Source of the DNA: Saccharothrix syringae
Lineage (GTDB): Bacteria > Actinomycetota > Actinomycetes > Mycobacteriales > Pseudonocardiaceae
NCBI RefSeq assembly: GCF_009498035.1
Contig: NZ_CP034550.1
Location: forward strand, 8,246,001-8,310,000
Reading direction: 5' to 3'
Length of the DNA: 64,000 nt
How positions within the stretch are numbered: the stretch's first letter is position 1; the number at the start of each line of letters is the position of its first letter. The notes under the pieces are model-generated. The model was not told the DNA's origin and ran no database searches. It saw only the letters and a program-made list of their open reading frames with translations. Positions 1 to 64,000 of the stretch are shown here, one piece after another. The position numbers were made by a program, and so were the translations under genes.

Positions 1-651
1 GCCGTCGTCGGGGGCGCCGGCTCCCGGGGAGCGCACCGCGACCTTGAAGTTCTCCTCGGCCGCCCGCCTGCGGATGTTCACGTCCCACCACCCGGGCCAC
101 CGCGCGATGGTGCCCGCGCGGCCCGGCGACAGCTCCTCGAACAGCGCCCGCGCGACCTGCTCGCCCGCCTCGCCGTCGACCAACCGCACCCGGCCGGCGA
201 TCCGCGACCTCGGCGCGGCCCGCCGGCGGTCGACCTTCCAGAACCGGTAGCGGGTCGCCGTCCCGTAGCCGTAGCGGCCGTAGATCGCCGACTCCGACGC
301 GCGCAGGGACGCGACCACGTCACCGGACTCGGCGAACGACCGCAGTTGCGCCCGCTGGAGCGCGCTGAGCACGCCGCGGCGCGTCCAGTCCGCGCGCACA
401 CCGACCCGGGACACCGCGGCGTGCGGCACGACCGCACCACCCGGCACGGCCATCCGCGACGGGAACGCCTGCACGGTGCCGACCATCTCGTCGTCGACGA
501 ACGCGCCCAGCGTCCGGCCCGGTTCGTAGGAGCCCCGCACGAACTTCCACATCTCGTCGGGTGCGGGAGGGTGGTGCAGGGTGCCCCGGAACAGGGTGTG
601 CGCGGCGCGGTACTGCGAGTCGTCCAGCACGCGGATGTCGTGGTCGGTCAC
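1..651 (-). CDS. Eis-like GNAT N-acetyltransferase, C-terminus cut by window edge
   Basis: The frame reads leftwards from a GTG at 651 and is still open at base 1, so only the N-terminal 217 residues are present. The segment VSRVGVRADWTRRGVLSAL matches the acetyl-CoA binding A motif of GNAT enzymes, and YGRYGYGTATRY matches the second GNAT motif seen in Eis-type aminoglycoside or lysine acetyltransferases, which add a second GNAT and an SCP2-like domain further on. The GTG start is chosen because AGAGGA lies 7 nt upstream. A second Eis-like gene lies at 44633-45820. Substrate is unknown; family assignment is fairly safe, the aminoglycoside role is only a possibility. Confidence 0.75.
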   Translation of the reverse strand, partial: MTDHDIRVLDDSQYRAAHTLFRGTLHHPPAPDEMWKFVRGSYEPGRTLGAFVDDEMVGTVQAFPSRMAVPGGAVVPHAAVSRVGVRADWTRRGVLSALQRAQLRSFAESGDVVASLRASESAIYGRYGYGTATRYRFWKVDRRRAAPRSRIAGRVRLVDGEAGEQVARALFEELSPGRAGTIARWPGWWDVNIRRRAAEENFKVAVRSPGAGAPDDG

Positions 652-757
652 GGTCGCATCCTCTCCCGGGATCGCAAGCACGGCTAACGACTTTCAGCGT
701 CGGAGGATGTGAGATTTGCCGGGTGGGGAGAGGTGCCGGATGTGCCGGCAAGCGAAG

Positions 758-789
758 AGCCACCCCCTCGGCCAGGCGAAGGGGTGGCT
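758..789 (-). terminator. Hairpin terminator downstream of the DUF4333 gene
   Basis: AGCCACCCC at 758-766 pairs with GGGGTGGCT at 781-789 around a 14-nt loop. It lies between two leftward genes, where a terminator for the upstream DUF4333 gene would be expected. No U tract follows, as is common in high-GC actinobacteria. Confidence 0.55.
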
Positions 790-964
790 CCGGCGACGAA
801 GTGAACCAGCGAAACCGGCGGAGGAACGACACCGGCGGAGGAGCAAAATCGGCGGCGAGCGAACGAGCGAGCGACCGAACCGAAGAACGAGCGAACCGGC
901 GAAGTGACCAACCGGCGAGCGGCCGGACCCGGCGAACCGACAACAGAGACCGACGAACAGCCGA
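790..964. other. Non-coding low-complexity tract
   Basis: The tract is built of short repeats such as GAGCGAACGAGC, GGCGGAGGA and CCGGCGA and carries no frame with recognisable protein content. Together with the hairpin just left of it, it fills the 313-nt gap between the Eis-like gene and the DUF4333 gene. Confidence 0.5.
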
Positions 965-1666
965 TCAGCCAGCGGGCTGGCCCACCTCGTACTCACCGTC
1001 GTCGGTCTTCACCGTGATCTTCACCTTCTTGTCCTCGCCACCGATCTTCACGGTGCACTCGAACGTGGTGCCGGTCTTCACCTCGCGGTCGGCCGGGCAC
1101 GTCGCGCCCTCGACGTCGGAGATCTTGTAGTCGTTCTTCAGGATGTCCACGACACCCTGCTGCACGGCCGTGTTGTCGAAGACCTTCTTCTTGAAGAACC
1201 CCGGCGTCACGAACCCGGTGATGCCGACGGCCGCGACCACCAGCACGACCAGCCCGACGACCACCCACACCACCGCGCCGGACTTCTTCTTCGGCGCCGG
1301 CCCGGGCTGCCCGTACTGCCCCGGCTGCCCCCACTGCTGCTGCGGGTACTGCCCACCGAACTGACCCGGCTGACCCGGCTGACCAGGCTGCCCGAACTGC
1401 CCCGGCTGACCAGGCTGACCGGGCTGCCCCGGCTGCCCGTACGGGTTCGACTGCGGGTTCGGGTCGTACCCGCCCGGGTACTGCTGCGGGTAAGGCTGCT
1501 GCTGCCCCCACTGCTGCTGCTGACCCGGGTCCGGCTGCCCGTAGGGGTTGGGCTGCTGAGCGGGGAAACCACCCGACGGCGTGCCGGGGTACCCACCGCC
1601 GTAGGGCTGCTGCCCCCACTGCGGCTGCGGGTCGTTCCCTCCGGACGGTCCGTACGGACTGGTCAT
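965..1666 (-). CDS. DUF4333 membrane-anchored protein with Pro/Gln/Gly-rich N-terminus
   Basis: A 233-residue protein. Residues 1 to about 115 are a disordered stretch of GQP, PGQ and QQWGQQ repeats; a single membrane helix (VVWVVVGLVVLVVAAVGITG) follows near 125-145; the rest is a compact extracytoplasmic domain with two cysteines (GATCPADREVKTGTTFECTV) typical of DUF4333. Topology is cytoplasmic low-complexity tail, one helix, exported domain. The ATG at 1666 has GGAGG 6 nt upstream; an in-frame TTG at 1717 lacks that support. A protein of similar architecture lies at 35461-36285. Function is unknown. Confidence 0.8.
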   Translation of the reverse strand: MTSPYGPSGGNDPQPQWGQQPYGGGYPGTPSGGFPAQQPNPYGQPDPGQQQQWGQQQPYPQQYPGGYDPNPQSNPYGQPGQPGQPGQPGQFGQPGQPGQPGQFGGQYPQQQWGQPGQYGQPGPAPKKKSGAVVWVVVGLVVLVVAAVGITGFVTPGFFKKKVFDNTAVQQGVVDILKNDYKISDVEGATCPADREVKTGTTFECTVKIGGEDKKVKITVKTDDGEYEVGQPAG

Positions 1667-1761
1667 GCTCGGCCTCCGACGGTCGTGAAGGAAATCAAGG
1701 CTTGCGGGCGCGATCAAACCACAGGTGCGGGGACGTCACCCACCCACCCCGCAAAGCTATG

Positions 1762-4530
1762 TCAAACGGTGGCCATCGCCACCACCCCGCGGCGCAACGC
1801 CTCGACCGCCTTCCGGGCGGCCGCACCCACCGGGTCGCCACCGCCGACCACGTCCCGGATCTGGTCCAGGAAGTCGATCACCTGCCGGCACCAGCGCACG
1901 AAGTCGCCCGCGCCCAGCTCGTTGCCGTTCTCCTCGGCCGACGACAGCACCTTCTCCAGCGACTCGCCCCGCGCCCACCGGTACACCGGCCACGCGAACC
2001 CCGGGTCGGGCTGCCGCGTCCGGTCCAACCGGTGCCTGCGCTCGTCGTCCTCCAGCTCCGCCCACAACCGCGCCGTCGCCATCATCGCGTCCGACACCCG
2101 CCCCGGCGGCAACCGCGTCTCCAGCGGACCGTCCCGCCGCGCCTCGTACACCAGCGCCGACACCACCGCCGCCAGCTCCGCCGGCTCCAGCCCGCGCCAC
2201 ACCCCGTGCCGCAGGCACTCCGCCGCCAGCAGGTCCGACTCGCTGTAGATCCGGGTCAACCGCCTGCCGTGCTCGGTGACCTCCTCGCCCGGCCCGCCCT
2301 CCTCCGCGTGCAGGTAACCCCGCTCCCGCAGCAACCCCCGGATCCGGTCGAACTCGCGCGCCAACGAGTGCGTCGTCGCCGCGACCTTGCGCTCCAACTG
2401 CTCCGTCTCGGCCAGCAACCGGTAGTACCGCTCACCCCACCGCGCGTGGTCCTCCCGCTTCTCGCACCCGTGGCACGGGTGCGCCCGCAACGCCCGCCGC
2501 AACGTCGCCAGCTCCGCGTCGTCGTCCGCCGTCGACCGCCGCCTGCGCACCGCCGGCGCCACGATCCCGGTGTTGCGCAACGTCGAGGCCAGGTCCCGCC
2601 GCGACCGCGGCGACCGCGTGTCCACCTGCCGCGGCAGCTTCAACCGGCCCAGCACCTCCACCGGCACCGGGAAGTCCGCCGACGACAACCGGCCCGCCCA
2701 CCGGTCCTCGGTCACCACCAGCGGCCGCGCCTCGCCCAGCGGCTCCAGCCCCGGGTCGATCACCACCGCCAACCCCGACCGCCGACCCGACGGCACCGCG
2801 ATCACGTCGCCCTTGCGCAACCGCTCCAGCGACGCCGCCGCCTCCGCCCGCTTCGCCGACGTGTTCTGCCTGGCCAGCGCCTTCTCCCGGTCCGCGACCC
2901 GGCGCCGCAGCGACGCGTACTCCGAGAAATCACCCAGGTGGCAGCTCATCGCCTCCGCGTAACCGCCCAGCGCCTCCCGGTTCCGCTCGATCCGCCGCGC
3001 CGACCCCACCACCGACCGGTCCGCCTGGAACTGCGCGAACGACTGCTCCAGCAGCTCCCGCGCCGCCGCCGCACCCACCTGGTGCACCAGGTTCACCGCC
3101 ATGTTGTAACCCGGCCGGAACGACGACCGCAGCGGGTACGTGCGCGTCGACGCCAGGCCCGCCACCGCCTTCGGGTCCACCCCCGGCTGCCACACCACCA
3201 CCGCGTGGCCCTCGACGTCGATGCCGCGCCGCCCCGCCCGACCCGTGAGCTGCGTGTACTCACCCGGCGTCAGGTCGACGTGCGCCTCGCCGTTGTACTT
3301 GACCAGCTTCTCCAGCAGCACCGTCCGCGCCGGCATGTTGATGCCCAGCGCCAACGTCTCCGTCGCGAACACGACCTTCACCAGGCCGCGGACGAACAGC
3401 TCCTCCACGGTCTCCTTGAACGCCGGCAGCAACCCCGCGTGGTGGCTGGCGATGCCCCGCTCCAACGCCTCCCGCCACTCCCAGTAACCCAGCACCATCA
3501 GGTCACCCTGCGGCAGGTCCCGCGTCTTCTCCTCGATGACGTCGCGGATCTCCCCCACCTCGTCGTTCGAGTTCAACCGCAACCCCGCGCGCACGCACTG
3601 CTGCACCGCCGCGTCGCACCCCGCCCGGCTGAACACGAAGTCGATCGCCGGCAGCAACCCCGCCGCGTCCAACCGCTGCACCACGTCCACCCGCGACGGC
3701 GGCTTGAACCCCGTCGACCGCGGCGCGCCGCCCCGACCCCGGTCCTTGTTCGACCGGCCCCGGCTCCACGGCAGGTGGTAGCGCGCCAGGTCCTCCGCGT
3801 GCCGCAGCAGCTGCGGGTTGATCCGGTTGTGCCCGTCCGGCCCCTCACCCGCGAACAGGTCCATCAGCCGGTTGCCCACCAGCATGTGCTGCCACAGCGG
3901 CACCGGCCGGTGCTCGTCCACCACCACCGTGGTGTCGCCCCGCACCTCCACCAGCCACTCGCCGAACTCCTCGGCGTTGCTCACCGTCGCCGACAGGCCC
4001 ACCAGCCGCACCGACTCCGGCAGGTGCAGGATCACCTCCTCCCACACCGGGCCGCGGAACCGGTCCGCCAGGTAGTGGATCTCGTCCATCACCACGTAGC
4101 CCAGGCCGTTCAGCGTCGACGACCCCGAGTACAGCATGTTGCGCAGCACCTCGGTCGTCATCACCACCACCGGGGCGTCGCCGTTGACCGACGTGTCACC
4201 GGTCAGCAGGCCCACCCGCTCCGGGCCGTACCGGTCCACCAGGTCCGCGTACTTCTGGTTCGACAACGCCTTGATCGGCGTCGTGTAGAAGCACTTGCGG
4301 CCCTCGGACAGCGCCAGGTGCACGGCGAACTCGCCGACGACGGTCTTGCCCGCGCCCGTCGGGGCGCAGACCAGCACGCCGTGCCCGCCCTCCAGCGCCT
4401 CGCACGCGCGCCGCTGGAACGGGTCGAGCTCGAAGGAGATCACCGAGAGGAAGTCGGTCAGCTTGGGCCGGGCGGAGCGGCGTCGGGATTCCGCGTACTG
4501 TTCGGCCGGTGACCGGGAGGAGCTTGACAC
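1762..4530 (-). CDS. helY: HelY-type SF2 DEAD/DEAH-box RNA helicase
   Basis: A 922-residue Ski2/Mtr4-like helicase, close to the roughly 900 residues usual for actinobacterial HelY. Visible motifs are Walker A APTGAGKT at 56-63, Walker B DEIH at 149-152, motif III SATVSNAEEF, and motif VI QLTGRAGRRG. The C-terminal third carries the DSHCT-like helical domain. The family unwinds RNA with ATP and is thought to act in RNA processing or decay. It sits at the end of the tat-paf block exactly as in mycobacteria. The start is GTG at 4530; the only further-upstream start codon in frame is followed directly by a stop, and GGAGAG abuts the GTG with very short spacing. Confidence 0.9.
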   Translation of the reverse strand: MSSSSRSPAEQYAESRRRSARPKLTDFLSVISFELDPFQRRACEALEGGHGVLVCAPTGAGKTVVGEFAVHLALSEGRKCFYTTPIKALSNQKYADLVDRYGPERVGLLTGDTSVNGDAPVVVMTTEVLRNMLYSGSSTLNGLGYVVMDEIHYLADRFRGPVWEEVILHLPESVRLVGLSATVSNAEEFGEWLVEVRGDTTVVVDEHRPVPLWQHMLVGNRLMDLFAGEGPDGHNRINPQLLRHAEDLARYHLPWSRGRSNKDRGRGGAPRSTGFKPPSRVDVVQRLDAAGLLPAIDFVFSRAGCDAAVQQCVRAGLRLNSNDEVGEIRDVIEEKTRDLPQGDLMVLGYWEWREALERGIASHHAGLLPAFKETVEELFVRGLVKVVFATETLALGINMPARTVLLEKLVKYNGEAHVDLTPGEYTQLTGRAGRRGIDVEGHAVVVWQPGVDPKAVAGLASTRTYPLRSSFRPGYNMAVNLVHQVGAAAARELLEQSFAQFQADRSVVGSARRIERNREALGGYAEAMSCHLGDFSEYASLRRRVADREKALARQNTSAKRAEAAASLERLRKGDVIAVPSGRRSGLAVVIDPGLEPLGEARPLVVTEDRWAGRLSSADFPVPVEVLGRLKLPRQVDTRSPRSRRDLASTLRNTGIVAPAVRRRRSTADDDAELATLRRALRAHPCHGCEKREDHARWGERYYRLLAETEQLERKVAATTHSLAREFDRIRGLLRERGYLHAEEGGPGEEVTEHGRRLTRIYSESDLLAAECLRHGVWRGLEPAELAAVVSALVYEARRDGPLETRLPPGRVSDAMMATARLWAELEDDERRHRLDRTRQPDPGFAWPVYRWARGESLEKVLSSAEENGNELGAGDFVRWCRQVIDFLDQIRDVVGGGDPVGAAARKAVEALRRGVVAMATV

Positions 4531-4654
4531 CTCTCCAGGCTGTCACATGGGACCGACAAAATCCTTCCAGATCCGCGTGGCGCCCCCTGGTGTCATTTTG
4601 ATCCACACTGAAGTTGTAGTGACAAGCAACTGGATCTTGCGGCACACTCGGGTC

Positions 4655-5140
4655 GTGGCGCCGATTCCGCTGCGGGACGGCGACCTCCACTGGGTGTTCC
4701 CCCACCTCGTCGAGGTCGCGCCGGTCCTGGACCTGCTGAGCACCGCGGCCGACCTGGTCGAACGGCTGGCCGCCCACCTGGGTGGCCACGACGACGGCCT
4801 CGCGTTCGACCACCTGCCCGGCGCGCCCTACGCGGGCCTCACGGGCGGCGCCCACACCGAGGAGCTGATCTTCGAGGTGCGCCTGTCGCTGCCGCGCCAC
4901 CCCCGCGACCTGGTCGTCTCACCCCCGCCGCCGTGGCTGGTCGACGGCGAGGTGTCGGTCCGCTGCGACGCGATCCGCGACTGCGGGCGGCACGAGATCG
5001 AGACCCTGGAGTCGGCCCACGGCACGCCGGTCGAGGCCGCCGAGGGCGTGCTGGCGGTCTCGGCGTGGCTGCTGGCCCGCGGCACCACCGTGCCGCCGAC
5101 CGCCTGGCGGGAGCGCGACGTGCTCAGCAGGCACCGCTGA
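4655..5140 (+). CDS. Hypothetical protein divergent from helY
   Basis: A 161-residue frame from GTG 4655 with good actinobacterial codon pattern. I do not recognise a family. The sequence is soluble in appearance, with no signal peptide or membrane helix; a helical central part (VEVAPVLDLLSTAADLVERL) is followed by a region rich in aspartate and proline. It is transcribed away from helY and its last 17 bp overlap the 3' end of the convergent lipid kinase gene. No clear ribosome binding site is visible; an in-frame GTG at 4619 is an alternative start. Confidence 0.45.
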   Translation: MAPIPLRDGDLHWVFPHLVEVAPVLDLLSTAADLVERLAAHLGGHDDGLAFDHLPGAPYAGLTGGAHTEELIFEVRLSLPRHPRDLVVSPPPPWLVDGEVSVRCDAIRDCGRHEIETLESAHGTPVEAAEGVLAVSAWLLARGTTVPPTAWRERDVLSRHR

Positions 5141-6008
5141 CGGCGGTCAACGCGCCCGGCACGCACGTCGCGCCCAGCGGCACCCCGCCCACCCGTTCGC
5201 CGTCGGCGTAAGCCACCCAGGACGGCCCGGACAGCCGCACCGAGCGGGCCCGGAAGGTCCGCACCGCCGGGTGCCCGACGTGCCGCCCGGTGCGCAGCGT
5301 GGGCAGCATCCGCAGCAGGGTCCGCCGGGGCGCGGCGGCCACCACGGTCAGGTCGAACAGCCCGTCCGCGGTCGAGGCGCCCGGGCACACCGGGATGCCG
5401 CCGCCGTAGCTGGTGGTGTTGCCGACCGCGACCAGCAGCGCGTCCAGCTCCACCACCCGGTCCTCGGTCTCCACCACCAGCGGCCGGGGCCGCAGCGCGG
5501 CCAGCTCGCGCAGGATGGCCAGGTCGTAGCGCCGGGGCCCGGCGGGCCACCGCATCGCGTTCGCCCGCTCGTTGACCGCCGAGTCGAAGCCCGCGCACAG
5601 CACGGTGGCGAACCACGGCCCGCCGTCCACGCGCCCCAGGTCCAGCGGGCGGCGGGCGCCGTCGCGCAGCGCGGCCGCCACGTCGGCCACCGAGCGGGTG
5701 CCCAGCGCGCCGGCCAGGTCGTTCCCGGTGCCCGCGGGCACCACCGCCAGCGCCGTGGGCGTGCCCGCGCACGCCTGCACGCCCAGGTGGGCGCCACCGT
5801 CGCCGCCGAGCACGACCAGCACGTCGACACCGTCGTCGACGGCCCGGCGCGCCAGCGCCGCGGTACCGCCGGCCGAGTCGGCGACGTGCAGGTCCAGGCG
5901 GTCGACCACCTCGCGCAGCCGGGCCGCCACGGTGCCCGCCACGCGCGCGGCCCTGCCCTTGCCCGAGGCCGGGCACACCAGCAGGGCGGCCCGCGTCGAC
6001 GTCGTCAC
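5124..6008 (-). CDS. Diacylglycerol kinase family lipid kinase
   Basis: A 294-residue protein with the DagK catalytic domain: nucleotide-binding GGDGGAHLGVQ about residue 70 and the family signature PAGTGNDLAG about residue 90. The C-terminal half has the beta-rich domain ending in a YADGERVGG segment typical of YegS/BmrU/DgkB enzymes. Such enzymes phosphorylate diacylglycerol or related lipids at the membrane with ATP. GTG 6008 is taken as start; TTG 6017 is three codons upstream. It follows tatC on the same strand after a hairpin at 6034-6058. A second lipid kinase domain occurs in the fusion protein at 13906-15339. Confidence 0.8.
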   Translation of the reverse strand: MTTSTRAALLVCPASGKGRAARVAGTVAARLREVVDRLDLHVADSAGGTAALARRAVDDGVDVLVVLGGDGGAHLGVQACAGTPTALAVVPAGTGNDLAGALGTRSVADVAAALRDGARRPLDLGRVDGGPWFATVLCAGFDSAVNERANAMRWPAGPRRYDLAILRELAALRPRPLVVETEDRVVELDALLVAVGNTTSYGGGIPVCPGASTADGLFDLTVVAAAPRRTLLRMLPTLRTGRHVGHPAVRTFRARSVRLSGPSWVAYADGERVGGVPLGATCVPGALTAVSGAC

Positions 6009-6033
6009 GGCGGCCAAGCCTACGGGCGGGTCG

Positions 6034-6058
6034 GGCCCGCGGGAACAGCCCGCGGGCC
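6034..6058 (-). terminator. Hairpin after tatC
   Basis: GGCCCGCGGG at 6034-6043 pairs perfectly with CCCGCGGGCC at 6049-6058 around a 5-nt loop, 14 bp downstream of the tatC stop. It probably ends the paf-tat transcription unit before the lipid kinase gene. Confidence 0.6.
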
Positions 6059-6071
6059 GGTCCCGCGAAGA

Positions 6072-7052
6072 TCAGGTCGCGTCGTCGTACCGCACCCGCT
6101 GCGGCTCCGCGGTCGGCGCGGGCACCGGCTCGACCTCGTCGACCTGGCTGGGCGTGTAGTCGAACGGCGCCGCCTCGTCGTCGGGCACGTCGTCCCAGCC
6201 CAGCTCGCCGCGCTTGCGGGCGGCCCGCTTGTCGTGCACCCGGGCGAGCTGGATGGCCAGCTCGAACAGCAGCGTCAGCGCGACCGCCAGCGCCACCATC
6301 GAGATGGGGTCGGTGCCCGGCGTCGCGACCGCGGCGAAGATGAACAGGGCGAAGATGATCCCGCGCCGCCACTTGTTCAGCTTCTCGTAGCTGATCACGC
6401 CGACCCGGTTGAGCATCACCACGATCAGGGGCAGCTCGAAGCTGACCCCGAAGATCAGCAGCAGGGCCAGCAGGAAGCTGACGTAGTCGCCCGCGGTGAG
6501 CGCGGTGATGAACTGGCCGTCACCGAAGCCGACCAGCACGGTCAGGCCCTGCGGCACCACGTAGAACGCCAGCGTGGCGCCCAGCGCGAACAGCACCGAC
6601 GCGCACGCCACGAAGGTCAGCGCGAAGCGCCGCTCCTTGGCGTACAGGCCCGGCGAGATGAACCGCCACACCTGGTAGAGCCACAGCGGCGCGGTCAGCG
6701 CCATGCCCACGCCCGTGCCGACCTTCAGCCGGATCATGAACACCTCGAACGGCTGGGTCTGCAGCAGCTGGCAGCCCTGGCCCTCCTGGGTGAGGCGCTG
6801 GGTCTCCGGGATCGCGCAGTACGGGGTGGTGACGATCTCGCCGAGGGTGGGCAGGCCGAAGATGCTCCAGCCCCACCAGACGAAGCCGAAGATCGCGCCG
6901 AGGGCGATGAAGACCAGCGCCCAGCCCAGCCTGTTGCGCAGTTCGTACAGGTGGTCTTTCAGCGACATGGTGCCGTCGGGGTTGCCCCGACGGCTCGTCA
7001 GCTTGCGGCGCTCCCGGCGCTGGGACCACCACCGGACCGGACTTGCCCCCAC
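6072..7052 (-). CDS. tatC: Sec-independent translocase subunit TatC
   Basis: A 326-residue multispanning membrane protein. The N-terminus carries the conserved cytoplasmic segment MSLKDHLYELRNRLGWA, which contacts twin-arginine signal peptides, followed by six predicted helices including FELPLIVVMLNRVGV and ATPGTDPISMVALAVAL. The C-terminal tail of about 60 residues is acidic and hydrophilic. TatC with TatA exports folded proteins across the cytoplasmic membrane. The GTG at 7052 gives a basic N-terminal extension like that of mycobacterial TatC. tatA lies just upstream on the same strand. Confidence 0.95.
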   Translation of the reverse strand: MGASPVRWWSQRRERRKLTSRRGNPDGTMSLKDHLYELRNRLGWALVFIALGAIFGFVWWGWSIFGLPTLGEIVTTPYCAIPETQRLTQEGQGCQLLQTQPFEVFMIRLKVGTGVGMALTAPLWLYQVWRFISPGLYAKERRFALTFVACASVLFALGATLAFYVVPQGLTVLVGFGDGQFITALTAGDYVSFLLALLLIFGVSFELPLIVVMLNRVGVISYEKLNKWRRGIIFALFIFAAVATPGTDPISMVALAVALTLLFELAIQLARVHDKRAARKRGELGWDDVPDDEAAPFDYTPSQVDEVEPVPAPTAEPQRVRYDDAT

Positions 7053-7093
7053 CGTGCGGACCGTCCTTCGGCTCTAGTTCGTGCTGCTGTTCG

Positions 7094-7486
7094 TCAGTTG
7101 GCGTTCTGCTTGTCCGGCGCGACCGGCTGCACGGGCTGGGCCGGCTGCTGGACGGGCTGCTGCTGGACGGGCTGCGCGACCGGCTGGGCCGCGGGCTGCT
7201 GGGGCACCGGGTCCTGGACGACCGGCTGCTGCACCACCGGCTGGGCCGGCTGCTGCACCACGGGCTGCTGCACGACCGGCTGGGCGGCCGGGAGTTGCTG
7301 GACCGGCTGCGCGGCGGGCGGCTGGGCGGCCGGGTCGTCGTCGGTGCGCAGGCCCTTGGTCTCCGCCTTGAGGATCTTCGCCGAGCGGCCGATGGAGCGC
7401 GCCATGTCGGGCAGCTTCTTCGCGCCGAACAGCAGGATGATCACCACGGCGATGATGATCAGCTCAGTAGGTCCGAGGTTGGGCAC
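7094..7486 (-). CDS. tatA: Sec-independent translocase subunit TatA with long Q/P/V repeat tail
   Basis: A 130-residue protein. The N-terminal helix (LIIIAVVIILLFGAKKLPDM) and following amphipathic helix with FGAKKLP are diagnostic of TatA, the pore-forming subunit. From about residue 53 the tail is almost wholly Gln, Pro, Val and Ala in repeats such as QPVVQQP and AQPVQQ. TatA tails are normally hydrophilic and dispensable, but this one is unusually long and regular. The GTG start is fixed by AGGAGG 6 nt upstream. Its 5' end overlaps the preceding small gene by 23 bp, so the two are probably cotranscribed. Confidence 0.93.
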   Translation of the reverse strand: MPNLGPTELIIIAVVIILLFGAKKLPDMARSIGRSAKILKAETKGLRTDDDPAAQPPAAQPVQQLPAAQPVVQQPVVQQPAQPVVQQPVVQDPVPQQPAAQPVAQPVQQQPVQQPAQPVQPVAPDKQNAN

Positions 7487-7745
7487 TGGGTTCCTCCTGT
7501 CTCCCCCGGTCCACCGATGGTACGCGGGGCTCGCCCTGGCGGGCTCGGTCCGGACGCCGCTCGACGAGGGCCACCCCGAGCGCGGCGAACCGCGCCCGCA
7601 GCAGACCGACGCCGTCGCCGACCCTGTTCCCCACCAGGGTGCTTGCGGCGCGGAAGCGGCGCAAGGATCGGATGACCCGGACCGCGACCGCGACGAGCGC
7701 GACGAGACCCACGGCGATCAGGACCAGGGTCGGCAAGTACGGCAC
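7464..7745 (-). CDS. Small single-span membrane protein between pafC and tatA
   Basis: A 93-residue protein: an N-terminal helix (LPTLVLIAVGLVALVAVAVR) followed by a basic, hydrophilic tail. No family is recognised. It starts at GTG 7745, 18 bp after pafC stops, and runs 23 bp into tatA, so it lies inside the paf-tat operon. Its position suggests expression with the Tat components; a role as an accessory membrane protein is only inference. The 23-bp overlap leaves open a somewhat different start. Confidence 0.6.
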   Translation of the reverse strand: MPYLPTLVLIAVGLVALVAVAVRVIRSLRRFRAASTLVGNRVGDGVGLLRARFAALGVALVERRPDRARQGEPRVPSVDRGRQEEPSAQPRTY

Positions 7746-7763
7746 GGCTCCACCGTATAGGGC

Positions 7764-8735
7764 CTAGGTTGCCGGGAGGTGATCCGCCCGGCGCAACGCT
7801 GCGTCCGCTTGGCGGGCGACTTCGGCCACGAGGTCGGCCGGCTCCTCGACGTGCACCTCGCCGCCGAGGCCGAGCAGCAGCCGCACCATGCGGGCGGTGT
7901 CGGCGTAGCGCATCAGCACCCGCGCCCGGCCGCCGTCCAGCTCGACCAGGCCGTCCGTCGGGTAGTACTCGGCCACCCAGCGGGCGTCCGGCTCCAGCAC
8001 CAGCACGGCCGTGCGCTGCGACGGGTCCGGCCGGAACAGGCCCTCGGAGGTGTCGGTGGGCGTGGCGTGCGGCGGCGGCGCCGCCGGCTCGTCGAGCACG
8101 TCGACCGCGTCGATCCGGTCCAGCCGGAACAGGCGCACGCCGTCGGCCGCGCGGCACCACGCCTCCAGGTAGTTGCGGCCCTCCACCAGCAGCACCCGCA
8201 TCGGGTCGACCACCCGTTCGGTGATCTCGTCGCGCGACGGCGTGTAGTAGCGCAGGTGCAGCGCACGCCTGCTCAGCACGCCCTCGGACACCGCGTCGCG
8301 CACGCGCGCGGTCTCCGGCGCCTCCCGCATGGCCAGGCCCACGGCCACGCCGGCGGGCTGCGCCTGGCCCACCGCGGCCTCGATCTTGGCCGCGGCCCGC
8401 TGCACCGCGTCCTGGTCGGCCACGCCGGGGGTGTCGGCCAGCGCCCGCAGCGCCACCAGCAGCGAGGTCGCCTCGGCCGCGGTGAGCCGCAGCGGGCGGC
8501 TCATGCCCGCGTCGAAGGTCACGGTGACCGTGTCGCCCTCGAACGACAGGTCGATCAGGTCACCGGGGCCGTAGCCGGGCAGGCCGCACATCCACAGCAG
8601 CTCCAGGTCCTTGCGGATCTGCTTGGGCGTGACCTCGAAGTCCTCGGCGACCTCGTCGATCGGCACGCCGGGGCGGGCCAGCAGGTACGGCACCAGGGCG
8701 AGCAGCCGGGGCAGCCGGTCGGTGGAGGCGGTCAC
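7764..8735 (-). CDS. pafC: PafC, WYL-domain transcriptional regulator
   Basis: A 323-residue protein with an N-terminal winged helix (residues about 5-60, PIDEVAEDFEVTPKQIRKDL) and a WYL domain (RRALHLRYYTPSRDEIT then VEGRNYLEAWCRAADGVR) plus the WCX C-terminal extension. PafC acts with PafB as a heterodimeric activator of the LexA/RecA-independent DNA damage response in mycobacteria, where single-stranded DNA binding by WYL domains has been proposed. The GTG at 8735 overlaps the pafB stop by 4 bp (GTGA), indicating translational coupling. Confidence 0.93.
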   Translation of the reverse strand: MTASTDRLPRLLALVPYLLARPGVPIDEVAEDFEVTPKQIRKDLELLWMCGLPGYGPGDLIDLSFEGDTVTVTFDAGMSRPLRLTAAEATSLLVALRALADTPGVADQDAVQRAAAKIEAAVGQAQPAGVAVGLAMREAPETARVRDAVSEGVLSRRALHLRYYTPSRDEITERVVDPMRVLLVEGRNYLEAWCRAADGVRLFRLDRIDAVDVLDEPAAPPPHATPTDTSEGLFRPDPSQRTAVLVLEPDARWVAEYYPTDGLVELDGGRARVLMRYADTARMVRLLLGLGGEVHVEEPADLVAEVARQADAALRRADHLPAT

Positions 8736-9718
8736 CGGCGCACCCCCGCACCGCGCAGCGCGCCCAGCAGCTTCTCCCGCACGGTCTTGGCCAGCACGTC
8801 CGGTTCCAGCACCACCACGTCCGGGCCGAACCCGGCGATCCAGGTGGCGGCCGAGTCGGGGTAGCGCAACTGCACCTCCAGCAGGTCGCCCGGTTCGCCG
8901 TCGAACTCCTGCTCGCCGACCAGGCGGGCCCGCCGGCGCAGGCCGTGGCCGCGGCCCTTGGCCACCCACAGCCGGGCCGTGGCGGGCGCCACGTCGGGCG
9001 CGGGCGTGCTGCGGGCCACGAACGACAGCAGGTCGACCTGCTCGGGCGGGCGCACCGCCCCGGCCTTGCCGGTGGTGCGCACCTCGCCCACGATCCGGGA
9101 CAGCCGGAAGCAGCGGGGCGCGTCGCGGTCCCGGTCCTGGCCCACGAGGTACCAGCGGCCGCGCCAGGCCACCACGCCCCACGGCTCGACGGTGCGCCGC
9201 TGGGCGTCGACCGAGGCGGACTTGCGGTAGTCGAACTCCGCCACCCGCCCCTCGCGCACCGCGGCCAGCAGCGGCGGGAACGCCGGCTCGCTGGTGCGGA
9301 CCTTCGGCTCGACCGGGACGGTCACGTCCTGGTCGACGTCCACGCCCGCCGCGCGGAGCTTGATCAGCGCGCCGTGCGCGGCGCCGGTGAACTGCGGCGA
9401 GTCCCACAGCCGGGCGGCCAGCGCCACGGCGGCCGCCTCGTCGGGCTCCAGGTCGATGTCGCCGAGCTCGTAGTCGCGGCGGGCGATGCGGTACCCGTCG
9501 ACCGCGTCGAAGGCCGTGCTGCGGCCGGTCTCCAGGGGCACGCCCAGGTCGCGGAGCTCGGTCTTGTCGCGTTCGAACATGCGGAAGAACGCCTCGTCCG
9601 TCGCGGCGTCGGCATAGCCGGGGACGATGGCGCGGATGCGCTCGGCGGTGAGGTACTGCCGGGTGGAGAGCAGGCACAGCACCAGGTTGACGAGCCGTTC
9701 GGCACGTGCGATGGCCAC
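8732..9718 (-). CDS. pafB: PafB, WYL-domain transcriptional regulator
   Basis: A 328-residue paralogue of PafC. The N-terminal winged helix contains LCLLSTRQYLTAERIRAIV, the middle holds the WYL domain with VEPWGVVAWRGRWYLVGQDR, and the C-terminus the WCX domain. PafB and PafC work together as the transcription activator of DNA repair genes, and the name reflects their place beside pafA rather than a direct role in pupylation. GTG 9718 is the first codon, followed by the hallmark ARAERLVNLVL. It is the first gene of the pafB-pafC-tatA-tatC unit. Confidence 0.94.
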   Translation of the reverse strand: MAIARAERLVNLVLCLLSTRQYLTAERIRAIVPGYADAATDEAFFRMFERDKTELRDLGVPLETGRSTAFDAVDGYRIARRDYELGDIDLEPDEAAAVALAARLWDSPQFTGAAHGALIKLRAAGVDVDQDVTVPVEPKVRTSEPAFPPLLAAVREGRVAEFDYRKSASVDAQRRTVEPWGVVAWRGRWYLVGQDRDRDAPRCFRLSRIVGEVRTTGKAGAVRPPEQVDLLSFVARSTPAPDVAPATARLWVAKGRGHGLRRRARLVGEQEFDGEPGDLLEVQLRYPDSAATWIAGFGPDVVVLEPDVLAKTVREKLLGALRGAGVRR

Positions 9719-9768
9719 CAGAGCACCCTAACCCCGTCGCGGCACCCCGTGGCGCCATCCCCTCACCC

Positions 9769-9801
9769 CGTCGCGGGTGAATGGTCCATTCACCCGCGAC
9801 G
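9769..9801 (-). terminator. Near-perfect palindromic terminator upstream of pafB
   Basis: CGTCGCGGGTGAATGG at 9769-9784 and its exact complement at 9786-9801 are separated by one base. It lies 9 bp past the stop of the SRPBCC gene and before pafB, so it most likely ends the regulator-SRPBCC transcript. Confidence 0.65.
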
Positions 9802-9809
9802 AGGGGGCG

Positions 9810-10688
9810 TCACGCCCGGCTGACCAGCATGTCCTCGGGCAGCCCGGGCACCTCCGGCGGCAGCCACAGCGGCCGCCAGCCGGCCAGCTCGTGGTAGCGG
9901 CGCAGCTCGGCCACGCCGGACAGCCAGCCCGCCCACGCCCCGTACGGCGGCCGGCCCTCGTCGAAGCCGCTCTGCACGAACGTCAGCCGCGTGCCGCCGC
10001 CGGACCCGGCCAGCTCCCAGGTCGACACCATGCCGCCCCAGTCGACCTCCATCCGCCTGCCCGGCTCGTAGGCCAGCACCTTCGCCGGGTGCGGGTTGGC
10101 GTCGAGGCCGCCCATGGCGACCCGGCCGCCCTCCCACGCCTCGATGTCGATGCGCGCGCCGAACCAGGTGGAGTACTCGTCGGCGTCGACCAGCGACCGC
10201 GCCACGGCCTCGACCGGGGCGCCGATGACCACCTCGCCGCGCATCTCCGCCGCGGTGAAGTCCACCAGCTGGGTGATCGGGCGGCCCTCGACGTGGTCGA
10301 CGAGGTTGGCCAGCGACAGCGTCCAGTAGGTGTAGAGCCAGCCGAGCACGCCGGTCTCCGCGACGGCCGCCTCCCAGCCCGGGAAGTGGCTCTGCGTGAC
10401 GGTCACCACGGTGCCGCCGTCCCCGGCGGCCCACTCCACGCCGACCTCGGTGTCCTCGCCGCCGACGTGCCAGGTGAAGCGCAGCGAGTCGTCGTCCGCG
10501 TGCCGCAGCACCTGGCGCGGCTCGTCGCCCTCGGGGGTGAAGCGCCCCCAGAACTGCCAGCGGTCGGGCAGCTCGACGGCGGCGTGCTCGGCCAGCCAGG
10601 CGGTCAGCTCCGCCGGGTCGGTCAGGGCGCGGCGCACGCGCTCCGGCGGCACGCCGGCGCGGGCGCGGAGGACCACGGTCTCACTCAT
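9810..10688 (-). CDS. Tandem SRPBCC (AHSA1-like) domain protein
   Basis: A 292-residue protein made of two START/AHSA1-type ligand-binding folds. The first covers about residues 1-135 (VRRALTDPAELTAWLAEHA); the second about 140-285, opening with GEVVIGAPVEAVARSL and containing GGRVAMGGLD. Such proteins bind small hydrophobic ligands or act as stress-linked chaperone-like factors. The ATG overlaps the stop of the upstream ArsR-type regulator by 8 bp, a very common gene pair in actinobacteria, so the regulator and this protein are expressed together. The ligand is unknown. Confidence 0.85.
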   Translation of the reverse strand: MSETVVLRARAGVPPERVRRALTDPAELTAWLAEHAAVELPDRWQFWGRFTPEGDEPRQVLRHADDDSLRFTWHVGGEDTEVGVEWAAGDGGTVVTVTQSHFPGWEAAVAETGVLGWLYTYWTLSLANLVDHVEGRPITQLVDFTAAEMRGEVVIGAPVEAVARSLVDADEYSTWFGARIDIEAWEGGRVAMGGLDANPHPAKVLAYEPGRRMEVDWGGMVSTWELAGSGGGTRLTFVQSGFDEGRPPYGAWAGWLSGVAELRRYHELAGWRPLWLPPEVPGLPEDMLVSRA

Positions 10689-11262
10689 CGCTGTTCCCCT
10701 CTTGGTGGTTCGGGTCCTGGTGGTTCGGGTAGCAGGCCACGGCCAGCCGGAAGGCGTCGCCCTCCGCGCCGCCGTAGCGGCTGAACAGGTCCTGCAAAGT
10801 CGTCCTGAGCTCGTCGAAGAACTGCTGCCGCTGCTCGGGCCGCAGCCGGATCTCGCCCGACACGCCCAGCGAGGGCAGCTCGGGGCGGGTGCGGTCCAGG
10901 TCCGCGATGTCCGCCTGGACCCGTTCGACCAGGTCGAGCAGGTGGCCCAGGCTCAGCTCGTCCCGGGCGCGGCGCAGCCCGAGCCGGCCGACCAGGCCGG
11001 GCGAGAGCCAGTAGGAGCGGGCGCCCGCCTGGTAGACGCCCTCGGTGATGCCGCGCACCCGCCGCTGGTCGACCTGGACCACCAGACCGGCCTCGACCAG
11101 GCGTTTCACGTGGTAGTAGACCCGCTGCGGGGTCTGGTCGAGCGCGGCCGCCACCTCGGTGCACGAACGCGGCTCGGCCAACTGCCGCAGCACGTCGATG
11201 CGCTGCGGCTTGAGCAGGGCCTCGGCCTGCTCGATCTGCTCCAGGTACAGGACGTCTCTCAT
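10681..11262 (-). CDS. ArsR-type winged-helix transcriptional regulator
   Basis: A 193-residue regulator. The N-terminal winged helix spans about residues 10-75 with LLKPQRIDVLRQLAEPRSCT and the recognition region QRVYYHVKRLVEAGLV. The C-terminal half is helical and probably mediates dimerisation or sensing. ATG 11262 is preferred because a consensus promoter places the transcript start within a few bases of it, giving a leaderless message; longer in-frame starts at 11271 and 11301 would lie at or upstream of the -10 box. It is translationally coupled to the SRPBCC gene and probably controls that operon. Confidence 0.82.
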   Translation of the reverse strand: MRDVLYLEQIEQAEALLKPQRIDVLRQLAEPRSCTEVAAALDQTPQRVYYHVKRLVEAGLVVQVDQRRVRGITEGVYQAGARSYWLSPGLVGRLGLRRARDELSLGHLLDLVERVQADIADLDRTRPELPSLGVSGEIRLRPEQRQQFFDELRTTLQDLFSRYGGAEGDAFRLAVACYPNHQDPNHQEGNSDE

Positions 11263-11265
11263 CGC

Positions 11266-11301
11266 AAAAATCATCTTGTACGTAAAAATTGGTTTTGTCA
11301 A
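11266..11301 (-). promoter_or_regulatory. Consensus sigma-70-type promoter of the ArsR-type regulator
   Basis: On the minus strand TTGACA (11301-11296) is followed after exactly 17 bp by CAAGAT (11278-11273). The predicted start point lies 0-4 bp before the ATG at 11262, so the transcript should be essentially leaderless. The element is AT-rich against its surroundings and holds two ATTTTTnCG repeats that could be operator half-sites. Confidence 0.7.
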
Positions 11302-11306
11302 TGGGG

Positions 11307-11348
11307 CCGACGAGAGCCCCGGACCGAGTGGCCCGGGGCTCTCGTCGG
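11307..11348 (-). terminator. 16-bp perfect-stem terminator after the BNR-repeat gene
   Basis: CCGACGAGAGCCCCGG at 11307-11322 pairs without mismatch to 11333-11348 across a 10-nt loop. It directly follows the stop of the secreted BNR protein gene and insulates it from the regulator promoter downstream. Confidence 0.75.
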
Positions 11349-11353
11349 ATGGC

Positions 11354-12427
11354 CTAACCCTTGCTCAGGACCCCCACGCGGCCCTTCTCGCCGGCAGCCC
11401 AGCAGGTGCCCGTGCAGTCCACGGTGTCGAAGCTGCCGTCGTCGAACCGCTGCCAGCGCCGGCCGCCGTCCCGGCTCACGTCGCTGCCCGTCGGCCCGAC
11501 CGCCAGCACCGCCGACCCCCACCACGCCGCGCCCGAGCGGTAACCCGCCGGTGCCCGCTCCGGCGCGCCCCACGTGCGGCCGGCGTCCCTGGTCAGCGCC
11601 ACGTTGGCCGCCGCGCCGCCGGGCTCCAGGTAGTCGCCGCCGACCGCGACGCCCTGCCGGGGCGTGCGGAACGCCACCGCGAACACCCCGGCCGAGGCGG
11701 AGCTGAACAGCGGCGTGTCGCTCACCGACCAGTGCCGGCCGCCGTCGCCGGAGTGCAGCACGCGGGCCCGCTCGCCGCCGCCGGTGGCGATCCAGGCGTC
11801 CCGCGGCCCGGCCGTGGTCAGGCACTGCCCGCTGGCCGCGAAGCCGAATTCACCGGGCAGCGCGGGCGGCAGGTCATCGTCGGGCACCCGCTGCCAGGAG
11901 CGGCCGCCGTCGCGGGTGGTCAGCACGCGGAACCGGCCGTCGACCGGGTCGCCCACGGCCAGCCCGCGGAAGCGGTCGAAGAACGCCACGCAGTCGTAGA
12001 ACGCGGCCGGCTCGGGGTTGCGGAAGGTCAACGCCCAGGTCCGGCCGCCGTCGGTGGTGCGGTAGAGGCGGGAGCTCTCCCCCGGCCCGATGGACAGCAC
12101 CACGGCGGTGCGCGCGTCGAACGCCTCGACGTCGCGGAAGTCGAGGTCGGCGGTGCCCGGCGGGGCGACCGGGTCCCACGTGCGGCCGCCGTCGGTGGTG
12201 CGCAGCACGGTGCCCCGGCTGCCGCTGACCCACGCCACCCGCGGGCTCACCGCCGACAGGCCGCGCAGCCGGGCCTCGACGCCGGTGGGCTTGAGCTGCC
12301 AGGCCGGGTCGTGCGCCGCCGGGTCGTGCGCCGCCGCGTCCTGCGCCACCGCGTCCTGCGCCACCGCGGCAGGTGGGGCCACGAGCAGGGCCGCGAGCGC
12401 GGCCCCGACGAGGAGAAGGCTCTTCAT
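11354..12427 (-). CDS. Secreted BNR/sialidase-like beta-propeller protein
   Basis: A 357-residue exported protein. Residues 1-23 form a Sec signal peptide ([19 protein letters not shown]) with cleavage near AQDA. Repeats of the form RTTDGGRTW, TTRDGGRSW, HSGDGGRHW, TRDAGRTW and SRDGGRRW are the Asp-box blades of a BNR or Ycf48-like propeller. No sialidase catalytic residues are recognisable, so it is more likely a binding or assembly protein. It lies 40 bp downstream of pafA on the same strand. Its ATG at 12427 sits inside a strong inverted repeat (12412-12457), which could hide the start in a read-through transcript. Confidence 0.82.
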   Translation of the reverse strand: MKSLLLVGAALAALLVAPPAAVAQDAVAQDAAAHDPAAHDPAWQLKPTGVEARLRGLSAVSPRVAWVSGSRGTVLRTTDGGRTWDPVAPPGTADLDFRDVEAFDARTAVVLSIGPGESSRLYRTTDGGRTWALTFRNPEPAAFYDCVAFFDRFRGLAVGDPVDGRFRVLTTRDGGRSWQRVPDDDLPPALPGEFGFAASGQCLTTAGPRDAWIATGGGERARVLHSGDGGRHWSVSDTPLFSSASAGVFAVAFRTPRQGVAVGGDYLEPGGAAANVALTRDAGRTWGAPERAPAGYRSGAAWWGSAVLAVGPTGSDVSRDGGRRWQRFDDGSFDTVDCTGTCWAAGEKGRVGVLSKG

Positions 12428-12457
12428 GAGGTGTGAGCCTCGTGAAGAGCCTTCTCC
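12412..12457 (-). terminator. Inverted repeat overlapping the BNR gene start
   Basis: GGAGAAGGCTCTTCA (12412-12426) is the exact complement of 12443-12457, with an inner GAGG/CCTC pair. It lies immediately after the pafA stop and covers the ribosome binding site and first codons of the BNR gene. It could be the pafA terminator, a translation-blocking hairpin, or both. Confidence 0.6.
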
Positions 12458-12467
12458 GCCGACACCG

Positions 12468-13826
12468 CTAGAGGGACGAGATCAACCGCTCCACGCGCTC
12501 GTCCACCGCGCGGAACGGGTCCTTGCACAGCACGGTGCGCTGCGCCTGGTCGTTCAGCTTCAGGTGCACCCAGTCCACGGTGAAGTCGCGGCCCGCGGCC
12601 TGGGCGGCGGCGATGAAGTCGCCGCGCAGCTTGGCCCGCGTGGTCTGCGGCGGGGTGTCCTTGGCGGCCTCGATCTCGCCGTCGTCGGTCACCCGGTCCA
12701 CCTGCCCCTTGCGCTGGAGCAGGTCGAAGATGCCGCGACCGCGCCGGATGTCGTGGTAGGCGAGGTCGAGCTGGGCGATGCGCGGGTTGGACAGGTCCAT
12801 GTCGTGCTTGGCCTGGTAGCGCTCCATCAGCCGGTGCTTGATGGCCCAGTCGATCTCGCGGTCGATCTTGGACAGGTCCTGCGCCTCGACCGCGTCCAGC
12901 GTGCGGCCCCACAGCTCCAGCACCCGCTCGGCCATCGGGTCCGGTGCCCGCTTGGCCACGTGCTCCACCGCGCGCTCGTAGTACTCGCGCTGGATGTCGA
13001 GCGCCGACGCCTCCTTGCCGCCCGCCAGGCGCACGGTGCGGCGGCCGGTCAGATCGTGGCTGATCTCGCGGATCGCCCGGATCGAGTTGTCCAGGCTGAA
13101 GTCGCGGAACTGGACGCCCTGCTCGATCATCTCCAGCACCAGGTTCGTGCTGCCCACCTTGAGCAGCGTGGTGACCTCGGACATGTTCGAGTCGCCCACG
13201 ATCACGTGGAGCCTGCGGTAGCGCTCGGCGTCGGCGTGCGGCTCGTCGCGGGTGTTGATGATCGGCCTGGACCGGGTGGTGGCGCTGGACACGCCCTCCC
13301 AGATGTGCTCGGCCCGCTGCGACAGGCAGTAGACCGCGCCGCGCGGCGTCTGGAGCACCTTGCCCGCGCCGCAGATCAGCTGCCTGGTCACCAGGAACGG
13401 CAGCAGGACGTCGGCGATGCGGGAGAACTCCCCCGCCCGCGCGACCAGGTAGTTCTCGTGGCAGCCGTACGAGTTGCCCGCGGAGTCGGTGTTGTTCTTG
13501 AACAGGAAGATGTCCCCCCCGATGCCCTCGTCGGCGAGCCTGCGCTCGGCGTCGACGAGCAGGTCTTCGAGGATCCGCTCACCTGCCTTGTCGTGCGTCA
13601 CCAGCTGGGCGAGGTCGTCGCACTCCGCGGTCGCGTACTCGGGGTGCGAACCCACGTCCAGGTAGAGCCGAGAGCCGTTCCGCAGGAAGACGTTCGACGA
13701 ACGCCCCCACGAGACCACCCGGCGGAACAGATACCGCGCGACCTCATCCGGGGACAGCCTGCGCTGCCCGTGGAAGGTGCAGGTCACCCCGAACTCAGTC
13801 TCAATGCCGAAGATCCGCCGCTGCAT
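12468..13826 (-). CDS. pafA: Pup-protein ligase PafA
   Basis: A 452-residue protein, the same length as the M. tuberculosis enzyme and alignable end to end. It opens with [14 protein letters not shown], whose ETE residues bind magnesium; Asp57 in [11 protein letters not shown] is the catalytic aspartate position. Further conserved blocks are [19 protein letters not shown] and [15 protein letters not shown]. PafA uses ATP to phosphorylate the C-terminal glutamate of Pup and joins it to substrate lysines. The gene is separated from prcA by two plus-strand genes, so it has its own promoter rather than being part of the prcBA operon. Confidence 0.97.
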
Positions 13827-13905
13827 CCTTCAACAGTAGGCGCATTCGACGCTTTCCTCAGTGATCCAATCGGGCGGCACGCCTTTTTCTGGATAACGTT
13901 CTCGT

Positions 13906-15339
13906 GTGCTACGACGAGTGAACGGCCTCGACCTGGCCCTGATGGGGCGCTCGGCCCGGCTGCGGGGTTCGTCGGTCGACTCCGGTTTCAAGCGGCTGTC
14001 GCGGGCGGCCAACCACAGCGTGTTGTGGCTGGTCATCGCGGGTGTGCTGGCCATCAGGAAGGGTGTGCCGAGGCGGGCGGCGCTGCGCGGGGTGGCCGCG
14101 ATCGGCGGGGCCAGCTTCAGCGCGAGCCTGGTGGCCAAGCGGCTGTTCCCGCGCCGGCGGCCCGCCGCGGACCTGCTGCACCCCACCCGCCGGCTGACCA
14201 AGCGGCCCACGTCGTCGTCGTTCCCGTCCGGGCACGCGGCGTCGGCGGCGGCGTTCACCACGGCGCTGGCCATGGAGTCGCCCGCGCTGGCCGCCGCGGT
14301 CGCGCCGGTCGCCGCGGCGGTGGCGTACTCGCGGGTGCACACGGGCGTGCACTGGCCCTCCGACGTGGCCGCGGGCGCGGCGATCGGGGTGGCCGCGGGC
14401 CTGGTCACCCAGCGCTGGTGGCCCCGGCACCGGGCGGACCCGGCGTCGGCGCGCGAGCACGCGGCGCTGGAACCGCTGGTCGACGGCGAGGGCCTGGTGG
14501 TCGTGGTCAACCCGAACGCGGGCCTCGGCGGGGTCGACCAGACCGGGGCGATCGTGCGCGAGTGGCCCAAGGCGACCGTGGTCGACATCGAGGACCTGGA
14601 CGCGGTGGTGGCCGAGCACGAGCCGCGCGCGCTGGCCGTCGCGGGCGGCGACGGTTCGGTGGCCGCGGTCGCGGCGGTGGCGGCGGCCAACCGGCTGCCC
14701 CTGGTGCTGGTGCCGGCCGGGACGCTGAACCACTTCGCGCGCGACGTCGGCGTGACGGGCCTGGCCGACAGCGCCCGGGCGGTGGCCGACGGCGACGGCG
14801 CGCTGGTCGACCTGGCCGCGGTGACCGTCGACGGCGAGGGGCCGCGGTGGTTCGTCAACACGGCGAGCCTGGGCGGCTACCCCGACATGGTGCGGCTGCG
14901 GGAGGCGTTGCAGGACCGGTGGGGCAAGTGGCCCGCGGCGGCGATCGCGCTGTTCCGGGTGCTGCGCACGTCCCGCCCGCTGCACGTCGAGCTGAACGGC
15001 GAGCGGCACCTGATCTGGATGCTGTTCGTCGGCAACGGCCCGTACCGGCCCAAGGGCTTCGCCCCGACCATGCGCCCCGCGCTGGACGCCGGCCTGCTCG
15101 ACGTCCGCTACATCCGCGCCGACCGGCGGCTGTCCCGGACCAGGTTCTTCATCGGCGCGCTGCTGGGCTCGCTGCACCGCAGCCGGACCTACCGGCACAT
15201 GGAGACGCGGTGGCTGGACGCGCGGGTGCTCGACGGCGCGGTCGCCATCGCCACGGACGGCGAGGTCGGCCCGACCGGCTCGGTGTTCGAGTTCCGGTCC
15301 AGGCCGGCCGCGTTGGGGATCTACCGACCCCAGGGCTAA
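13906..15339 (+). CDS. PAP2 phosphatase-diacylglycerol kinase fusion protein
   Basis: A 477-residue two-domain protein. Residues 30-170 form a membrane PAP2 phosphatase with all three signature motifs: K78xxxxxxR85P, PSGH at 107-110 and S142RxxxxxH149xxxD153. Residues 195-477 form a DagK lipid kinase domain with GGDGS at 247-251 and PAGTLNHFA at 270-278. Fusion of a lipid phosphatase with a lipid kinase suggests turnover of phosphatidic acid or polyprenyl phosphate head groups at the membrane. GTG 13906 is the likely start; an overlapping GTG at 13904 is in another frame. It is divergent from pafA with an 80-bp spacer. Confidence 0.88.
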   Translation: MLRRVNGLDLALMGRSARLRGSSVDSGFKRLSRAANHSVLWLVIAGVLAIRKGVPRRAALRGVAAIGGASFSASLVAKRLFPRRRPAADLLHPTRRLTKRPTSSSFPSGHAASAAAFTTALAMESPALAAAVAPVAAAVAYSRVHTGVHWPSDVAAGAAIGVAAGLVTQRWWPRHRADPASAREHAALEPLVDGEGLVVVVNPNAGLGGVDQTGAIVREWPKATVVDIEDLDAVVAEHEPRALAVAGGDGSVAAVAAVAAANRLPLVLVPAGTLNHFARDVGVTGLADSARAVADGDGALVDLAAVTVDGEGPRWFVNTASLGGYPDMVRLREALQDRWGKWPAAAIALFRVLRTSRPLHVELNGERHLIWMLFVGNGPYRPKGFAPTMRPALDAGLLDVRYIRADRRLSRTRFFIGALLGSLHRSRTYRHMETRWLDARVLDGAVAIATDGEVGPTGSVFEFRSRPAALGIYRPQG

Positions 15340-15377
15340 TGTTGACTCCGTCAACAGTTTAGTTGAGGGAGTCAACA
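15340..15377 (+). promoter_or_regulatory. Double palindromic operator of the MarR-GNAT gene
   Basis: Two 15-bp palindromes, GTTGACTCCGTCAAC (15341-15355) and GTTGAGGGAGTCAAC (15362-15376), lie 21 bp apart centre to centre, two helical turns. The outer arms TGTTGACTCC and GGAGTCAACA are also exact complements. The second palindrome contains the ribosome binding site. This is a probable autoregulatory MarR site. Confidence 0.7.
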
Positions 15378-16283
15378 GTGACGGTCGCGGACGTGCGCGC
15401 GTTCAACCGCTTCTACACCCGCGTCATCGGCGTGCTCGACCGCGGCTACCTGTCGTCGCCGTACTCGCTGACCGAGGTCAGAGTGCTGTTCGAGCTGGCG
15501 GCCGGCGCCCGCGAGGTGCCGGCGCTGCGCACGGCCCTGGACCTGGACGCCGGGTACCTCAGCCGCATCCTGGCCCGGTTCGACCGCGACGGCCTGGTGG
15601 TCCGGTCGGCGTCGGCGGCCGACGCGCGGCGCCAGGTGGTCGAGCTGACCGAGGCGGGGCGCTCGGCGTTCGCGGAGCTGAACGCGCGGTCCGACGCCGA
15701 GATCGGGACCCTGCTCGGCGGGCTGGCGCCCGCGGACCGGGCGGAGCTGGTCGCGGCCATGCGCAAGGTCGAGCGGCTGCTCACCGGCGTGCCGCGCGCC
15801 TACCTGCTGCGGCCGTTGCGACCCGGTGACCTGGGGTGGGTCGTGCAGCGGCACGGGGTGCGGTACGCGGAGGAGTGCGGGTTCGACCAGACCTTCGAGG
15901 CGCTGGTGGCGCGGGTGGTGGGCGAGTACGGGGGTGCGCCCGGGCGGGAGGCGGCGTGGATCGCCGAGGTCGACGGGGAACCGGTGGGGTCGGTCTTCTG
16001 CGTGCGGGAGGACGACCGCACCGCCCGGCTGCGGCTGCTGCTGGTGGAGCCGGCGGCCCGGGGGCTGGGCATCGGCGCCCGCCTGGTCGACGAGTGCCTG
16101 CGGTTCGCCCGGCGGGTCGGGTACGAGCGGGTGGTGCTGTGGACCGTGGCGGGGTTGGCGGCTTCGCGGCACGTCTACGAGAAGGTGGGGTTCGAGGTGG
16201 TGGAGCGCGTGCCGCAGCGGTTGTTCGGGCGGGAGGTGGAGGGGCAGACCTGGGAGCTGGACCTCCGGTCGGCCACTTCCTGA
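15378..16283 (+). CDS. MarR-GNAT fusion: regulator with acetyltransferase domain
   Basis: A 301-residue protein from GTG 15378. Residues about 5-140 are a MarR winged helix (YSLTEVRVLFELAAG, LDAGYLSRILARFDRDGLV, QVVELTEAGRSAF). Residues about 145-300 are a GNAT acetyltransferase, with LRLLLVEPAARGLGIGARLV as the acetyl-CoA binding motif and ASRHVYEKVGFEVVERV as motif B. The upstream TTG at 15363 is rejected since GAGGGAG is placed 6 nt before the GTG. The two domains could couple binding of a ligand or acetyl-CoA to DNA binding. The palindromes upstream suggest it represses itself. Confidence 0.87.
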   Translation: MTVADVRAFNRFYTRVIGVLDRGYLSSPYSLTEVRVLFELAAGAREVPALRTALDLDAGYLSRILARFDRDGLVVRSASAADARRQVVELTEAGRSAFAELNARSDAEIGTLLGGLAPADRAELVAAMRKVERLLTGVPRAYLLRPLRPGDLGWVVQRHGVRYAEECGFDQTFEALVARVVGEYGGAPGREAAWIAEVDGEPVGSVFCVREDDRTARLRLLLVEPAARGLGIGARLVDECLRFARRVGYERVVLWTVAGLAASRHVYEKVGFEVVERVPQRLFGREVEGQTWELDLRSATS

Positions 16284-16292
16284 CGGCCCCCA

Positions 16293-16370
16293 CCCACAGC
16301 CCTCACCCACAGCCCTCACCCACAGCCCCCACCCCAAGCCCCCACCCCAAGCCCCCACCCCAAGCCCCCA
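16293..16370 (+). repeat. Six tandem 13-bp C-rich repeats
   Basis: Six contiguous 13-bp units run from CCCACAGCCCTCA to CCCCAAGCCCCCA. Degenerate C-rich sequence of the same kind continues to about 16495. The complementary strand is G-rich with runs of four and five G. No gene is visible in the 317-nt gap up to prcA apart from a terminator. Confidence 0.85.
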
Positions 16371-16558
16371 GCCCCAGCCCCAAGCCCACAGCCCACAGCC
16401 CCAAGCCCACAGCCTCAGCCCCAAGCCCCAGCCCCCGCAGCCCTCCTCCCCCAGCCCCCGCAGCCCCCAGCCCCCCAGCCCCCTTCGTGACAGCCCCTCG
16501 TAACACCGGCGCCCCGCGCCCCTAGCCAGCTCTCCCCCACCGCGGCCGAACACGCCGA

Positions 16559-16588
16559 AGGCCCCCGGCGCCACAGCACCGGGGGCCT
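16559..16588 (-). terminator. Terminator after prcA
   Basis: AGGCCCCCGG (16559-16568) pairs perfectly with CCGGGGGCCT (16579-16588) over a 10-nt loop, 12 bp past the prcA stop. It closes the proteasome operon. Confidence 0.75.
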
Positions 16589-16600
16589 CCACGAGCGGAC

Positions 16601-17389
16601 CTACGCCTTGTCGTCGTTCGGCGGCAGGTTCACGTCGGTGATCGGCTTGTCCTTCGTCTCGTCGGCGGGCGCCTCGGGCTCCGCGGCCTCACCCGGCAGC
16701 AGCGCGGCCAGCGCCGCCCCGGTGATGCGGCGGAACGCCCGCCGCGGCCGGTCGCGCTCCAGGACCGCCACCTCCAGCTTGGCGTTGTCCAGGAGCTCCT
16801 TGCCGTTGCCGGTGCTGGTCGAGCCGGCGCTCAGCGCCCGCACGGCGCCCCGCACCGCGCCGGCCAGGTCCTGGCCCTCGACGTAGGCGTCCTTGAGCGC
16901 GGTGCCGGTGGCCTCGGCCTGGCCGCCCATCACCACGTACTGCGGCTCCTCGACGATCGAACCGTCGTAGGTGAGGCGGTACAGGGTGTCCTGCTCGGGC
17001 GTGGTGCCGACCTCGGCCACGCAGATCTCGACCTCCAGGGGCTTGATCTGCTCGGTGAAGATCGAGCCCAGGGTCTGGGCGTACACGTTCGCCAGCGACC
17101 GGCCGGTCACGTCGCGCGGGTCGTTCTGGTACCCGCGGATGTCGGCGAACCGGATGCCCGCCTGCCGCAGGTTCTCGAACTCGCTGTACCGGCCGACCGC
17201 GGCGAACCCGATGCGGTCGTAGATCTCGGACACCTTGTGCAGCGTGCTGGAGGGGTTCTCGGCCACGAACAGCACGCCGTCGGCGTACCGGAGCACGACG
17301 ACGCTCCGACCGCGGGCGATGCCCTTGCGGGCGTACTCCGAGCGGTCCCGCAGGATCTGCTCGGGCGAGGCGTACAACGGCATCGTCAC
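16601..17389 (-). CDS. prcA: 20S proteasome alpha subunit PrcA
   Basis: A 262-residue alpha-type subunit. [20 protein letters not shown] matches the N-terminal gate region and helix H0 of mycobacterial PrcA, followed by [40 protein letters not shown] and the C-terminal [14 protein letters not shown]. It has no active-site threonine; seven copies form each outer ring and the gate of the 20S core. The C-terminal 30 residues are acidic and variable. GTG 17389 gives the N-terminus seen in homologues. It lies 53 bp downstream of prcB. Confidence 0.96.
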
Positions 17390-17442
17390 TGGTGCGGCTC
17401 CCGGGATCGGCGGCGGGTGGTGGTAGGGGTTGGCACGGCCGG

Positions 17443-18291
17443 TCAGCCCGTCGGGCTCGTGCGGCGGCCCTCGACGACGGCCTCGGCCAGGGCCGCGGCC
17501 CGCTCCTCGGGCAGGTGCGCGGCACCCTCGGCGGTGATCGTCACCACGACGGGGTAGATCCGCCGGACCACGTCCGGGCCACCGGTGCCCGAGTCGTCGT
17601 CCGCCGCGTCGTACAGGGCCTCGATGGCGACCCGCGCGGCACCCTCGGCGTCCGCGTCCGGGTCGTACAGCTTCTTCATCGCCGACTTCGCGAACAGCGA
17701 ACCCGAGCCGACCGCCTGGTAGCCCTGCGCGTCCTCGAACCGGCCACCGGTCACGTCGTAGGAGATGATGCGCCCGGCCCGCTCCGGGTCGGGCGCCTCG
17801 GTGTCGTAGCCCGCGAGCAGCGGCACGACCGCCAGGCCCGCCAGCGCCGCGTCCAGGTTGCCCTTGATCATCGCCGCGAGCCGGTTGGCCTTGCCGTCCA
17901 GCGACAGCGAGACGCCCTCGATCTTCTCGTAGTGCCGCAGCTCGACCGCGTAGAGCCGGACGATCTCCACCGCGATGCCCGCCGTGCCGGCGATGCCCAC
18001 GGCCGAGTAGTCGTCGGTGATGAACACCTTCTTCATGTTCCGCTGCGAGATGACGTTGCCCATGGTGGCGCGCCGGTCGCCCGCGATCACCACGCCGCCC
18101 TTGAAGGTCAGCGCCACGATCGTGGTGCCGTGCGGTGCCTCGACCACGGAGCCCTCGGGCAGCCGCCGGGCCGACGGCAGGAGGTCGGGCGCCTGCGCGC
18201 GGAGGAAGTCGGTGAACGACGAAGACCCCGGCCTGAGGTAGGCCGGGGGCAGCGACGCGGCCGGGTAGTGCCCGGTCGAGCTGTTGTCCAT
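17443..18291 (-). CDS. prcB: 20S proteasome beta subunit PrcB
   Basis: A 282-residue proenzyme. Residues 1-55 are the propeptide, and self-cleavage before Thr56 in [15 protein letters not shown] releases the N-terminal nucleophile. GDRRAT and the downstream SDxSG-like IYPVVVTI region fit the beta-subunit fold. Fourteen copies form the two catalytic inner rings that degrade pupylated proteins. ATG 18291 is supported by GGAGAAG upstream. It is flanked by pup (31 bp upstream) and prcA (downstream) as in the standard pup-prcB-prcA operon. Confidence 0.97.
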
Positions 18292-18322
18292 GTGTGCGTT
18301 CTTCTCCTGTCCCGCCTGCGGC

Positions 18323-18517
18323 TTATTCGCCGCCCTTTTGCACGTACGCGCGGACGAAGTCCTCGGCGTTCTCTTCCAGCACGTCGTCGATCTCGTCCAG
18401 GATGGCGTCGACGTCCTCGCCGAGCTTCTCGCGGCGCTCCTGACCGGCGGCGGCCGCGCCGTCGCCGTTCTCGTCGCCGCCACCGCCACCTTGCCGCTGG
18501 ACCTGTTCCTGGGACAT
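18323..18517 (-). CDS. pup: Prokaryotic ubiquitin-like protein Pup, ending in GGE
   Basis: A 64-residue, acidic, disordered protein. The glycine-rich N-terminus leads into the conserved helical segment that binds the Mpa coiled coil ([20 protein letters not shown]), and the C-terminus is VQKGGE. The final codon before TAA is GAA, so Pup is made with the glutamate needed by PafA; mycobacterial Pup ends in Gln and must first be deamidated by Dop. ATG 18517 has GGGAGGG 5 nt upstream. It precedes prcB by 31 bp and follows dop by 85 bp. Confidence 0.97.
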
Positions 18518-18602
18518 GTCGACCCTCCCGACTGTTCGGTCCTGGGTGTTCAACATTACCCAGTGGGACCGACGTTTTGCGCCGCCACTCGGGTTTCGAT
18601 GA

Positions 18603-20099
18603 TCAGCCGCGGGTCAGCGCCTCCACCAGTTGCTCGGCCGTCTCCGATGCCTCCAACAGGGCTCCGACGTGCGCTTTCGTCCCGCGCAGCGGCTCCAGGG
18701 TGGGGATGCGGACCAGCGATTCGCGACCCAGGTCGAAGATCACGGAGTCCCACGAGGCGGCGGCCACCGCGTTCGGGTAGCGCTCCAGGCAGCGACCGCG
18801 GAAGTAGGCGCGGGTGTCCTCCGGCGGCGCGAGCACGGCCGCCCGCACCTCCTCCTCGCTGACCAGGCGCTTCATCGAGCCGCGGGCCACCAGCCGGTTG
18901 TAGAGGCCCTTGTCCAGCCGCACGTCGGAGTACTGGAGGTCGACCAGCGACAGCCGCGGCGAGCCCCAGGCCAGGCCGTCGCGGGACCGGTAGCCCTCCA
19001 GCAGCCGCAGCTTGGCCACCCAGTCGAGCCGGTCCGCGCACTCCTGCGGGTCGCGGGCCAGCGCGTCGAGCACCTCGCCCCACACCCGCAGCACGTCGCG
19101 GTCGCCCCGGCCCTCCTTGTCCACGAACTCCGAGGCCCGCTCGTAGTAGGCGAACTGCAGGTCCAGGCCGGTGAACTTGCGGCCGCCGACCAGCTCGACG
19201 CGGGTCTTGAGGGTCGGGTCGTGGCTGATCTGGTGCACCGCCCGGACCGGGTCCTGCAGCCGCAGGTCGTCGAACCGGCGCCCCGCCTCGATCATGTCGA
19301 GCACCAGCGAGGTGGTGCCGACCTTGAGGTAGGTCGAGTACTCGGCCAGGTTCGCGTCGCCGATGATGACGTGCAGCCTGCGGTACTTGTCGGCGTCGGC
19401 GTGCGGCTCGTCGCGGGTGTTGATGATGCCCCGCTTGAGCGTGGTCTCCAGGCCGACCTCGACCTCGATGTAGTCCGAGCGCTGGGACAGCTGGTAGCCG
19501 GCCTCCTCGCCCGCCGGGCCGACGCCGACCCGGCCCGAGCCGACCACGACCTGGCGGGAGACGAAGAACGGCGTGAGGCCCGCGATGACCGCCGTGAACG
19601 GCGTGCTGCGCTGCATCAGGTAGTTCTCGTGGGTGCCGTAGCTGGCGCCCTTGCCGTCCACGTTGTTCTTGTAGAGCTGCAGGCGCGGCTGGCCCGGCAC
19701 GGTGGCCGCGCGCATCGCCGCCTCCTCCATCACCCGCTCGCCCGCCTTGTCCCAGATCACCGCGTCGCGCGCGTTGGTGACCTCGGGCGCGGAGTACTCG
19801 GGGTGCGCGTGGTCGACGTAGAGGCGCGCGCCGTTGGTGAGGATGACGTTGGCCGCACCCAGGTCCTCGACGTCGCCGTCGCCGCCGGGGTGGCCGCCGG
19901 GCGCGCCGAGGTCGAAGCCGCGCGCGTCGCGCAGCGGCGACTCGACCTCGTAGTCCCAGCGCGCCCGGCGGGCCCGCGGCACGTCGGCGGCGGCCGCGTA
20001 GGCCAGCACCACCTGTGTGGAGGTGAGCACCGGGTTCGCCGTCGCGTCACCCGGCACCGCGATGCCGTACTCGACCTCGGTTCCCATGATCCGCCGCAT
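18603..20099 (-). CDS. dop: Depupylase/deamidase Dop
   Basis: A 498-residue protein, like the M. tuberculosis enzyme. [13 protein letters not shown] carries the magnesium-binding glutamates, [13 protein letters not shown] contains the catalytic aspartate, and [20 protein letters not shown] and [19 protein letters not shown] are shared with PafA. Dop removes Pup from substrates with ATP as cofactor; its deamidase activity would not be needed for the GGE-ending Pup in this window. ATG 20099 is used; the nearest GGAGG is about 15 nt upstream, so ATG 20087 is an alternative. It follows the FtsX-type permease gene by 53 bp. Confidence 0.96.
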
Positions 20100-20152
20100 G
20101 AGTCGAAGCGTACGACCTCCGCCGGGCTCGGCGCTGGTGCCCGGGTCACGTT

Positions 20153-22615
20153 TCAGCCGGCGGCCAGTCCGGCGGCGGGCCGGATGCGGGCCGCGCCGCG
20201 GGCCGGGCCCAGGGCCGCGAGCACCGCCAGCACCACCACCCCGGCACCCCCGACCAGCAGTGGCCGCAGGGCCGCGGTGGGCCAGGCGAACAGGCCCAGG
20301 GAGGCCATCGTCAGCTCCGCGTAGACGAGGCCGAACACACCCCCGCCCAGCACGCCCACCAGCGCCAACAGCACCGCCTCGGCCAGCACGCCGCCCTGGA
20401 TGCCGCCCTTGGTGACGCCCAGCGCGCGGCGCAGCGCCAGCTCCTTGCGGCGCTCCTGGACCGAGATCGTCAGCGCGGTGCCGATGCCGGTCACCGCGAC
20501 CGCCACGGACAGCCCGAGCAGCACCACCATCATCGTGATCCCGAGGTCGAGGTAGCGCTGGTTCTGCGCGTTCACCGCGACCCTGGTGTTCACCAGGACG
20601 GTGGGCGAGTCGGCCAGCGCGCCCTCCACCGCCGCCTGGTAGGCGGCCGGGTCGGCCCCCGGCGCGAACGCCACCAGCACCTTCGTCGGCGGCGCCAGCC
20701 CCGGGTCGGCCACCAGCACGTCGGCGCCGTCGAGCAGGTCGTCGCCGACCGTGCCGGCGACCCGGCCCGTGCGCGCGCCGCCGGGCAGGCCCTCGACGGT
20801 GAACGCCTCGCCGGTCCGCGCCCCGAACCGCTCGGCGTACCGGTCCGACAGCAGCAGCTCGCCCGCGCCGAGGTCCACCTGGACCTGCCGTTGTGCCAGG
20901 TAGGCCCGTGTGCGGGCCGGGTCGGCGCCCACCACCTGCGTCGGGAACCCGTGGCCTTCCGCGTCGCGCTGCTCGACCCGCACGCCGTGCAGCACGACGC
21001 TGCCCGCCACCTCGGGCCGGTCGGCCGCCGCGCCCACGTCCCCGCCGAGGGCCCGGCCGCCGGAGTCGACGACCACCGCGTCGGGCGCGGGTTCGGTGCT
21101 CAGCTCCTCCTCCAGGCGCTGCGCCGACCCGACCGTGACCGCGAAGAACGTCACCATCGCGGCGGCCAGCAGCAGGGGCATGGCCACCGACGCCGACCGC
21201 TGCGGCACCCGCCGCACCTCGGCCGCGGCCAGCTTCCACTGCGCACCCCCGAAGCGGGCGGCCACCGAGCCGAAGACCCGGCTCAGCCCCGGCACCACGA
21301 CCGGCCCCAGCACGCCGAACAGGCCGAACACCGCGGTGATGCCGGAGAACAGGACCAGGAAGATCGCCGCCAGCGAGCCCTGGGCGAGCAGCCCGAGCCC
21401 GGCCATCAGCGCCGCGAGGACCACCAGCACGAGGCCGAGCACGCGGCGGCGGCGCACCACGGACCGGTCGGGGGTCTGGCCTTCGGAGGTCCGCAGCGCG
21501 GCCAGCGGCGAGACCAGCGAGGCGGCCAGCGACGGGCGGACCGCGGCGAACCCGCTCAGCGCGACCGCGGTGCCCACGCCGACCACCAGCTGCCAGGGCG
21601 CGGGCAGCAGCGCCGGGCTCAGCTCCACCGCGCCCAGCACCGCCGACAGGCCCGTGGCGTCGAACAGCCGGGCCAGCAGCCACGCCACCGAACCGCCGAG
21701 CACCGACCCGACCGCGCCCGCCACCGCGCCGGTCACCAACGCCTCCACCAAGTTCGCCCGGACGAGTGAACCCCGGTGGGCGCCGAGGCAGCGCAGCAGC
21801 GCGGTGTGCCGCTGCCGCTGGAGGTAGACCGCCCGGTAGGTGGCCGAGGCGACGAACACCGACGTGGCCAGGGCCAGGATGCTGAACGGCAGCAGCACGA
21901 CGGCCAGCTCCCGGTTCGGCCGCTCGGCCGACACCGCCGCGGCGGTGTCCACCCGGAAGCCCTCGCCCGCGGCCTGCCGCACGGCCGCCGCGTCACCCCC
22001 GGTGACGTGCAGGGACAGGATTCGCGGCGGGCCGCCGAGCCGGGCCGCCAGGCCCTCGCCGACCACGATCAGGGGATCTTCGCCGACCGAGCCGCGCTTG
22101 GTGACGCCGCGGACCACCACGTCCACCGGCCGGCCCGCCGCGTCGGCGACCCGCGCCGCCGAACCGGGTTCGAGGCCGTGCACGTGGGCGGTGACCCGGT
22201 CGACGGCGATCTCGCCGTCCGGCCCGGGCGAGCGGCCCGCCAGCACCGGCACCCGCTCCGCGCCCGCGACCTCCACGTCGGCCTGGGCGCGCCGGTCGCT
22301 CGCCCGGCCGTCGAGCAGCAGGTCGGCGCCGACCACCCGGACCTGCCGCACCCGCGTCACCCCCGGCACGGCCGCCACCCGGTCGGCGGTCGCCTGGTCG
22401 GGTTCGACGTCCGAGTAGGGCTCGGCGCGGACGACCAGGTCGACCCCCGGCGGCACGACCGGCGCGCCGTCGGAGGCGGCGCGGACCATGGCGTCGCTCA
22501 GCATCAGCCCCGCCAGCAGGCAGGCGACACCGACGACCAGGGCGACACCGGGCAGCACGGCGCGACCGGGCCGGTCGCGGAACTCGGCGACCGCGAGCCG
22601 CAGGGATGTGGGCAC
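20153..22615 (-). CDS. FtsX-family ABC transporter permease without adjacent ATPase
   Basis: An 820-residue membrane protein with duplicated FtsX/MacB architecture: a helix near residues 14-36, a large extracytoplasmic domain, three helices around 250-380, a middle helical hairpin, a second exported domain, and three C-terminal helices with [19 protein letters not shown], the characteristic coupling loop. Such permeases form lipoprotein-release or peptide-export machines with a MacB/LolD-type ATPase, but no ATPase gene is next to it. GTG 22615 is chosen for the AGGAGGAG just upstream; GTG 22642 is in frame. It lies directly upstream of dop and may be cotranscribed with it. Confidence 0.85.
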
Positions 22616-22719
22616 AGCTCCTCCTCGTGACGCGAACGGCACGACGGTAGGGAGGGGCCGCGTCGGCGGGCGTCGGCCCGCGGTAGCACCCGCCGGTACG
22701 ACCGGGGGAGGATCCCCGC

Positions 22720-23217
22720 GTGGAACAGGTGCTCATCGTGGACCCCGAGGGCAACCCCGTGGGCGCGGCGCCGCGGGCGCGGGTGCGCGCGGAGGGGCTG
22801 TGGCACGCCTGCGCGGCCATCGTGGTCCGGTCGGTGGACGGCGGCCGGCTCTACGTCCACCGGCGCACCGACGACAAGGACGTCTACCCCGGCCTGTACG
22901 ACCCCACGTGCGGCGGCGTCGTCGCGGCGGGCGAGACGCCGGACGGGTGCGCCGCGCGCGAGCTGGCCGAGGAGCTGGGCGTCACCGCGGTGCCGGAGTT
23001 CCGGTTCCGCACCCCGTTCGTGGACGGGACCATCCGCTACGTCGCGCACGTTTACGAGGCGCGCACCGACGGCCCGTTCACCCACCAGCCCGAAGAGGTC
23101 GCGTGGGGCGGGTGGATGGGGGTGGAGGAGGTGCGGCGCCTGGCGGCGGACCCGGACTGGCCGGTGGTGCCGGACGGCCGGGCCCTGATCGGGGAGTGGT
23201 TCCGGTGGTGGGTTTAG
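22720..23217 (+). CDS. NUDIX hydrolase
   Basis: A 165-residue protein with a complete NUDIX box at residues 66-88 (GVVAAGETPDGCAARELAEE plus LGV). The N-terminal EQVLIVDPEGNPVGAAPRA and LWHACAAIVV resemble the YfcD/isopentenyl-diphosphate isomerase-like branch. Such enzymes cleave nucleoside diphosphates linked to another group using magnesium; the substrate cannot be told from sequence. GTG 22720 is preceded by GGGGGAGG. It is divergent from the FtsX-type permease, and the following DUF6191 gene starts inside its last codons. Confidence 0.87.
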   Translation: MEQVLIVDPEGNPVGAAPRARVRAEGLWHACAAIVVRSVDGGRLYVHRRTDDKDVYPGLYDPTCGGVVAAGETPDGCAARELAEELGVTAVPEFRFRTPFVDGTIRYVAHVYEARTDGPFTHQPEEVAWGGWMGVEEVRRLAADPDWPVVPDGRALIGEWFRWWV

Positions 23218-23750
23218 CGTTCGCCCTGTCGATCCCCGGCCTCGCCGTGCTCCTGGTCGCCCCGGCGACCGCCGAGCGGGTGCTGCGGTGGGCGCGCCGC
23301 CGCGCGGGCGGGCACCCGGTGCTCAGCGCCACCGCGTTCGACGAGTTCACCACCGCCCTCCACGGCGGCAAGCGGATCGAGCCGGACCAGCGGCAGACCG
23401 CGCCCGTGCTCGGCGAGGACGGGGAGTCCGGCGCCCCGCCGCGCGGGCCGGTCGACCTGGACTCCGGCGTGGTGCGGCTCAGTCCCAGGCCAGCGCGGCC
23501 CGGGTGGCCCAGTACCGGTCGGGCGGCTCGGCCAGGCCGGCCAGCTCGTCCGGGTCGAGCTCCACCGGCGCCAGGTTCGCGCGCAACTGCTCCACGCTCG
23601 CCGCGCCCGACAGCACGACGTCCGCCCACGGCCGGGCGCGCACGGCGGCCAGCGCGACCGCGTCCGGCCCCACCCCGTGCCGCTCGGCCAGCTCCCGCAC
23701 CCGCGCCGGCGGGTCCACCGCGAGGCGCCCGTTGGCCAGGCCCTCCTTGA
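23205..23750 (+). CDS. DUF6191-like small membrane protein, 3' end antisense to AKR gene
   Basis: The frame begins GTG GTG at 23205, overlapping the NUDIX stop by 13 bp. The first 90 residues look like a DUF6191 protein: a membrane helix (AFALSIPGLAVLLVAPATAE), an arginine-rich stretch, the core SATAFDEFTTALHGGKR and a terminal VDLDSGVVRL. Homologues stop about here, but this frame continues another 90 codons of Pro/Arg/Ala-rich sequence antisense to the aldo/keto reductase gene. The extension is probably not functional protein; either a stop codon was lost or a frameshift occurred near 23480. The N-terminal part is credible. Confidence 0.55.
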   Translation: MVGLAFALSIPGLAVLLVAPATAERVLRWARRRAGGHPVLSATAFDEFTTALHGGKRIEPDQRQTAPVLGEDGESGAPPRGPVDLDSGVVRLSPRPARPGWPSTGRAARPGRPARPGRAPPAPGSRATAPRSPRPTARRPPTAGRARRPARPRPAPPRAARPAPAPAPAGPPRGARWPGPP

Positions 23751-24411
23751 CGAACACCTCGACGCCCGCCTCGTGGGCCCGCGCCAGGGCGGGTTCCACC
23801 GAGGTCTCCAGGACGTTCCAGGTGGACTGCACGGCCTCGAACAGGCGGCGGCCCTCGACCTCCAGCTCCAGCGCGCGGCCCACCGTCCCGGCCTGGTCCG
23901 GGCCGGAGGTGGAGAAGCCGAGCCGGACGCCCGAGTCGCGCAGCCCGCCCAGCGCCAGGAGCAGGTCCAGGTCGCCGAACAGCGGGCTGTCGGTGGTCAG
24001 CGAGTGCACGAAGTACAGGCCGACGTGCTCGCCGAGCAGGTCGTGCGTCTCACCCCACTGCCGCGCGAACCGCTCCGCCGAGTGCTCCTTCACCTCGTGG
24101 ACGTCGGCGTCCACGCGCCAGTCCCCCACGTAGGCGTAGCCCCACTTGCTGGACACGCGCACGTCCCGGTGCCCGCGCGAGTCCAGCCACCCCGCCAGGA
24201 ACTCCTCCGCCCGCCCGTAGGAGCGGGCCACGTCCACGCGCCGCACACCGGCCGCGTAGGCCGCGTCCAGCACGGCGTGGCACTGCTCGCGCATGGCCTC
24301 GACGTCCCGGTGCGCGGGCAGCGCGCCGGTGCGGCCGAGGTTGATGTAGGCGGGACGGCCGAGGGCGGCCAGTCCCAGGGCGAAGTCGGGCGCGGTCGGC
24401 ACGCCTGACAC
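23479..24411 (-). CDS. Aldo/keto reductase
   Basis: A 310-residue TIM-barrel oxidoreductase. The catalytic tetrad is visible as Asp60 and Tyr65 (VDVARSYGRAEEF), Lys89 (SSKWGYAY) and His136 (LYFVHSL), and the C-terminal WADVVLSGAASVEQLRANL holds the NADPH-phosphate binding region. It would reduce a small aldehyde or ketone with NADPH. GTG 24411 is used, with GTG 24402 possible. It lies 36 bp downstream of the NACHT gene on the same strand, so read-through is possible. Its 3' end overlaps the DUF6191 frame on the other strand. Confidence 0.88.
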   Translation of the reverse strand: MSGVPTAPDFALGLAALGRPAYINLGRTGALPAHRDVEAMREQCHAVLDAAYAAGVRRVDVARSYGRAEEFLAGWLDSRGHRDVRVSSKWGYAYVGDWRVDADVHEVKEHSAERFARQWGETHDLLGEHVGLYFVHSLTTDSPLFGDLDLLLALGGLRDSGVRLGFSTSGPDQAGTVGRALELEVEGRRLFEAVQSTWNVLETSVEPALARAHEAGVEVFVKEGLANGRLAVDPPARVRELAERHGVGPDAVALAAVRARPWADVVLSGAASVEQLRANLAPVELDPDELAGLAEPPDRYWATRAALAWD

Positions 24412-24447
24412 GGTAACCGGCGATCTTGGGGTCCGCCGGGCGCGGGT

Positions 24448-27400
24448 TCACGCGGTGGTGGGCTCGGTGGTGGGCTCGGTGGTGGACTCGGCGGTCACCT
24501 CCAGGGCGGCCACCATCTGCCGCAGGCGGAGGCGGCGGCGGGGGGCGGTGGCCGGATCGGCGATCAGCGCCCGCATCCGCCCGGCGGCCCACTCCCCCAC
24601 GCCCGCGCACTGGAGGTCGACGATCAACCCCAGGTCGTCGGAGAACGAGTACTCCTGGATGGTCAGCAACCGGCTCCACGCCTGCATCGCGAAGTCGAGT
24701 TCACCGCTCGCGGCCAGCGCGCGGGCCAGGACGCGGCTGTCGGTGATGGACAACTGAGGCGACAGGATGGCATCGACCAGCGCGGCGGCGCTGTCGCCGT
24801 GGGTGAACCGCACCAGAAGCGCCTTCTGGAGTTCGGCTCCCGACACCTCAGGGTGATCGGCCAGCAGGGCGGCGACACCGGTCGCCGCGGCGGGGTGGTC
24901 CGGGTCGAGGGCGTCCAGCACCCCCACCAGCAACTCCTTGGGAGGGTGCGGGCGCCCGGCAGCCACGTCGGTCAGCGCCACGGCCGCGGTTTCCGGATCG
25001 ATCTTCAACAGGAGTCGCGCCGCATCCCGGTATCCGTCGAGGGAGAAGATCTCCGGAGAGCGGAGCACACCCTCGGCCCAGGTCCACGCCTCGTCCCGCC
25101 CTCCCGCGTCGTTCAAGTACTCGGCGATGGCGTTCCGGTAGAAGGAATAGAACTTTCTGCCGTCCCCGAACAGTTCCACCACCTTCTGAGCGGTTCCGTC
25201 GCGCGTGGCCAGCCACCCGCCGATCAGATCGGCCATGCCGTGCACGGCCGGGTTCGACCTTTCGATGTGCTTGCGAACCGATTCGACCAAGGCGGGATGC
25301 GGCGTCACCTCGACCGCGTTCTTGAGCAGGACCCCCGCGTGGAGTTCGAAGATCGGTTGCGGCTCGGCCGACCACCTCTCCACCTGGTCGGTGATCGCCC
25401 GCACCTCGCTGTCGCCGTGGAGCCTGAGCAGGAGGACGAGGGCGTTCCGCACGTGCCACGGTCTGGCGTCCGGATCGCCGGCGACGGCCCGCGCCAAGGC
25501 GGTGGCCGCGGCCCGGTCACCCGCGCGCAGCAGGAACCCGGCGAGTTCCAGGCGGCCCGAGTGGTCGTCCCCAGGACGGGCCGCGGCTCGCGCCGCGATC
25601 TCGGCGACCGCCTCGATCCCTGCGGCATCGTGCCAGGCAGTGGCCACTTTCCTCAGGTGCCAGGATTTGGCGGACCTGTCCGCGAACACCGTTTCCGCCA
25701 TCGCCTTCACATCCGGCACCAGGCCGAGGTCGGCGAGCACCTCGGTCGCCTCCACGCGGAGCCAGATGCCGACGTCCGGTTCGAGGACCATGGCCAACGC
25801 CCGCTGCCGGACCTGTGCCACGACCCCCGCTCCCAGCCGCAGGGCCATGGGCGCCGCACGTCGCAGGGGCGCGCCGTAGCAAGAGGGCAGGAGTTCCGCC
25901 AGCAGCGGTTCGACCTTCTCGCCTCCGGTCAGGCGCTCCAGTGCCACCACGGCCGCCATTCGGCGTTCCACCGCCAGCACCGGGTGCGCCGCCATTGATC
26001 CGAGGTGTTCCGCGGCCCGGGGATGGTCGAACAGGCCACCGAGGATTTCGATCGCCTCAACCGCGGTGTCGAAATCGTCCGCGTTGCACGCCAGGGCCAC
26101 CAGCCGGTTGACGACTTCTTCGGCGGTGTCGGTGGGGGTGGTGACGCCTTCGGCTATCAGGTGACCGGCCAGGAGGACCCGGCGGGAATCGTAGGAATCC
26201 AGCACCCGGGTTATCACGGCGGCGATGTCGTGGTTCGGTTCGGCCGCCCAGAGGGCGAAGGTGAACAGCGCGAAGGTGCGTTCGGCGTCTTTCAGCCCCC
26301 GGCGGATCCAGGTGTCGAGGTCGGTGAAGTCGTCGCCGATGGAGTCGGCGTGCGACCGGGCGGCCAGGAACTCGGCGAAGGACTGGTGCAGGAAGCGGAG
26401 CTCGCGTTCGGCGGCCACCAACAGGCCGGTGCCGATCAGCTCCTCCCACAGGTGCTCCTCCCAGCCCTCCACCAGGGTGCCCCCGGCCTGGTCGCGCACC
26501 CAGTCCCGGGCGACCGGCCAGAGCGGGTCCTGGGTCTCCAGGCGTTCCCTGGCGAGCGCGGCCAGCAGGCGGAAGCGGTGCTCGTGCAGCCACCCGATGC
26601 AGGCCAGTCGGGCCGGGTCGTCGTGGTGGCGGCGGCGGAGGTGGGCCACGACCTCGCGGCGGGCGCCCCGGTCGCCGGCCAGGTAGCCGCAGAAGCGCTC
26701 GTAGAGGCTGATCCTGCTGGTGGGCAGGGAGCGCCCGGGGTCCTTGACCGCCGCCACCGCCGCGATGGTGGCCAGCAGGGGGTTGCGGACCAGCTCGCGC
26801 AGCCGGCCGTCCGAGGTCTCGCGGAGGAAGCGCTCGGCCTCCCGGGTGGCGGTGGCCGGGTTCTGCGCGGTGAACCAGCGGTGGGCGAACTGCTCCAGCT
26901 CCGGGCGGGCGAAGGGCTGGATGGCGTAGTCGCCCACGTTCGCCGCGCGCAGCGGGGACAGCTCGGACTCGGGCAGGGCGCGGGTGGTGACGACGAAGCG
27001 GTAGTCCGAACCGGGGCGGGCGTGCTGGGCCACCGCCCGGATCACCTCGCCGCGCACGCGGGGGTCGGGGATCTCGTCCAGGCCGTCGACCAGGATCAGC
27101 CAGCGCGCACCCTGGGCGCGGCCCGCGAACATGCCGGCGTCGGGGTCCTGGACCAGCGTCCGCCCGAGCGTGCGGCTGACGGCGGCGGCCAGGACGTTGC
27201 TCCACGAGCCGGTGTGGTCGAGCGAGCGGGCGGACACGCGGACCGGGACCACCGGCTCGCCCACCGGGGCCGCGGTGGCGCTGTCCTCGCGCAGCCAGAC
27301 GCGGGACAGGGCCCGGGCGAGGTGGTGGCCGAGGGTGGACTTGCCGGCCCCCGGCTCACCGGTGACCAGGAGGTGGTCGTGGCGCTCCAGGGCCTCCGAC

Positions 27401-27960
27401 ACCGGCAGGGCGGCCTGCGACGCGGTCGTGGCCGGGCGTTGTTCCGCCGGCGCCTCGCGCTGCGCGCCGGGGTCCTCGCGCTCGGCGGTGGTGCGCAGGC
27501 GGACCTGCTGGCGGACGTAGATCGTGGACAGCGAGGGCTCGTCCACCCCCAGCAGCGAGTAGGGCAGGCGCTCCACCGCGGTGCTCTGGGCCTCCAGCAG
27601 GTTGCGCAGCGCCAGCGACGGCAGGGGGCAGTCGGTCCAGGACGCGAGCCGCGGCCGGTCGTCCCGCTGCTGGGCCAGCGCGTCCCGGTCACGGGCCTCC
27701 TTGGCCCGCATCCAGACGTCCACGACCTGCGCCGGGTCGCGCTTGAGGCCGGCCGCGAGGGCCTGGGTGGACTCCAGGGTGAGCAGGCGGGCGGCGTTGA
27801 AGACGCCGTAGACGGCGTTCTTCTCGAACAGGCCCGTCGAGATGAACTCGTGGACGCTGCCGAACCCGGCGTCGACGAGGGCGCCGTGGAACCACGCCGC
27901 CAGTTCCTCCAGTTCCGGGTAGCGCTGCTGCTTGCCCTGCGATGGACGCCCACCCGGCAT
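24448..27960 (-). CDS. NACHT-type STAND ATPase with N-terminal HTH-like and C-terminal helical-repeat domains
   Basis: A 1170-residue protein. Residues 11-90 form a small helical domain resembling an XRE-type helix-turn-helix (LTLESTQALAAGLKRDPAQV). The NACHT module follows with Walker A GEPGAGKST at 201-209, Walker B LILVDGLDEI at 288-297 and a sensor VVTTRALPESE, then winged-helix and helical parts (PLLATIAAVAAVKD, FLHQSFAEFLAARS). From about residue 560 to the end it is alpha-helical HEAT/TPR-like repeats. Bacterial NACHT proteins include anti-phage sensors; no nuclease or TIR effector is seen here, so the output is unknown. The C-terminus ends in short TTEP repeats. ATG 27960 has GGGAGGG upstream. 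Confidence 0.85.
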   Translation of the reverse strand: MPGGRPSQGKQQRYPELEELAAWFHGALVDAGFGSVHEFISTGLFEKNAVYGVFNAARLLTLESTQALAAGLKRDPAQVVDVWMRAKEARDRDALAQQRDDRPRLASWTDCPLPSLALRNLLEAQSTAVERLPYSLLGVDEPSLSTIYVRQQVRLRTTAEREDPGAQREAPAEQRPATTASQAALPVSEALERHDHLLVTGEPGAGKSTLGHHLARALSRVWLREDSATAAPVGEPVVPVRVSARSLDHTGSWSNVLAAAVSRTLGRTLVQDPDAGMFAGRAQGARWLILVDGLDEIPDPRVRGEVIRAVAQHARPGSDYRFVVTTRALPESELSPLRAANVGDYAIQPFARPELEQFAHRWFTAQNPATATREAERFLRETSDGRLRELVRNPLLATIAAVAAVKDPGRSLPTSRISLYERFCGYLAGDRGARREVVAHLRRRHHDDPARLACIGWLHEHRFRLLAALARERLETQDPLWPVARDWVRDQAGGTLVEGWEEHLWEELIGTGLLVAAERELRFLHQSFAEFLAARSHADSIGDDFTDLDTWIRRGLKDAERTFALFTFALWAAEPNHDIAAVITRVLDSYDSRRVLLAGHLIAEGVTTPTDTAEEVVNRLVALACNADDFDTAVEAIEILGGLFDHPRAAEHLGSMAAHPVLAVERRMAAVVALERLTGGEKVEPLLAELLPSCYGAPLRRAAPMALRLGAGVVAQVRQRALAMVLEPDVGIWLRVEATEVLADLGLVPDVKAMAETVFADRSAKSWHLRKVATAWHDAAGIEAVAEIAARAAARPGDDHSGRLELAGFLLRAGDRAAATALARAVAGDPDARPWHVRNALVLLLRLHGDSEVRAITDQVERWSAEPQPIFELHAGVLLKNAVEVTPHPALVESVRKHIERSNPAVHGMADLIGGWLATRDGTAQKVVELFGDGRKFYSFYRNAIAEYLNDAGGRDEAWTWAEGVLRSPEIFSLDGYRDAARLLLKIDPETAAVALTDVAAGRPHPPKELLVGVLDALDPDHPAAATGVAALLADHPEVSGAELQKALLVRFTHGDSAAALVDAILSPQLSITDSRVLARALAASGELDFAMQAWSRLLTIQEYSFSDDLGLIVDLQCAGVGEWAAGRMRALIADPATAPRRRLRLRQMVAALEVTAESTTEPTTEPTTA

Positions 27961-27983
27961 GGCCCTCCCGTCCCAGGATCGGG

Positions 27984-28015
27984 TTTCCCACGAGTTTCCC
28001 CACTGTAGAGGGAAA
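27984..28015. promoter_or_regulatory. TTTCCC repeats between the NACHT gene and the divergent small gene
   Basis: TTTCCC occurs at 27984-27989 and 27995-28000, one helical turn apart, and as its complement GGGAAA at 28010-28015. The three copies fill the 70-bp divergent promoter region, which suggests a shared operator. On the minus strand TACAGT (28007-28002) could be a -10 box for the NACHT gene. Confidence 0.4.
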
Positions 28016-28030
28016 TGCGCGGTGCGCCGC

Positions 28031-28267
28031 ATGCTCGATCCCGTCATCGCACGGATGGACGGAGGGGTCGTGGACCAGTTGACGGGGCTCGTGGCCGGGA
28101 ACCCGGCGCTGTACGTGGTGTTGGCGCTGGTGGGCGGCCTGCTCAGGCAGTGGATCGCGCACCGGACCGCGGTGCGGCGGGAGGAGGAGGTGACGCGGCG
28201 GTTGGAGGTGGCGGTCCGGGACACGAAATCGGCGGAAAGGGCTGCCGTGGTGCGCGCGGCGCGGTGA
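28031..28267 (+). CDS. Small single-span membrane protein divergent from NACHT gene
   Basis: A 78-residue frame from ATG 28031; a shorter 65-residue form from GTG 28070 has GGAGGGG closer to a binding-site position. It has one membrane helix (ALYVVLALVGGLLRQWIA) and a cytoplasmic, charged, probably coiled-coil tail (RREEEVTRRLEVAVRDTK). No family is recognised. Its place opposite the NACHT gene, with a shared repeat-bearing promoter region, makes a functional pairing possible, for example as a membrane effector, but that is inference. Confidence 0.5.
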   Translation: MLDPVIARMDGGVVDQLTGLVAGNPALYVVLALVGGLLRQWIAHRTAVRREEEVTRRLEVAVRDTKSAERAAVVRAAR

Positions 28268-28411
28268 GGAGTCGTGCTGGGTGCGGAAGGAATGGAGTGG
28301 AACCATTTGTGGTGGATTTTATTCACGCCGCAGGGCGGACCGGCACTTCACGCCGGTTGAGGGAACAGGTGCGTGGTGTCGGGCAGGCCGGGGGCTGCCC
28401 GGGGAACCACC

Positions 28412-28441
28412 CGCCTGAAGAACTGGGAGGTTCCGGCCACC
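28412..28441 (+). pseudogene. Relic of a transposase C-terminus
   Basis: The frame RLKNWEVPAT closely matches HLKNWKILAT near the end of the transposase remnant 750 bp to the right (about 29177-29206), in the same orientation. No more of the element survives around it, so it is a short debris fragment of a related insertion sequence. Confidence 0.4.
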
Positions 28442-28448
28442 GCCACTC

Positions 28449-28529
28449 GCACCGGCACCGGCACCGGCACCGGCACTGACACCGCCACCGGCACCGGGAG
28501 CGGCACCGGCACCGGGAGTGGGAGTGGGA
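28449..28529. repeat. CACCGG-type simple repeat flanking the insertion sequence
   Basis: About eight imperfect copies of GCACCG/CACCGG, ending in GGGAGTGGGAGTGGGAG, lie directly left of the element's terminal repeat. Similar CACCGCCGCC and CACCGG sequence resumes at 29301, so the element appears to sit inside one repeat tract. No gene is visible from 28268 to 28528. Confidence 0.75.
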
Positions 28530-28563
28530 GCGTTATTCAGGACCTCTGAGCTGGGCTGACAGT

Positions 28564-28632
28564 GCAACAGCCCTGCCTGGGCAGGGTCGGTTTCCTCTCA
28601 CAGAAGCGACCACCACAGGGCAGGGCTGTTGC
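28564..28632 (+). promoter_or_regulatory. Hairpin covering the transposase start
   Basis: GCAACAGCCCTGCC (28564-28577) is the exact complement of 28619-28632, and a smaller hairpin CCCTGCCTGGGCAGGG lies within the left arm region. The right arm contains the probable TTG start at 28629. Such structures protect some insertion sequences from activation by read-through transcription. Confidence 0.45.
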
Positions 28633-29284
28633 GCTACCGCTCTACGACCGGCCTGGACCATGACCAGATCCGGGAGTTGGTCCGTCGGATCGACCAACTC
28701 CGGTCACACCCGACTTCGCAGGTCGGACGGCCGCCGGCGCTGAGCTCGCACCGCTCGGTGCTGCCGACCCTGGTCCTGCTGCGCCACAACCTGCCCCAAG
28801 CCCTGGCCGCCGACCTGTTCGGCGTCTCCCAGCCCACCGTGTCGAGGGTCTTCCGCCGTTACGCGCCGCTGCTGGGCCAGGTCACCTGCCCACACACCCC
28901 GCCGATGCCCGAGCCGCTGCGGGGCCGGGTGGTCATCGTCGACGGCACCCTGGTCCCGACCGGCCGGCTCACCGCCGACTACGACGGCAAGCGCCGCCGC
29001 CACGCCTTCACCACCGTCGGCTACGACACCCTGCTCGACCACAGCGTCTTCCTCGGCGATCTGGGCCACCAGGGCACCGCCGCACACGACCAGGTCACAC
29101 CGACCACCCCCCGGAGAACAAGGTCTGGAACCGCGGGGTCAACCAGATCCGCTGGGCCGTCAAACAGGCCATCGCCCACCTGAAGAACTGGAAGATCCTC
29201 GCGACCGGCTACCGCGCCCGCCTCGCCGAACTGTCCACGATCATCCGCATCGTCACCAGCCTGGAGTACTACCGACTCGGCTGG
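28629..29284 (+). pseudogene. IS5-family transposase, internally deleted and frameshifted
   Basis: The N-terminal part has the HTH_Tnp_4-like region (LPQALAADLFGVSQPTVSRV) and the first DDE aspartate in VIVDGTLVPTGR. After GDLGHQGTAAHDQV the frame is lost; the C-terminal block NQIRWAVKQAIAHLKNWKIL and SLEYYRLGW continues from about 29114 in the next frame. The stretch between the first and second catalytic aspartates is also too short for an intact enzyme. The protein cannot be active as encoded. Confidence 0.82.
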
Positions 29285-29416
29285 TGGGTTCTGAATAACG
29301 CACCGCCGCCGCCACCGGCACCGGTCAGCGAAGCGGCTTGGTGGGCTGGCCGGCGTGGCCCGCGTCAGCAGCGCCCGGGGTGCCACTGCCTTGGTCAGTG
29401 GGGTGCCGGGCGGCGT

Positions 29417-30184
29417 TCAGGCGTCGCGGCGGGTGAAGGCGATGCCGCCGGCGCCCAGGGCGATGACCAGGTAGGCGATCATCACCAGGCCCGCGCCCGG
29501 GGGTGACAGCGTCGCGTTCGGATCATCGCTGGTCAGCAGGTGTGGCAGGACCGGGAGCATCACCGCGTACATCCGCTCGCCCCAGGGCGCCGGGAGCAGC
29601 ATGGCGACCACCGGCAGGACGAAGAGCAGGCCGCACAGGGTGACCAGGGTGCCTGCCGTGGAGCGGATCAGCAGGCCCAGCCCCAGGCCCACCAGGGCGA
29701 CCACGACCATGGACGCGGTGTTCGCCAGGAGGGTCGGCACCGCGTCGCCGAACGAGGCGTACACCGAGATCGGTTCCGGGCGGTCCCCGGTGATCAGCTC
29801 GCCCGACGCGTAGGCGATCAGGCCGGCCACGGTGGCGACGACCAGTGACACGCCGGTCACGACGGTGGTCTTGGCCAGCAGCAGCGCCCGGCGGCGCGGT
29901 ACGCCGATCAGGACCGGGCGGATCATGCCGCTGCCGTGCTCGGCGGTGATCGCCAGGGCACCCAGGACGCCCAGGCAGAACTGGCCGAACGGCAGGAGCA
30001 CGACCGTCGGGTCGGCGCTGTCGAACTGCTGCTGCCGCTCCGGTGTCGCGGTGTCCCAGTCGGCGGTCATCAGGTAGGAGACGAGGGAACCCACGACCAG
30101 CGTGAGCGCGATGGCCAGCAGCAGGTAGGTGGTGGAGCGGACCGAGCGGAGCTTGAGCAGTTCCGAGTCCAGCACGGGGGTCAT
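29417..30184 (-). CDS. ABC-2 type transporter permease
   Basis: A 255-residue membrane protein with six predicted helices and the ABC-2 layout: cytoplasmic N-terminus TPVLDSELLKLRSVRSTTYL, followed by helices and the conserved TAEHGSGMIRPVLIGVPRRR loop. It should form the membrane part of an exporter with the ATPase encoded immediately upstream; its ATG overlaps that gene's stop by 4 bp. Substrate is unknown. The operon is divergent from a two-component system across a strong inverted repeat. Confidence 0.88.
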   Translation of the reverse strand: MTPVLDSELLKLRSVRSTTYLLLAIALTLVVGSLVSYLMTADWDTATPERQQQFDSADPTVVLLPFGQFCLGVLGALAITAEHGSGMIRPVLIGVPRRRALLLAKTTVVTGVSLVVATVAGLIAYASGELITGDRPEPISVYASFGDAVPTLLANTASMVVVALVGLGLGLLIRSTAGTLVTLCGLLFVLPVVAMLLPAPWGERMYAVMLPVLPHLLTSDDPNATLSPPGAGLVMIAYLVIALGAGGIAFTRRDA

Positions 30185-31089
30185 CGGGCGGTCTCCTTCG
30201 CGCGGTACTCGACGCTGTCCTCGGTGAGCCGGAGGTAGGCGTCCTCCAGGGACGCGCTGCGCGGTGTCAGCTCGTGCACCGGCAGCTGCCGCCGCGCGGC
30301 CAGGTCGGCGATCTCGGCGGGCTCCAGGCCGCGCACGAGCAGCGCGCCGTCCTCGGTGGTGACGGAGGCGCCCGCCGCGCCCAGGACCGCGGCCAGCTCG
30401 GCGCGCTCGGGCGAGCGGACCAGGACGTCCTCGCGGAACCTGGCCCGCAGCTCCCGGACCGACGCCTCCAGGACCAGCCTGCCCCGCCCGATGACGATCA
30501 CCCGGTCGGCGGTCAGCGCCATCTCGCTCATCAGGTGGCTCGACACCAGCACCGTGCGCCCCTCGCCCGCCAGGTCGCGCATGAGGTGGCGGATCCACCT
30601 GATGCCCTCCGGGTCCAGGCCGTTCACCGGCTCGTCGAACAGCAGGACGCCCGGGTCGCCCAGCAGCGCCGCCGCGACGCCCAGGCGCTGCCTCATGCCC
30701 AGCGACAGCACGCCGACGCGCCGCCGCGCCGCGCCCGCGAGGCCGACCAGCTCCAGCACCTCGTCGACCCGCCGGTCGCCGATGCCGTTGCTCCGGGCCA
30801 GCACCCGCAGGTGGTCCCGGGCGCGCCGGCCGCCGTGCGCGGCGCCCGCGTCCAGCAGCGCGCCCACCTCGTGCAGCGGGCGGCGGTACCCGGCGTAGCG
30901 GCGGCCGTTGACCAGCGCCTCGCCGCTGGTGGGGCGGTCCAGGCCGAGGATGGCCCGCATGGTGGTCGACTTGCCCGCGCCGTTGGGGCCCAGGAAGCCC
31001 GTCACGTGGCCGGGGGTGACCTGGATGGTCAGGTCGTCCACCGCGCGGTGCGCCCCGTAGCGCTTGGTCAGGTGCCTGGTCTCGATCAT
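30181..31089 (-). CDS. ABC transporter ATP-binding protein
   Basis: A 302-residue ATPase of the drug/lantibiotic exporter type. Walker A is GPNGAGKST near residue 35, the signature is LSLGMRQRLGVAAAL, Walker B is VLLFDEPVNGLDPEG and the switch is SSHLMSEM. A C-terminal regulatory extension follows (LEPAEIADLAARRQLP). It drives the permease encoded at 29417-30184. ATG 31089 follows a 110-bp region carrying several GGACC/GGTCC repeats, pointing to control by the divergent response regulator. Confidence 0.92.
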   Translation of the reverse strand: MIETRHLTKRYGAHRAVDDLTIQVTPGHVTGFLGPNGAGKSTTMRAILGLDRPTSGEALVNGRRYAGYRRPLHEVGALLDAGAAHGGRRARDHLRVLARSNGIGDRRVDEVLELVGLAGAARRRVGVLSLGMRQRLGVAAALLGDPGVLLFDEPVNGLDPEGIRWIRHLMRDLAGEGRTVLVSSHLMSEMALTADRVIVIGRGRLVLEASVRELRARFREDVLVRSPERAELAAVLGAAGASVTTEDGALLVRGLEPAEIADLAARRQLPVHELTPRSASLEDAYLRLTEDSVEYRAKETAR

Positions 31090-31122
31090 GGGACCAGCTT
31101 GGCCGGTCCGCGGGGTGGGCGG

Positions 31123-31165
31123 ATCGGACCAGGGTCCGGACTTTCAGGTCGGACCCTGGTCCGAT
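31123..31165. promoter_or_regulatory. Perfect 16-bp inverted repeat between ABC operon and two-component operon
   Basis: ATCGGACCAGGGTCCG (31123-31138) and its exact complement (31150-31165) flank 11 bp. Each arm is itself built on GGACCnnGGTCC, so there are two dyads 25 bp apart. The right arm reaches the likely -35 position for the kinase gene, whose -10 could be TAGCGT at 31187-31192. A further GGACC/GGTCC pair lies at 31091-31109. Confidence 0.7.
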
Positions 31166-31199
31166 GTCACCGGCCGGACGACCGGCTAGCGTCCCGAGC

Positions 31200-32306
31200 G
31201 TGATGCCCCGGCTCCTGCGCCTGCTGCCCACCGCCTACCTCTACGCCCTCGACATGATCGCGGGGGCGGCGGTCGTCCTGACCTACGTCGGTTTCGCGGA
31301 GCAGCGGGACGTGCCGATGTGGTTCGGCTACCCCCTCGCGATGCTGGTGGGCACACCACTGGCGGGGCGGCGCAAGAAGCCGCTGCTGACCCTCGCCATC
31401 GTGGCGACCGCGCAGGTCGTGGCCACGCTCACGCACATCACGCTGGAGCCGTTCTTCCCCACGGCGTTCGCGATGTACTCGGTGGCCTCGCTGTGCTCGC
31501 GGCGGGTCGCGGCCTGGGCGCTGGTGGCGACGCTGGTCTGCGCCCCGGCGTCGGTGCTGGTCAGCGAGCCGTGGCCGGACGGCCCGGGGCTGGGGTCGTT
31601 CGTGGTGGTGCTGGTGGGCGCGGCCTGGGCGCTGGGCCGGACCACGCGGGTCAGCCGGGAGTACGAGGCGCGCCAGGCCGTCGCGGAGGCCGAGCGGGCG
31701 GTCACCGAGGAGCGGATGCGGATCGCCCGCGAGCTGCACGACGTGGTGGCGCACAGCCTGAGCCTGATCGCGGTCAAGGCGGGCATCGCCGCCCACGTCG
31801 GGGCGGCGCGGCCGGAGGTGGGGCAGGAGGCGTTGAGGGTGATCGAGGCCGCGTCCAGGGACACGCTGGTGGAGATGCGGCGGTTGCTGGGCGTGCTGCG
31901 GTCCGAGGACGCCGCGGTCGAGCTGGCGCCCATGCCGGGCATGGGCGACCTGCCGGCGCTGGTGTCGCGGGCGTCGGCGGCGGGGGTGCGGGTGGACCTG
32001 TCGGTCCGCGGCGAGGTGCCCGACGCGCTGGGGCTGACCGTGTACCGGGTGGTGCAGGAATCGGTGACCAACGTGGTCAAGCACGCCGCGCCGGCGTCCT
32101 GCTCGGTGGAGGTGGAGGTGGCCGAGAAGGCGGTGGTGATCTCGGTGGTCGACGACGGGCCCGGCGAGCGGGTGCCTGCCGGCGCGACCGCCGGGCACGG
32201 GCTGGTCGGGATGCGGGAGCGGGTCGCGGTGTACGGGGGGACGTTCTCGGCCGGGCCGCGGGCCGGGCGCGGGTTCGCGGTGCGGGCGGAGGTGCCGCTG
32301 TCGTGA
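31200..32306 (+). CDS. NarL-class sensor histidine kinase
   Basis: A 368-residue membrane kinase. Residues 10-150 hold about five helices; the HisKA_3 dimerisation box MRIARELHDVVAHSL has the phosphorylated histidine at His180, and the HATPase domain shows VVQESVTNVVKHA (N box), SVVDDGPGE (G1) and GHGLVGMRERV (G2). The start is GTG 31200 or ATG 31203 with no ribosome binding site, consistent with leaderless translation. Its stop overlaps the response regulator start by 4 bp. Together they probably sense a cell-envelope or small-molecule signal and control the divergent ABC exporter. Confidence 0.9.
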   Translation: MMPRLLRLLPTAYLYALDMIAGAAVVLTYVGFAEQRDVPMWFGYPLAMLVGTPLAGRRKKPLLTLAIVATAQVVATLTHITLEPFFPTAFAMYSVASLCSRRVAAWALVATLVCAPASVLVSEPWPDGPGLGSFVVVLVGAAWALGRTTRVSREYEARQAVAEAERAVTEERMRIARELHDVVAHSLSLIAVKAGIAAHVGAARPEVGQEALRVIEAASRDTLVEMRRLLGVLRSEDAAVELAPMPGMGDLPALVSRASAAGVRVDLSVRGEVPDALGLTVYRVVQESVTNVVKHAAPASCSVEVEVAEKAVVISVVDDGPGERVPAGATAGHGLVGMRERVAVYGGTFSAGPRAGRGFAVRAEVPLS

Positions 32307-32950
32307 CCGACGTGGTGATCGTGGACGACCAGGCGCTGCTGCGCGGCAGCTTCCGGGTGCTGGTGGACTCGGCGCCGGACCTCAGGGTGGTCGGCGAGGC
32401 CGGTGACGGGGCCGAGGCGGTGGCGGTGGTGCGGGCGACCTCGCCCGACGTGGTGCTGATGGACGTGCGGATGCCGGGGGTGGACGGCATCTCGGCCACG
32501 CGGGAGATCAGCGCCTCCTGCGCGGCCCGGGTGCTGATGCTGACCACGTTCGACCTGGACGAGTACGTGTACTCGGCGCTGCGGGCCGGCGCGAGCGGTT
32601 TCCTGCTCAAGGACACACCGCCGGCCGACCTGCTGGCCGCGATCCGGGTCGTGGCGGCCGGTGACGCGCTGTTGTCACCCTCGGTGACGCGGCGGTTGAT
32701 CGCCGAGTTCGCCCGTGGGGGGCGGGAGCGGCCGGTGCGCTTGGAGGGGGTTACGGAGCGTGAGCAGGAGGTGTTGGTGCTGATTGCCCGGGGGCTGTCC
32801 AACCCGGAGATCCAGCAGGAGTTGGGGCTGTCGCACGGCACGGTCAAGACGCACATCGGGCGCTTGCTGCACAAGCTCCAGGCCCGTGACCGGGCCCAGC
32901 TCGTCATCGCGGCTTACGAGTCGGGGCTGGTGGGTGCCAGGGCTCGGTGA
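32303..32950 (+). CDS. NarL/FixJ-type response regulator
   Basis: A 215-residue regulator. The receiver domain has the acidic pair in VIVDDQALLR, phosphoacceptor Asp54 in VLMDVRMPG, and the conserved switch lysine in GFLLKDTPP. The LuxR-type helix-turn-helix at the C-terminus is TEREQEVLVLIARGLSNPEI with HGTVKTHIGRLLHKL. Its partner is the kinase encoded immediately upstream (4-bp GTGA overlap). The GGACC dyads between this operon and the ABC genes are the natural candidate binding site. Confidence 0.92.
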   Translation: MTDVVIVDDQALLRGSFRVLVDSAPDLRVVGEAGDGAEAVAVVRATSPDVVLMDVRMPGVDGISATREISASCAARVLMLTTFDLDEYVYSALRAGASGFLLKDTPPADLLAAIRVVAAGDALLSPSVTRRLIAEFARGGRERPVRLEGVTEREQEVLVLIARGLSNPEIQQELGLSHGTVKTHIGRLLHKLQARDRAQLVIAAYESGLVGARAR

Positions 32951-33337
32951 GCGGGGTGGGGCGCTTGAGGGCCGGGGTTGGTGGGGCGCGCCGGGGCCGG
33001 CACCGGAGACGCCTGGCGCCGGTACGCCTGGCACCGGGTCCGGGCTCGACCCCCCTGGAGCCGGCCGGGACGCCCGGGACCGGGACCGGGTCCGGGCTCG
33101 GCACCCCACGGCACCCCACGGCGCCGCCACCGCGGCCGGCTGCCGCATCCGACTGCCGTGCCCGATCACCGGGCGAGACCCGCCCGTCACCGTCCGATCA
33201 CCTCACCGCCAGGGCCCCGCCCCTACCCCCACACCCCGTCCCGACATCGCAAGTCCCCCACCCCGACACCACCGGTTGACCCCCTGGGCACCCACCCCGG
33301 GCAAGCTCGACGTGGTGACCCGCCCCCGGACGTGCGG
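32951..33337. other. Intergenic stretch without a recognisable gene
   Basis: About 390 nt between the response regulator and the mpa terminator. It contains G-rich then C-rich imperfect repeats (CACCGGGTCCGGGCTCG twice, GGCACCCCAC twice). Open frames exist on both strands but show only repeat-derived Pro, Arg, Gly and Ala and no family resemblance. Confidence 0.5.
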
Positions 33338-33366
33338 AGGCCCGCCCGGCGCTGCCGGACGGGCCT
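33338..33366 (-). terminator. Terminator after mpa
   Basis: AGGCCCGCCCGGC (33338-33350) pairs with GCCGGACGGGCCT (33354-33366) with one mismatch and a 3-nt loop, 56 bp past the mpa stop. It would work on either strand and may also end the response regulator transcript. Confidence 0.65.
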
Positions 33367-33422
33367 CCTGGCGAGTTGCTCCTCACCCGACCTGTCGCCC
33401 GCACCGCGGGCGGCGTTGCGGG

Positions 33423-35219
33423 CTACAGGTACTGGCCGGTGTTGGTAGCCGTGTCGATGGCTCGACCCGACTCCTGGTTCTTGCCGGTCACCAGGGTGCG
33501 GATGTAGACGATCCGCTCCCCCTTCTTGCCCGAGATCCGCGCCCAGTCGTCCGGGTTGGTCGTGTTGGGCAGGTCCTCGTTCTCGGCGAACTCGTCGACG
33601 ATCGCGTCGAGCAGGTGGCGCACCGACAGACCCGGCTGCTTGGTGTCCAGCAGGCTCTTGATGGCCGCCTTCTTGGCGCGGTCGACGATGTTCTGGATCA
33701 TGGCGCCGGAGTTGAAGTCCCGGAAGTACAGGACCTCCTTGTCACCGTTGGCGTAGGTGACCTCCAGGAACCGGTTCTCGTCGGACTCCTCGTACATCCG
33801 CTCGACCGTGTGCTGCACCATGCCCTGGATGCAGGCCACCGGGTCGCCGCCGAACTCGGCGAGGTCGTCGGCGTGGATGGGCAGGTCGGGCGTGAGGTAC
33901 TTGTTGAAGATGTCCTTCGCGCCCTCGGCGTCCGGGCGCTCGATCTTGATCTTCACGTCGAGCCGGCCGGGGCGCAGGATGGCCGGGTCGATCATGTCCT
34001 CGCGGTTGGAGGCGCCGATCACGATCACGTTCTCCAGGCCCTCGACGCCGTCGATCTCGCTGAGGAGCTGGGGCACGATCGTGGTCTCCACGTCGGAGGA
34101 CACGCCGCTGCCGCGGGTGCGGAAGATCGAGTCCATCTCGTCGAAGAACACGATCACGGGGGTGCCCTCGGATGCCTTCTCGCGGGCTCGCTGGAAGATC
34201 AGGCGGATGTGCCGCTCGGTCTCGCCGACGAACTTGTTGAGCAGCTCGGGGCCCTTGATGTTGAGGAAGTAGCTCTTGGCCTCCCGGTGGTCCTCGCCGC
34301 GCGCGGCGCTGACCTGCTTGGCCAGGGAGTTCGCCACCGCCTTGGCGATGAGCGTCTTGCCGCAGCCGGGAGGGCCGTAGAGCAGCACGCCCTTCGGCGG
34401 GCGCAGCTTGTACTCGCGGAACAGGTCGGCGTGCAGGAACGGCAGCTCCACGGCGTCGCGGATCTGCTCGATCTGCCGGAACAGGCCGCCGATGTCCTCG
34501 TACTTGACGTCGGGCACCTCCTCCAGCACCAGGTCCTCGACCTCGGCCTTGGGCACCCGCTCGTAGGCGAAGCCGGCCTTGGAGTCGACCAGCAGCGAGT
34601 CACCCGCCTTGAGGGGGGAGTCCATCAGCGGCTGGGCGAGCCACACGACCCGCTCCTCGTCGGCGTGCCCGACGACCAGGGCCCGGCCGATCGAGGCGTC
34701 CTCCTCGGCCTCCAGGACCTCGCGGAGCGTGCACACCTCGCCGGTCCGCTCGAAGCCGCCGCCCTCGACCACGGTCAACGCCTCGTTCAGGCGCACCGAC
34801 TGGCCCAGGACCAGCGACGACGTCTCGACCGCCGGCGACACCGAGACCCGCATGCGACGACCGGAGGTGAACACGTCCACCGTGCCGTCGTCGAACCGCG
34901 CCAGGAACACGCCGTAGCCGCTGGGCGGCTGGGCGAGGCGGTCCACTTCCTCGCGCAGGGCGAGCAGTTGGCTCCGTGCTTCTCGAAGGGTGTCGATGAG
35001 CTTCGTGTTGCGCTCGGTCAGTTGGCTGACGCGCTCGGTCGCCTCTGCCAACCGCTGCTCCAGCAGGCGGACGTGTCGTGGGGATTCCGTCAACTTGCGG
35101 CGCAGCAACGCGATCTCGTCCTCGAGGAACCTGATCTGCGCAGTCAGCTCACCAGAGTTGTTGCCCTTGTTCAGCTCGCCGCCCTCATCGGGCTGGCTGC
35201 CGGGATGACCGTGCTGCAT
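33423..35219 (-). CDS. mpa: Proteasome-associated ATPase Mpa (ARC)
   Basis: A 598-residue AAA+ unfoldase. Residues 20-97 form the coiled coil that captures Pup ([20 protein letters not shown]), about 98-235 the double OB domain, then the AAA module with Walker A GPPGCGKT at 282-289 and Walker B FFDEMD at 358-363. The C-terminal GQYL is the docking motif that opens the 20S gate. Hexamers of Mpa unfold pupylated proteins and feed them to PrcBA. ATG 35219 has GGAGGAGGG upstream; a longer in-frame start at 35273 is unlikely. Here mpa is 13 kb away from dop. Confidence 0.97.
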
Positions 35220-35460
35220 GTCGGCACCCTCCTCCCGTGTTCGTACGACAACGGTACCGGCGATCACCGACAAAAGCCGCTACCCAGCGCGTGGCCGGGT
35301 GTTGTGCGATCACACATCCGCCCGCTCGGCCGGTCCAACTGCTCCATACCGGTGTCTGCCGGAACCTCTTACCCGCTACCGTGCGTCCCAACACGAAATA
35401 TCCACTGACGTGGTCCGGGCAGTGTCCACTGCCACCAGCGGAAAGTTCTAGGAGATAGTG

Positions 35461-36285
35461 ATGTCCGTCCCGCCGCAGCAGCCGGGTCCGTACGGCCAGC
35501 AGCCGGGTCAATTTGGCCAGCAACCAGGTCAATTCGGCCAGCAGCCGCCCCAGGGCCAGCAGCCCGGCGGGTACCCCCCGCCGCCCCAGGGCTTCCCACA
35601 GGGTGGGCAGCAGCCCGGCTACGGCACCCCGCCGGCCGGCTGGGGCCAGCCCGGCCAGCCGGGCCCGGGGCAGCCGGGACAGCCCGGCCAGCCCGGTTAC
35701 GGCCAGCAGCCGTACGGCCAGCCCGGCCAGTTCAACCAGCCCGGTTACGGCCAACCGGGTGGTTTCGGCGACCCCTACGGGGCGCCGCGCAAGAAGAGCC
35801 CGCTGCCGTGGATCCTGGCGGGCGGCGGCGTGCTGGTGATCGGCGTCGTGGTCCTGCTGATCTTCACCCTCGGCGGCGGCGGCAAGGGCAGCCCGCAGGA
35901 CACCGCGAACGGCTTCGTGGCGGCCTTCAACGCCAAGGACTGGGAGAAGATGCGCTCCCTGACCTGCGCCGAGAAGCAGGGCGACCTCAAGGACCTGGAG
36001 AAGCTGTCCAACCCCGGCGAGGCGATGACCGAGGAGCTGGAGAAGCAGCTGCAGGACCTGCCGCCGGAGGCCCGGGAGCAGATCGAGAAGATGCAGGAGG
36101 CGGCGAAGGAGATCAAGATCACCGCCGCCGTGGACAAGGTCGAGACCAAGAGCGACACCGAGGCCGAGGCCACCATCACCCTGAAGGTCGAGAACGTGCC
36201 GACCGAGATGAAGGACTTCGTCAAGGACCAGACCGACACGATCTCCCTCAAGAAGACCGACGACGGCTGGGTCGCCTGCGAGTGA
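35461..36285 (+). CDS. Membrane-anchored DUF4878-like protein with Pro/Gln/Gly-rich N-terminus
   Basis: A 274-residue protein divergent from mpa. Residues 1-110 are Pro, Gln, Gly and Tyr repeats ([20 protein letters not shown]); one helix ([20 protein letters not shown]) follows near 118-138; the rest is a lysine/glutamate-rich exported domain with [20 protein letters not shown], the NTF2-like start of DUF4878 proteins. The architecture repeats that of 965-1666. ATG 35461 has AGGAG 6 nt upstream. The 240-bp spacer to mpa contains no gene; TGTGCGATCACACA at 35303-35316 is a weak Crp-like match. Function is unknown. Confidence 0.83.
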
Positions 36286-36291
36286 CCCGCG

Positions 36292-36318
36292 ACGGCCCCG
36301 CCCGGCGGGCGGGGCCGT
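36292..36318. terminator. Bidirectional terminator between convergent genes
   Basis: ACGGCCCCGCCC (36292-36303) pairs perfectly with GGGCGGGGCCGT (36307-36318) over a 3-nt loop, 7 bp after the plus-strand gene and 10 bp before the end of trmI. Confidence 0.8.
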
Positions 36319-36327
36319 TCTCGCTGG

Positions 36328-37844
<1,517 letters not shown>

Positions 37845-37887
37845 TTAGTAGGACGACCGGTGTGCGCCGCTGTGCTGTGATGACCGG

Positions 37888-39003
37888 GTGTGGCTGTTCC
37901 GCAGGTACCACGACCCGCTCGTCGCGGTGGCCTTCTTCGCCCTCGGGGTGCTGGTCCACCGGTTGGGCGCGGACCTGGTCATGGGCGGTCGGGACGACAC
38001 CACGCCGCTCGGCGTGCGGCTCGCGGTCCTCGGGGTGGCGTGCGCGGGGCAGGCGTTCCGGCACTCCGCGCCGGCGGCGGCGCTGCTGGTGGTCACCGGG
38101 GCCGCGGTGGTGGACGCGCGCCTGGGCCTGAGCATGCCGGTGCTCATGGTCCTGGTCGACGTGCTGTTCGCGGCCGCCCTGCGCGGCTCGCGCCGGCTGC
38201 ACCAGGGGCTCGTGGGCGTGGTGGCGGTGCTGACCGTCGGCGGCGCCGCGGTGGTGGCCGTGATCGGCGACTGGCGGATGTCCTTCTACGCCGGGTTGCA
38301 GGCGTTCTCGCTGTTCGTGGTGCCCGTGTGGTGGGCGACGAACGTGCGGCAACACCGGGAGGGCGCCGAGCAGATGGCCCGGATCGTGGAGCTGGACCGG
38401 CGGGCCGCGGTCGCCGCCGAGCGCACCCGGATGGCCCGCGACCTGCACGACGTGGTGGCCGGGCACCTGTCGGCGATCGCGATCCAGTCCGAGGCGGTGC
38501 TGTCGCTGCGCGACGGCGACCCGGAGACCTCGCGCACCGTGCTCAAGGCGGTGCGGGAGAACAGCGTGCGGGCGTTGGCGGAGATGCGGATGATGATCGA
38601 CGTGCTGCGGGCCGACGACCCCGTGGACGAGCCGGCGACCGTGCGGCTGGCCGACGTGGGGCTGCTGGTGGACTCGGCCCGCGCGGGCGGCCTGGACGTC
38701 GGGTTCCGGGGCGCGGACGTGGCGGACCTGCCGGTCGCGGTGGACGTGGCCGCGTACCGGATCGTGCAGGAGGCGCTGACCAACGCGGTCAAGCACGCGC
38801 CCGGCGCGCGGGCGTCGGTGGCGCTGGAGCGGCAGGTCAGGCGGTTGGTGGTGGTCGTGCGCAACGAGCTGCGCGGTACCGGCGGGGACGGATCGGGGAC
38901 GGGGTTGGTGAGCATGGCGGAACGCGCGCACGCGGTCGGCGGCCGGTGCGCGGCGGGTGCCGACGGCCCCGAGTGGGTCGTGCGGGCGGAGCTGCCGCTG
39001 TGA
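37888..39003 (+). CDS. NarL-class sensor histidine kinase (second system)
   Basis: A 371-residue membrane kinase with about five N-terminal helices, the HisKA_3 box MARDLHDVVAGHLSAIAIQS with His187, and an HATPase domain (IVQEALTNAVKHAPG, SGTGLVSMAERAHAV). The G1 region is abbreviated (VRNELRGTGGDG), which could lower ATP affinity. GTG 37888 is the apparent start. It overlaps the following response regulator by 4 bp. GTGATGACC at 37877-37885 is exactly mirrored by the start of the divergent membrane protein gene. Confidence 0.88.
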   Translation: MWLFRRYHDPLVAVAFFALGVLVHRLGADLVMGGRDDTTPLGVRLAVLGVACAGQAFRHSAPAAALLVVTGAAVVDARLGLSMPVLMVLVDVLFAAALRGSRRLHQGLVGVVAVLTVGGAAVVAVIGDWRMSFYAGLQAFSLFVVPVWWATNVRQHREGAEQMARIVELDRRAAVAAERTRMARDLHDVVAGHLSAIAIQSEAVLSLRDGDPETSRTVLKAVRENSVRALAEMRMMIDVLRADDPVDEPATVRLADVGLLVDSARAGGLDVGFRGADVADLPVAVDVAAYRIVQEALTNAVKHAPGARASVALERQVRRLVVVVRNELRGTGGDGSGTGLVSMAERAHAVGGRCAAGADGPEWVVRAELPL

Positions 39004-39650
39004 TCCGGGTGCTGGTGGCCGACGACCACGCGGCGATCCGGGCGGGCCTGGTGATGATCCTGGGCGGCGCCGGGGACGTCGAGGTGGTCGGCGAGGCCGG
39101 TGACGGCGCGGCGGCGGTGCGGCAGGCGCTGGCCCTGCGGCCGGACGTGGTGCTGATGGACGTGCGGATGCCCGGGGTGGACGGCATCGAGGCGACCCGG
39201 CGGCTGGCCGGCGTGTGCGAGGTGCTGGTGCTGACCACCTTCGACCTCGACGAGTACGTGCACGGCGCGCTGCGCGCGGGCGCGGCGGGGTTCCTGCTCA
39301 AGTCGGTGGAGGCGCCCGCGCTGGTCGAGGCGGTGCGGCGGGTCGCGGCCGGTGACGGGGTGCTCGCGCCGGGCGTGACGCGGCGGGTGATGCGGGAGTT
39401 CGCCGCCACCGCGCCCCGGTCGCGGCCGCCGGGGCTGGACTCGCTGACCGAGCGGGAGGTCGAGGTGCTGCGGTGCCTCGGCGAGGGCCTGTCGAACCAC
39501 CAGATCGGGCGACGGCTGCACATCGGCGAGACCACGGTGAAGACGCACGTGTCGCGCGTGCTGACGAAGCTGGACCTGCGGTCGCGGGTGCAGGCGGCGA
39601 TCCTGGCGCAGGACGCCGGCCTGCTCAGCGGCGGTTCAGGGCAGCCCTGA
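39000..39650 (+). CDS. NarL/FixJ-type response regulator (second system)
   Basis: A 216-residue regulator with acidic residues in VLVADDHAAIR, phosphoacceptor Asp54 in VLMDVRMPGVDG, switch lysine in GFLLKSVEA and a LuxR-type helix-turn-helix (LTEREVEVLRCLGEGLSNHQ, TTVKTHVSRVLTKLD). It starts with GTG in the GTGA overlap with its kinase gene. No transporter gene accompanies this pair, and its target cannot be told. Its last 26 bp overlap the convergent site-2 protease gene. Confidence 0.91.
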   Translation: MIRVLVADDHAAIRAGLVMILGGAGDVEVVGEAGDGAAAVRQALALRPDVVLMDVRMPGVDGIEATRRLAGVCEVLVLTTFDLDEYVHGALRAGAAGFLLKSVEAPALVEAVRRVAAGDGVLAPGVTRRVMREFAATAPRSRPPGLDSLTEREVEVLRCLGEGLSNHQIGRRLHIGETTVKTHVSRVLTKLDLRSRVQAAILAQDAGLLSGGSGQP

Positions 39651-40755
39651 GGTCCTCGCGGCGCAGCACGCCCGCGGGGCGGCCCTCCAGGTCGACCACC
39701 AGGTACTCCCAGGCGGCGGTGCCGTGCACGCGCTCGACCACCTCGTCGCCGCTCTCGTTCTCCAGCAGCACCGTCTCCGGCCGGATGGGCACGGCGGCCT
39801 GCTCGGCCGGCGCGTGCGGCGAGGTGGACGCCAGCCGCCGGGCCATCTCCCGGTCCAGCAGGCCCGCGGCCACGCCGTCGGCGCGGACCAGCACCACGCC
39901 CCGGCCCGCGGACGCGGTGAGCGCCCCCGACACGGGGCTCTCGGCGGGCAGCTGGAGGACCGGGCGGACCAGCTCGGTGAGGGTGAGGCCGTCGGGCCAG
40001 GTGCGCCGGTGCTCCGCGGTCAGCTCGCCGCGGGCGCCGGCCAGCACGAACCAGGCGGTCAGCAGGCACACGCCGAACCTGACCCAGCGGTCCTCGCTGC
40101 CCGCCAGCACGCCCCACACCGCCCACCCGACCAGCAGCGCCGCCACCACGCCGCCGCCGACGACCGCGGCCCTGGTGCCCGAGGCGCGGCGGCCGGTGCA
40201 GGCCCAGACGCCGGCGCGCAGGATGCGCCCGCCGTCCAGCGGCAGGCCGGGCAGCAGGTTGAACACGGCCACGGCGGCGTTGGCGAACGCCGTCTGGGCG
40301 ACCAGCAGCCACACCGCGTCCGGCTCGGGCATCGCCGCGGCGGCGAGGGCGAACACGCCGGCCAGGAAGACCGACACGAGCGGGCCGGCCGCGGCGATGG
40401 CGCCCTCGTGGCCGGGTCTGGTCGGGGTGCGCATGACCTCGGACACGCCGCCGAGCAGGAACAGGCGCAGCCGGCGGACCGGCAGGCCGAGGCGGAGCGC
40501 GACCAGGGTGTGGCCCAGCTCGTGGGCCAGCACGGACAGGCCGAGGAAGACCGCGAACGTGGCCGCCAGCAGCACCCCGGTCACGCCGTCCGCGCCGGGG
40601 ACCAGGCGGCCGACCATCGGCGCGTAGAGCACGACGACGGCCGCCGAGCCGAGCCACCAGGAGGGTGCCAGCAGCACCGGCACCCCGGCCGCGCGGAACA
40701 GCGGCAGGCCGCCGTCCCGGCCGACCTGCCGTCGCCAACCGCCTGTTGTGGCCAC
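39625..40755 (-). CDS. M50 site-2 protease with C-terminal CBS region
   Basis: A 376-residue intramembrane metalloprotease. Zinc ligands are HELGH at 78-82 and Asp174 in NLLPGLPLDGG (166-176), on separate helices as expected. After residue 240 a soluble domain with two CBS-like repeats follows (LVRPVLQLPAESPVSGAL, YLVVDLEGRPAGVL). This is the Rip3-like group, which cleaves membrane-bound anti-sigma factors or other small membrane proteins; the CBS part may sense nucleotides. GTG 40755 is the start. It overlaps the convergent response regulator by 26 bp. Confidence 0.9.
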   Translation of the reverse strand: MATTGGWRRQVGRDGGLPLFRAAGVPVLLAPSWWLGSAAVVVLYAPMVGRLVPGADGVTGVLLAATFAVFLGLSVLAHELGHTLVALRLGLPVRRLRLFLLGGVSEVMRTPTRPGHEGAIAAAGPLVSVFLAGVFALAAAAMPEPDAVWLLVAQTAFANAAVAVFNLLPGLPLDGGRILRAGVWACTGRRASGTRAAVVGGGVVAALLVGWAVWGVLAGSEDRWVRFGVCLLTAWFVLAGARGELTAEHRRTWPDGLTLTELVRPVLQLPAESPVSGALTASAGRGVVLVRADGVAAGLLDREMARRLASTSPHAPAEQAAVPIRPETVLLENESGDEVVERVHGTAAWEYLVVDLEGRPAGVLRREDLRAALNRR

Positions 40756-40858
40756 GTCGCAGAGCCTAGGGCCCGGGGTGTATCACCGCTGTGATTCGGC
40801 CGGTCGCCCGCTCGCCGCGCGAACGATCTTGTCGGTGCCTTGGCCTATCGTTTGGCCC

Positions 40859-41725
40859 ATGGCAGTGCCGACGACCACCGACCGACCCGTCCGCAGGCCG
40901 GCGTTGTCGCCCTCCCGCGCGGGCGACTTCAAGCAGTGCCCGCTGCTCTACCGGTTCCGGGCCGTCGACCGGCTGCCGGAGAGGCCGACCAGGGCCCAGG
41001 TGCGCGGCACGGTGGTGCACGCGGTGCTGGAGGAGCTGTTCGACCTGCCCGCCGACCAGCGGGTGCCGGCGCGGGCGCGCGAGCTGGTCGGGCCCGCGTG
41101 GGAGCGGGTGCGGGCGGAGCGGCCGGAGTTCGCCGACCTGTTCGCCGAGGACGACCCGGAGCAGCAGGAGTGGCTGGCGTCGGCGGCGGGGCTGCTCGAC
41201 GGCTACTTCGGCCTGGAGGACCCGCGCCGGTTCGACCCGGACGCCCGCGAGCTGCTGGTGGAGTGGGAGCTGCCGTCGGGGGTGCTGCTGCGCGGGTACG
41301 TCGACCGGGTGGACGTGGCGCCGACCGGCGAGGTCCGGGTGGTCGACTACAAGACGGGCGCCGCGCCGCGCGAGGTGGGCGAGGCCAAGGCGCTGTTCCA
41401 GATGAAGTTCTACGCGCTGGTGCTGTGGCGGTTGCGCGGCGTGGTGCCCCGCCAGCTGCGGCTGATGTACCTGGCGGACCGGCAGGCGCTGGCCTACCAG
41501 CCGGACGAGGCGGAGCTGGCGCGGTTCGAGCGGACGCTGGAGGCGATCTGGGACGCCATCCTGCGGGCGGCCCGGTCCGGGGACTTCCGGCCCAACCCCA
41601 GCCGGATGTGCGACTACTGCGACCACAAGGCGCTGTGCCCGGCGTTCGACGGCACGCCGCCGCCCTACCCGGGGTGGCCGGAGCCGGACGCCGGCGTGGA
41701 GACGCCGCTCGACCGGGTGGACTGA
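40859..41725 (+). CDS. RecB-family PD-(D/E)XK nuclease with Fe-S cysteines
   Basis: A 288-residue protein. The nuclease core shows RGYVDRVD then VDYKTG (Asp163, Lys165) and QMKFYALVLW. Four cysteines, Cys27 near the N-terminus and Cys251, Cys254, Cys260 at the C-terminus (MCDYCDHKALCP), match the Fe-S clasp of AddB, Cas4 and related nucleases. It corresponds to Rv2119, which is also beside trmI. A role in DNA repair is likely from the family. ATG 40859 starts MAVPTTTDRP. A thioesterase gene follows after 4 bp, so the two may be cotranscribed. Confidence 0.88.
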   Translation: MAVPTTTDRPVRRPALSPSRAGDFKQCPLLYRFRAVDRLPERPTRAQVRGTVVHAVLEELFDLPADQRVPARARELVGPAWERVRAERPEFADLFAEDDPEQQEWLASAAGLLDGYFGLEDPRRFDPDARELLVEWELPSGVLLRGYVDRVDVAPTGEVRVVDYKTGAAPREVGEAKALFQMKFYALVLWRLRGVVPRQLRLMYLADRQALAYQPDEAELARFERTLEAIWDAILRAARSGDFRPNPSRMCDYCDHKALCPAFDGTPPPYPGWPEPDAGVETPLDRVD

Positions 41726-41729
41726 AGCC

Positions 41730-42503
41730 GTGGGCGCGTTCTACGAGCCGCTGGCCGGGGACCGGTTCGCCTCGACCGGGCACACCGCCGGCCCCTGGAG
41801 CGACGACAGCCAGCACCTGGGCCCGCCGTCCGCGCTGCTGGTGCGGGCCCTGGAGCGGTGCGCGCCGCGCCCGGGCACCCTGCTGTCCCGGGTGACCCTG
41901 GAGGTGCTGGGCCCGGTGCCGGTGGCCGAGCTGTCCGTCGAGGCGGCGGTGGAGCGGCCGGGCCGCTCGGTGGAGCTGCTGTCCGCGTCCCTGTGCCACG
42001 GCGGACGGCCGGTGCTGCGGGCCCGCGCGTGGCGGATCGTGACCGGTGACACGGCGGTCGTGGCCACCGGCGACGGCCCGTCGCCGCCACCCGCCGAGGG
42101 GTGCGCGCCGATGCCGGTGCCCGCCGGCTGGCGGCGCGGGTACCTGGCCGCGATGGAGTGGCGGTCGGTGACCGGCGGCGTCTTCGAGCCCGGTGACGCG
42201 GTGGTGTGGGCGCGGCCGGCCGTGGCGGTGGTGGCGGGCGAGGAGCCGACGCCGCTCCAGCGGCTGTTCACCGTCGCCGACTCGGCCAGCGGCGTGTCCG
42301 GGCGGCTGGACATCACCCGGTGGTACGCGATCAACACCGACCTGACCGTCCACCTGCACCGCGAACCGGTCGGCGGGTGGTTCGCCCTCGACGCGACCAC
42401 GGTCCTCGGGCCGACCGGCGTCGGCGTGGCGACGAGCGTGCTGCACGACGGGCGCGGCCCGGTGGGGCGCAGCGCCCAGTCGCTGTTCGTGCGGCAGCGC
42501 TGA
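41730..42503 (+). CDS. Thioesterase family protein (double hotdog)
   Basis: A 257-residue acyl-CoA thioesterase-like protein of the double-hotdog type: residues 1-110 hold HTAGPWSDDSQHLGPPSALL with the typical substrate-tunnel segment, and the C-terminal half has TRWYAINTDLTVHLHREPVG and VLGPTGVGVATSVLHD. It would hydrolyse acyl-CoA thioesters, but chain length cannot be predicted. GTG 41730 is 4 bp after the nuclease stop. It converges on the AEC carrier gene with only 1 bp between stops. Confidence 0.8.
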   Translation: MGAFYEPLAGDRFASTGHTAGPWSDDSQHLGPPSALLVRALERCAPRPGTLLSRVTLEVLGPVPVAELSVEAAVERPGRSVELLSASLCHGGRPVLRARAWRIVTGDTAVVATGDGPSPPPAEGCAPMPVPAGWRRGYLAAMEWRSVTGGVFEPGDAVVWARPAVAVVAGEEPTPLQRLFTVADSASGVSGRLDITRWYAINTDLTVHLHREPVGGWFALDATTVLGPTGVGVATSVLHDGRGPVGRSAQSLFVRQR

Positions 42504-42504
42504 G

Positions 42505-43422
42505 TTAGCGGAGCAGCAGCACCACGACCGACAGCGTGGCCATCGACAGCACCGTGGACACCAGCACCGCGTCCCGCTGGAAGCGCGGGTCCGACCGGTA
42601 CCGGCGGGCCAGCACGTAGACGTTCTGGGCGGTCGGCAGGGCCGCGCACACCACGGCGGCCAGGCGCGGCGGGCCGGTCACGTCCAGCGCCAGGCACGCC
42701 AGGAACGCCACCAGCGGGTGCAGCAGGAGCTTCAGCGCGACCGCGGTGGCCAGCTCGGCCCGGACCCCCGGTTCGGGGGCGCGTGCCGCGTCGAGCGACA
42801 TGCCGAGCACCACCAGCGCGGTCGGCACGCCCGCGGCCCCCAGTGCCCGCACCGGCTCCAGCACCAGCTCGGGGACCCGCACGCCCAGCAGCCCGCACAC
42901 CAGGCCCAGCAGCGAGGCCAGGATGAGCGGGTTGCGCACCGGCAGCAGGGCCAGCGTGCGCAGCGCCGACCCGCGCCGCCCGGACCCGACCTCCACGGCC
43001 GCGAGCACCACCGGCATCACCACCACCGGCTGGAACAGCAGCACCGCCACCACGAACGACGAGTCGCCCAGCACGCCCACCGCGACCGGGATGCCCAGGT
43101 TGCCCGCGTTGGCGTAGCAGCCGGCCATCGCGCCGAGCGCCCGGTCCGGCGGGGAGCGCCGGAACACCCGCCACTGCACCGCGTAGCCGACCAGGCCGAC
43201 GACGAACGTGCTGATCACGAACGCCAGGACGCCGCGGTTGGCCAGGTCGGCGGGCGAGCCGCCCAGCAGGGTGGTGAACAGCACCGCGGGCATGGCCAGG
43301 TAGAAGGCGAAGCGCCCGAGCACGGTCTCCGCGCGGTCGCCGAGCACGTCGGTGCGGGCGGCGGCGAACCCCACGGCGGTCAGCACCCAGATGGGCGCGA
43401 AGCCGCCGAGCACCCCGCCCAT
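42505..43422 (-). CDS. AEC family transporter (auxin efflux carrier-like)
   Basis: A 305-residue protein with ten predicted helices in two inverted halves. GFAPIWVLTAVGFAAARTDV and AMAGCYANAGNLGIPVAV (the conserved N-G crossover region) identify the family, which exports organic acids or similar small anions. ATG 43422 overlaps by one base the stop of the monooxygenase-fold gene upstream (TGATG), so it is translationally coupled to it and lies in the hisE transcription unit. Confidence 0.87.
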   Translation of the reverse strand: MGGVLGGFAPIWVLTAVGFAAARTDVLGDRAETVLGRFAFYLAMPAVLFTTLLGGSPADLANRGVLAFVISTFVVGLVGYAVQWRVFRRSPPDRALGAMAGCYANAGNLGIPVAVGVLGDSSFVVAVLLFQPVVVMPVVLAAVEVGSGRRGSALRTLALLPVRNPLILASLLGLVCGLLGVRVPELVLEPVRALGAAGVPTALVVLGMSLDAARAPEPGVRAELATAVALKLLLHPLVAFLACLALDVTGPPRLAAVVCAALPTAQNVYVLARRYRSDPRFQRDAVLVSTVLSMATLSVVVLLLR

Positions 43423-43709
43423 CAGGTGGCGCGGTAGTGCTCGACGGTCGGGAAGGGGTCGTAGAAGTGGTGCAGCAGGGCCTTCCACCGCGGGTACAGC
43501 GGCCCCTGCCGGAAGCCGACCACGTGGTCCTCCAGCCGCTCCCAGCGCACCAGCAGCAGGTAGCGGGAGGGGTGCTCGACCGACCGCCGGAGCTCCAGCG
43601 AGACGAACCCGGGCGAGCCGGCGATCACCTCGCGGGCCTGCGCGAAGGCCGACTCGAAGTCGGCCTCCAGGCCCGGCCGGACGTCCAGCCGCGCGGCCTC
43701 CAGGATCAC
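43422..43709 (-). CDS. Antibiotic biosynthesis monooxygenase (ABM) domain protein
   Basis: A 95-residue ferredoxin-like ABM protein: [40 protein letters not shown] and [18 protein letters not shown] are standard for this fold, which includes small quinone monooxygenases and stress proteins without known substrate. It starts at GTG 43709 in a 4-bp overlap with the hisE stop and ends one base into the AEC carrier gene, so hisE, this gene and the carrier form a tight operon. Confidence 0.82.
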
Positions 43710-43969
43710 AGGTGCTTGTAGACGTCTTCGAGGGTCAGGCCGCGGCCGAGCATGAGCACCTGGACGCGGTAGAGCAGCTGCGAGACCTCCTCGGCCAGGC
43801 GCTCGTCCGACTCGTGCTCCGCGGCGATCCAGACCTCGCCCGCCTCCTCCAGCACCTTCTTGCCCTGGGCGTGCACCCCGGCCTCCAGCGCGGCGGCCGT
43901 GGCGGACCCCTCGGGGCGGGTGCGTGCGCGTTCGCTCAGCTCGGCGAACAGCTCGTCGAAGGTCTTCAC
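43706..43969 (-). CDS. hisE: Phosphoribosyl-ATP pyrophosphatase HisE
   Basis: An 87-residue all-alpha protein with [39 protein letters not shown] and [20 protein letters not shown], aligning with mycobacterial HisE over its length. The conserved EExxE and D residues bind magnesium. It converts phosphoribosyl-ATP to phosphoribosyl-AMP in histidine synthesis. GTG 43969 has GAGG about 10 nt upstream; ATG 43987 would add six residues and mirrors the annotated mycobacterial start. hisG, its usual neighbour, is absent; an ABM protein and a carrier follow instead. Confidence 0.9.
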
Positions 43970-44099
43970 GGGGTCTGATCCTCGCATCCCCCGGCCCGGC
44001 GGGCGGGCGCACCCCTGGTCGGGCCACCGGCCGCCGGTCCGGCTCGGCGTCGCCGCAGCGGCACCGGGGCGGCCGGGCGGACCGCGGCGACCGTCGCGA

Positions 44100-44558
44100 T
44101 CAGATCCCGTAGCGCGGGCTGGTGAACGGCCACACCTCCGCGATCCACTTGGGCACGAACTCGTCGAGCGCGCGCTCCAGGTCCGTGCCGACGTGCTCGT
44201 CGACCACCCACCAGGAGATCAGCGCGTCGTCGCCCCGGTCCTCCAGCGGGTCGATGTAGACGCACCCGAGCAGGGCGGTCTCGTCGGCGTTGAACAGCGC
44301 GTAGTTGAACGACTCGTGCGCCTCCTGCTCCCGCTCGTGGCGGGCCAGGTCCTCGCGGTCCTGCTCGGGGGTCATCGTCGCGGGCGGCCACCCCCACGCC
44401 TCGCCGTAGAGCGACCACAGCCGCTCGCGCGAGCCCATCACGGCCGGGTAGTCGACGTCCACATCGGATTCCCGGATGGGGCGCAGGTGGTGGTCGGCGT
44501 CGAGGTCGACGCGGGTCGGGTGGGCGAAGTCGGCGGGGAGCCAGGTCATGCGCGGCAT
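44100..44558 (-). CDS. GNAT-like N-acetyltransferase of unknown substrate
   Basis: A 152-residue protein with [20 protein letters not shown] at the N-terminus and [20 protein letters not shown] followed by [13 protein letters not shown], the shape of a GNAT beta-sheet core with a degenerate acetyl-CoA motif ([12 protein letters not shown]). Members are common in actinobacteria, with unknown roles. ATG 44558 or ATG 44549 may start it; neither has a clear ribosome binding site. Confidence 0.65.
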
Positions 44559-44632
44559 GGTGCCCCACGGCGGGCCGCCCGCGCCGGCGAAAATCGCGTG
44601 ACGCCGCGGGCGGCCCGCCGGACACTGCTCAG

Positions 44633-45820
44633 GTGACCCTGAGCGACGGCCTCGTGCTGCGCACCGCGCGCCCCGCGGACCTGGAGCAGGTCGGCGCGCT
44701 GCTGGCCGAGCGCGGCGAGCCCGAGGACGCCGTCGACCACCGCCTGGTGGTGGAGGACCCGGACGCGGGCTGGGAGGCGTGCGCGGTCGTCGTGGACGGC
44801 GACCGCGTCGTGTCCACCGCGACCCTGCTCGACGAGACCCTGGTGCTGGGCGGGCTGGAGATCCCGGCGAGCCAGGTCGAGCTGGTGGCGACCGACCGCG
44901 CCTACGAGGGCCGGGGCCTGGTGCGCGCGTTGATGGGCTGGGCCCACGACCGCGCCGCCGCCCGCGGCCACCTGGTGAACATCATGATCGGCATCCCCTA
45001 CTTCTACCGGCGGTTCGGCTACACCTACGCGGTGCCGATCGCCCCCACCCGCGAGGTGCTGGGCACCCCGGTGGCCGGTGACCACGTGCTGCGCGAGGCG
45101 ACCGCCGACGACATCCCGGTCATGGCCCGGCTCCAGGACGCCGAGCAGGCCCGCGCCGACCTGCGGATGCCGCACTCGGCCCCGCTGTGGCGGTGGCTGG
45201 TGGCCCGCGACGGCAGCGCGCAGGTGCTCGTCGAGCGCGGCGGCGTGCCGGTCGCGACCGGGCGCCTCACACCACCGGGTGAAGAAGACGTGCGGCTGGC
45301 GGAGGTCGCGGCGGTGGACGAGGCCGCCGCGCACGCGCTGCTCGCGCTGACCGCGCCGACCGAGGTGACCGAGCGCCCCGGCACGGTCGCGGGCGCGGCG
45401 CTGGAGCCGTTCCTGGCGCCGCCCAAGCCCGACGCGGAGTCCTACTACGTGCGCATTCCGGACCCGGTCGCGCTGCTGGGGCACCTGCGGCCGGTCTTCG
45501 GCGCGCGGCTCGCCGCGTCCGAGCGGTTCGCCGCCGCGGCGGGCGAGGCCGTGGTGTCGTTCTACCGCTCGCACGTGCGGCTGCCGTTCGAGGCGGGCCG
45601 GGTCGGGCCGGTCGTGGCGGGCGGCACGATGCAGGCCCCCGGCGCGGCGGGCGGCGCGGGCGTGGCGCCGGACCTGCTGGCGTCGCTGCTGTTCGGGCCG
45701 CACGGGATCGACGGGCTGACCGCGCGGCAGCCGGATGTCTACCCCGGGCCGAACGCCGAGCTGATGCGGGTGCTGTTCCCGCCGGTGCGGGCCGACGTGC
45801 TGACGTTCTACCTGCCGTAG
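44633..45820 (+). CDS. Eis-like GNAT N-acetyltransferase
   Basis: A 395-residue protein of full Eis length. The first GNAT domain has SQVELVATDRAYEGRGLVRA (acetyl-CoA binding) and PYFYRRFGYTYAVPIA; a second degenerate GNAT half follows from about 155; the C-terminal part (about 265-395) fits an SCP2-like fold. Mycobacterial Eis acetylates aminoglycosides and protein lysines, but the group is broad. GTG 44633 starts 74 bp from the divergent GNAT-like gene. It is a relative of the truncated gene at the left edge of the window. Confidence 0.78.
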   Translation: MTLSDGLVLRTARPADLEQVGALLAERGEPEDAVDHRLVVEDPDAGWEACAVVVDGDRVVSTATLLDETLVLGGLEIPASQVELVATDRAYEGRGLVRALMGWAHDRAAARGHLVNIMIGIPYFYRRFGYTYAVPIAPTREVLGTPVAGDHVLREATADDIPVMARLQDAEQARADLRMPHSAPLWRWLVARDGSAQVLVERGGVPVATGRLTPPGEEDVRLAEVAAVDEAAAHALLALTAPTEVTERPGTVAGAALEPFLAPPKPDAESYYVRIPDPVALLGHLRPVFGARLAASERFAAAAGEAVVSFYRSHVRLPFEAGRVGPVVAGGTMQAPGAAGGAGVAPDLLASLLFGPHGIDGLTARQPDVYPGPNAELMRVLFPPVRADVLTFYLP

Positions 45821-45862
45821 CGACCGGGACCGCGGTGCGGGTCGGCGGTCGCGGTGCGGTGC

Positions 45863-45997
45863 TCAGGCGCCGCGGCCGGCCAGTTCGACGCCGAGGGCGA
45901 CACCCGTGAGCACGAGCAGCGCGCCGGAGGCGGCCAACGCGCGCCGGTAGCCGGTGTCGCCCAGGTGCCGGGGACCGGTGTGGTCGGGCTCGGGCAC
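45863..45997 (-). CDS. Possible 44-residue single-span membrane protein
   Basis: A short frame from GTG 45997 to TGA 45863 encodes a hydrophilic N-terminus (VPEPDHTGPRHLGDTG) and one hydrophobic helix (ALAASGALLVLTGVALGVEL). It is the only protein-like signal in the 309-nt gap between the Eis-like and haemoglobin genes. No ribosome binding site is visible, and 14-bp tandem repeats lie immediately upstream, so it may be non-functional. Confidence 0.33.
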   Translation of the reverse strand: MPEPDHTGPRHLGDTGYRRALAASGALLVLTGVALGVELAGRGA

Positions 45998-46000
45998 CGC

Positions 46001-46040
46001 GCAGGTCAGGCGGCGCAGGTCAGGCGGCGCAGGTCAGGCA
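46001..46040. repeat. 14-bp tandem repeat, nearly three copies
   Basis: The unit GCAGGTCAGGCGGC is repeated at 46001-46014 and 46015-46028, with a partial third copy at 46029-46040. The surrounding 46041-46129 holds no gene that I can see. Confidence 0.8.
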
Positions 46041-46129
46041 GCACGGCCGGGCGGCGCGAGGCAGTGCGAGCCGCGCGACGTGGGCCGGGCGGTGCGCGCG
46101 GTGCGGCGCCGGGCGGGTGGCGCCCCGGG

Positions 46130-46501
46130 TCAGGCGGCGGGTGCGGCGGGGGCGACGATGTCCGCCGACAGCGGGGCCACCACGCCGATGATCTCCCCCA
46201 CCGTCTCCGCGGGCACCCCCGCCGCCGCCAGCGCCTCGGCCAGGTGGCCCGCCACGAGGTCGAAGTGCGCCTGCCCGATGTTCATGCCGCGGTGCACCTC
46301 CTTCATCGAGCGCCCGGTGTACTCCTGCGGCCCGCCGAGCGCGGCGGTGAAGAACTCGACCTGCCTGCCCTTGAGCCGGGACATGTTCGTCCCGCTGAAG
46401 AACGGGGCCAGCCCCGGGTCGCCCAGCACGCGCCCGTAGAAGTCGTCGACCACGCTGACCAGGGCTTCCTGGCCACCGATCCGGTCGTAGGTGCTCGTCA
46501 T
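46130..46501 (-). CDS. glbN: Group I truncated haemoglobin
   Basis: A 123-residue 2-on-2 globin. It has the N-terminal glycine motif [10 protein letters not shown], Tyr22 in [10 protein letters not shown] at the distal B10 position, [24 protein letters not shown] and the proximal histidine His79 in [12 protein letters not shown]. Group I members (HbN) bind oxygen and detoxify nitric oxide. ATG 46501 is the only reasonable start. It is divergent from the FhuF-like iron reductase gene, and cobalt uptake genes lie just beyond. Confidence 0.9.
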
Positions 46502-46609
46502 CCGCGCCCCCCGGGGTGAGTGGGAGCCACCAGTGCACCGCGGCGGCGTTGCCGCGCCGTCAACCCCGCGTCGCCATCGTGAAAACCCCGGGGCGGCAGA
46601 CTGGGCCGC

Positions 46610-47266
46610 GTGTCCGAGTTCGCCGATGTCCTGGCCACCCTGCGGCAGGTCCGCGGCCTGAGCCCGTTCTTCGCCCTCGACGTCGGCCGTCCCGACCCGG
46701 GCTGGCACGACGGCGCCGCGCTGCTGGGAGGCCCCGCGCTGCCCGACGTCCTCGGGCGGATCGCCGACCGCTACCGCACCGGCGAACCGCGGGTCGCCGC
46801 CTCGCTGTTCTTCCTGGGCTACTCCGCGCGGCTGCTGTGCCCGGTGGTCGCCGCCCGCGTGGTCGGTGGCGCGGTGCCGGACGTGCGGCCGGCGAACCTC
46901 TGGTGGCGTTACGACGAGGACGGCCTGCGGGTCCGGTTGAAGGAGCCCGTGGCGGGGGTGGGCGTCGCCGAGCCGCTGGCGCCGGTGGTGGGGGCCCTGC
47001 GCGCGGTCACGCCGGTGGCGGCCGGGTTGCTGTGGGGGAACGCGGCGTCGTCCGCGGCCGGGGCGCTGCGGACCGCGGCGCGTGCCGGGGTGGCGACCGC
47101 GGAGCAGTGCGTGGCGCTGGGCGAGGAGCTGTTCGCGGAGCCGCCGCTGCGGGGGACCGGGGTGTTCGTCCCCTTTCCGGGCGAGGTGGTGTTCCGGCGG
47201 CGCAGCTGCTGCCTGTACTACCGGCTCGACGGCGGCGGGAAGTGCGGTGACTGCGCGTTGACGTGA
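46610..47266 (+). CDS. (2Fe-2S) FhuF-like ferric reductase
   Basis: A 218-residue protein whose C-terminus carries the FhuF cysteine pattern: Cys200, Cys201, Cys212 and Cys215 ([19 protein letters not shown]), ligands of an unusual 2Fe-2S cluster. FhuF proteins reduce iron in imported siderophores to release it. The body ([20 protein letters not shown]) matches the family. GTG 46610 is the start. No siderophore importer is next to it; a cobalamin riboswitch with cobalt transporter genes follows downstream. Confidence 0.85.
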
Positions 47267-47324
47267 GGCGCACGACAACTCTTCCGGCCGGTTGTGCCGC
47301 CGGGCGATCGACATCTACGGTTCG

Positions 47325-47480
47325 CAGGCCGCAGTGGACGGGAAGCCGGTGGGAATCCGGCGCGGTCCTCGCCACTGTGACCGGGGAGCCAACCCGCCGA
47401 GCACGTCACTGGTCGCACGCGCGGCTGGGAAGACGCGGGGACGGTGTCGATCCGGGAGTCAGGAGACCGGCTGCGGCACG
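47325..47480 (+). ncRNA. Cobalamin riboswitch
   Basis: The conserved elements appear in order: GGGAAGCCGGTGGGAATCCG (from 47340), GCGGTCCTCGCCACTGTGAC (from 47362), a variable middle, and the B12 box GAGTCAGGAGACCGGC (47456-47471). It lies about 40 bp before cbtB. Bound adenosylcobalamin should lower expression of the cobalt transporter genes. Outer boundaries are approximate. Confidence 0.9.
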
Positions 47481-47520
47481 AGTTGTTGTTGACCTTCCAC
47501 GAGGTATGGAGGAGGCCGTC

Positions 47521-47706
47521 ATGACGAGCCCCGCGCAGTCCGTCCCCGTCCACGTCCCCAGGTGGGCCTACGCCGTCGCGCTGGTCGCGCTGCTGGTGAC
47601 CTGGCTGGTGCTCCAGGAGAACGGCATCGCGCTCGGCCACGCCGCCGAGACCGTCCACGAGTTCTTCCACGACGGGCGCCACGCGCTCGGCGTGCCCTGC
47701 CACTAG
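47521..47706 (+). CDS. cbtB: Cobalt transporter small subunit CbtB
   Basis: A 61-residue protein with one membrane helix (WAYAVALVALLVTWLVLQEN) and a histidine-rich C-terminus (HAAETVHEFFHDGRHALGVP), the metal-binding signature of CbtB. With CbtA it forms a predicted cobalt importer for cobalamin synthesis. ATG 47521 has GGAGGAGG upstream. It is the first gene behind the cobalamin riboswitch and 9 bp before cbtA. Confidence 0.92.
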   Translation: MTSPAQSVPVHVPRWAYAVALVALLVTWLVLQENGIALGHAAETVHEFFHDGRHALGVPCH

Positions 47707-47715
47707 GCGCGCCGG

Positions 47716-48447
47716 GTGTCCGCTTACCGGAGTCTGCTGCTGCGCGGGATCGGTTCGGGCGGGTTGTCCGGGCTGCTCGCGGGTCTGGTCGGGGTGCTCG
47801 TGGTGGAGGCCCCGATCCGGGCGGCGCTGGCCGTCGAGGAGGCGCGGCCGGCCGAACCGGGTGCCCACGACCACGGTGAGGTGTTCAGCCGCGGCACCCA
47901 GGTGGTGGGTGGCGCGCTGGCGGCGGTCGTGGTCGGGCTCGCCGTCGGGGCGCTGTTCGCCACCGCCTACGCCGGGGCGCGGCACTGGTTCCCGACCAGG
48001 GCGCCGTTCACCCGGGCGGTGTGGCTGTCGGCCGCGGCGTTCGGCGTCGCGGTGCTGCTGCCCGCGGTGAAGTACCCGGCGAACCCGCCGGGGGTCGGCG
48101 AGAGCACGACGGTGGAGTACCGGACGGTGCTCTACCTGGGGTTGATCGCGGCCGGGCTGCTGGTCGTGCACGGCGCGGGCGTGCTGGTCCGGCGGTTGGC
48201 GCACCTGCCGGCGCCGGTCCGGGCGGCCGTCACCGCGGTGGCCGTGGTGGCCGCGCTGGCGGTGCTGCTGGTGGTGTTCCCGGCGACGCCGGACGACGTG
48301 CCCGCGGACGTGCCGGCGGGCCTGCTGTGGGAGTTCCGGCTGGCTTCGCTGGCCGAGCAGGCCACGCTGTGGCTGGGCCTCGGCGTGGTGTTCGGCCTGC
48401 TGGTCGACCCGGCGGTGCGGGTGCGGAGGCGGGTGTCGGCTCTTTAG
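47716..48447 (+). CDS. cbtA: Cobalt transporter subunit CbtA
   Basis: A 243-residue membrane protein with about six helices. The N-terminal LLLRGIGSGGLSGLLAGLVG, the short histidine-bearing loop GAHDHGEVFSRGTQ and the PAVKYPANPPGVG segment are typical of CbtA. It forms the membrane channel of the cobalt uptake system with CbtB and should be repressed through the upstream riboswitch when cobalamin is plentiful. GTG 47716 is the start. A perfect 16-bp hairpin follows. Confidence 0.92.
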   Translation: MSAYRSLLLRGIGSGGLSGLLAGLVGVLVVEAPIRAALAVEEARPAEPGAHDHGEVFSRGTQVVGGALAAVVVGLAVGALFATAYAGARHWFPTRAPFTRAVWLSAAAFGVAVLLPAVKYPANPPGVGESTTVEYRTVLYLGLIAAGLLVVHGAGVLVRRLAHLPAPVRAAVTAVAVVAALAVLLVVFPATPDDVPADVPAGLLWEFRLASLAEQATLWLGLGVVFGLLVDPAVRVRRRVSAL

Positions 48448-48454
48448 CCGGGGA

Positions 48455-48497
48455 CACCGGGGTTCGGCGGGTCCCAGCGGTCCGCCGAACCCCGGTG
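48455..48497. terminator. Bidirectional terminator between cbtA and the HAD gene
   Basis: CACCGGGGTTCGGCGG (48455-48470) is the exact complement of 48482-48497, with an 11-nt loop, 7 bp after the cbtA stop and ahead of the convergent HAD gene's end. Confidence 0.8.
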
Positions 48498-48538
48498 GGC
48501 CCGGTGAACCGGCGGGGCTTCAGCGGTCCCCCGGCCCC

Positions 48539-49204
48539 TCAGCCGTCCAGCAGCGGGGCGAGCGTCGTCAGGTCGACGCCCACCAGGGAGTCGCGGAACA
48601 CGCGGCGCTCGCCACCCGGCACCTCCACGTCGCACGGCACCACCAGCACCGTGCAGCCTGCCGCCACGGCGGAGGCCACGCCGGTGGGCGAGTCCTCGAC
48701 CGCCACGCACCGGGTCGGGTCGACGCCGAGCAGGCGGGCGGCCCTCAGGTACGGCTCGGGCAGCGGCTTGTTCAGCCCGTCCACCTCGTCACCGCAGACG
48801 GTCACGTCGAACAGGTCGCGACCGATGGTGTCCAGCGCGACCTCGGTCAGGCCCCGCTCGGTCGAGGTCACCAGCGCCATCGGCACGCCGGACGCCCGCA
48901 CCGCGCGCAGCGCCTCCCGCGCGCCCGGCCGCCACGGCAGGCCGGCCCGGAAGACCTCCTCGGTGCGCCGCATGATCCACGCCGCGCCGTCCTCCAGCTC
49001 CTCCTCGGTGGGCGCGTCGACGCCGACCTCGGCGAACAGCATCGCCATGGTCCGGGGGACGCTGGAGCCGACCATGGCGTGACGGGTCTCCAGCGACAGC
49101 TCACCGCCCAGCTTCTCGACGAACTCGAACAGCGGGACGTCCCACAGCTTCTCCGAGTCCAGCAGCGTGCCGTCCATGTCCCACAGCACAGCCTCGACCG
49201 TCAT
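48539..49204 (-). CDS. HAD-superfamily phosphatase (beta-phosphoglucomutase-like)
   Basis: A 221-residue HAD hydrolase. Motif I is DMDGTLLDSE (nucleophile Asp9, acid/base Asp11), motif II is the threonine/serine in VTSTERG, motif III is the lysine in NKPLPEPYLRA, and motif IV is VEDSPTGV. The alpha-helical C1 cap follows motif I, as in beta-phosphoglucomutase and sugar-phosphate phosphatases. ATG 49204 is preferred over longer frames. It is divergent from the PAC2 gene, a neighbourhood often seen in actinobacteria. The substrate is unknown. Confidence 0.87.
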   Translation of the reverse strand: MTVEAVLWDMDGTLLDSEKLWDVPLFEFVEKLGGELSLETRHAMVGSSVPRTMAMLFAEVGVDAPTEEELEDGAAWIMRRTEEVFRAGLPWRPGAREALRAVRASGVPMALVTSTERGLTEVALDTIGRDLFDVTVCGDEVDGLNKPLPEPYLRAARLLGVDPTRCVAVEDSPTGVASAVAAGCTVLVVPCDVEVPGGERRVFRDSLVGVDLTTLAPLLDG

Positions 49205-49320
49205 CCACACCCTTCCCGCGAAGTCCGCGAACCGGCGCGCCCCGAAGCGTCGGGGTGACACGACCCGGCGTGGGCCAGCCTACGGCGTCGGGCGGGCGCC
49301 GGGGGTCGTAGTCTGACCAG

Positions 49321-50217
49321 GTGACCGATCCGGACCAGGCCGCCCAGACCCCCTTCGACCCCCGCAAACCGCTCACCAACCCGATCATGGTGGCGGCCTT
49401 CGAGGGGTGGAACGACGCTGGCGACGCCGCCAGCACGGCGATCGAGCACCTGCAACTCACGTGGGACGCGACGCCGCTGGCCGAGATCGATCCGGACGAC
49501 TACTACGACTTCCAGGTGACCCGCCCCACAGTCCGCATGGTGGACGGCGTCACCCGGAGGGTGGAATTCCCGACGACCCGGCTCTCGGTGTGCCGACCGC
49601 CGGGGTCGGCCACCGACGTGGTGCTCGTGCACGGGATCGAGCCGAACATGCGCTGGCGGAAGTTCGCCGGCGAGCTGCTGCGCCACATCGAGGACCTGGG
49701 CGTGACCACGGTGGTCACGCTGGGCGCGCTGCTGATGGACACCCCGCACACCCGGCCGGTCCCGGTGACCGGCACCGCCTACGACGCCGCCGCGGCCACC
49801 AAGTACGGGCTGGAGCGGTCCCGGTACGAGGGGCCGACCGGGATCGTGGGCGTGTTCCAGGACCTGTGCGTGCAGGCCGGGGTGCCGGCGATCTCATTCT
49901 GGGCGGCCGTGCCGCACTACGTGTCCCAGCCGCCCTCGCCCAAGGCGACGCTCGCGCTGCTCCACCGGGTGGAGGAGGTGCTGGACGTCGAGGTCCCGCT
50001 CGGGGCGCTGCCGGAGCAGGCCGAGGAGTGGGAGCGCACGGTCAGCGAGATGGCCGACGAGGACGAGGACGTGCGCAACTACGTGCGGGCGCTGGAGGAG
50101 CGCGGGGACGCGGAGATCCAGATCACCGAGGCCAGCGGTGACGCGATCGCGGCCGAGTTCGAGCGCTACCTCCGGCGGCGCGGCCGGGGGCCGGGGCGCG
50201 GACCGACAGGCATGTAG
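49321..50217 (+). CDS. PAC2 family protein (Rv2125-like)
   Basis: A 298-residue protein of the proteasome-assembly-chaperone-2 fold: NPIMVAAFEGWNDAGDAAST near the N-terminus, VLVHGIEPNMRWRKFAGELL, VVTLGALLMDTPHTRPVPVT and AAVPHYVSQPPSPKATLALL. The archaeal and eukaryotic relatives bind proteasome alpha subunits through HbYX tails; this protein ends in GRGPTGM and lacks such a tail, so an assembly role is not supported directly. Its orthologue lies in the proteasome neighbourhood of mycobacteria too. GTG 49321 is the start. Confidence 0.88.
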   Translation: MTDPDQAAQTPFDPRKPLTNPIMVAAFEGWNDAGDAASTAIEHLQLTWDATPLAEIDPDDYYDFQVTRPTVRMVDGVTRRVEFPTTRLSVCRPPGSATDVVLVHGIEPNMRWRKFAGELLRHIEDLGVTTVVTLGALLMDTPHTRPVPVTGTAYDAAAATKYGLERSRYEGPTGIVGVFQDLCVQAGVPAISFWAAVPHYVSQPPSPKATLALLHRVEEVLDVEVPLGALPEQAEEWERTVSEMADEDEDVRNYVRALEERGDAEIQITEASGDAIAAEFERYLRRRGRGPGRGPTGM

Positions 50218-50278
50218 AAGTTCACTCGAAAGTGTCATAAGCCGACACGATTGGGCCATTTGGCTCAGACTGGGCCGG

Positions 50279-51475
50279 GTGACTGACGAAGCCTGGGACG
50301 CCGAGGTCAACCGGGTCGCCGCGCTGAAGGCGCTCCGGTTGCTCGACACGCCGAGTGAGGAGCGGTTCGACCGCATCACCCGTCTGGCGAGGGACGTGCT
50401 GGACGCGCCGATCGCGCTGGTGTCGCTGGTCGACCTGGAGCGTCAGTGGTTCAAGTCGTGCGTCGGGCTCGCCGACCACCAGACCTCGCGCGGGGTGTCG
50501 ATCTGCTCGTACGCCATCCGCGGCGACGACCTGTTCGAGGTGCCGGACCTGCTCGCCGACGAGCGGTTCGCGCACTTCCCGATCGTCACCGACGAGGGCG
50601 CCCGGTCCTACGCCGGGCAGCCGGTGCGGGCGCCGTCCGGGCACCGGGTCGGCACGCTGTGCGTGATCGACCGGCGGGCCAGGCGGCTGTCCGGGGTGGA
50701 GCGGCAGCGGCTGCGCGACCTGGCGGCGTGGGTGGAGCTGGAGTGCGCGGTCGTGCAGTCGGCGCTGGCCGCGCAGGACGCCGAGCAGGCCAAGCGGGAC
50801 TTCACCGCGCTGGTCGGCCACGAGCTGCGCACCCCGCTGACCTCGGTGCACGGGTCGCTGGAGCTGCTGGCGTCCGGCCGGTTCGGGGACCTGCCCGAGC
50901 GGGCGCGGCAGCTGCTGGGGATCGCGGTGGACAACACCGACCGGCTGGTGCGGCTGGCCGACGACGTGCTCGACCTGTCCCGCGTGCGCGACGGCCGGCT
51001 GCACCTGCGGCCGACGGCCGTGGAGCTGGCCGACGTGGTGCGGCAGGCGGTGCACGCGGTGGAGGGCGCGGCCGGGCGCCGGGGCGTGCCGGTGGTGGTG
51101 GACGCCGAACCCGTGCTGGTGCGCGGTGACGCGGACCGGCTCGTGCAGGTGGTGACGAACCTGCTGGCCAACGCGGTGGCGGTGAGCCCGCCCGGCGAGC
51201 CGGTGCGGGTGGCGTGCGGGGCGGCCGGCGAGGTGACCGCGCGGGTGTGCGTGAGCGACCGCGGCGGCGGCGTGCCCGCCGACCAGCTCGACCGGATCTT
51301 CGAGCCGTTCGTGCAGCTGCGCCCCGGCGGCGCCGGCCTGGGCCTGGCGATCACCCGCGGCATCGTGGAGGCGCACGGCGGCTCGGTCGGGGTCCGCTCG
51401 GTGCCCGGCGGGGGCAGCACCTTCACCGCGACCCTGCCCGTGGCCGGGCCGGAGGTGGACCGGCCGTGGTGGTGA
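50279..51475 (+). CDS. GAF-domain sensor histidine kinase
   Basis: A 398-residue soluble kinase. Residues 20-160 form a GAF domain (RLARDVLDAPIALVSLVDLE, FKSCVGLADHQTSRGVSICS) that may bind a small ligand or cofactor. The HisKA box DFTALVGHELRTPLTSVHGS has His181; the ATPase domain shows LVQVVTNLLANAVAVSP, VSDRGGGVP and GGAGLGLAITRGIVEAHGG. GTG 50279 is the start. It converges on an OmpR-type response regulator gene with 6 bp between stops, and is its obvious partner although encoded on the opposite strand. Confidence 0.88.
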   Translation: MTDEAWDAEVNRVAALKALRLLDTPSEERFDRITRLARDVLDAPIALVSLVDLERQWFKSCVGLADHQTSRGVSICSYAIRGDDLFEVPDLLADERFAHFPIVTDEGARSYAGQPVRAPSGHRVGTLCVIDRRARRLSGVERQRLRDLAAWVELECAVVQSALAAQDAEQAKRDFTALVGHELRTPLTSVHGSLELLASGRFGDLPERARQLLGIAVDNTDRLVRLADDVLDLSRVRDGRLHLRPTAVELADVVRQAVHAVEGAAGRRGVPVVVDAEPVLVRGDADRLVQVVTNLLANAVAVSPPGEPVRVACGAAGEVTARVCVSDRGGGVPADQLDRIFEPFVQLRPGGAGLGLAITRGIVEAHGGSVGVRSVPGGGSTFTATLPVAGPEVDRPWW

Positions 51476-51481
51476 CCCGGG

Positions 51482-52216
51482 TCAGGCGAGGTCGGGGTTG
51501 ACCCGGTAGCCGACGCCGCGCACGGTCGCGATCACGCCCCGCGCCCCGGCCGCGGCGAGCTTGCGGCGCAGGTTCGACAGGTGCACGTCGACGGCGTGGT
51601 CGTCGGCCAGCCAGTCCTCGCCCCAGGCGCGGCGGCGCAGCTGCTCGCGGGTGCGCACCTGGCGCGGGTGCTCGACGATCGCGGCCAGCAGCTCGAACTC
51701 GGTCCGCGTGGTGGCCACGCGGTCGCCGTTGACGCGGACCTCGCGGGCGTCGAGGTCGACCTCCAGCGGGCCCACCACCCGCCGGTCGGCGGGTGGCGCG
51801 GCCGGGGCGCCGGCGCGCGGCCGCCGCAGCACGGCGTGCACCCGGGCGACCAGCTCGCGCGGCGAGAACGGCTTGGTCAGGTAGTCGTCGGCGCCGCTGG
51901 CCAGCCCGACGAGCTTGTCCACCTCGTCGGCGCGGGCGGTCAGCATCAGCACGTAGGCGGTGGAGAACCCGCGCAGCCGGCGGCACACCTCCAGCCCGTC
52001 GGGACCGGGGATGTTGAGGTCGAGCACCACCACGTCCGGGTCCCACGCCCGGACCAGCTCCAGCGCCCGGTCGCCGTCCCCGGCGGTCTCGACGTCGAAG
52101 TGCGCGTCGCGCAGCGCCAGCTCGACCACCAGCCGGATCTCGGGGGTGTCCTCGACGACGAGGACCTTGGCGGTGCCCACCGGGTCCAGTGTGGTCGCCG
52201 CTCCGGCTCCCGGCAT
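51482..52216 (-). CDS. OmpR/PhoB-type response regulator
   Basis: A 244-residue regulator. The receiver has acidic residues in VLVVEDTPEIR, phosphoacceptor Asp66 in VVVLDLNIPGPDG and the switch lysine in YLTKPFSPREL. The C-terminal winged helix is TTRTEFELLAAIVEHPRQVR with VHLSNLRRKLAA and TVRGVGYRVNP. ATG 52216 shares one base with the signal peptidase stop (TGATG), so it is the last gene of the secretion operon. Four TGAGG repeats with an 11-bp period upstream of that operon fit the binding mode of this family and suggest autoregulation. Confidence 0.9.
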   Translation of the reverse strand: MPGAGAATTLDPVGTAKVLVVEDTPEIRLVVELALRDAHFDVETAGDGDRALELVRAWDPDVVVLDLNIPGPDGLEVCRRLRGFSTAYVLMLTARADEVDKLVGLASGADDYLTKPFSPRELVARVHAVLRRPRAGAPAAPPADRRVVGPLEVDLDAREVRVNGDRVATTRTEFELLAAIVEHPRQVRTREQLRRRAWGEDWLADDHAVDVHLSNLRRKLAAAGARGVIATVRGVGYRVNPDLA

Positions 52217-52701
52217 CACCGCGCGGGCCGCAGCAGGGCCCGCTTGGCCGCCACCAGCACGGCCAGTCCGATCAGGACGATGAGCGCGACCCGCACCCAC
52301 GCGTGCTGCCCGAGCAGCGCGGCCCGGCCGACGGCCGGCAGGTCACCCACCGCGACGGGGACGGTGTCGGACACGATCCGCAGCGCCTGCGGGTCCTCGG
52401 CGGGGTTCGCGTCGCCCTTGGTGCGCACCACGACCTCGCCCCCGGACGCGTCCCGGGAAATCACCCGGTGGGCGTACCTCTCGCCGGGGGCGTCGGGGCG
52501 CGGCAGCACGACCACGTCGCCGACCGCCACGTCCGCGGTCGGGACGGACCTGGTGACCAGGAGGTCGCCCGCCTCGAAGGACGGCGACATGCTCGGCGAC
52601 AGCACGGGCGCGAACCCCACGTGCAGGACGACGACGAGGACCGCCGCGCCGACCGCGCCCAGCGCGGCGGTGACGAGCAGCAGACCGGACAGCACGCGCA
52701 C
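52216..52701 (-). CDS. SipW-like (ER-type) signal peptidase I
   Basis: A 161-residue membrane protease with two helices (LVTAALGAVGAAVLVVVLHV and VALIVLIGLAVLVAA). The catalytic serine is Ser37 in VLSPSMSPSFEAGDLLV; His78 in GERYAHRVI replaces the lysine of ordinary signal peptidases, as in SipW and eukaryotic SEC11. VVRTKGDANPAEDP is the third box. SipW of Bacillus processes TasA-type proteins. GTG 52701 follows the second secreted protein gene by 11 bp, and its stop overlaps the response regulator start. Confidence 0.87.
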   Translation of the reverse strand: MRVLSGLLLVTAALGAVGAAVLVVVLHVGFAPVLSPSMSPSFEAGDLLVTRSVPTADVAVGDVVVLPRPDAPGERYAHRVISRDASGGEVVVRTKGDANPAEDPQALRIVSDTVPVAVGDLPAVGRAALLGQHAWVRVALIVLIGLAVLVAAKRALLRPAR

Positions 52702-52712
52702 GGCGGGCCCTT

Positions 52713-53225
52713 TCAGGAGTTGGTGGTGGTCGCGGCGCGGACGTGGGCGCGCGAGGTGGAGGCGGACACCGAGACCGACACCCCGACCCCGGCCGGCAGC
52801 GACAGCCGCAGGCCGACCGACGCGCCCGGTGCCACCGGCAGCGCCGCGGTGGCACCGCTGCGCACCGGCACGACCTGGCCCGGGCACGAGCCGTTCTGCC
52901 ACGGCCCGGTGGTGCACGCGTCCAGGGCGACGCCCGACAGGGCGAACCCGTACCCGCTGATCGAGTAGACCTGGCCGGTCAGGGCGGTCGTGCCGGTGTT
53001 GCGGGCGGACAGGTAGACCGCGAAGGGCAGCAGGGCGGTGTAGTCGGCGGTGTACGGCCGGCCGGTCAGCACCGCGCCGTCGGAGCGCACCAGGGTGGCC
53101 GACCAGGTGGCCGTGCCCGCCGCGGTCCGGGCGGTGGCGACCGCGCCGGTGGCCGCGTCGGCCACCCCGGTGGCGAGCAGCGCCGAGAGGACGACGCCGC
53201 CGAGCGCCGCCGTCGTCGTCCTCAT
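52713..53225 (-). CDS. Small secreted protein of the SipW operon, C-terminal ATTTNS
   Basis: A 170-residue exported protein. Residues 1-25 are a signal peptide (TAALGGVVLSALLATGVADA). The mature part is beta-rich with ALTGQVYSISGYGFALSGVA, two cysteines (ACTTGPWQNGSCPG) and an acid-poor tail that ends SRAHVRAATTTNS. No named family is recognised; by position it is a substrate or partner of the SipW-like peptidase. It lies 32 bp after the TasA-like gene and shares with it the last six residues ATTTNS. ATG 53225 starts MRTTTAALG. Confidence 0.72.
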   Translation of the reverse strand: MRTTTAALGGVVLSALLATGVADAATGAVATARTAAGTATWSATLVRSDGAVLTGRPYTADYTALLPFAVYLSARNTGTTALTGQVYSISGYGFALSGVALDACTTGPWQNGSCPGQVVPVRSGATAALPVAPGASVGLRLSLPAGVGVSVSVSASTSRAHVRAATTTNS

Positions 53226-53257
53226 CTCGGCGTCCTCGCGGTGGTGGGTGGTCGGGG

Positions 53258-53902
53258 TCAGGAGTTGGTGGTGGTGGCGGAGCGCTGGGTCTCGCCGAAG
53301 GTGTAGGTGAGGTTCACCGACTGGCCCTGGACGGTGCCCTGGGGCAGCACCCCGTTGACCGTGGTCTCGTTCTGGTCGGGCAGCTGGACCGACACCTGGA
53401 GGTTCTGCACGTCGCCCGCCGCCATCGCGCCGGCCGGGAGGGCCACCGCCGAGGCCAGGCCGCTCAGCGGCGTGGCGGCCATCAGCACGGCCTTGGTGCC
53501 GCCGCACGCGCCGGTGTCGGGCGCCCACGCGCCGTTCACGCACTCGGTGACGGTCACGCGCAGCGCCTTGCTCGTGGCGCCGTCGGTGATCAGGGCGTTC
53601 GCCCCGGTGGCGGCGACCTGGAGGGTGAGCGCCTGGGCGTCGAGCGTGCCGCCGTTGGTCAGCGCGACGTACCGGTTCACGGTGTCGCCGGGGGCGAGGT
53701 TGGTGATGCTCTGGCCGAAGCCCGCGCCGTTGTCGGCCAGGGTCAGCTTCAGCGTGCCGTTGGCGACCTGCTCGGGCGCGACGTTCGCGGCCGTCGCGGT
53801 GAGCGTCGCCCACACGCCGACCCCCATCGCGACGAGCACGGAGCCGCCGATGGCGGCCAGTGCGGCGGGGCGCCAGGCGGAACGGCGGCGGTTGTGCTGC
53901 AT
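53258..53902 (-). CDS. TasA/camelysin-like secreted protein with SipW-type signal peptide
   Basis: A 214-residue exported protein. The signal region (RRRSAWRPAALAAIGGSVLV then VGVWATLTATAANV) is of the SipW-dependent type, with a basic start and cleavage after TATA. The mature part has GTLKLTLADNGAGFGQSITN, the segment NLAPGDTVNRYVALTNGGTL characteristic of TasA/CalY proteins, and one cysteine pair (TECVNGAWAPDTGACGG). Bacillus relatives build extracellular fibres. It ends ETQRSATTTNS. ATG 53902 has GAGGAG 7 nt upstream. It is the first gene of the operon. Confidence 0.82.
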   Translation of the reverse strand: MQHNRRRSAWRPAALAAIGGSVLVAMGVGVWATLTATAANVAPEQVANGTLKLTLADNGAGFGQSITNLAPGDTVNRYVALTNGGTLDAQALTLQVAATGANALITDGATSKALRVTVTECVNGAWAPDTGACGGTKAVLMAATPLSGLASAVALPAGAMAAGDVQNLQVSVQLPDQNETTVNGVLPQGTVQGQSVNLTYTFGETQRSATTTNS

Positions 53903-53911
53903 TTCGGACTC

Positions 53912-53938
53912 CTCTTGGTTCGTTGCTGGGACCAAGAG
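53912..53938 (-). promoter_or_regulatory. 5' leader hairpin abutting the TasA-like gene RBS
   Basis: CTCTTGGT and ACCAAGAG (8-bp stem, 11-nt loop) form a hairpin in the predicted leader, and its 3' arm runs into the GAGGAG ribosome binding site. Folding could limit ribosome access. Confidence 0.4.
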
Positions 53939-53949
53939 TGGGGTCCGGA

Positions 53950-53987
53950 CCTCAGCGCACCCTCAGCGCTTCCTCAAGCTCACCTCA
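53950..53987 (-). promoter_or_regulatory. Four TGAGG direct repeats, 11-bp period: OmpR-type regulator site
   Basis: CCTCA (TGAGG on the transcribed strand) starts at 53950, 53961, 53972 and 53983, exactly 11 bp apart. On the minus strand the copies read cTTGAGG, cTTGAGG, gCTGAGG, gCTGAGG. Tandem sites with this period are the standard target of OmpR/PhoB regulators, and such a regulator is encoded at the end of the operon this region precedes. Confidence 0.72.
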
Positions 53988-54329
53988 AGGTTCGCCGGCG
54001 CCCCCGCCACCACGCCCGCAGGCCGACGTGGACGGGCAGCGCGCCCTCGTGCACCGGGCACCGGGTAGGGCCGCAGCGGGTCGTCGACGGCGCCGAGCAG
54101 GGGCGGTCACCTGGGTCGCGTTGAGCGGGCAGCGCGTCCTGCTGCACGCGCACCGCCGGGGCCGTTCCCGGCCGTCGCCCGCGTCGGCGCACTCGCCGGC
54201 CGACCGGGACCGGGTGGTCGAGCAACGCCACCCGCAGCGCTTCCACGTCGGTGCCCCGTCGGTGCCCCGCCAGGGCCCGTGGGAGTTCCACGGGCCCCGA
54301 CGGCAGACCTGGAAGCCCTCTTTCCGATC
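53988..54329. other. Intergenic stretch with no confident gene
   Basis: About 340 nt between the ABC permease gene and the secretion operon promoter. Open frames cross it on both strands, one on the minus strand with a cysteine-rich end, but none has a convincing start, ribosome binding site or family resemblance. It could be a decayed gene. Confidence 0.4.
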
Positions 54330-55922
54330 TCAGCCGACATCCCGCCGGCGGAACCCGGCGAACCCGACCGCGACCAGGCCCGCGGCGACCAGCGCCAGCC
54401 ACAGCAGCGGCGCCGCGGTCACCTCCGCGCCCGGCACCTTCGGCACGTGCGTGAACGGCGAGAGGTCCATCGCCCACGGGTCCAGCTCCAGCAGCGGCCC
54501 GAGCTGGCCGAGCACCAGGAACGCCACCAGCACCGCCCAGCTCGCCGTCGCCAGCCTCGGCACCAGCCCGAACAGCGCCAGCGCCAGGCCCGCGACCACC
54601 CACACGGCCGGCACGTGCGCCAGCGACGCCCCCACCAGCCGGGCGACCTGGCCGCCGACGTCGCCCACGCGCAGCCCGTGCACCAGGCCCGCGCCCAGCC
54701 CCGCCGCGGCGAGCACCGCGGCCGAGCCGACGACCGCGAGCAGCACGTGCCCGCCGACCCAGGCGGACCGGCGCACCGCCGTGGCCAGCACCGGTTCGGC
54801 GCGCGACGCCGACTCCTCGGCCCGCAGCCGCAGCACCGCCTGCACCGCGAAGCCCGAGCCGAACAGGGCGACGATGCCCAGGATCGAGGCCAGGTAGACG
54901 TCCACGATCCCGCCGGACCCGCCCAGCCGGCCGATGACCTGCCGCATCGCCGGGTTGTCCGCCAGCATCTCCTCCACGCCCCGGGCCACCGCCCCGTACA
55001 CCGCGCCCAGCACGAACAGGCCGAGCGCCCAGCCCAGCAGCACGCCCCGCTGCAACCGCCAGGCCAGGCCGAACGCACTGCTCAGCGACCGGGGCGCGTG
55101 CGCCGGGCCCAGCCGCGCGGGCACCAGGCCGCCGCCGGTGTCGCGGCGGGTCACCAGCACCGCCGCGGTCGCCACCAGCAGCGCGGTCACACCCAGCGGC
55201 ACCGCCAGCACCCACCACCGGTCCCCGGCGAACGGCCTGGTGTGCTCGAACCAGCCCAGCGGCGAGCACCAGGTCAGCCAGGTCGGCCCCCGGTCACCGG
55301 CCGCGTCGCCGACCGCCCGCAGCAGGTAGGACAGGCCCAGCACGGCGCCGGCCGCCGAGTTCGCGGCGCGGGCGCTCTCCGGCAGCTGCGCGGCCACCGC
55401 GCCGACCCCGGCGAACACCAGGCCGACCGCGGCGAAGCCCGCGCCGAACGCGAACGACCCCGCCGCGCGCTCGCCCAGGCCGACCAGCCCCACCGCGATG
55501 AGGCCGCCGACCAGGGCGTTGACCAGCACCGCCGTGACCACGGCCGCCGCCAGCGGCGCGTGCCGCCCGACCACCGCCGAGCCGACCAGCTCCAGCCGGC
55601 CGGCCTCCTCCTCGGCGCGCGTGTGCCGGGTGACCAGGAACGCGCTCATCAGGGCCACCAGCAGGGCCCCGAACACGCCCCACCGCCAGGCCAGCACCCC
55701 GCCGGCGGTGGACGCGTCGTGCAGGGGCCCGAGCAGTGCCAGGAACGCCGGGTTCACGCCCGCGGTCGCGCCGAGCCGCACCCGCGACTCGGCCGTCCCG
55801 TACAGCTCGCCCACGGCGGAGGTGGTGGCCAGCGTGATGCCGACCAGGGCGACCACCCACGCCGCCAGCAGCAGCCGGTCGCGCCGCAGCGCCAGGCGGA
55901 CCAGCGGGCCGAGGCCGGTCAC
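54330..55922 (-). CDS. Large ABC exporter permease (tetronasin/polyketide-type)
   Basis: A 530-residue protein with about twelve helices in two homologous halves, e.g. [20 protein letters not shown] and [20 protein letters not shown]. The conserved [20 protein letters not shown] and [20 protein letters not shown] loops mark the permeases of actinobacterial antibiotic exporters (TnrB2/tetronasin type). GTG 55922 overlaps the ATPase stop by 4 bp, so both are made together. The substrate is unknown, and a GbsR-type regulator is divergent from the operon. Confidence 0.85.
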
Positions 55923-56824
55923 GACGACACCGCCGCGCCCGGCCGTTCCCGGTCGTAGTGGCGCAGGAACAGCTCCTCCAGCGTGGGCGGGCGGCTGGTC
56001 AGCGTGCGCACGCCCGCGCCGACCAGGCAGCGCAGCGCGCCGTCGAGGTGGTCGGCGTCCACCTCGAACCGCACCTGCCGGCCCCGCACCACCAGCCCGT
56101 GCACGCCGGGCAGCCCGGCCAGGCCGTCCGGGTCGCCCGCCAGCTCGGCCGACACGCCGGTGCGGGTCAGGTGGCGCAGCTCGGCCAGCGTGCCGGTCTC
56201 CACGGTGCGGCCGTCGCGGATGATGCTGACCCGGTCGCACAGCGCCTCGACCTCGGCCAGGACGTGGCTGGACAGCAGCACGGTGCGCTCGCCGCGCAGC
56301 TCGTCGACGCACTGCTGGAACACGGCCTCCATCAGCGGGTCCAGGCCCGAGGTCGGCTCGTCGAGGACCAGCAGCTCCACGTCGGAGGCCAGCGCCGCGA
56401 CCAGCGCCACCTTCTGCCGGTTGCCCTTGGAGTAGGCGCGGCCCTTCTTGCGCGGGTCCAGCTCGAAGCGCTCCATGAGCTCGTCGCGGCGCTTGGCGTT
56501 CAGGCCGCCGCGCAGCCGGCCCAGCAGGTCGACGACCTCGCCGCCGGTCAGGTTCGGCCACAGGCTCACGTCGCCGGGCACGTAGGCCAGCCTGCGGTGC
56601 AGCGCGCTCGCGTCGCGCCACGGGTCGCCGCCCAGCAGCGACACCTCGCCGGCGTCGGCGCGCAGCAGGCCCAGCAGGACCCTGATGGTGGTCGACTTGC
56701 CGGCCCCGTTCGGGCCGAGGAAGCCGTGCACCTCCCCCTGCCGGACGGACAGGTCCAGACCGTCCAGCGCACGCGTCGGGCCGAAGGTCTTGACCAGGCC
56801 CGACACGGATATCGCAGATGTCAT
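55919..56824 (-). CDS. ABC exporter ATP-binding protein
   Basis: A 301-residue ATPase. Walker A is GPNGAGKST, the Q loop lies in [18 protein letters not shown], the signature [15 protein letters not shown], Walker [14 protein letters not shown], and the switch [13 protein letters not shown]. The C-terminal region ([17 protein letters not shown]) is typical of drug-export ATPases of the DrrA/TnrB3 kind. ATG 56824 is chosen over an in-frame start three codons upstream. It powers the permease at 54330-55922 and is transcribed away from the GbsR-type regulator. Confidence 0.92.
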
Positions 56825-56844
56825 GGCCAGCAAGCTACAGTCGC

Positions 56845-56878
56845 TTCACAAACTCGTGAAGTTAAGGAATCGTATAAA
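56845..56878 (+). promoter_or_regulatory. GbsR operator and promoter in the divergent region
   Basis: TTCAC (56845-56849) and GTGAA (56856-56860) form a dyad with a 6-bp spacer. TATAAA at 56873-56878 is a good -10 box for the regulator gene. The dyad covers the -35 area on both strands and is a likely operator for the regulator acting on itself and on the ABC operon. Confidence 0.55.
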
Positions 56879-56914
56879 ATGCCACTCTTCCGGGCGATGG
56901 GAGATGATGCCCCG

Positions 56915-57424
56915 GTGACCCAGGCGGACGACCGTGACGACCAGGCCGTGTTGCGCTTCATCGAGCGCTTCTCCTCGGTGTTCACCGAGTCCGGGATGCC
57001 CCGGATGCCGTCCCGGGTGTTCGTCGCCCTGCTGGCCACCGAGACCGGCCGGCTGACCGCCGCCGAGCTGGCGGACCTGCTGCGCGTCTCCCCCGCCGCG
57101 ATCTCCGGCGCGGTCCGCTACCTGACCCAGGTGCAGCTGGTCAGCCGCGAGCGCGAGACCGGCACCCGGCGCGACGTGTACCGGCTGTTCGACGACGTCT
57201 GGTACGAGGCGCTGTTCCGGCGCGAGGAGATGTTCCGCCGCTGGGAGGTGCCGCTCAAGGAGGGCATCGGGGTGCTGGGCGAGGAGTCGGCCGCCGGGCG
57301 GCGCATCGCCGAGACCCTGGCGTTCTTCCAGTTCATCCACACCGAGCTGCCCACGCTGCTGGAGCACTGGCGCAGCTACCGGGAGCGGCAGTTCGGCGTG
57401 CAGCGGCGCGACGAGGGCGCCTAG
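56915..57424 (+). CDS. GbsR/MarR-family transcriptional regulator
   Basis: A 169-residue regulator. VLRFIERFSSVFTESGMPRM, PSRVFVALLATETGRLTAAE, RVSPAAISGAVRYLTQVQLV and RRDVYRLFDDVWYEALFRRE follow the GbsR pattern of actinobacteria, where such proteins regulate divergent ABC drug exporters. GTG 56915 is preferred: the upstream ATG 56879 abuts the -10 box and could not be within the transcript, and GGGAG lies 11 nt before the GTG. It probably represses the exporter at 54330-56824. Confidence 0.85.
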   Translation: MTQADDRDDQAVLRFIERFSSVFTESGMPRMPSRVFVALLATETGRLTAAELADLLRVSPAAISGAVRYLTQVQLVSRERETGTRRDVYRLFDDVWYEALFRREEMFRRWEVPLKEGIGVLGEESAAGRRIAETLAFFQFIHTELPTLLEHWRSYRERQFGVQRRDEGA

Positions 57425-57431
57425 CCGTTCC

Positions 57432-57470
57432 GCCGGCCCGCCCCCGACGCGCCGTCGGGGGCGGGCCGGC
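57432..57470. terminator. 18-bp perfect-stem bidirectional terminator
   Basis: GCCGGCCCGCCCCCGACG (57432-57449) and its exact complement (57453-57470) flank a 3-nt loop, placed between the convergent ends of the GbsR-type gene and mshC, 3 bp from the mshC stop. Confidence 0.88.
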
Positions 57471-57473
57471 GCA

Positions 57474-58712
57474 CTACAGCTCCACGCCCAGCAGCGAGTC
57501 CACCGCCGCGCGGAACAGCGTCGGCCCGGTGGCGTCCGACCCGCCCGCGGACAGCGCCTCGTCCGCCCACGCGTCCAGCGCCGCCAGCGCCCTGGGCGTG
57601 TCCAGGTCGTCGCCCAGGTGGTCGCGCAGCCGGGCCACGGCCGCGGCGGCGCCCGGCCCCGACGGCAGCGCCGCCGCCCGCCGCCACCGCGCCAGCCGCT
57701 CCCGCGCCTGCTCCAGCAGCTCGGCGGTCCACGGCCGGTCCGCGCGGTAGTGGCCCGACAGCAGCGCCAGGCGCACGGCGTTCGGGTCCACCTTCTCCGC
57801 GCGCAGCTTCGACACGAACACCAGGTTGCCTCGCGACTTGGACATCTTCTCGCCGTCCAGGCCGATCATGCCCGCGTGCACGTAGTGCCGCGCGAACGGG
57901 TGCTGCCCGGTCAGCGCCTCGGCGTGCGCGGCCGAGAACTCGTGGTGCGGGAAGATCAGGTCCGAACCGCCGCCCTGCACGTCGAACGAGGTGCCCAGGC
58001 GGTTGAGCGCGATGGCGCTGCACTCGATGTGCCACCCCGGCCGCCCCTGCCCCAGCTCGGAAGGCCACGACGGCTCGCCCTCCCGGGCCGCCCGCCACAG
58101 CAGGGCGTCCAGCGGGTGCCGCTTGCCGGGCCGGTCGGGGTCGCCGCCCCGCTCGGCGAAGAAGCGGGCCATCGTGTCGGCGTCGTAGTTCGACTCGTAG
58201 CCGAAGCGGCCGGTCGCGCCGTGGTCGAAGTACACGTCCGGGTGCTCGGGGTCGTCCACCCGGTAGGCGGCGCCGGAGGCCAGGAGCTTCCCGATGGCCT
58301 CGACGATCTCCGGGATGGACTCGACCGCGCCGACGTACTCGCGCGGCGGCAGGACGCGCAGCGCCTCCATGTCCTCGCGGAACAGCGCGGTCTCCCGCAT
58401 GGCCAGCACGACCCAGTCGTCCTTGTCGCGCGCGGCCCGCTCCAGCAGCGGGTCGTCGACGTCGGTGACGTTCTGCACGTAGTGCACGTCGTGCCCGTTG
58501 TCCAGCCACACCCGGTGGACCAGGTCGAACGCCAGGTAGGTCGCCGCGTGCCCCAGGTGCGTGGCGTCGTACGGGGTGATGCCGCAGACGTACAGCCGGG
58601 CGGTGGGGCCCGGGGCGGTCGGGCGCACCTCGCCGGTGGCGGTGTCGAACAGCCGCAGGGGGCGCGGCTCGCCCGCTACCCGCGGGACTGGGGTGGAGGA
58701 CCAGGTCTGCAT
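57474..58712 (-). CDS. mshC: Cysteine:glucosaminyl-inositol ligase MshC
   Basis: A 412-residue class I synthetase-like enzyme. Zinc/cysteine binding involves Cys43 in [17 protein letters not shown], which also holds the HIGH-like motif (THLGH), WHIECSAIA and [15 protein letters not shown] appears as [10 protein letters not shown]. The opening [20 protein letters not shown] and shorter anticodon-domain region separate it from CysS. MshC joins cysteine to glucosaminyl-inositol in mycothiol synthesis. ATG 58712 starts [10 protein letters not shown]. In mycobacteria it lies at the far end of the same neighbourhood (Rv2130c). Confidence 0.93.
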
Positions 58713-58963
58713 GGTTCCGACCCTAACTCGCGCGGGCCGCGGTTCCCGCGCGTCCGAACCCTGGGACGGTGCGGGGGCGGGGGTGGGACGGCGCGGAACG
58801 AGGCGGGTGGTGGCGGAGCGTGACGGGGTGGGGGCGGTGGAGGGGCCGGGCGGCAGCGAGCGGCGCCGGCAGCTCCGACAGCACCGGCCCGGCGGTTGCC
58901 CACCACCGGGTGACCCGAGGAACATGTGGCCCGGCTCACGTCGTCGGGACGAGGGAGGCGGTC

Positions 58964-60742
58964 ATGACCGCGCTCAAGCCGGAACCCGTGGTCATCCGCC
59001 CGGGCGCCGCCCGCCGACGCCCCAAGGGCGCCGTCCTGCTGGGCCTGCTGCGCACCACCGACCCGAAGCAGATCGGCCTGCTCTACCTGTGCACGTCCTT
59101 CGGCTTCTTCATGGTCGGCGGCGTGATGGCGCTGCTCATCCGGGCCGAGCTGGCGCGCCCCGGCCTCCAGTTCCTGTCCAACGAGCAGTACAACCAGCTG
59201 TTCACCATGCACGGCACGATCATGCTGCTGCTCTACGCCACCCCGATCCTGTTCGGCTTCGCCAACTTCATCCTGCCGCTCCAGATCGGCTCGCCGGACG
59301 TGGCGTTCCCGCGCCTGAACGCCTTCTCCTACTGGCTGTTCCTGTTCGGCGGCCTGACCGTGCTGACCGGGTTCGTCACCCCCAACGGCGCGGCGGACTT
59401 CGGGTGGACCGCCTACACGCCGCTGTCCAGCGCGATCCACAGCCCCGGCATCGGCGTCGACCTGTGGATCATGGGCCTGGCGGTGTCCGGCCTGGGCACG
59501 ATCCTCGGCGGCGTCAACATGGTCACCACCGTGGTGTGCCTGCGCGGGCCCGGCATGACGATGTTCCGGATGCCGGTGTTCACCTGGAACATCTTCGTCA
59601 CCTCGATCCTGATCCTGCTGGCGTTCCCGATCCTGACCGCGGCCCTGATGGGCCTGGCCGCCGACCGGCACCTGGGCGCGCACGTGTACGACCCGGCCAA
59701 CGGCGGCGTGATCCTGTGGCAGCACCTGTTCTGGTTCTTCGGCCACCCCGAGGTCTACATCGTGGCCCTGCCGTTCTTCGGCATCGTCACCGAGATCTTC
59801 CCGGTGTTTTCCCGCAAGCCGCTGTTCGGCTACAAGGGACTGGTCTTCGCCACGTTCGCCATCGCGGCCCTGTCCGTCGCGGTCTGGGCGCACCACATGT
59901 TCGCCACCGGCGCGGTGCTGCTGCCGTTCTTCTCGCTGATGACGTTCCTGATCGCGGTGCCCACCGGCATCAAGTTCTTCAACTGGATCGGCACGATGTG
60001 GCGGGGGCAGCTGACGTTCGAGACGCCGATGCTGTTCGCCGTCGGCTTCCTGGTGACCTTCCTGCTCGGCGGCCTGACCGGCATCATCCTGGCCTCGCCG
60101 CCGCTGGACTTCCACGTCACCGACACCTACTTCGTGGTGGCCCACTTCCACTACGTCCTGTTCGGCACCATCGTGTTCGCCACCTACGCCGGCATCTACT
60201 TCTGGTTCCCCAAGATGACCGGCCGGATGCTCGACGAACCGCTGGGCAAGCTCCACTTCTGGACCACGTTCCTCGGCTTCCACGGCACGTTCCTGATCCA
60301 GCACTGGCTGGGCAACATCGGATTCCCCCGCCGCTACGCCGACTACCTGGCCGGCGACGGCTTCACCCTGATGAACACCATCTCCACGATCGGGGCGTTC
60401 CTGCTGGGCGCGTCGGTGCTGCCGTTCGTGTGGAACGTCTTCCGCAGCTACCGCTTCGGCGACCCGGCCGGCGCGGACGACCCGTGGGGCTACGGCAACT
60501 CGCTCGAATGGGCCACCTCCTGCCCGCCACCCCGGCACAACTTCACCGAGCTGCCCCGCATCCGCTCCGAGCGACCCGCGTTCGAGCTGCACTACCCGCA
60601 CATGGTCGAGCGCATGCGCACCGAGGCGCACTTCTCGCTGCTGACCGGGTCGCCCGGCCGCCACCGCGCCGCATCGGACCCGGCCACGGACAAGGCCCTG
60701 GCACCCACCGACCGCGAGGTCGACCACGACGGGGACGGCTGA
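58964..60742 (+). CDS. ctaD: Cytochrome c oxidase subunit I
   Basis: A 592-residue protein with twelve helices. Haem a is bound by His83 in [10 protein letters not shown] and the histidine in [11 protein letters not shown]; the CuB centre is formed by [15 protein letters not shown] (His-Tyr crosslink) and [10 protein letters not shown]. It is the catalytic subunit of the aa3 oxidase, reducing oxygen at the end of respiration. ATG 58964 has GAGGGAGG upstream. No other oxidase subunit gene is adjacent, as is usual for actinobacterial ctaD. The C-terminal 40 residues are hydrophilic and variable. Confidence 0.93.
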
Positions 60743-60892
60743 GGCCGGCGGGGTGTCCGCATCAGGTCGCGGTCGCGCCGGCCCCGTTCCCGGAGCCCCG
60801 GCGCCGGCTCACCACCGACGACCACGCCGTGGTGCGGCCGGCCCTCGCCTGACCGCACCCGCGCCACCCGGGCAACCGCGCACCCGCCGGCC

Positions 60893-62827
60893 TCACCGCC
60901 GCCGGCGGGACCTCAGGTAGTCGCTCACCACCGCCGCGCCCAGGCCGTCCTCGTCCGGGGCCACCACCCGGCCGCCGGAGCGGCGGGCCAGGGTGTCGAC
61001 GAACCTGGTCAGCCGCGGGTCGTCGCCGAGGCGGAACACGGTGATGGAGGCGCCCAGCCGGGCCAGGTTGTCGACCTCCACCAGCGTCTTGCCGACGGTG
61101 CGCTCCAGCGGCGGGTAGTGGAACTCCGCCTCGCCGGTCGGCTCCAGGTGCGCGGTCGGCTCGCCGTCGGTGACCACCAGCACCACCGGCTGCGCGTCGG
61201 GGTGCCGTCGCACGTGCCTGCCCGCCAGCAGCAGCGCGTGGTGCAGGTTCGTGCCCTGCTCCCACACGCCCTCCAGGGCGGTCAGCTGCCCGATGTCGAC
61301 AGTCTCGGCGTGCCTGCCGAACGTGATCAGCTCCAGCGCGTCGGTCCGGAACCGGGTGCGCACCAGGTGGTGCAGGGCCAGCGCGGTGCGCTTCATCGGC
61401 ACCCACCGGCCGTCCTGCACCATCGACCACGAGGTGTCCACGCACAGCGCGACCGCCGCGCGCGAGCGCTGCTCGGTCTCGCTGACCTCGACGTCCACCA
61501 CGTCCAGCCGCACCGGCCCGCCTGCCGAGCGCAGCACCGCGTTGGTGACCGTGCGCGGCACGTGCCAGGGCTCGGTGTCGCCGAACCGCCAGGGCCTGGT
61601 GGAGCCGATCAGCTCACCGGCCGCGCCCGCCGACGTGCTGTCCCGCTGCCCCTGCGCCCGCACGCCGTCGATCACGCCGCGCAGCGCGGTCTCCCCGAGC
61701 CGCCGCAACGCCTTGGGCGTGAGCCGCAGGGAGCCGTCGGGGGCGCGTTCGAGCAGGTTCTGCGACCGCAGCTCCCGCTCCAGCTCGGCCAGCCGCCGGG
61801 CGTCCACGCCCGCCTCCGCGCCGAGCTGGCGGACCAGCGCCTCCAGGTCGATGTCCTCCAGCCGGGCACCCGGGTAGGACTGGGACAGCTGCTCGGCCAG
61901 CGCGTCCATCTCGGCCAGGTCGGCCATGGCCTGCGCGCCCTCGCCCAGGCCCATCGGGTTGTTGCCGCGGAACCGCGCCGACCCGGTCCAGTCCTCGCCG
62001 GGCCGCAGGTTCTGCAGCAGCGAGTCCAGCTGCGAGAGCTGGGAGCCCACGCCGGAGTTGCCGAACGCCTGCTGCGACAGCGCGGACAGCTCCTGGCGCT
62101 GCTGCTCGCTCATCGAGTTCATCATCCGCTGGGCGGCGGCGGACCGGGCGGCCAGCGCGTCGATCAGCTCCTCGACGGTGCGGGGGTTCTCCGGGAAGAA
62201 CTCGCCGTGCTTGCGCATGAACTCGTCGAACCGCTCGCCCGTGTCCTGCCCCTGGGCGTGCGCGGCGAGCAGCGCGTTGAGGTCGGCGAGCATGTCCTGG
62301 ATGCGCTGGACGTCCTCGGGCCGCACGCTCTCCATGGCCTGCTTCATGCCCTGGAACCGCTGGTCCATCAGCTCCCGGCCGAGCAGGTTCTGGATCTGCT
62401 CGTAGGACTCGCGGGCCTGCGGCGAGCGCCAGTCGTACTCGGCGAGGTCGCGCACGGCCGCCGCGGTGGACTGGGGCAGCGCGTCGAGCTGCGCCTCGCG
62501 GAACCGCGCGTCGTCGTCCGGGTCGGGGAACAGCGCCGCCCGCTCGGCGTCCAGCGCCTGCTTGAGCAGGCGCTGGACCTCCTGGAGCGTGCCGTCCAAC
62601 CGGTTGCGGCGGGTCAGCGCGGCGCGCTGCCGCCACAGCCGGGCGGTCAGGTCGTCCAGGCCGCGGGTGCCCGGCAGGCCGCGGCGCAGCAGCTCGCGCA
62701 GCGCCGACTCGGGCGAGGCGCCCTCCATGACCTCCCGGCCCAGCTCGTCCATTGCCGCGCGCAGGTCCGCCGGCGGGGCCAGCGGGTCCGGCCCGTCGAC
62801 GTACCGGCCGTACCGGTAGGTGCTCAT
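60893..62827 (-). CDS. VWA-domain protein partner of MoxR ATPase
   Basis: A 644-residue protein. The N-terminal two thirds are helical and charged (LDDLTARLWRQRAALTRRNR, QSTAAAVRDLAEYDWRSPQA), with Gln/Ser-rich parts. Residues about 450-640 form a von Willebrand A domain with the MIDAS motif in AVALCVDTSWSMV (DxSxS) and VVLVVTDGEPTAH. Such proteins work with MoxR AAA+ ATPases as chaperone or metal-insertion machines. ATG 62827 overlaps the MoxR stop by 4 bp. It resembles the Rv0959 type. Confidence 0.87.
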   Translation of the reverse strand: MSTYRYGRYVDGPDPLAPPADLRAAMDELGREVMEGASPESALRELLRRGLPGTRGLDDLTARLWRQRAALTRRNRLDGTLQEVQRLLKQALDAERAALFPDPDDDARFREAQLDALPQSTAAAVRDLAEYDWRSPQARESYEQIQNLLGRELMDQRFQGMKQAMESVRPEDVQRIQDMLADLNALLAAHAQGQDTGERFDEFMRKHGEFFPENPRTVEELIDALAARSAAAQRMMNSMSEQQRQELSALSQQAFGNSGVGSQLSQLDSLLQNLRPGEDWTGSARFRGNNPMGLGEGAQAMADLAEMDALAEQLSQSYPGARLEDIDLEALVRQLGAEAGVDARRLAELERELRSQNLLERAPDGSLRLTPKALRRLGETALRGVIDGVRAQGQRDSTSAGAAGELIGSTRPWRFGDTEPWHVPRTVTNAVLRSAGGPVRLDVVDVEVSETEQRSRAAVALCVDTSWSMVQDGRWVPMKRTALALHHLVRTRFRTDALELITFGRHAETVDIGQLTALEGVWEQGTNLHHALLLAGRHVRRHPDAQPVVLVVTDGEPTAHLEPTGEAEFHYPPLERTVGKTLVEVDNLARLGASITVFRLGDDPRLTRFVDTLARRSGGRVVAPDEDGLGAAVVSDYLRSRRRR

Positions 62828-64000
62828 CCGTACACCGTTCGGTCGTCGTCGCTGTCCTTGGCCAGCTGCCGGGTCAGGTAGAGCGACTCCAGCGCCAGCT
62901 CCACGCCGGACGCGATGCGCCCGGCCGGGTCCTTCGGGCCCGCGCCCACCCGCTGCGCCACCTCGTGCAGCACGGGCAGCTCGGGCAGCGCGGCCAGCAG
63001 GTCGCCCGCCGGCACGCGCTCGCCGGTGGCCACCGGGTGGTCGTCGGCGACCAGCTCGGCCAGCGGCCGCAGGTTCAGGCCCGCGAACGTCGACCGCGCC
63101 GTGTCCGCGACGGCCCGCCGCAGCAGGTGGGTCAGCACCTCCTGCTCGCGGCCCTCCTCGCCCGCCTCGAACTCCAGCTTGCCGCGCAGCACGGCGGGCA
63201 CGGAGTCCAGGTCGACCGGCCGGGCCACCGGCGGCTGCTCGCCGGTCAGGGCGCTGCGCCGCAGGGCGCTGGCGGCGACCGTCTCGGCCGCGGCGACCGC
63301 GAACCGGGCCGACACGCCCGAGCGCTGGTCGATCGACGACGACTCGCGCAGGTGCCGCACGAACCGGGCGATCACCTCCAGCAGGTGGTCGCCGACCTCG
63401 GCGACCAGGTCGGCCTCCTGGCGCACCAGGTCGACCTCGGCGGCCACCTCCAGCGGGTAGTGGGTGCGGATCTCCGCGCCGAAGCGGTCCTTGAGCGGGG
63501 TGATGATCCGGCCGCGGTTGGTGTAGTCCTCGGGGTTGGCGGTGGCCACCAGCAGCACGTCCAGCGGGAGCCGCAGCGTGTAGCCGCGGATCTGGATGTC
63601 GCGCTCCTCCATCACGTTGAGCAGCGCCACCTGGATGCGCTCGGCCAGGTCGGGCAGCTCGTTGACGGCGATGACGCCGCGGTGCGAGCGGGGCAGCAGG
63701 CCGTAGTGGATGGTCTCGGGGTCGCCGAGGCTGCGGCCCTGGGCGACCTTGACCGGGTCGACGTCGCCCACCAGGTCGCCGACGCTGGTGTCGGGCGTGG
63801 CCAGCTTCTCGGCGAACCGCTCGTCGCGGTGCTTCCAGGTCACGGGCAGGTCGTCGCCCAGCTCGGCGGCGCGCCGCTTGGACTCGGGGGTGATGGGGGC
63901 CAGCGGGTGCTCGTTCAGCTCGGCGCCCGCGATGACCGGGGTCCACTCGTCGAGCAGGCCGACGATGGTGCGCAGCAGCCGGGTCTTGCCCTGGCCGCGC
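62824..64000 (-). CDS. MoxR-type AAA+ ATPase, N-terminus beyond window edge
   Basis: The C-terminal 391 residues of a MoxR/magnesium-chelatase-like ATPase. The fragment begins inside Walker A (RGQGKTRLLRTIVGLLDEW); GVIAVNELPDLAERIQVALL carries Walker B, TLRLPLDVLLVATANPEDYT the sensor 1 region, and RIITPLKDRFGAEIRTHYPL the arginine finger. The last 150 residues are a helical lid and family-specific tail. It should act on targets together with the VWA protein encoded next to it. Confidence 0.88.
   Translation of the reverse strand, partial: RGQGKTRLLRTIVGLLDEWTPVIAGAELNEHPLAPITPESKRRAAELGDDLPVTWKHRDERFAEKLATPDTSVGDLVGDVDPVKVAQGRSLGDPETIHYGLLPRSHRGVIAVNELPDLAERIQVALLNVMEERDIQIRGYTLRLPLDVLLVATANPEDYTNRGRIITPLKDRFGAEIRTHYPLEVAAEVDLVRQEADLVAEVGDHLLEVIARFVRHLRESSSIDQRSGVSARFAVAAAETVAASALRRSALTGEQPPVARPVDLDSVPAVLRGKLEFEAGEEGREQEVLTHLLRRAVADTARSTFAGLNLRPLAELVADDHPVATGERVPAGDLLAALPELPVLHEVAQRVGAGPKDPAGRIASGVELALESLYLTRQLAKDSDDDRTVYG

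Follow-up and report, generated by a model that had tools for sequence, protein, structure and literature searches.

TasA protein fibres are built in the biofilms of Bacillus. The B. subtilis protein is described as polymerising by donor-strand exchange, and its tapA-sipW-tasA operon as being controlled by SinR (PMC9674648). Two kinds of operator are relevant to the locus considered here. The PHO box is reported to consist of two 11-nt direct-repeat units, which a two-component regulator occupies in head-to-tail order (PMC4415409). The operators of SARPs (AfsR/DnrI type), such as the afs box of AfsR, are given as direct repeats with a spacing of 11 or 22 bp, and 8 bp are said to separate the 3' repeat from the -10 element (PMC10936776). 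A gene set resembling the Bacillus operon is found in the soil actinomycete Saccharothrix syringae (GCF_009498035.1, contig NZ_CP034550.1), within a window of 64,000 nt covering positions 8,246,001-8,310,000 of the forward strand; all coordinates below are those of the window. Upstream of it lie four direct repeats, which are very likely the operator of the response regulator (RR) encoded in the same operon. If so, the phosphorylated RR would activate its own operon as its main or only target.

As in Bacillus, one operon encodes a TasA-fold protein (predicted here), another secreted protein and a SipW-like peptidase; here the operon also carries its own two-component regulator, whereas that of Bacillus is controlled by SinR. 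The first-pass annotation had described this gene order on one strand with tiny gaps, and the open reading frame coordinates bear it out: on the minus strand, 32 bp separate the tasA-like gene from the second gene (sec2), 11 bp separate sec2 from sipW, and sipW overlaps the RR gene by 1 bp. The tasA-like gene (53258..53902) encodes 214 aa with a SipW-type signal sequence. Its product belongs to the camelysin/TasA family (PF12389, Peptidase_M73, 41.4 bits against a cut-off of 22.5), and its predicted jelly-roll fold matches that of TasA best. On sequence grounds it is a relative of Bacillus TasA and not TasA itself, because it scores 27.9 bits against the 450 set for the Bacillus equivalog NF046066. 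The peptidase (52216..52701) is likewise of the ER/archaeal signal peptidase I type (TIGR02228, 71.6 bits against 51.85) and falls below the cut-off of the Bacillus SipW equivalog NF046067 (39.5 against 190). sec2 (52713..53225, 170 aa) had no match in Pfam or NCBIfam at E 0.1; its likeness to TapA is one of operon membership. The tail ATTTNS ends both the tasA-like protein and sec2 (window positions 53258-53284 and 52713-52739) and is found in most members of both families.

The last gene of the operon (51482..52216, minus strand) encodes an OmpR/PhoB-type RR with a receiver domain (PF00072, 98.1 bits) and a winged-helix Trans_reg_C domain (PF00486, 79.0 bits), both above cut-off. The closest solved sequences are MtrA, PrrA, RegX3 and BaeR. 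Among the 25 of 99 NCBIfam families listed, no named equivalog (PhoB, MtrA, CseB and others) reached its cut-off, the top listed scores being 204.7 against 296.2 for PhoB and 199.5 against 300 for MtrA. Two partner genes had been overlooked by the first-pass annotation. One is a histidine kinase gene with GAF, HisKA and HATPase domains assigned by Pfam (50279..51475, plus strand), which converges on the RR gene, the two stops being 6 bp apart. The signal of this kinase is probably internal, since no stretch is hydrophobic enough for a membrane helix: the highest 19-residue hydropathy mean is 1.22 and no membrane segment was predicted. All 14 loci that have an RR ortholog show a kinase match of at least 51% identity; the gene is convergent in 13 of them, and in L144 it follows sipW in the same orientation. 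The other partner is a stand-alone receiver gene that adjoins the RR or kinase gene in each of the 13 RR loci besides that of the window; both such receivers tested (n=2) contained Pfam Response_reg. It is absent from the window locus, where the 6 bp at 51476-51481 are all that lies between the RR and kinase stops. The receiver may, as a guess, serve as a phosphate sink or a second output.

The proposed operator (53950..53989, minus strand) has the core TGAGG at a spacing of 11 bp. Re-reading the plus strand gives CCTCA at 53950, 53961, 53972 and 53983, an exact 11-bp period as first claimed, and the minus strand reads CTTGAGGTGAG CTTGAGGAAGC GCTGAGGGTGC GCTGAGG. A search of the window for four TGAGG-N6 units with up to 3 mismatches returned this array alone, with 0 mismatches; shuffled windows gave a mean of 0.01 matches, and 1 shuffle in 100 contained one. 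Across the organism's own genome (10,929,570 bp, up to 2 mismatches), the array was the only exact match to a three-unit pattern, at two overlapping places; the five remaining matches each carried 2 mismatches, and the reversed control pattern had nine matches. The exact two-unit pattern YTGAGG-N5-YTGAGG occurs at five places, three of them in the array and two inside open reading frames. The array is thus apparently a single site in its genome, whereas the PHO box serves a regulon, and its TGAGG core differs from the CTGTCAT or GTTCACC reported for the PHO box (PMC4415409). CTTGAGG-N4 repeats are proposed as the operator motif of this RR clade, for which the searches made found no target.

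The array lies at a fixed distance upstream of a -10-like hexamer. Nine representative promoters were taken from fifteen array-bearing loci, after dropping L041 and L042 (nearly identical to L019), L102 to L104 (nearly identical to L017/L101) and L023, a relic. In these, the sixteen GAGG columns carry 1.85 bits of information, the other array columns 1.08 and the flanks 0.61 (Mann-Whitney p 2e-10, with columns treated as independent). Only three columns are invariant outside the array, at +11, +14 and +18 counted from the last GAGG; those at +14 and +18 correspond to the A and the closing T of a hexamer xAnnnT, the positions at which -10 elements vary least. Neither base varies in a 14-locus set that includes the relic and excludes L144. 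In the window the predicted -10 hexamer is CACTCT (53935..53940, minus strand), found at the same array offset, with its A and T kept in 9 of 9 representatives. Transcription is accordingly predicted to start near 53928, with the ATG 26 nt further on. The array would then span about -60 to -22, as the site of an activator might. Tandem direct repeats of about 11 bp upstream of a -10 (itself predicted) have the geometry of an OmpR/PhoB-type operator, and the third unit falls over the predicted -35 position, as the PhoB box lies over -35.

Activation is favoured over repression from this position upstream of the predicted -10. That the RR binds the array but represses the operon until a signal releases it is unlikely. 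The last unit, which spans about -26 to -22, reaches into the predicted promoter core, and a protein bound there could block RNA polymerase. The promoter, however, has no recognisable -35 element, which would fit one that needs an activator, and its spacing to the -10 matches that of PhoB activators. The same spacing is reported for SARP activators (PMC10936776).

Conservation of the array was surveyed upstream of tasA-like homologues. These came from a scan of genome contigs (24 loci), from two family surveys (matches in 8 of 150 genomes at E 1e-3 and in 17 of 390 at E 1e-10) and from one order survey, in which 62 of 397 genomes had a match at E 1e-10; three of the 62 were already known, eight were fetched, and 51 weaker matches lie outside the scored set. 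That set comprises 40 tasA-like loci, excluding the duplicates L043 and L100 and also L150 and L151, whose tasA is unmatched by the window's protein and which have no array. RR orthologs were counted at 55% or more identity over at least 200 residues, and arrays at a score of at least 16 of 20. By these thresholds the array precedes the tasA-like gene in every one of the 14 loci that have an RR ortholog and in none of the 26 that lack one, so that the repeats are conserved in related genomes where the regulator is. Each of the 14 arrays scores higher at period 11 than at 8-10 or 12-14, and 0 of 300 shuffles were as good.

The Fisher value for this co-occurrence, 4e-11, is overstated because the 14 RR loci are related and not independent. 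They are mostly closest relatives, from five genus groups of one family (Actinosynnema/Saccharothrix group, 4; Amycolatopsis, 5; Umezawaea, 2; Prauserella, 1; Actinokineospora, 1), with one locus from another family (L144). The 26 negatives include many distant freshwater metagenome loci and the same-strain or same-bin pairs L039/L040 and L032/L034; several sit on short contigs that may end before an RR gene is reached, and the contig of L098 stops just after tasA. Borderline scores among them are those of the relic (15) and of L099 (14).

A strict three-unit pattern was also sought in the 390 family genomes and occurs in 22; in 13 it immediately precedes a tasA-like gene, and in 9 it lies elsewhere. 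The 13 genomes have the pattern at no other place. The nine others are within the background number, since the reversed control pattern occurs in 15 of 390 (counted by eye from the table). A tasA-like gene is carried by 17 family genomes: the pattern is exact in 13, nearly matched in one (G152, locus L020) and neither in three (G293, G299 and G319). Six of the nine non-tasA pattern genomes (L056, L063, L064, L065, L066 and L076), of which four belong to the Amycolatopsis genus group, carry a TTGAGGCGCTTT-type 11-bp array upstream of a protein family with FAWLVTGP or a similar motif; the one such protein tested had no Pfam match. This second array may be where a SARP or some other OmpR-fold regulator binds.

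Three cases are the most telling. In L144, the locus from another family, the RR gene (59% identity) and tasA are transcribed away from each other, with the array between them; the hexamer CAGTCT stands at the same array offset, and the kinase (matched in two pieces) and receiver follow sipW. In G293 (L097), whose tasA is 59.5% identical, the operon is tasA-sec2-sipW with no RR, the best RR in the genome reaches 45%, and there is no array. In Saccharothrix yanglingensis (L023, G143), the locus retains three repeats and a tasA-like remnant in two reading frames; none of sec2, sipW, RR and kinase is present in these 10 kb, and the closest RR of the genome is again at 45%. This locus was scored among the 26 without an RR and is treated as a relic. 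The repeats and tasA remnant of S. yanglingensis (L023, L043) sit between ABC transporter and PAC2 genes.

Two genomes may depart from the association. G299 is possibly a counter-example: its RR (61% identity) is on a contig other than that of tasA and adjoins genes with SipW-type signal sequences (AFAYW; the region is L142, 1725-5519), with no TGAGG array beside it and none upstream of its tasA, which is at a contig end. In G319, a possible exception to the link between array and RR, an RR of 61% identity shares its contig with a sipW-like gene and has no array nearby; the distant tasA of this genome, which lies at the end of another contig, is preceded by three imperfect repeats (score 14).

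The main rival holds that the array is bound by another OmpR-type DNA-binding protein, for example a SARP encoded elsewhere, with the RR gene as a passenger. With CTGAGGT taken as the unit, the gap from array to -10 is 8 bp, so that 11-bp repeats and promoter together also have SARP geometry, and the TTGAGGCGCTTT-type array precedes an unrelated gene family in six family genomes. The geometry fits PhoB-type regulators and SARPs equally and therefore cannot by itself separate a SARP from the RR. What speaks for the RR is that the array tracks its gene, including in the rearranged L144 and the RR-less G293; the operon's regulator, unlike those of SARP systems, is a full response regulator with a receiver domain, and no SARP was found among the eight window proteins scanned. 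Binding by a SARP or similar protein is unlikely. It is hardly credible that the repeats persist for some other reason, as an RNA element or by common ancestry, with no regulator bound, although these genomes are related and a three-repeat relic is left in S. yanglingensis: the flanks have diverged while the GAGG columns remain, and the array would not be in the RNA because the predicted transcription start lies downstream of it.

Control of the operon by its own RR, as the first-pass annotation had proposed, is thus supported by the co-occurrence of array and RR, by the fixed spacing to the -10 and by L144; that the RR itself binds the repeats is what we infer. In the proposed mechanism, the soluble GAF kinase would phosphorylate the RR on an internal signal, and two RR dimers would bind the four repeats head to tail. 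PhoB recruits RNA polymerase to promoters that have no recognisable -35 element, and the bound RR may act here in the same way. The predicted transcript would comprise the tasA-like gene, sec2, sipW and the RR gene, giving positive autoregulation. The SipW-like peptidase would then cut the TasA-like protein, and perhaps sec2, and the cleaved products would assemble outside the cell, probably as a putative TasA-type fibre.

The circuit would offer a testable case, with one operator and one operon, for a TasA-type system outside Bacillus, and sec2 represents a secreted family that has no Pfam or NCBIfam match and shares a conserved C-terminal tail with the TasA-like protein. More tentatively, and with rather less confidence than the operator itself, Pseudonocardiaceae and some relatives may possess a self-contained TasA-type fibre system, composed of a kinase, an RR with one dedicated operator, usually an extra receiver, a SipW-like peptidase, a TasA-like subunit and sec2 as a new family of co-subunits or caps, in which the common tail RxATTTNS might act as a signal for assembly or joining.
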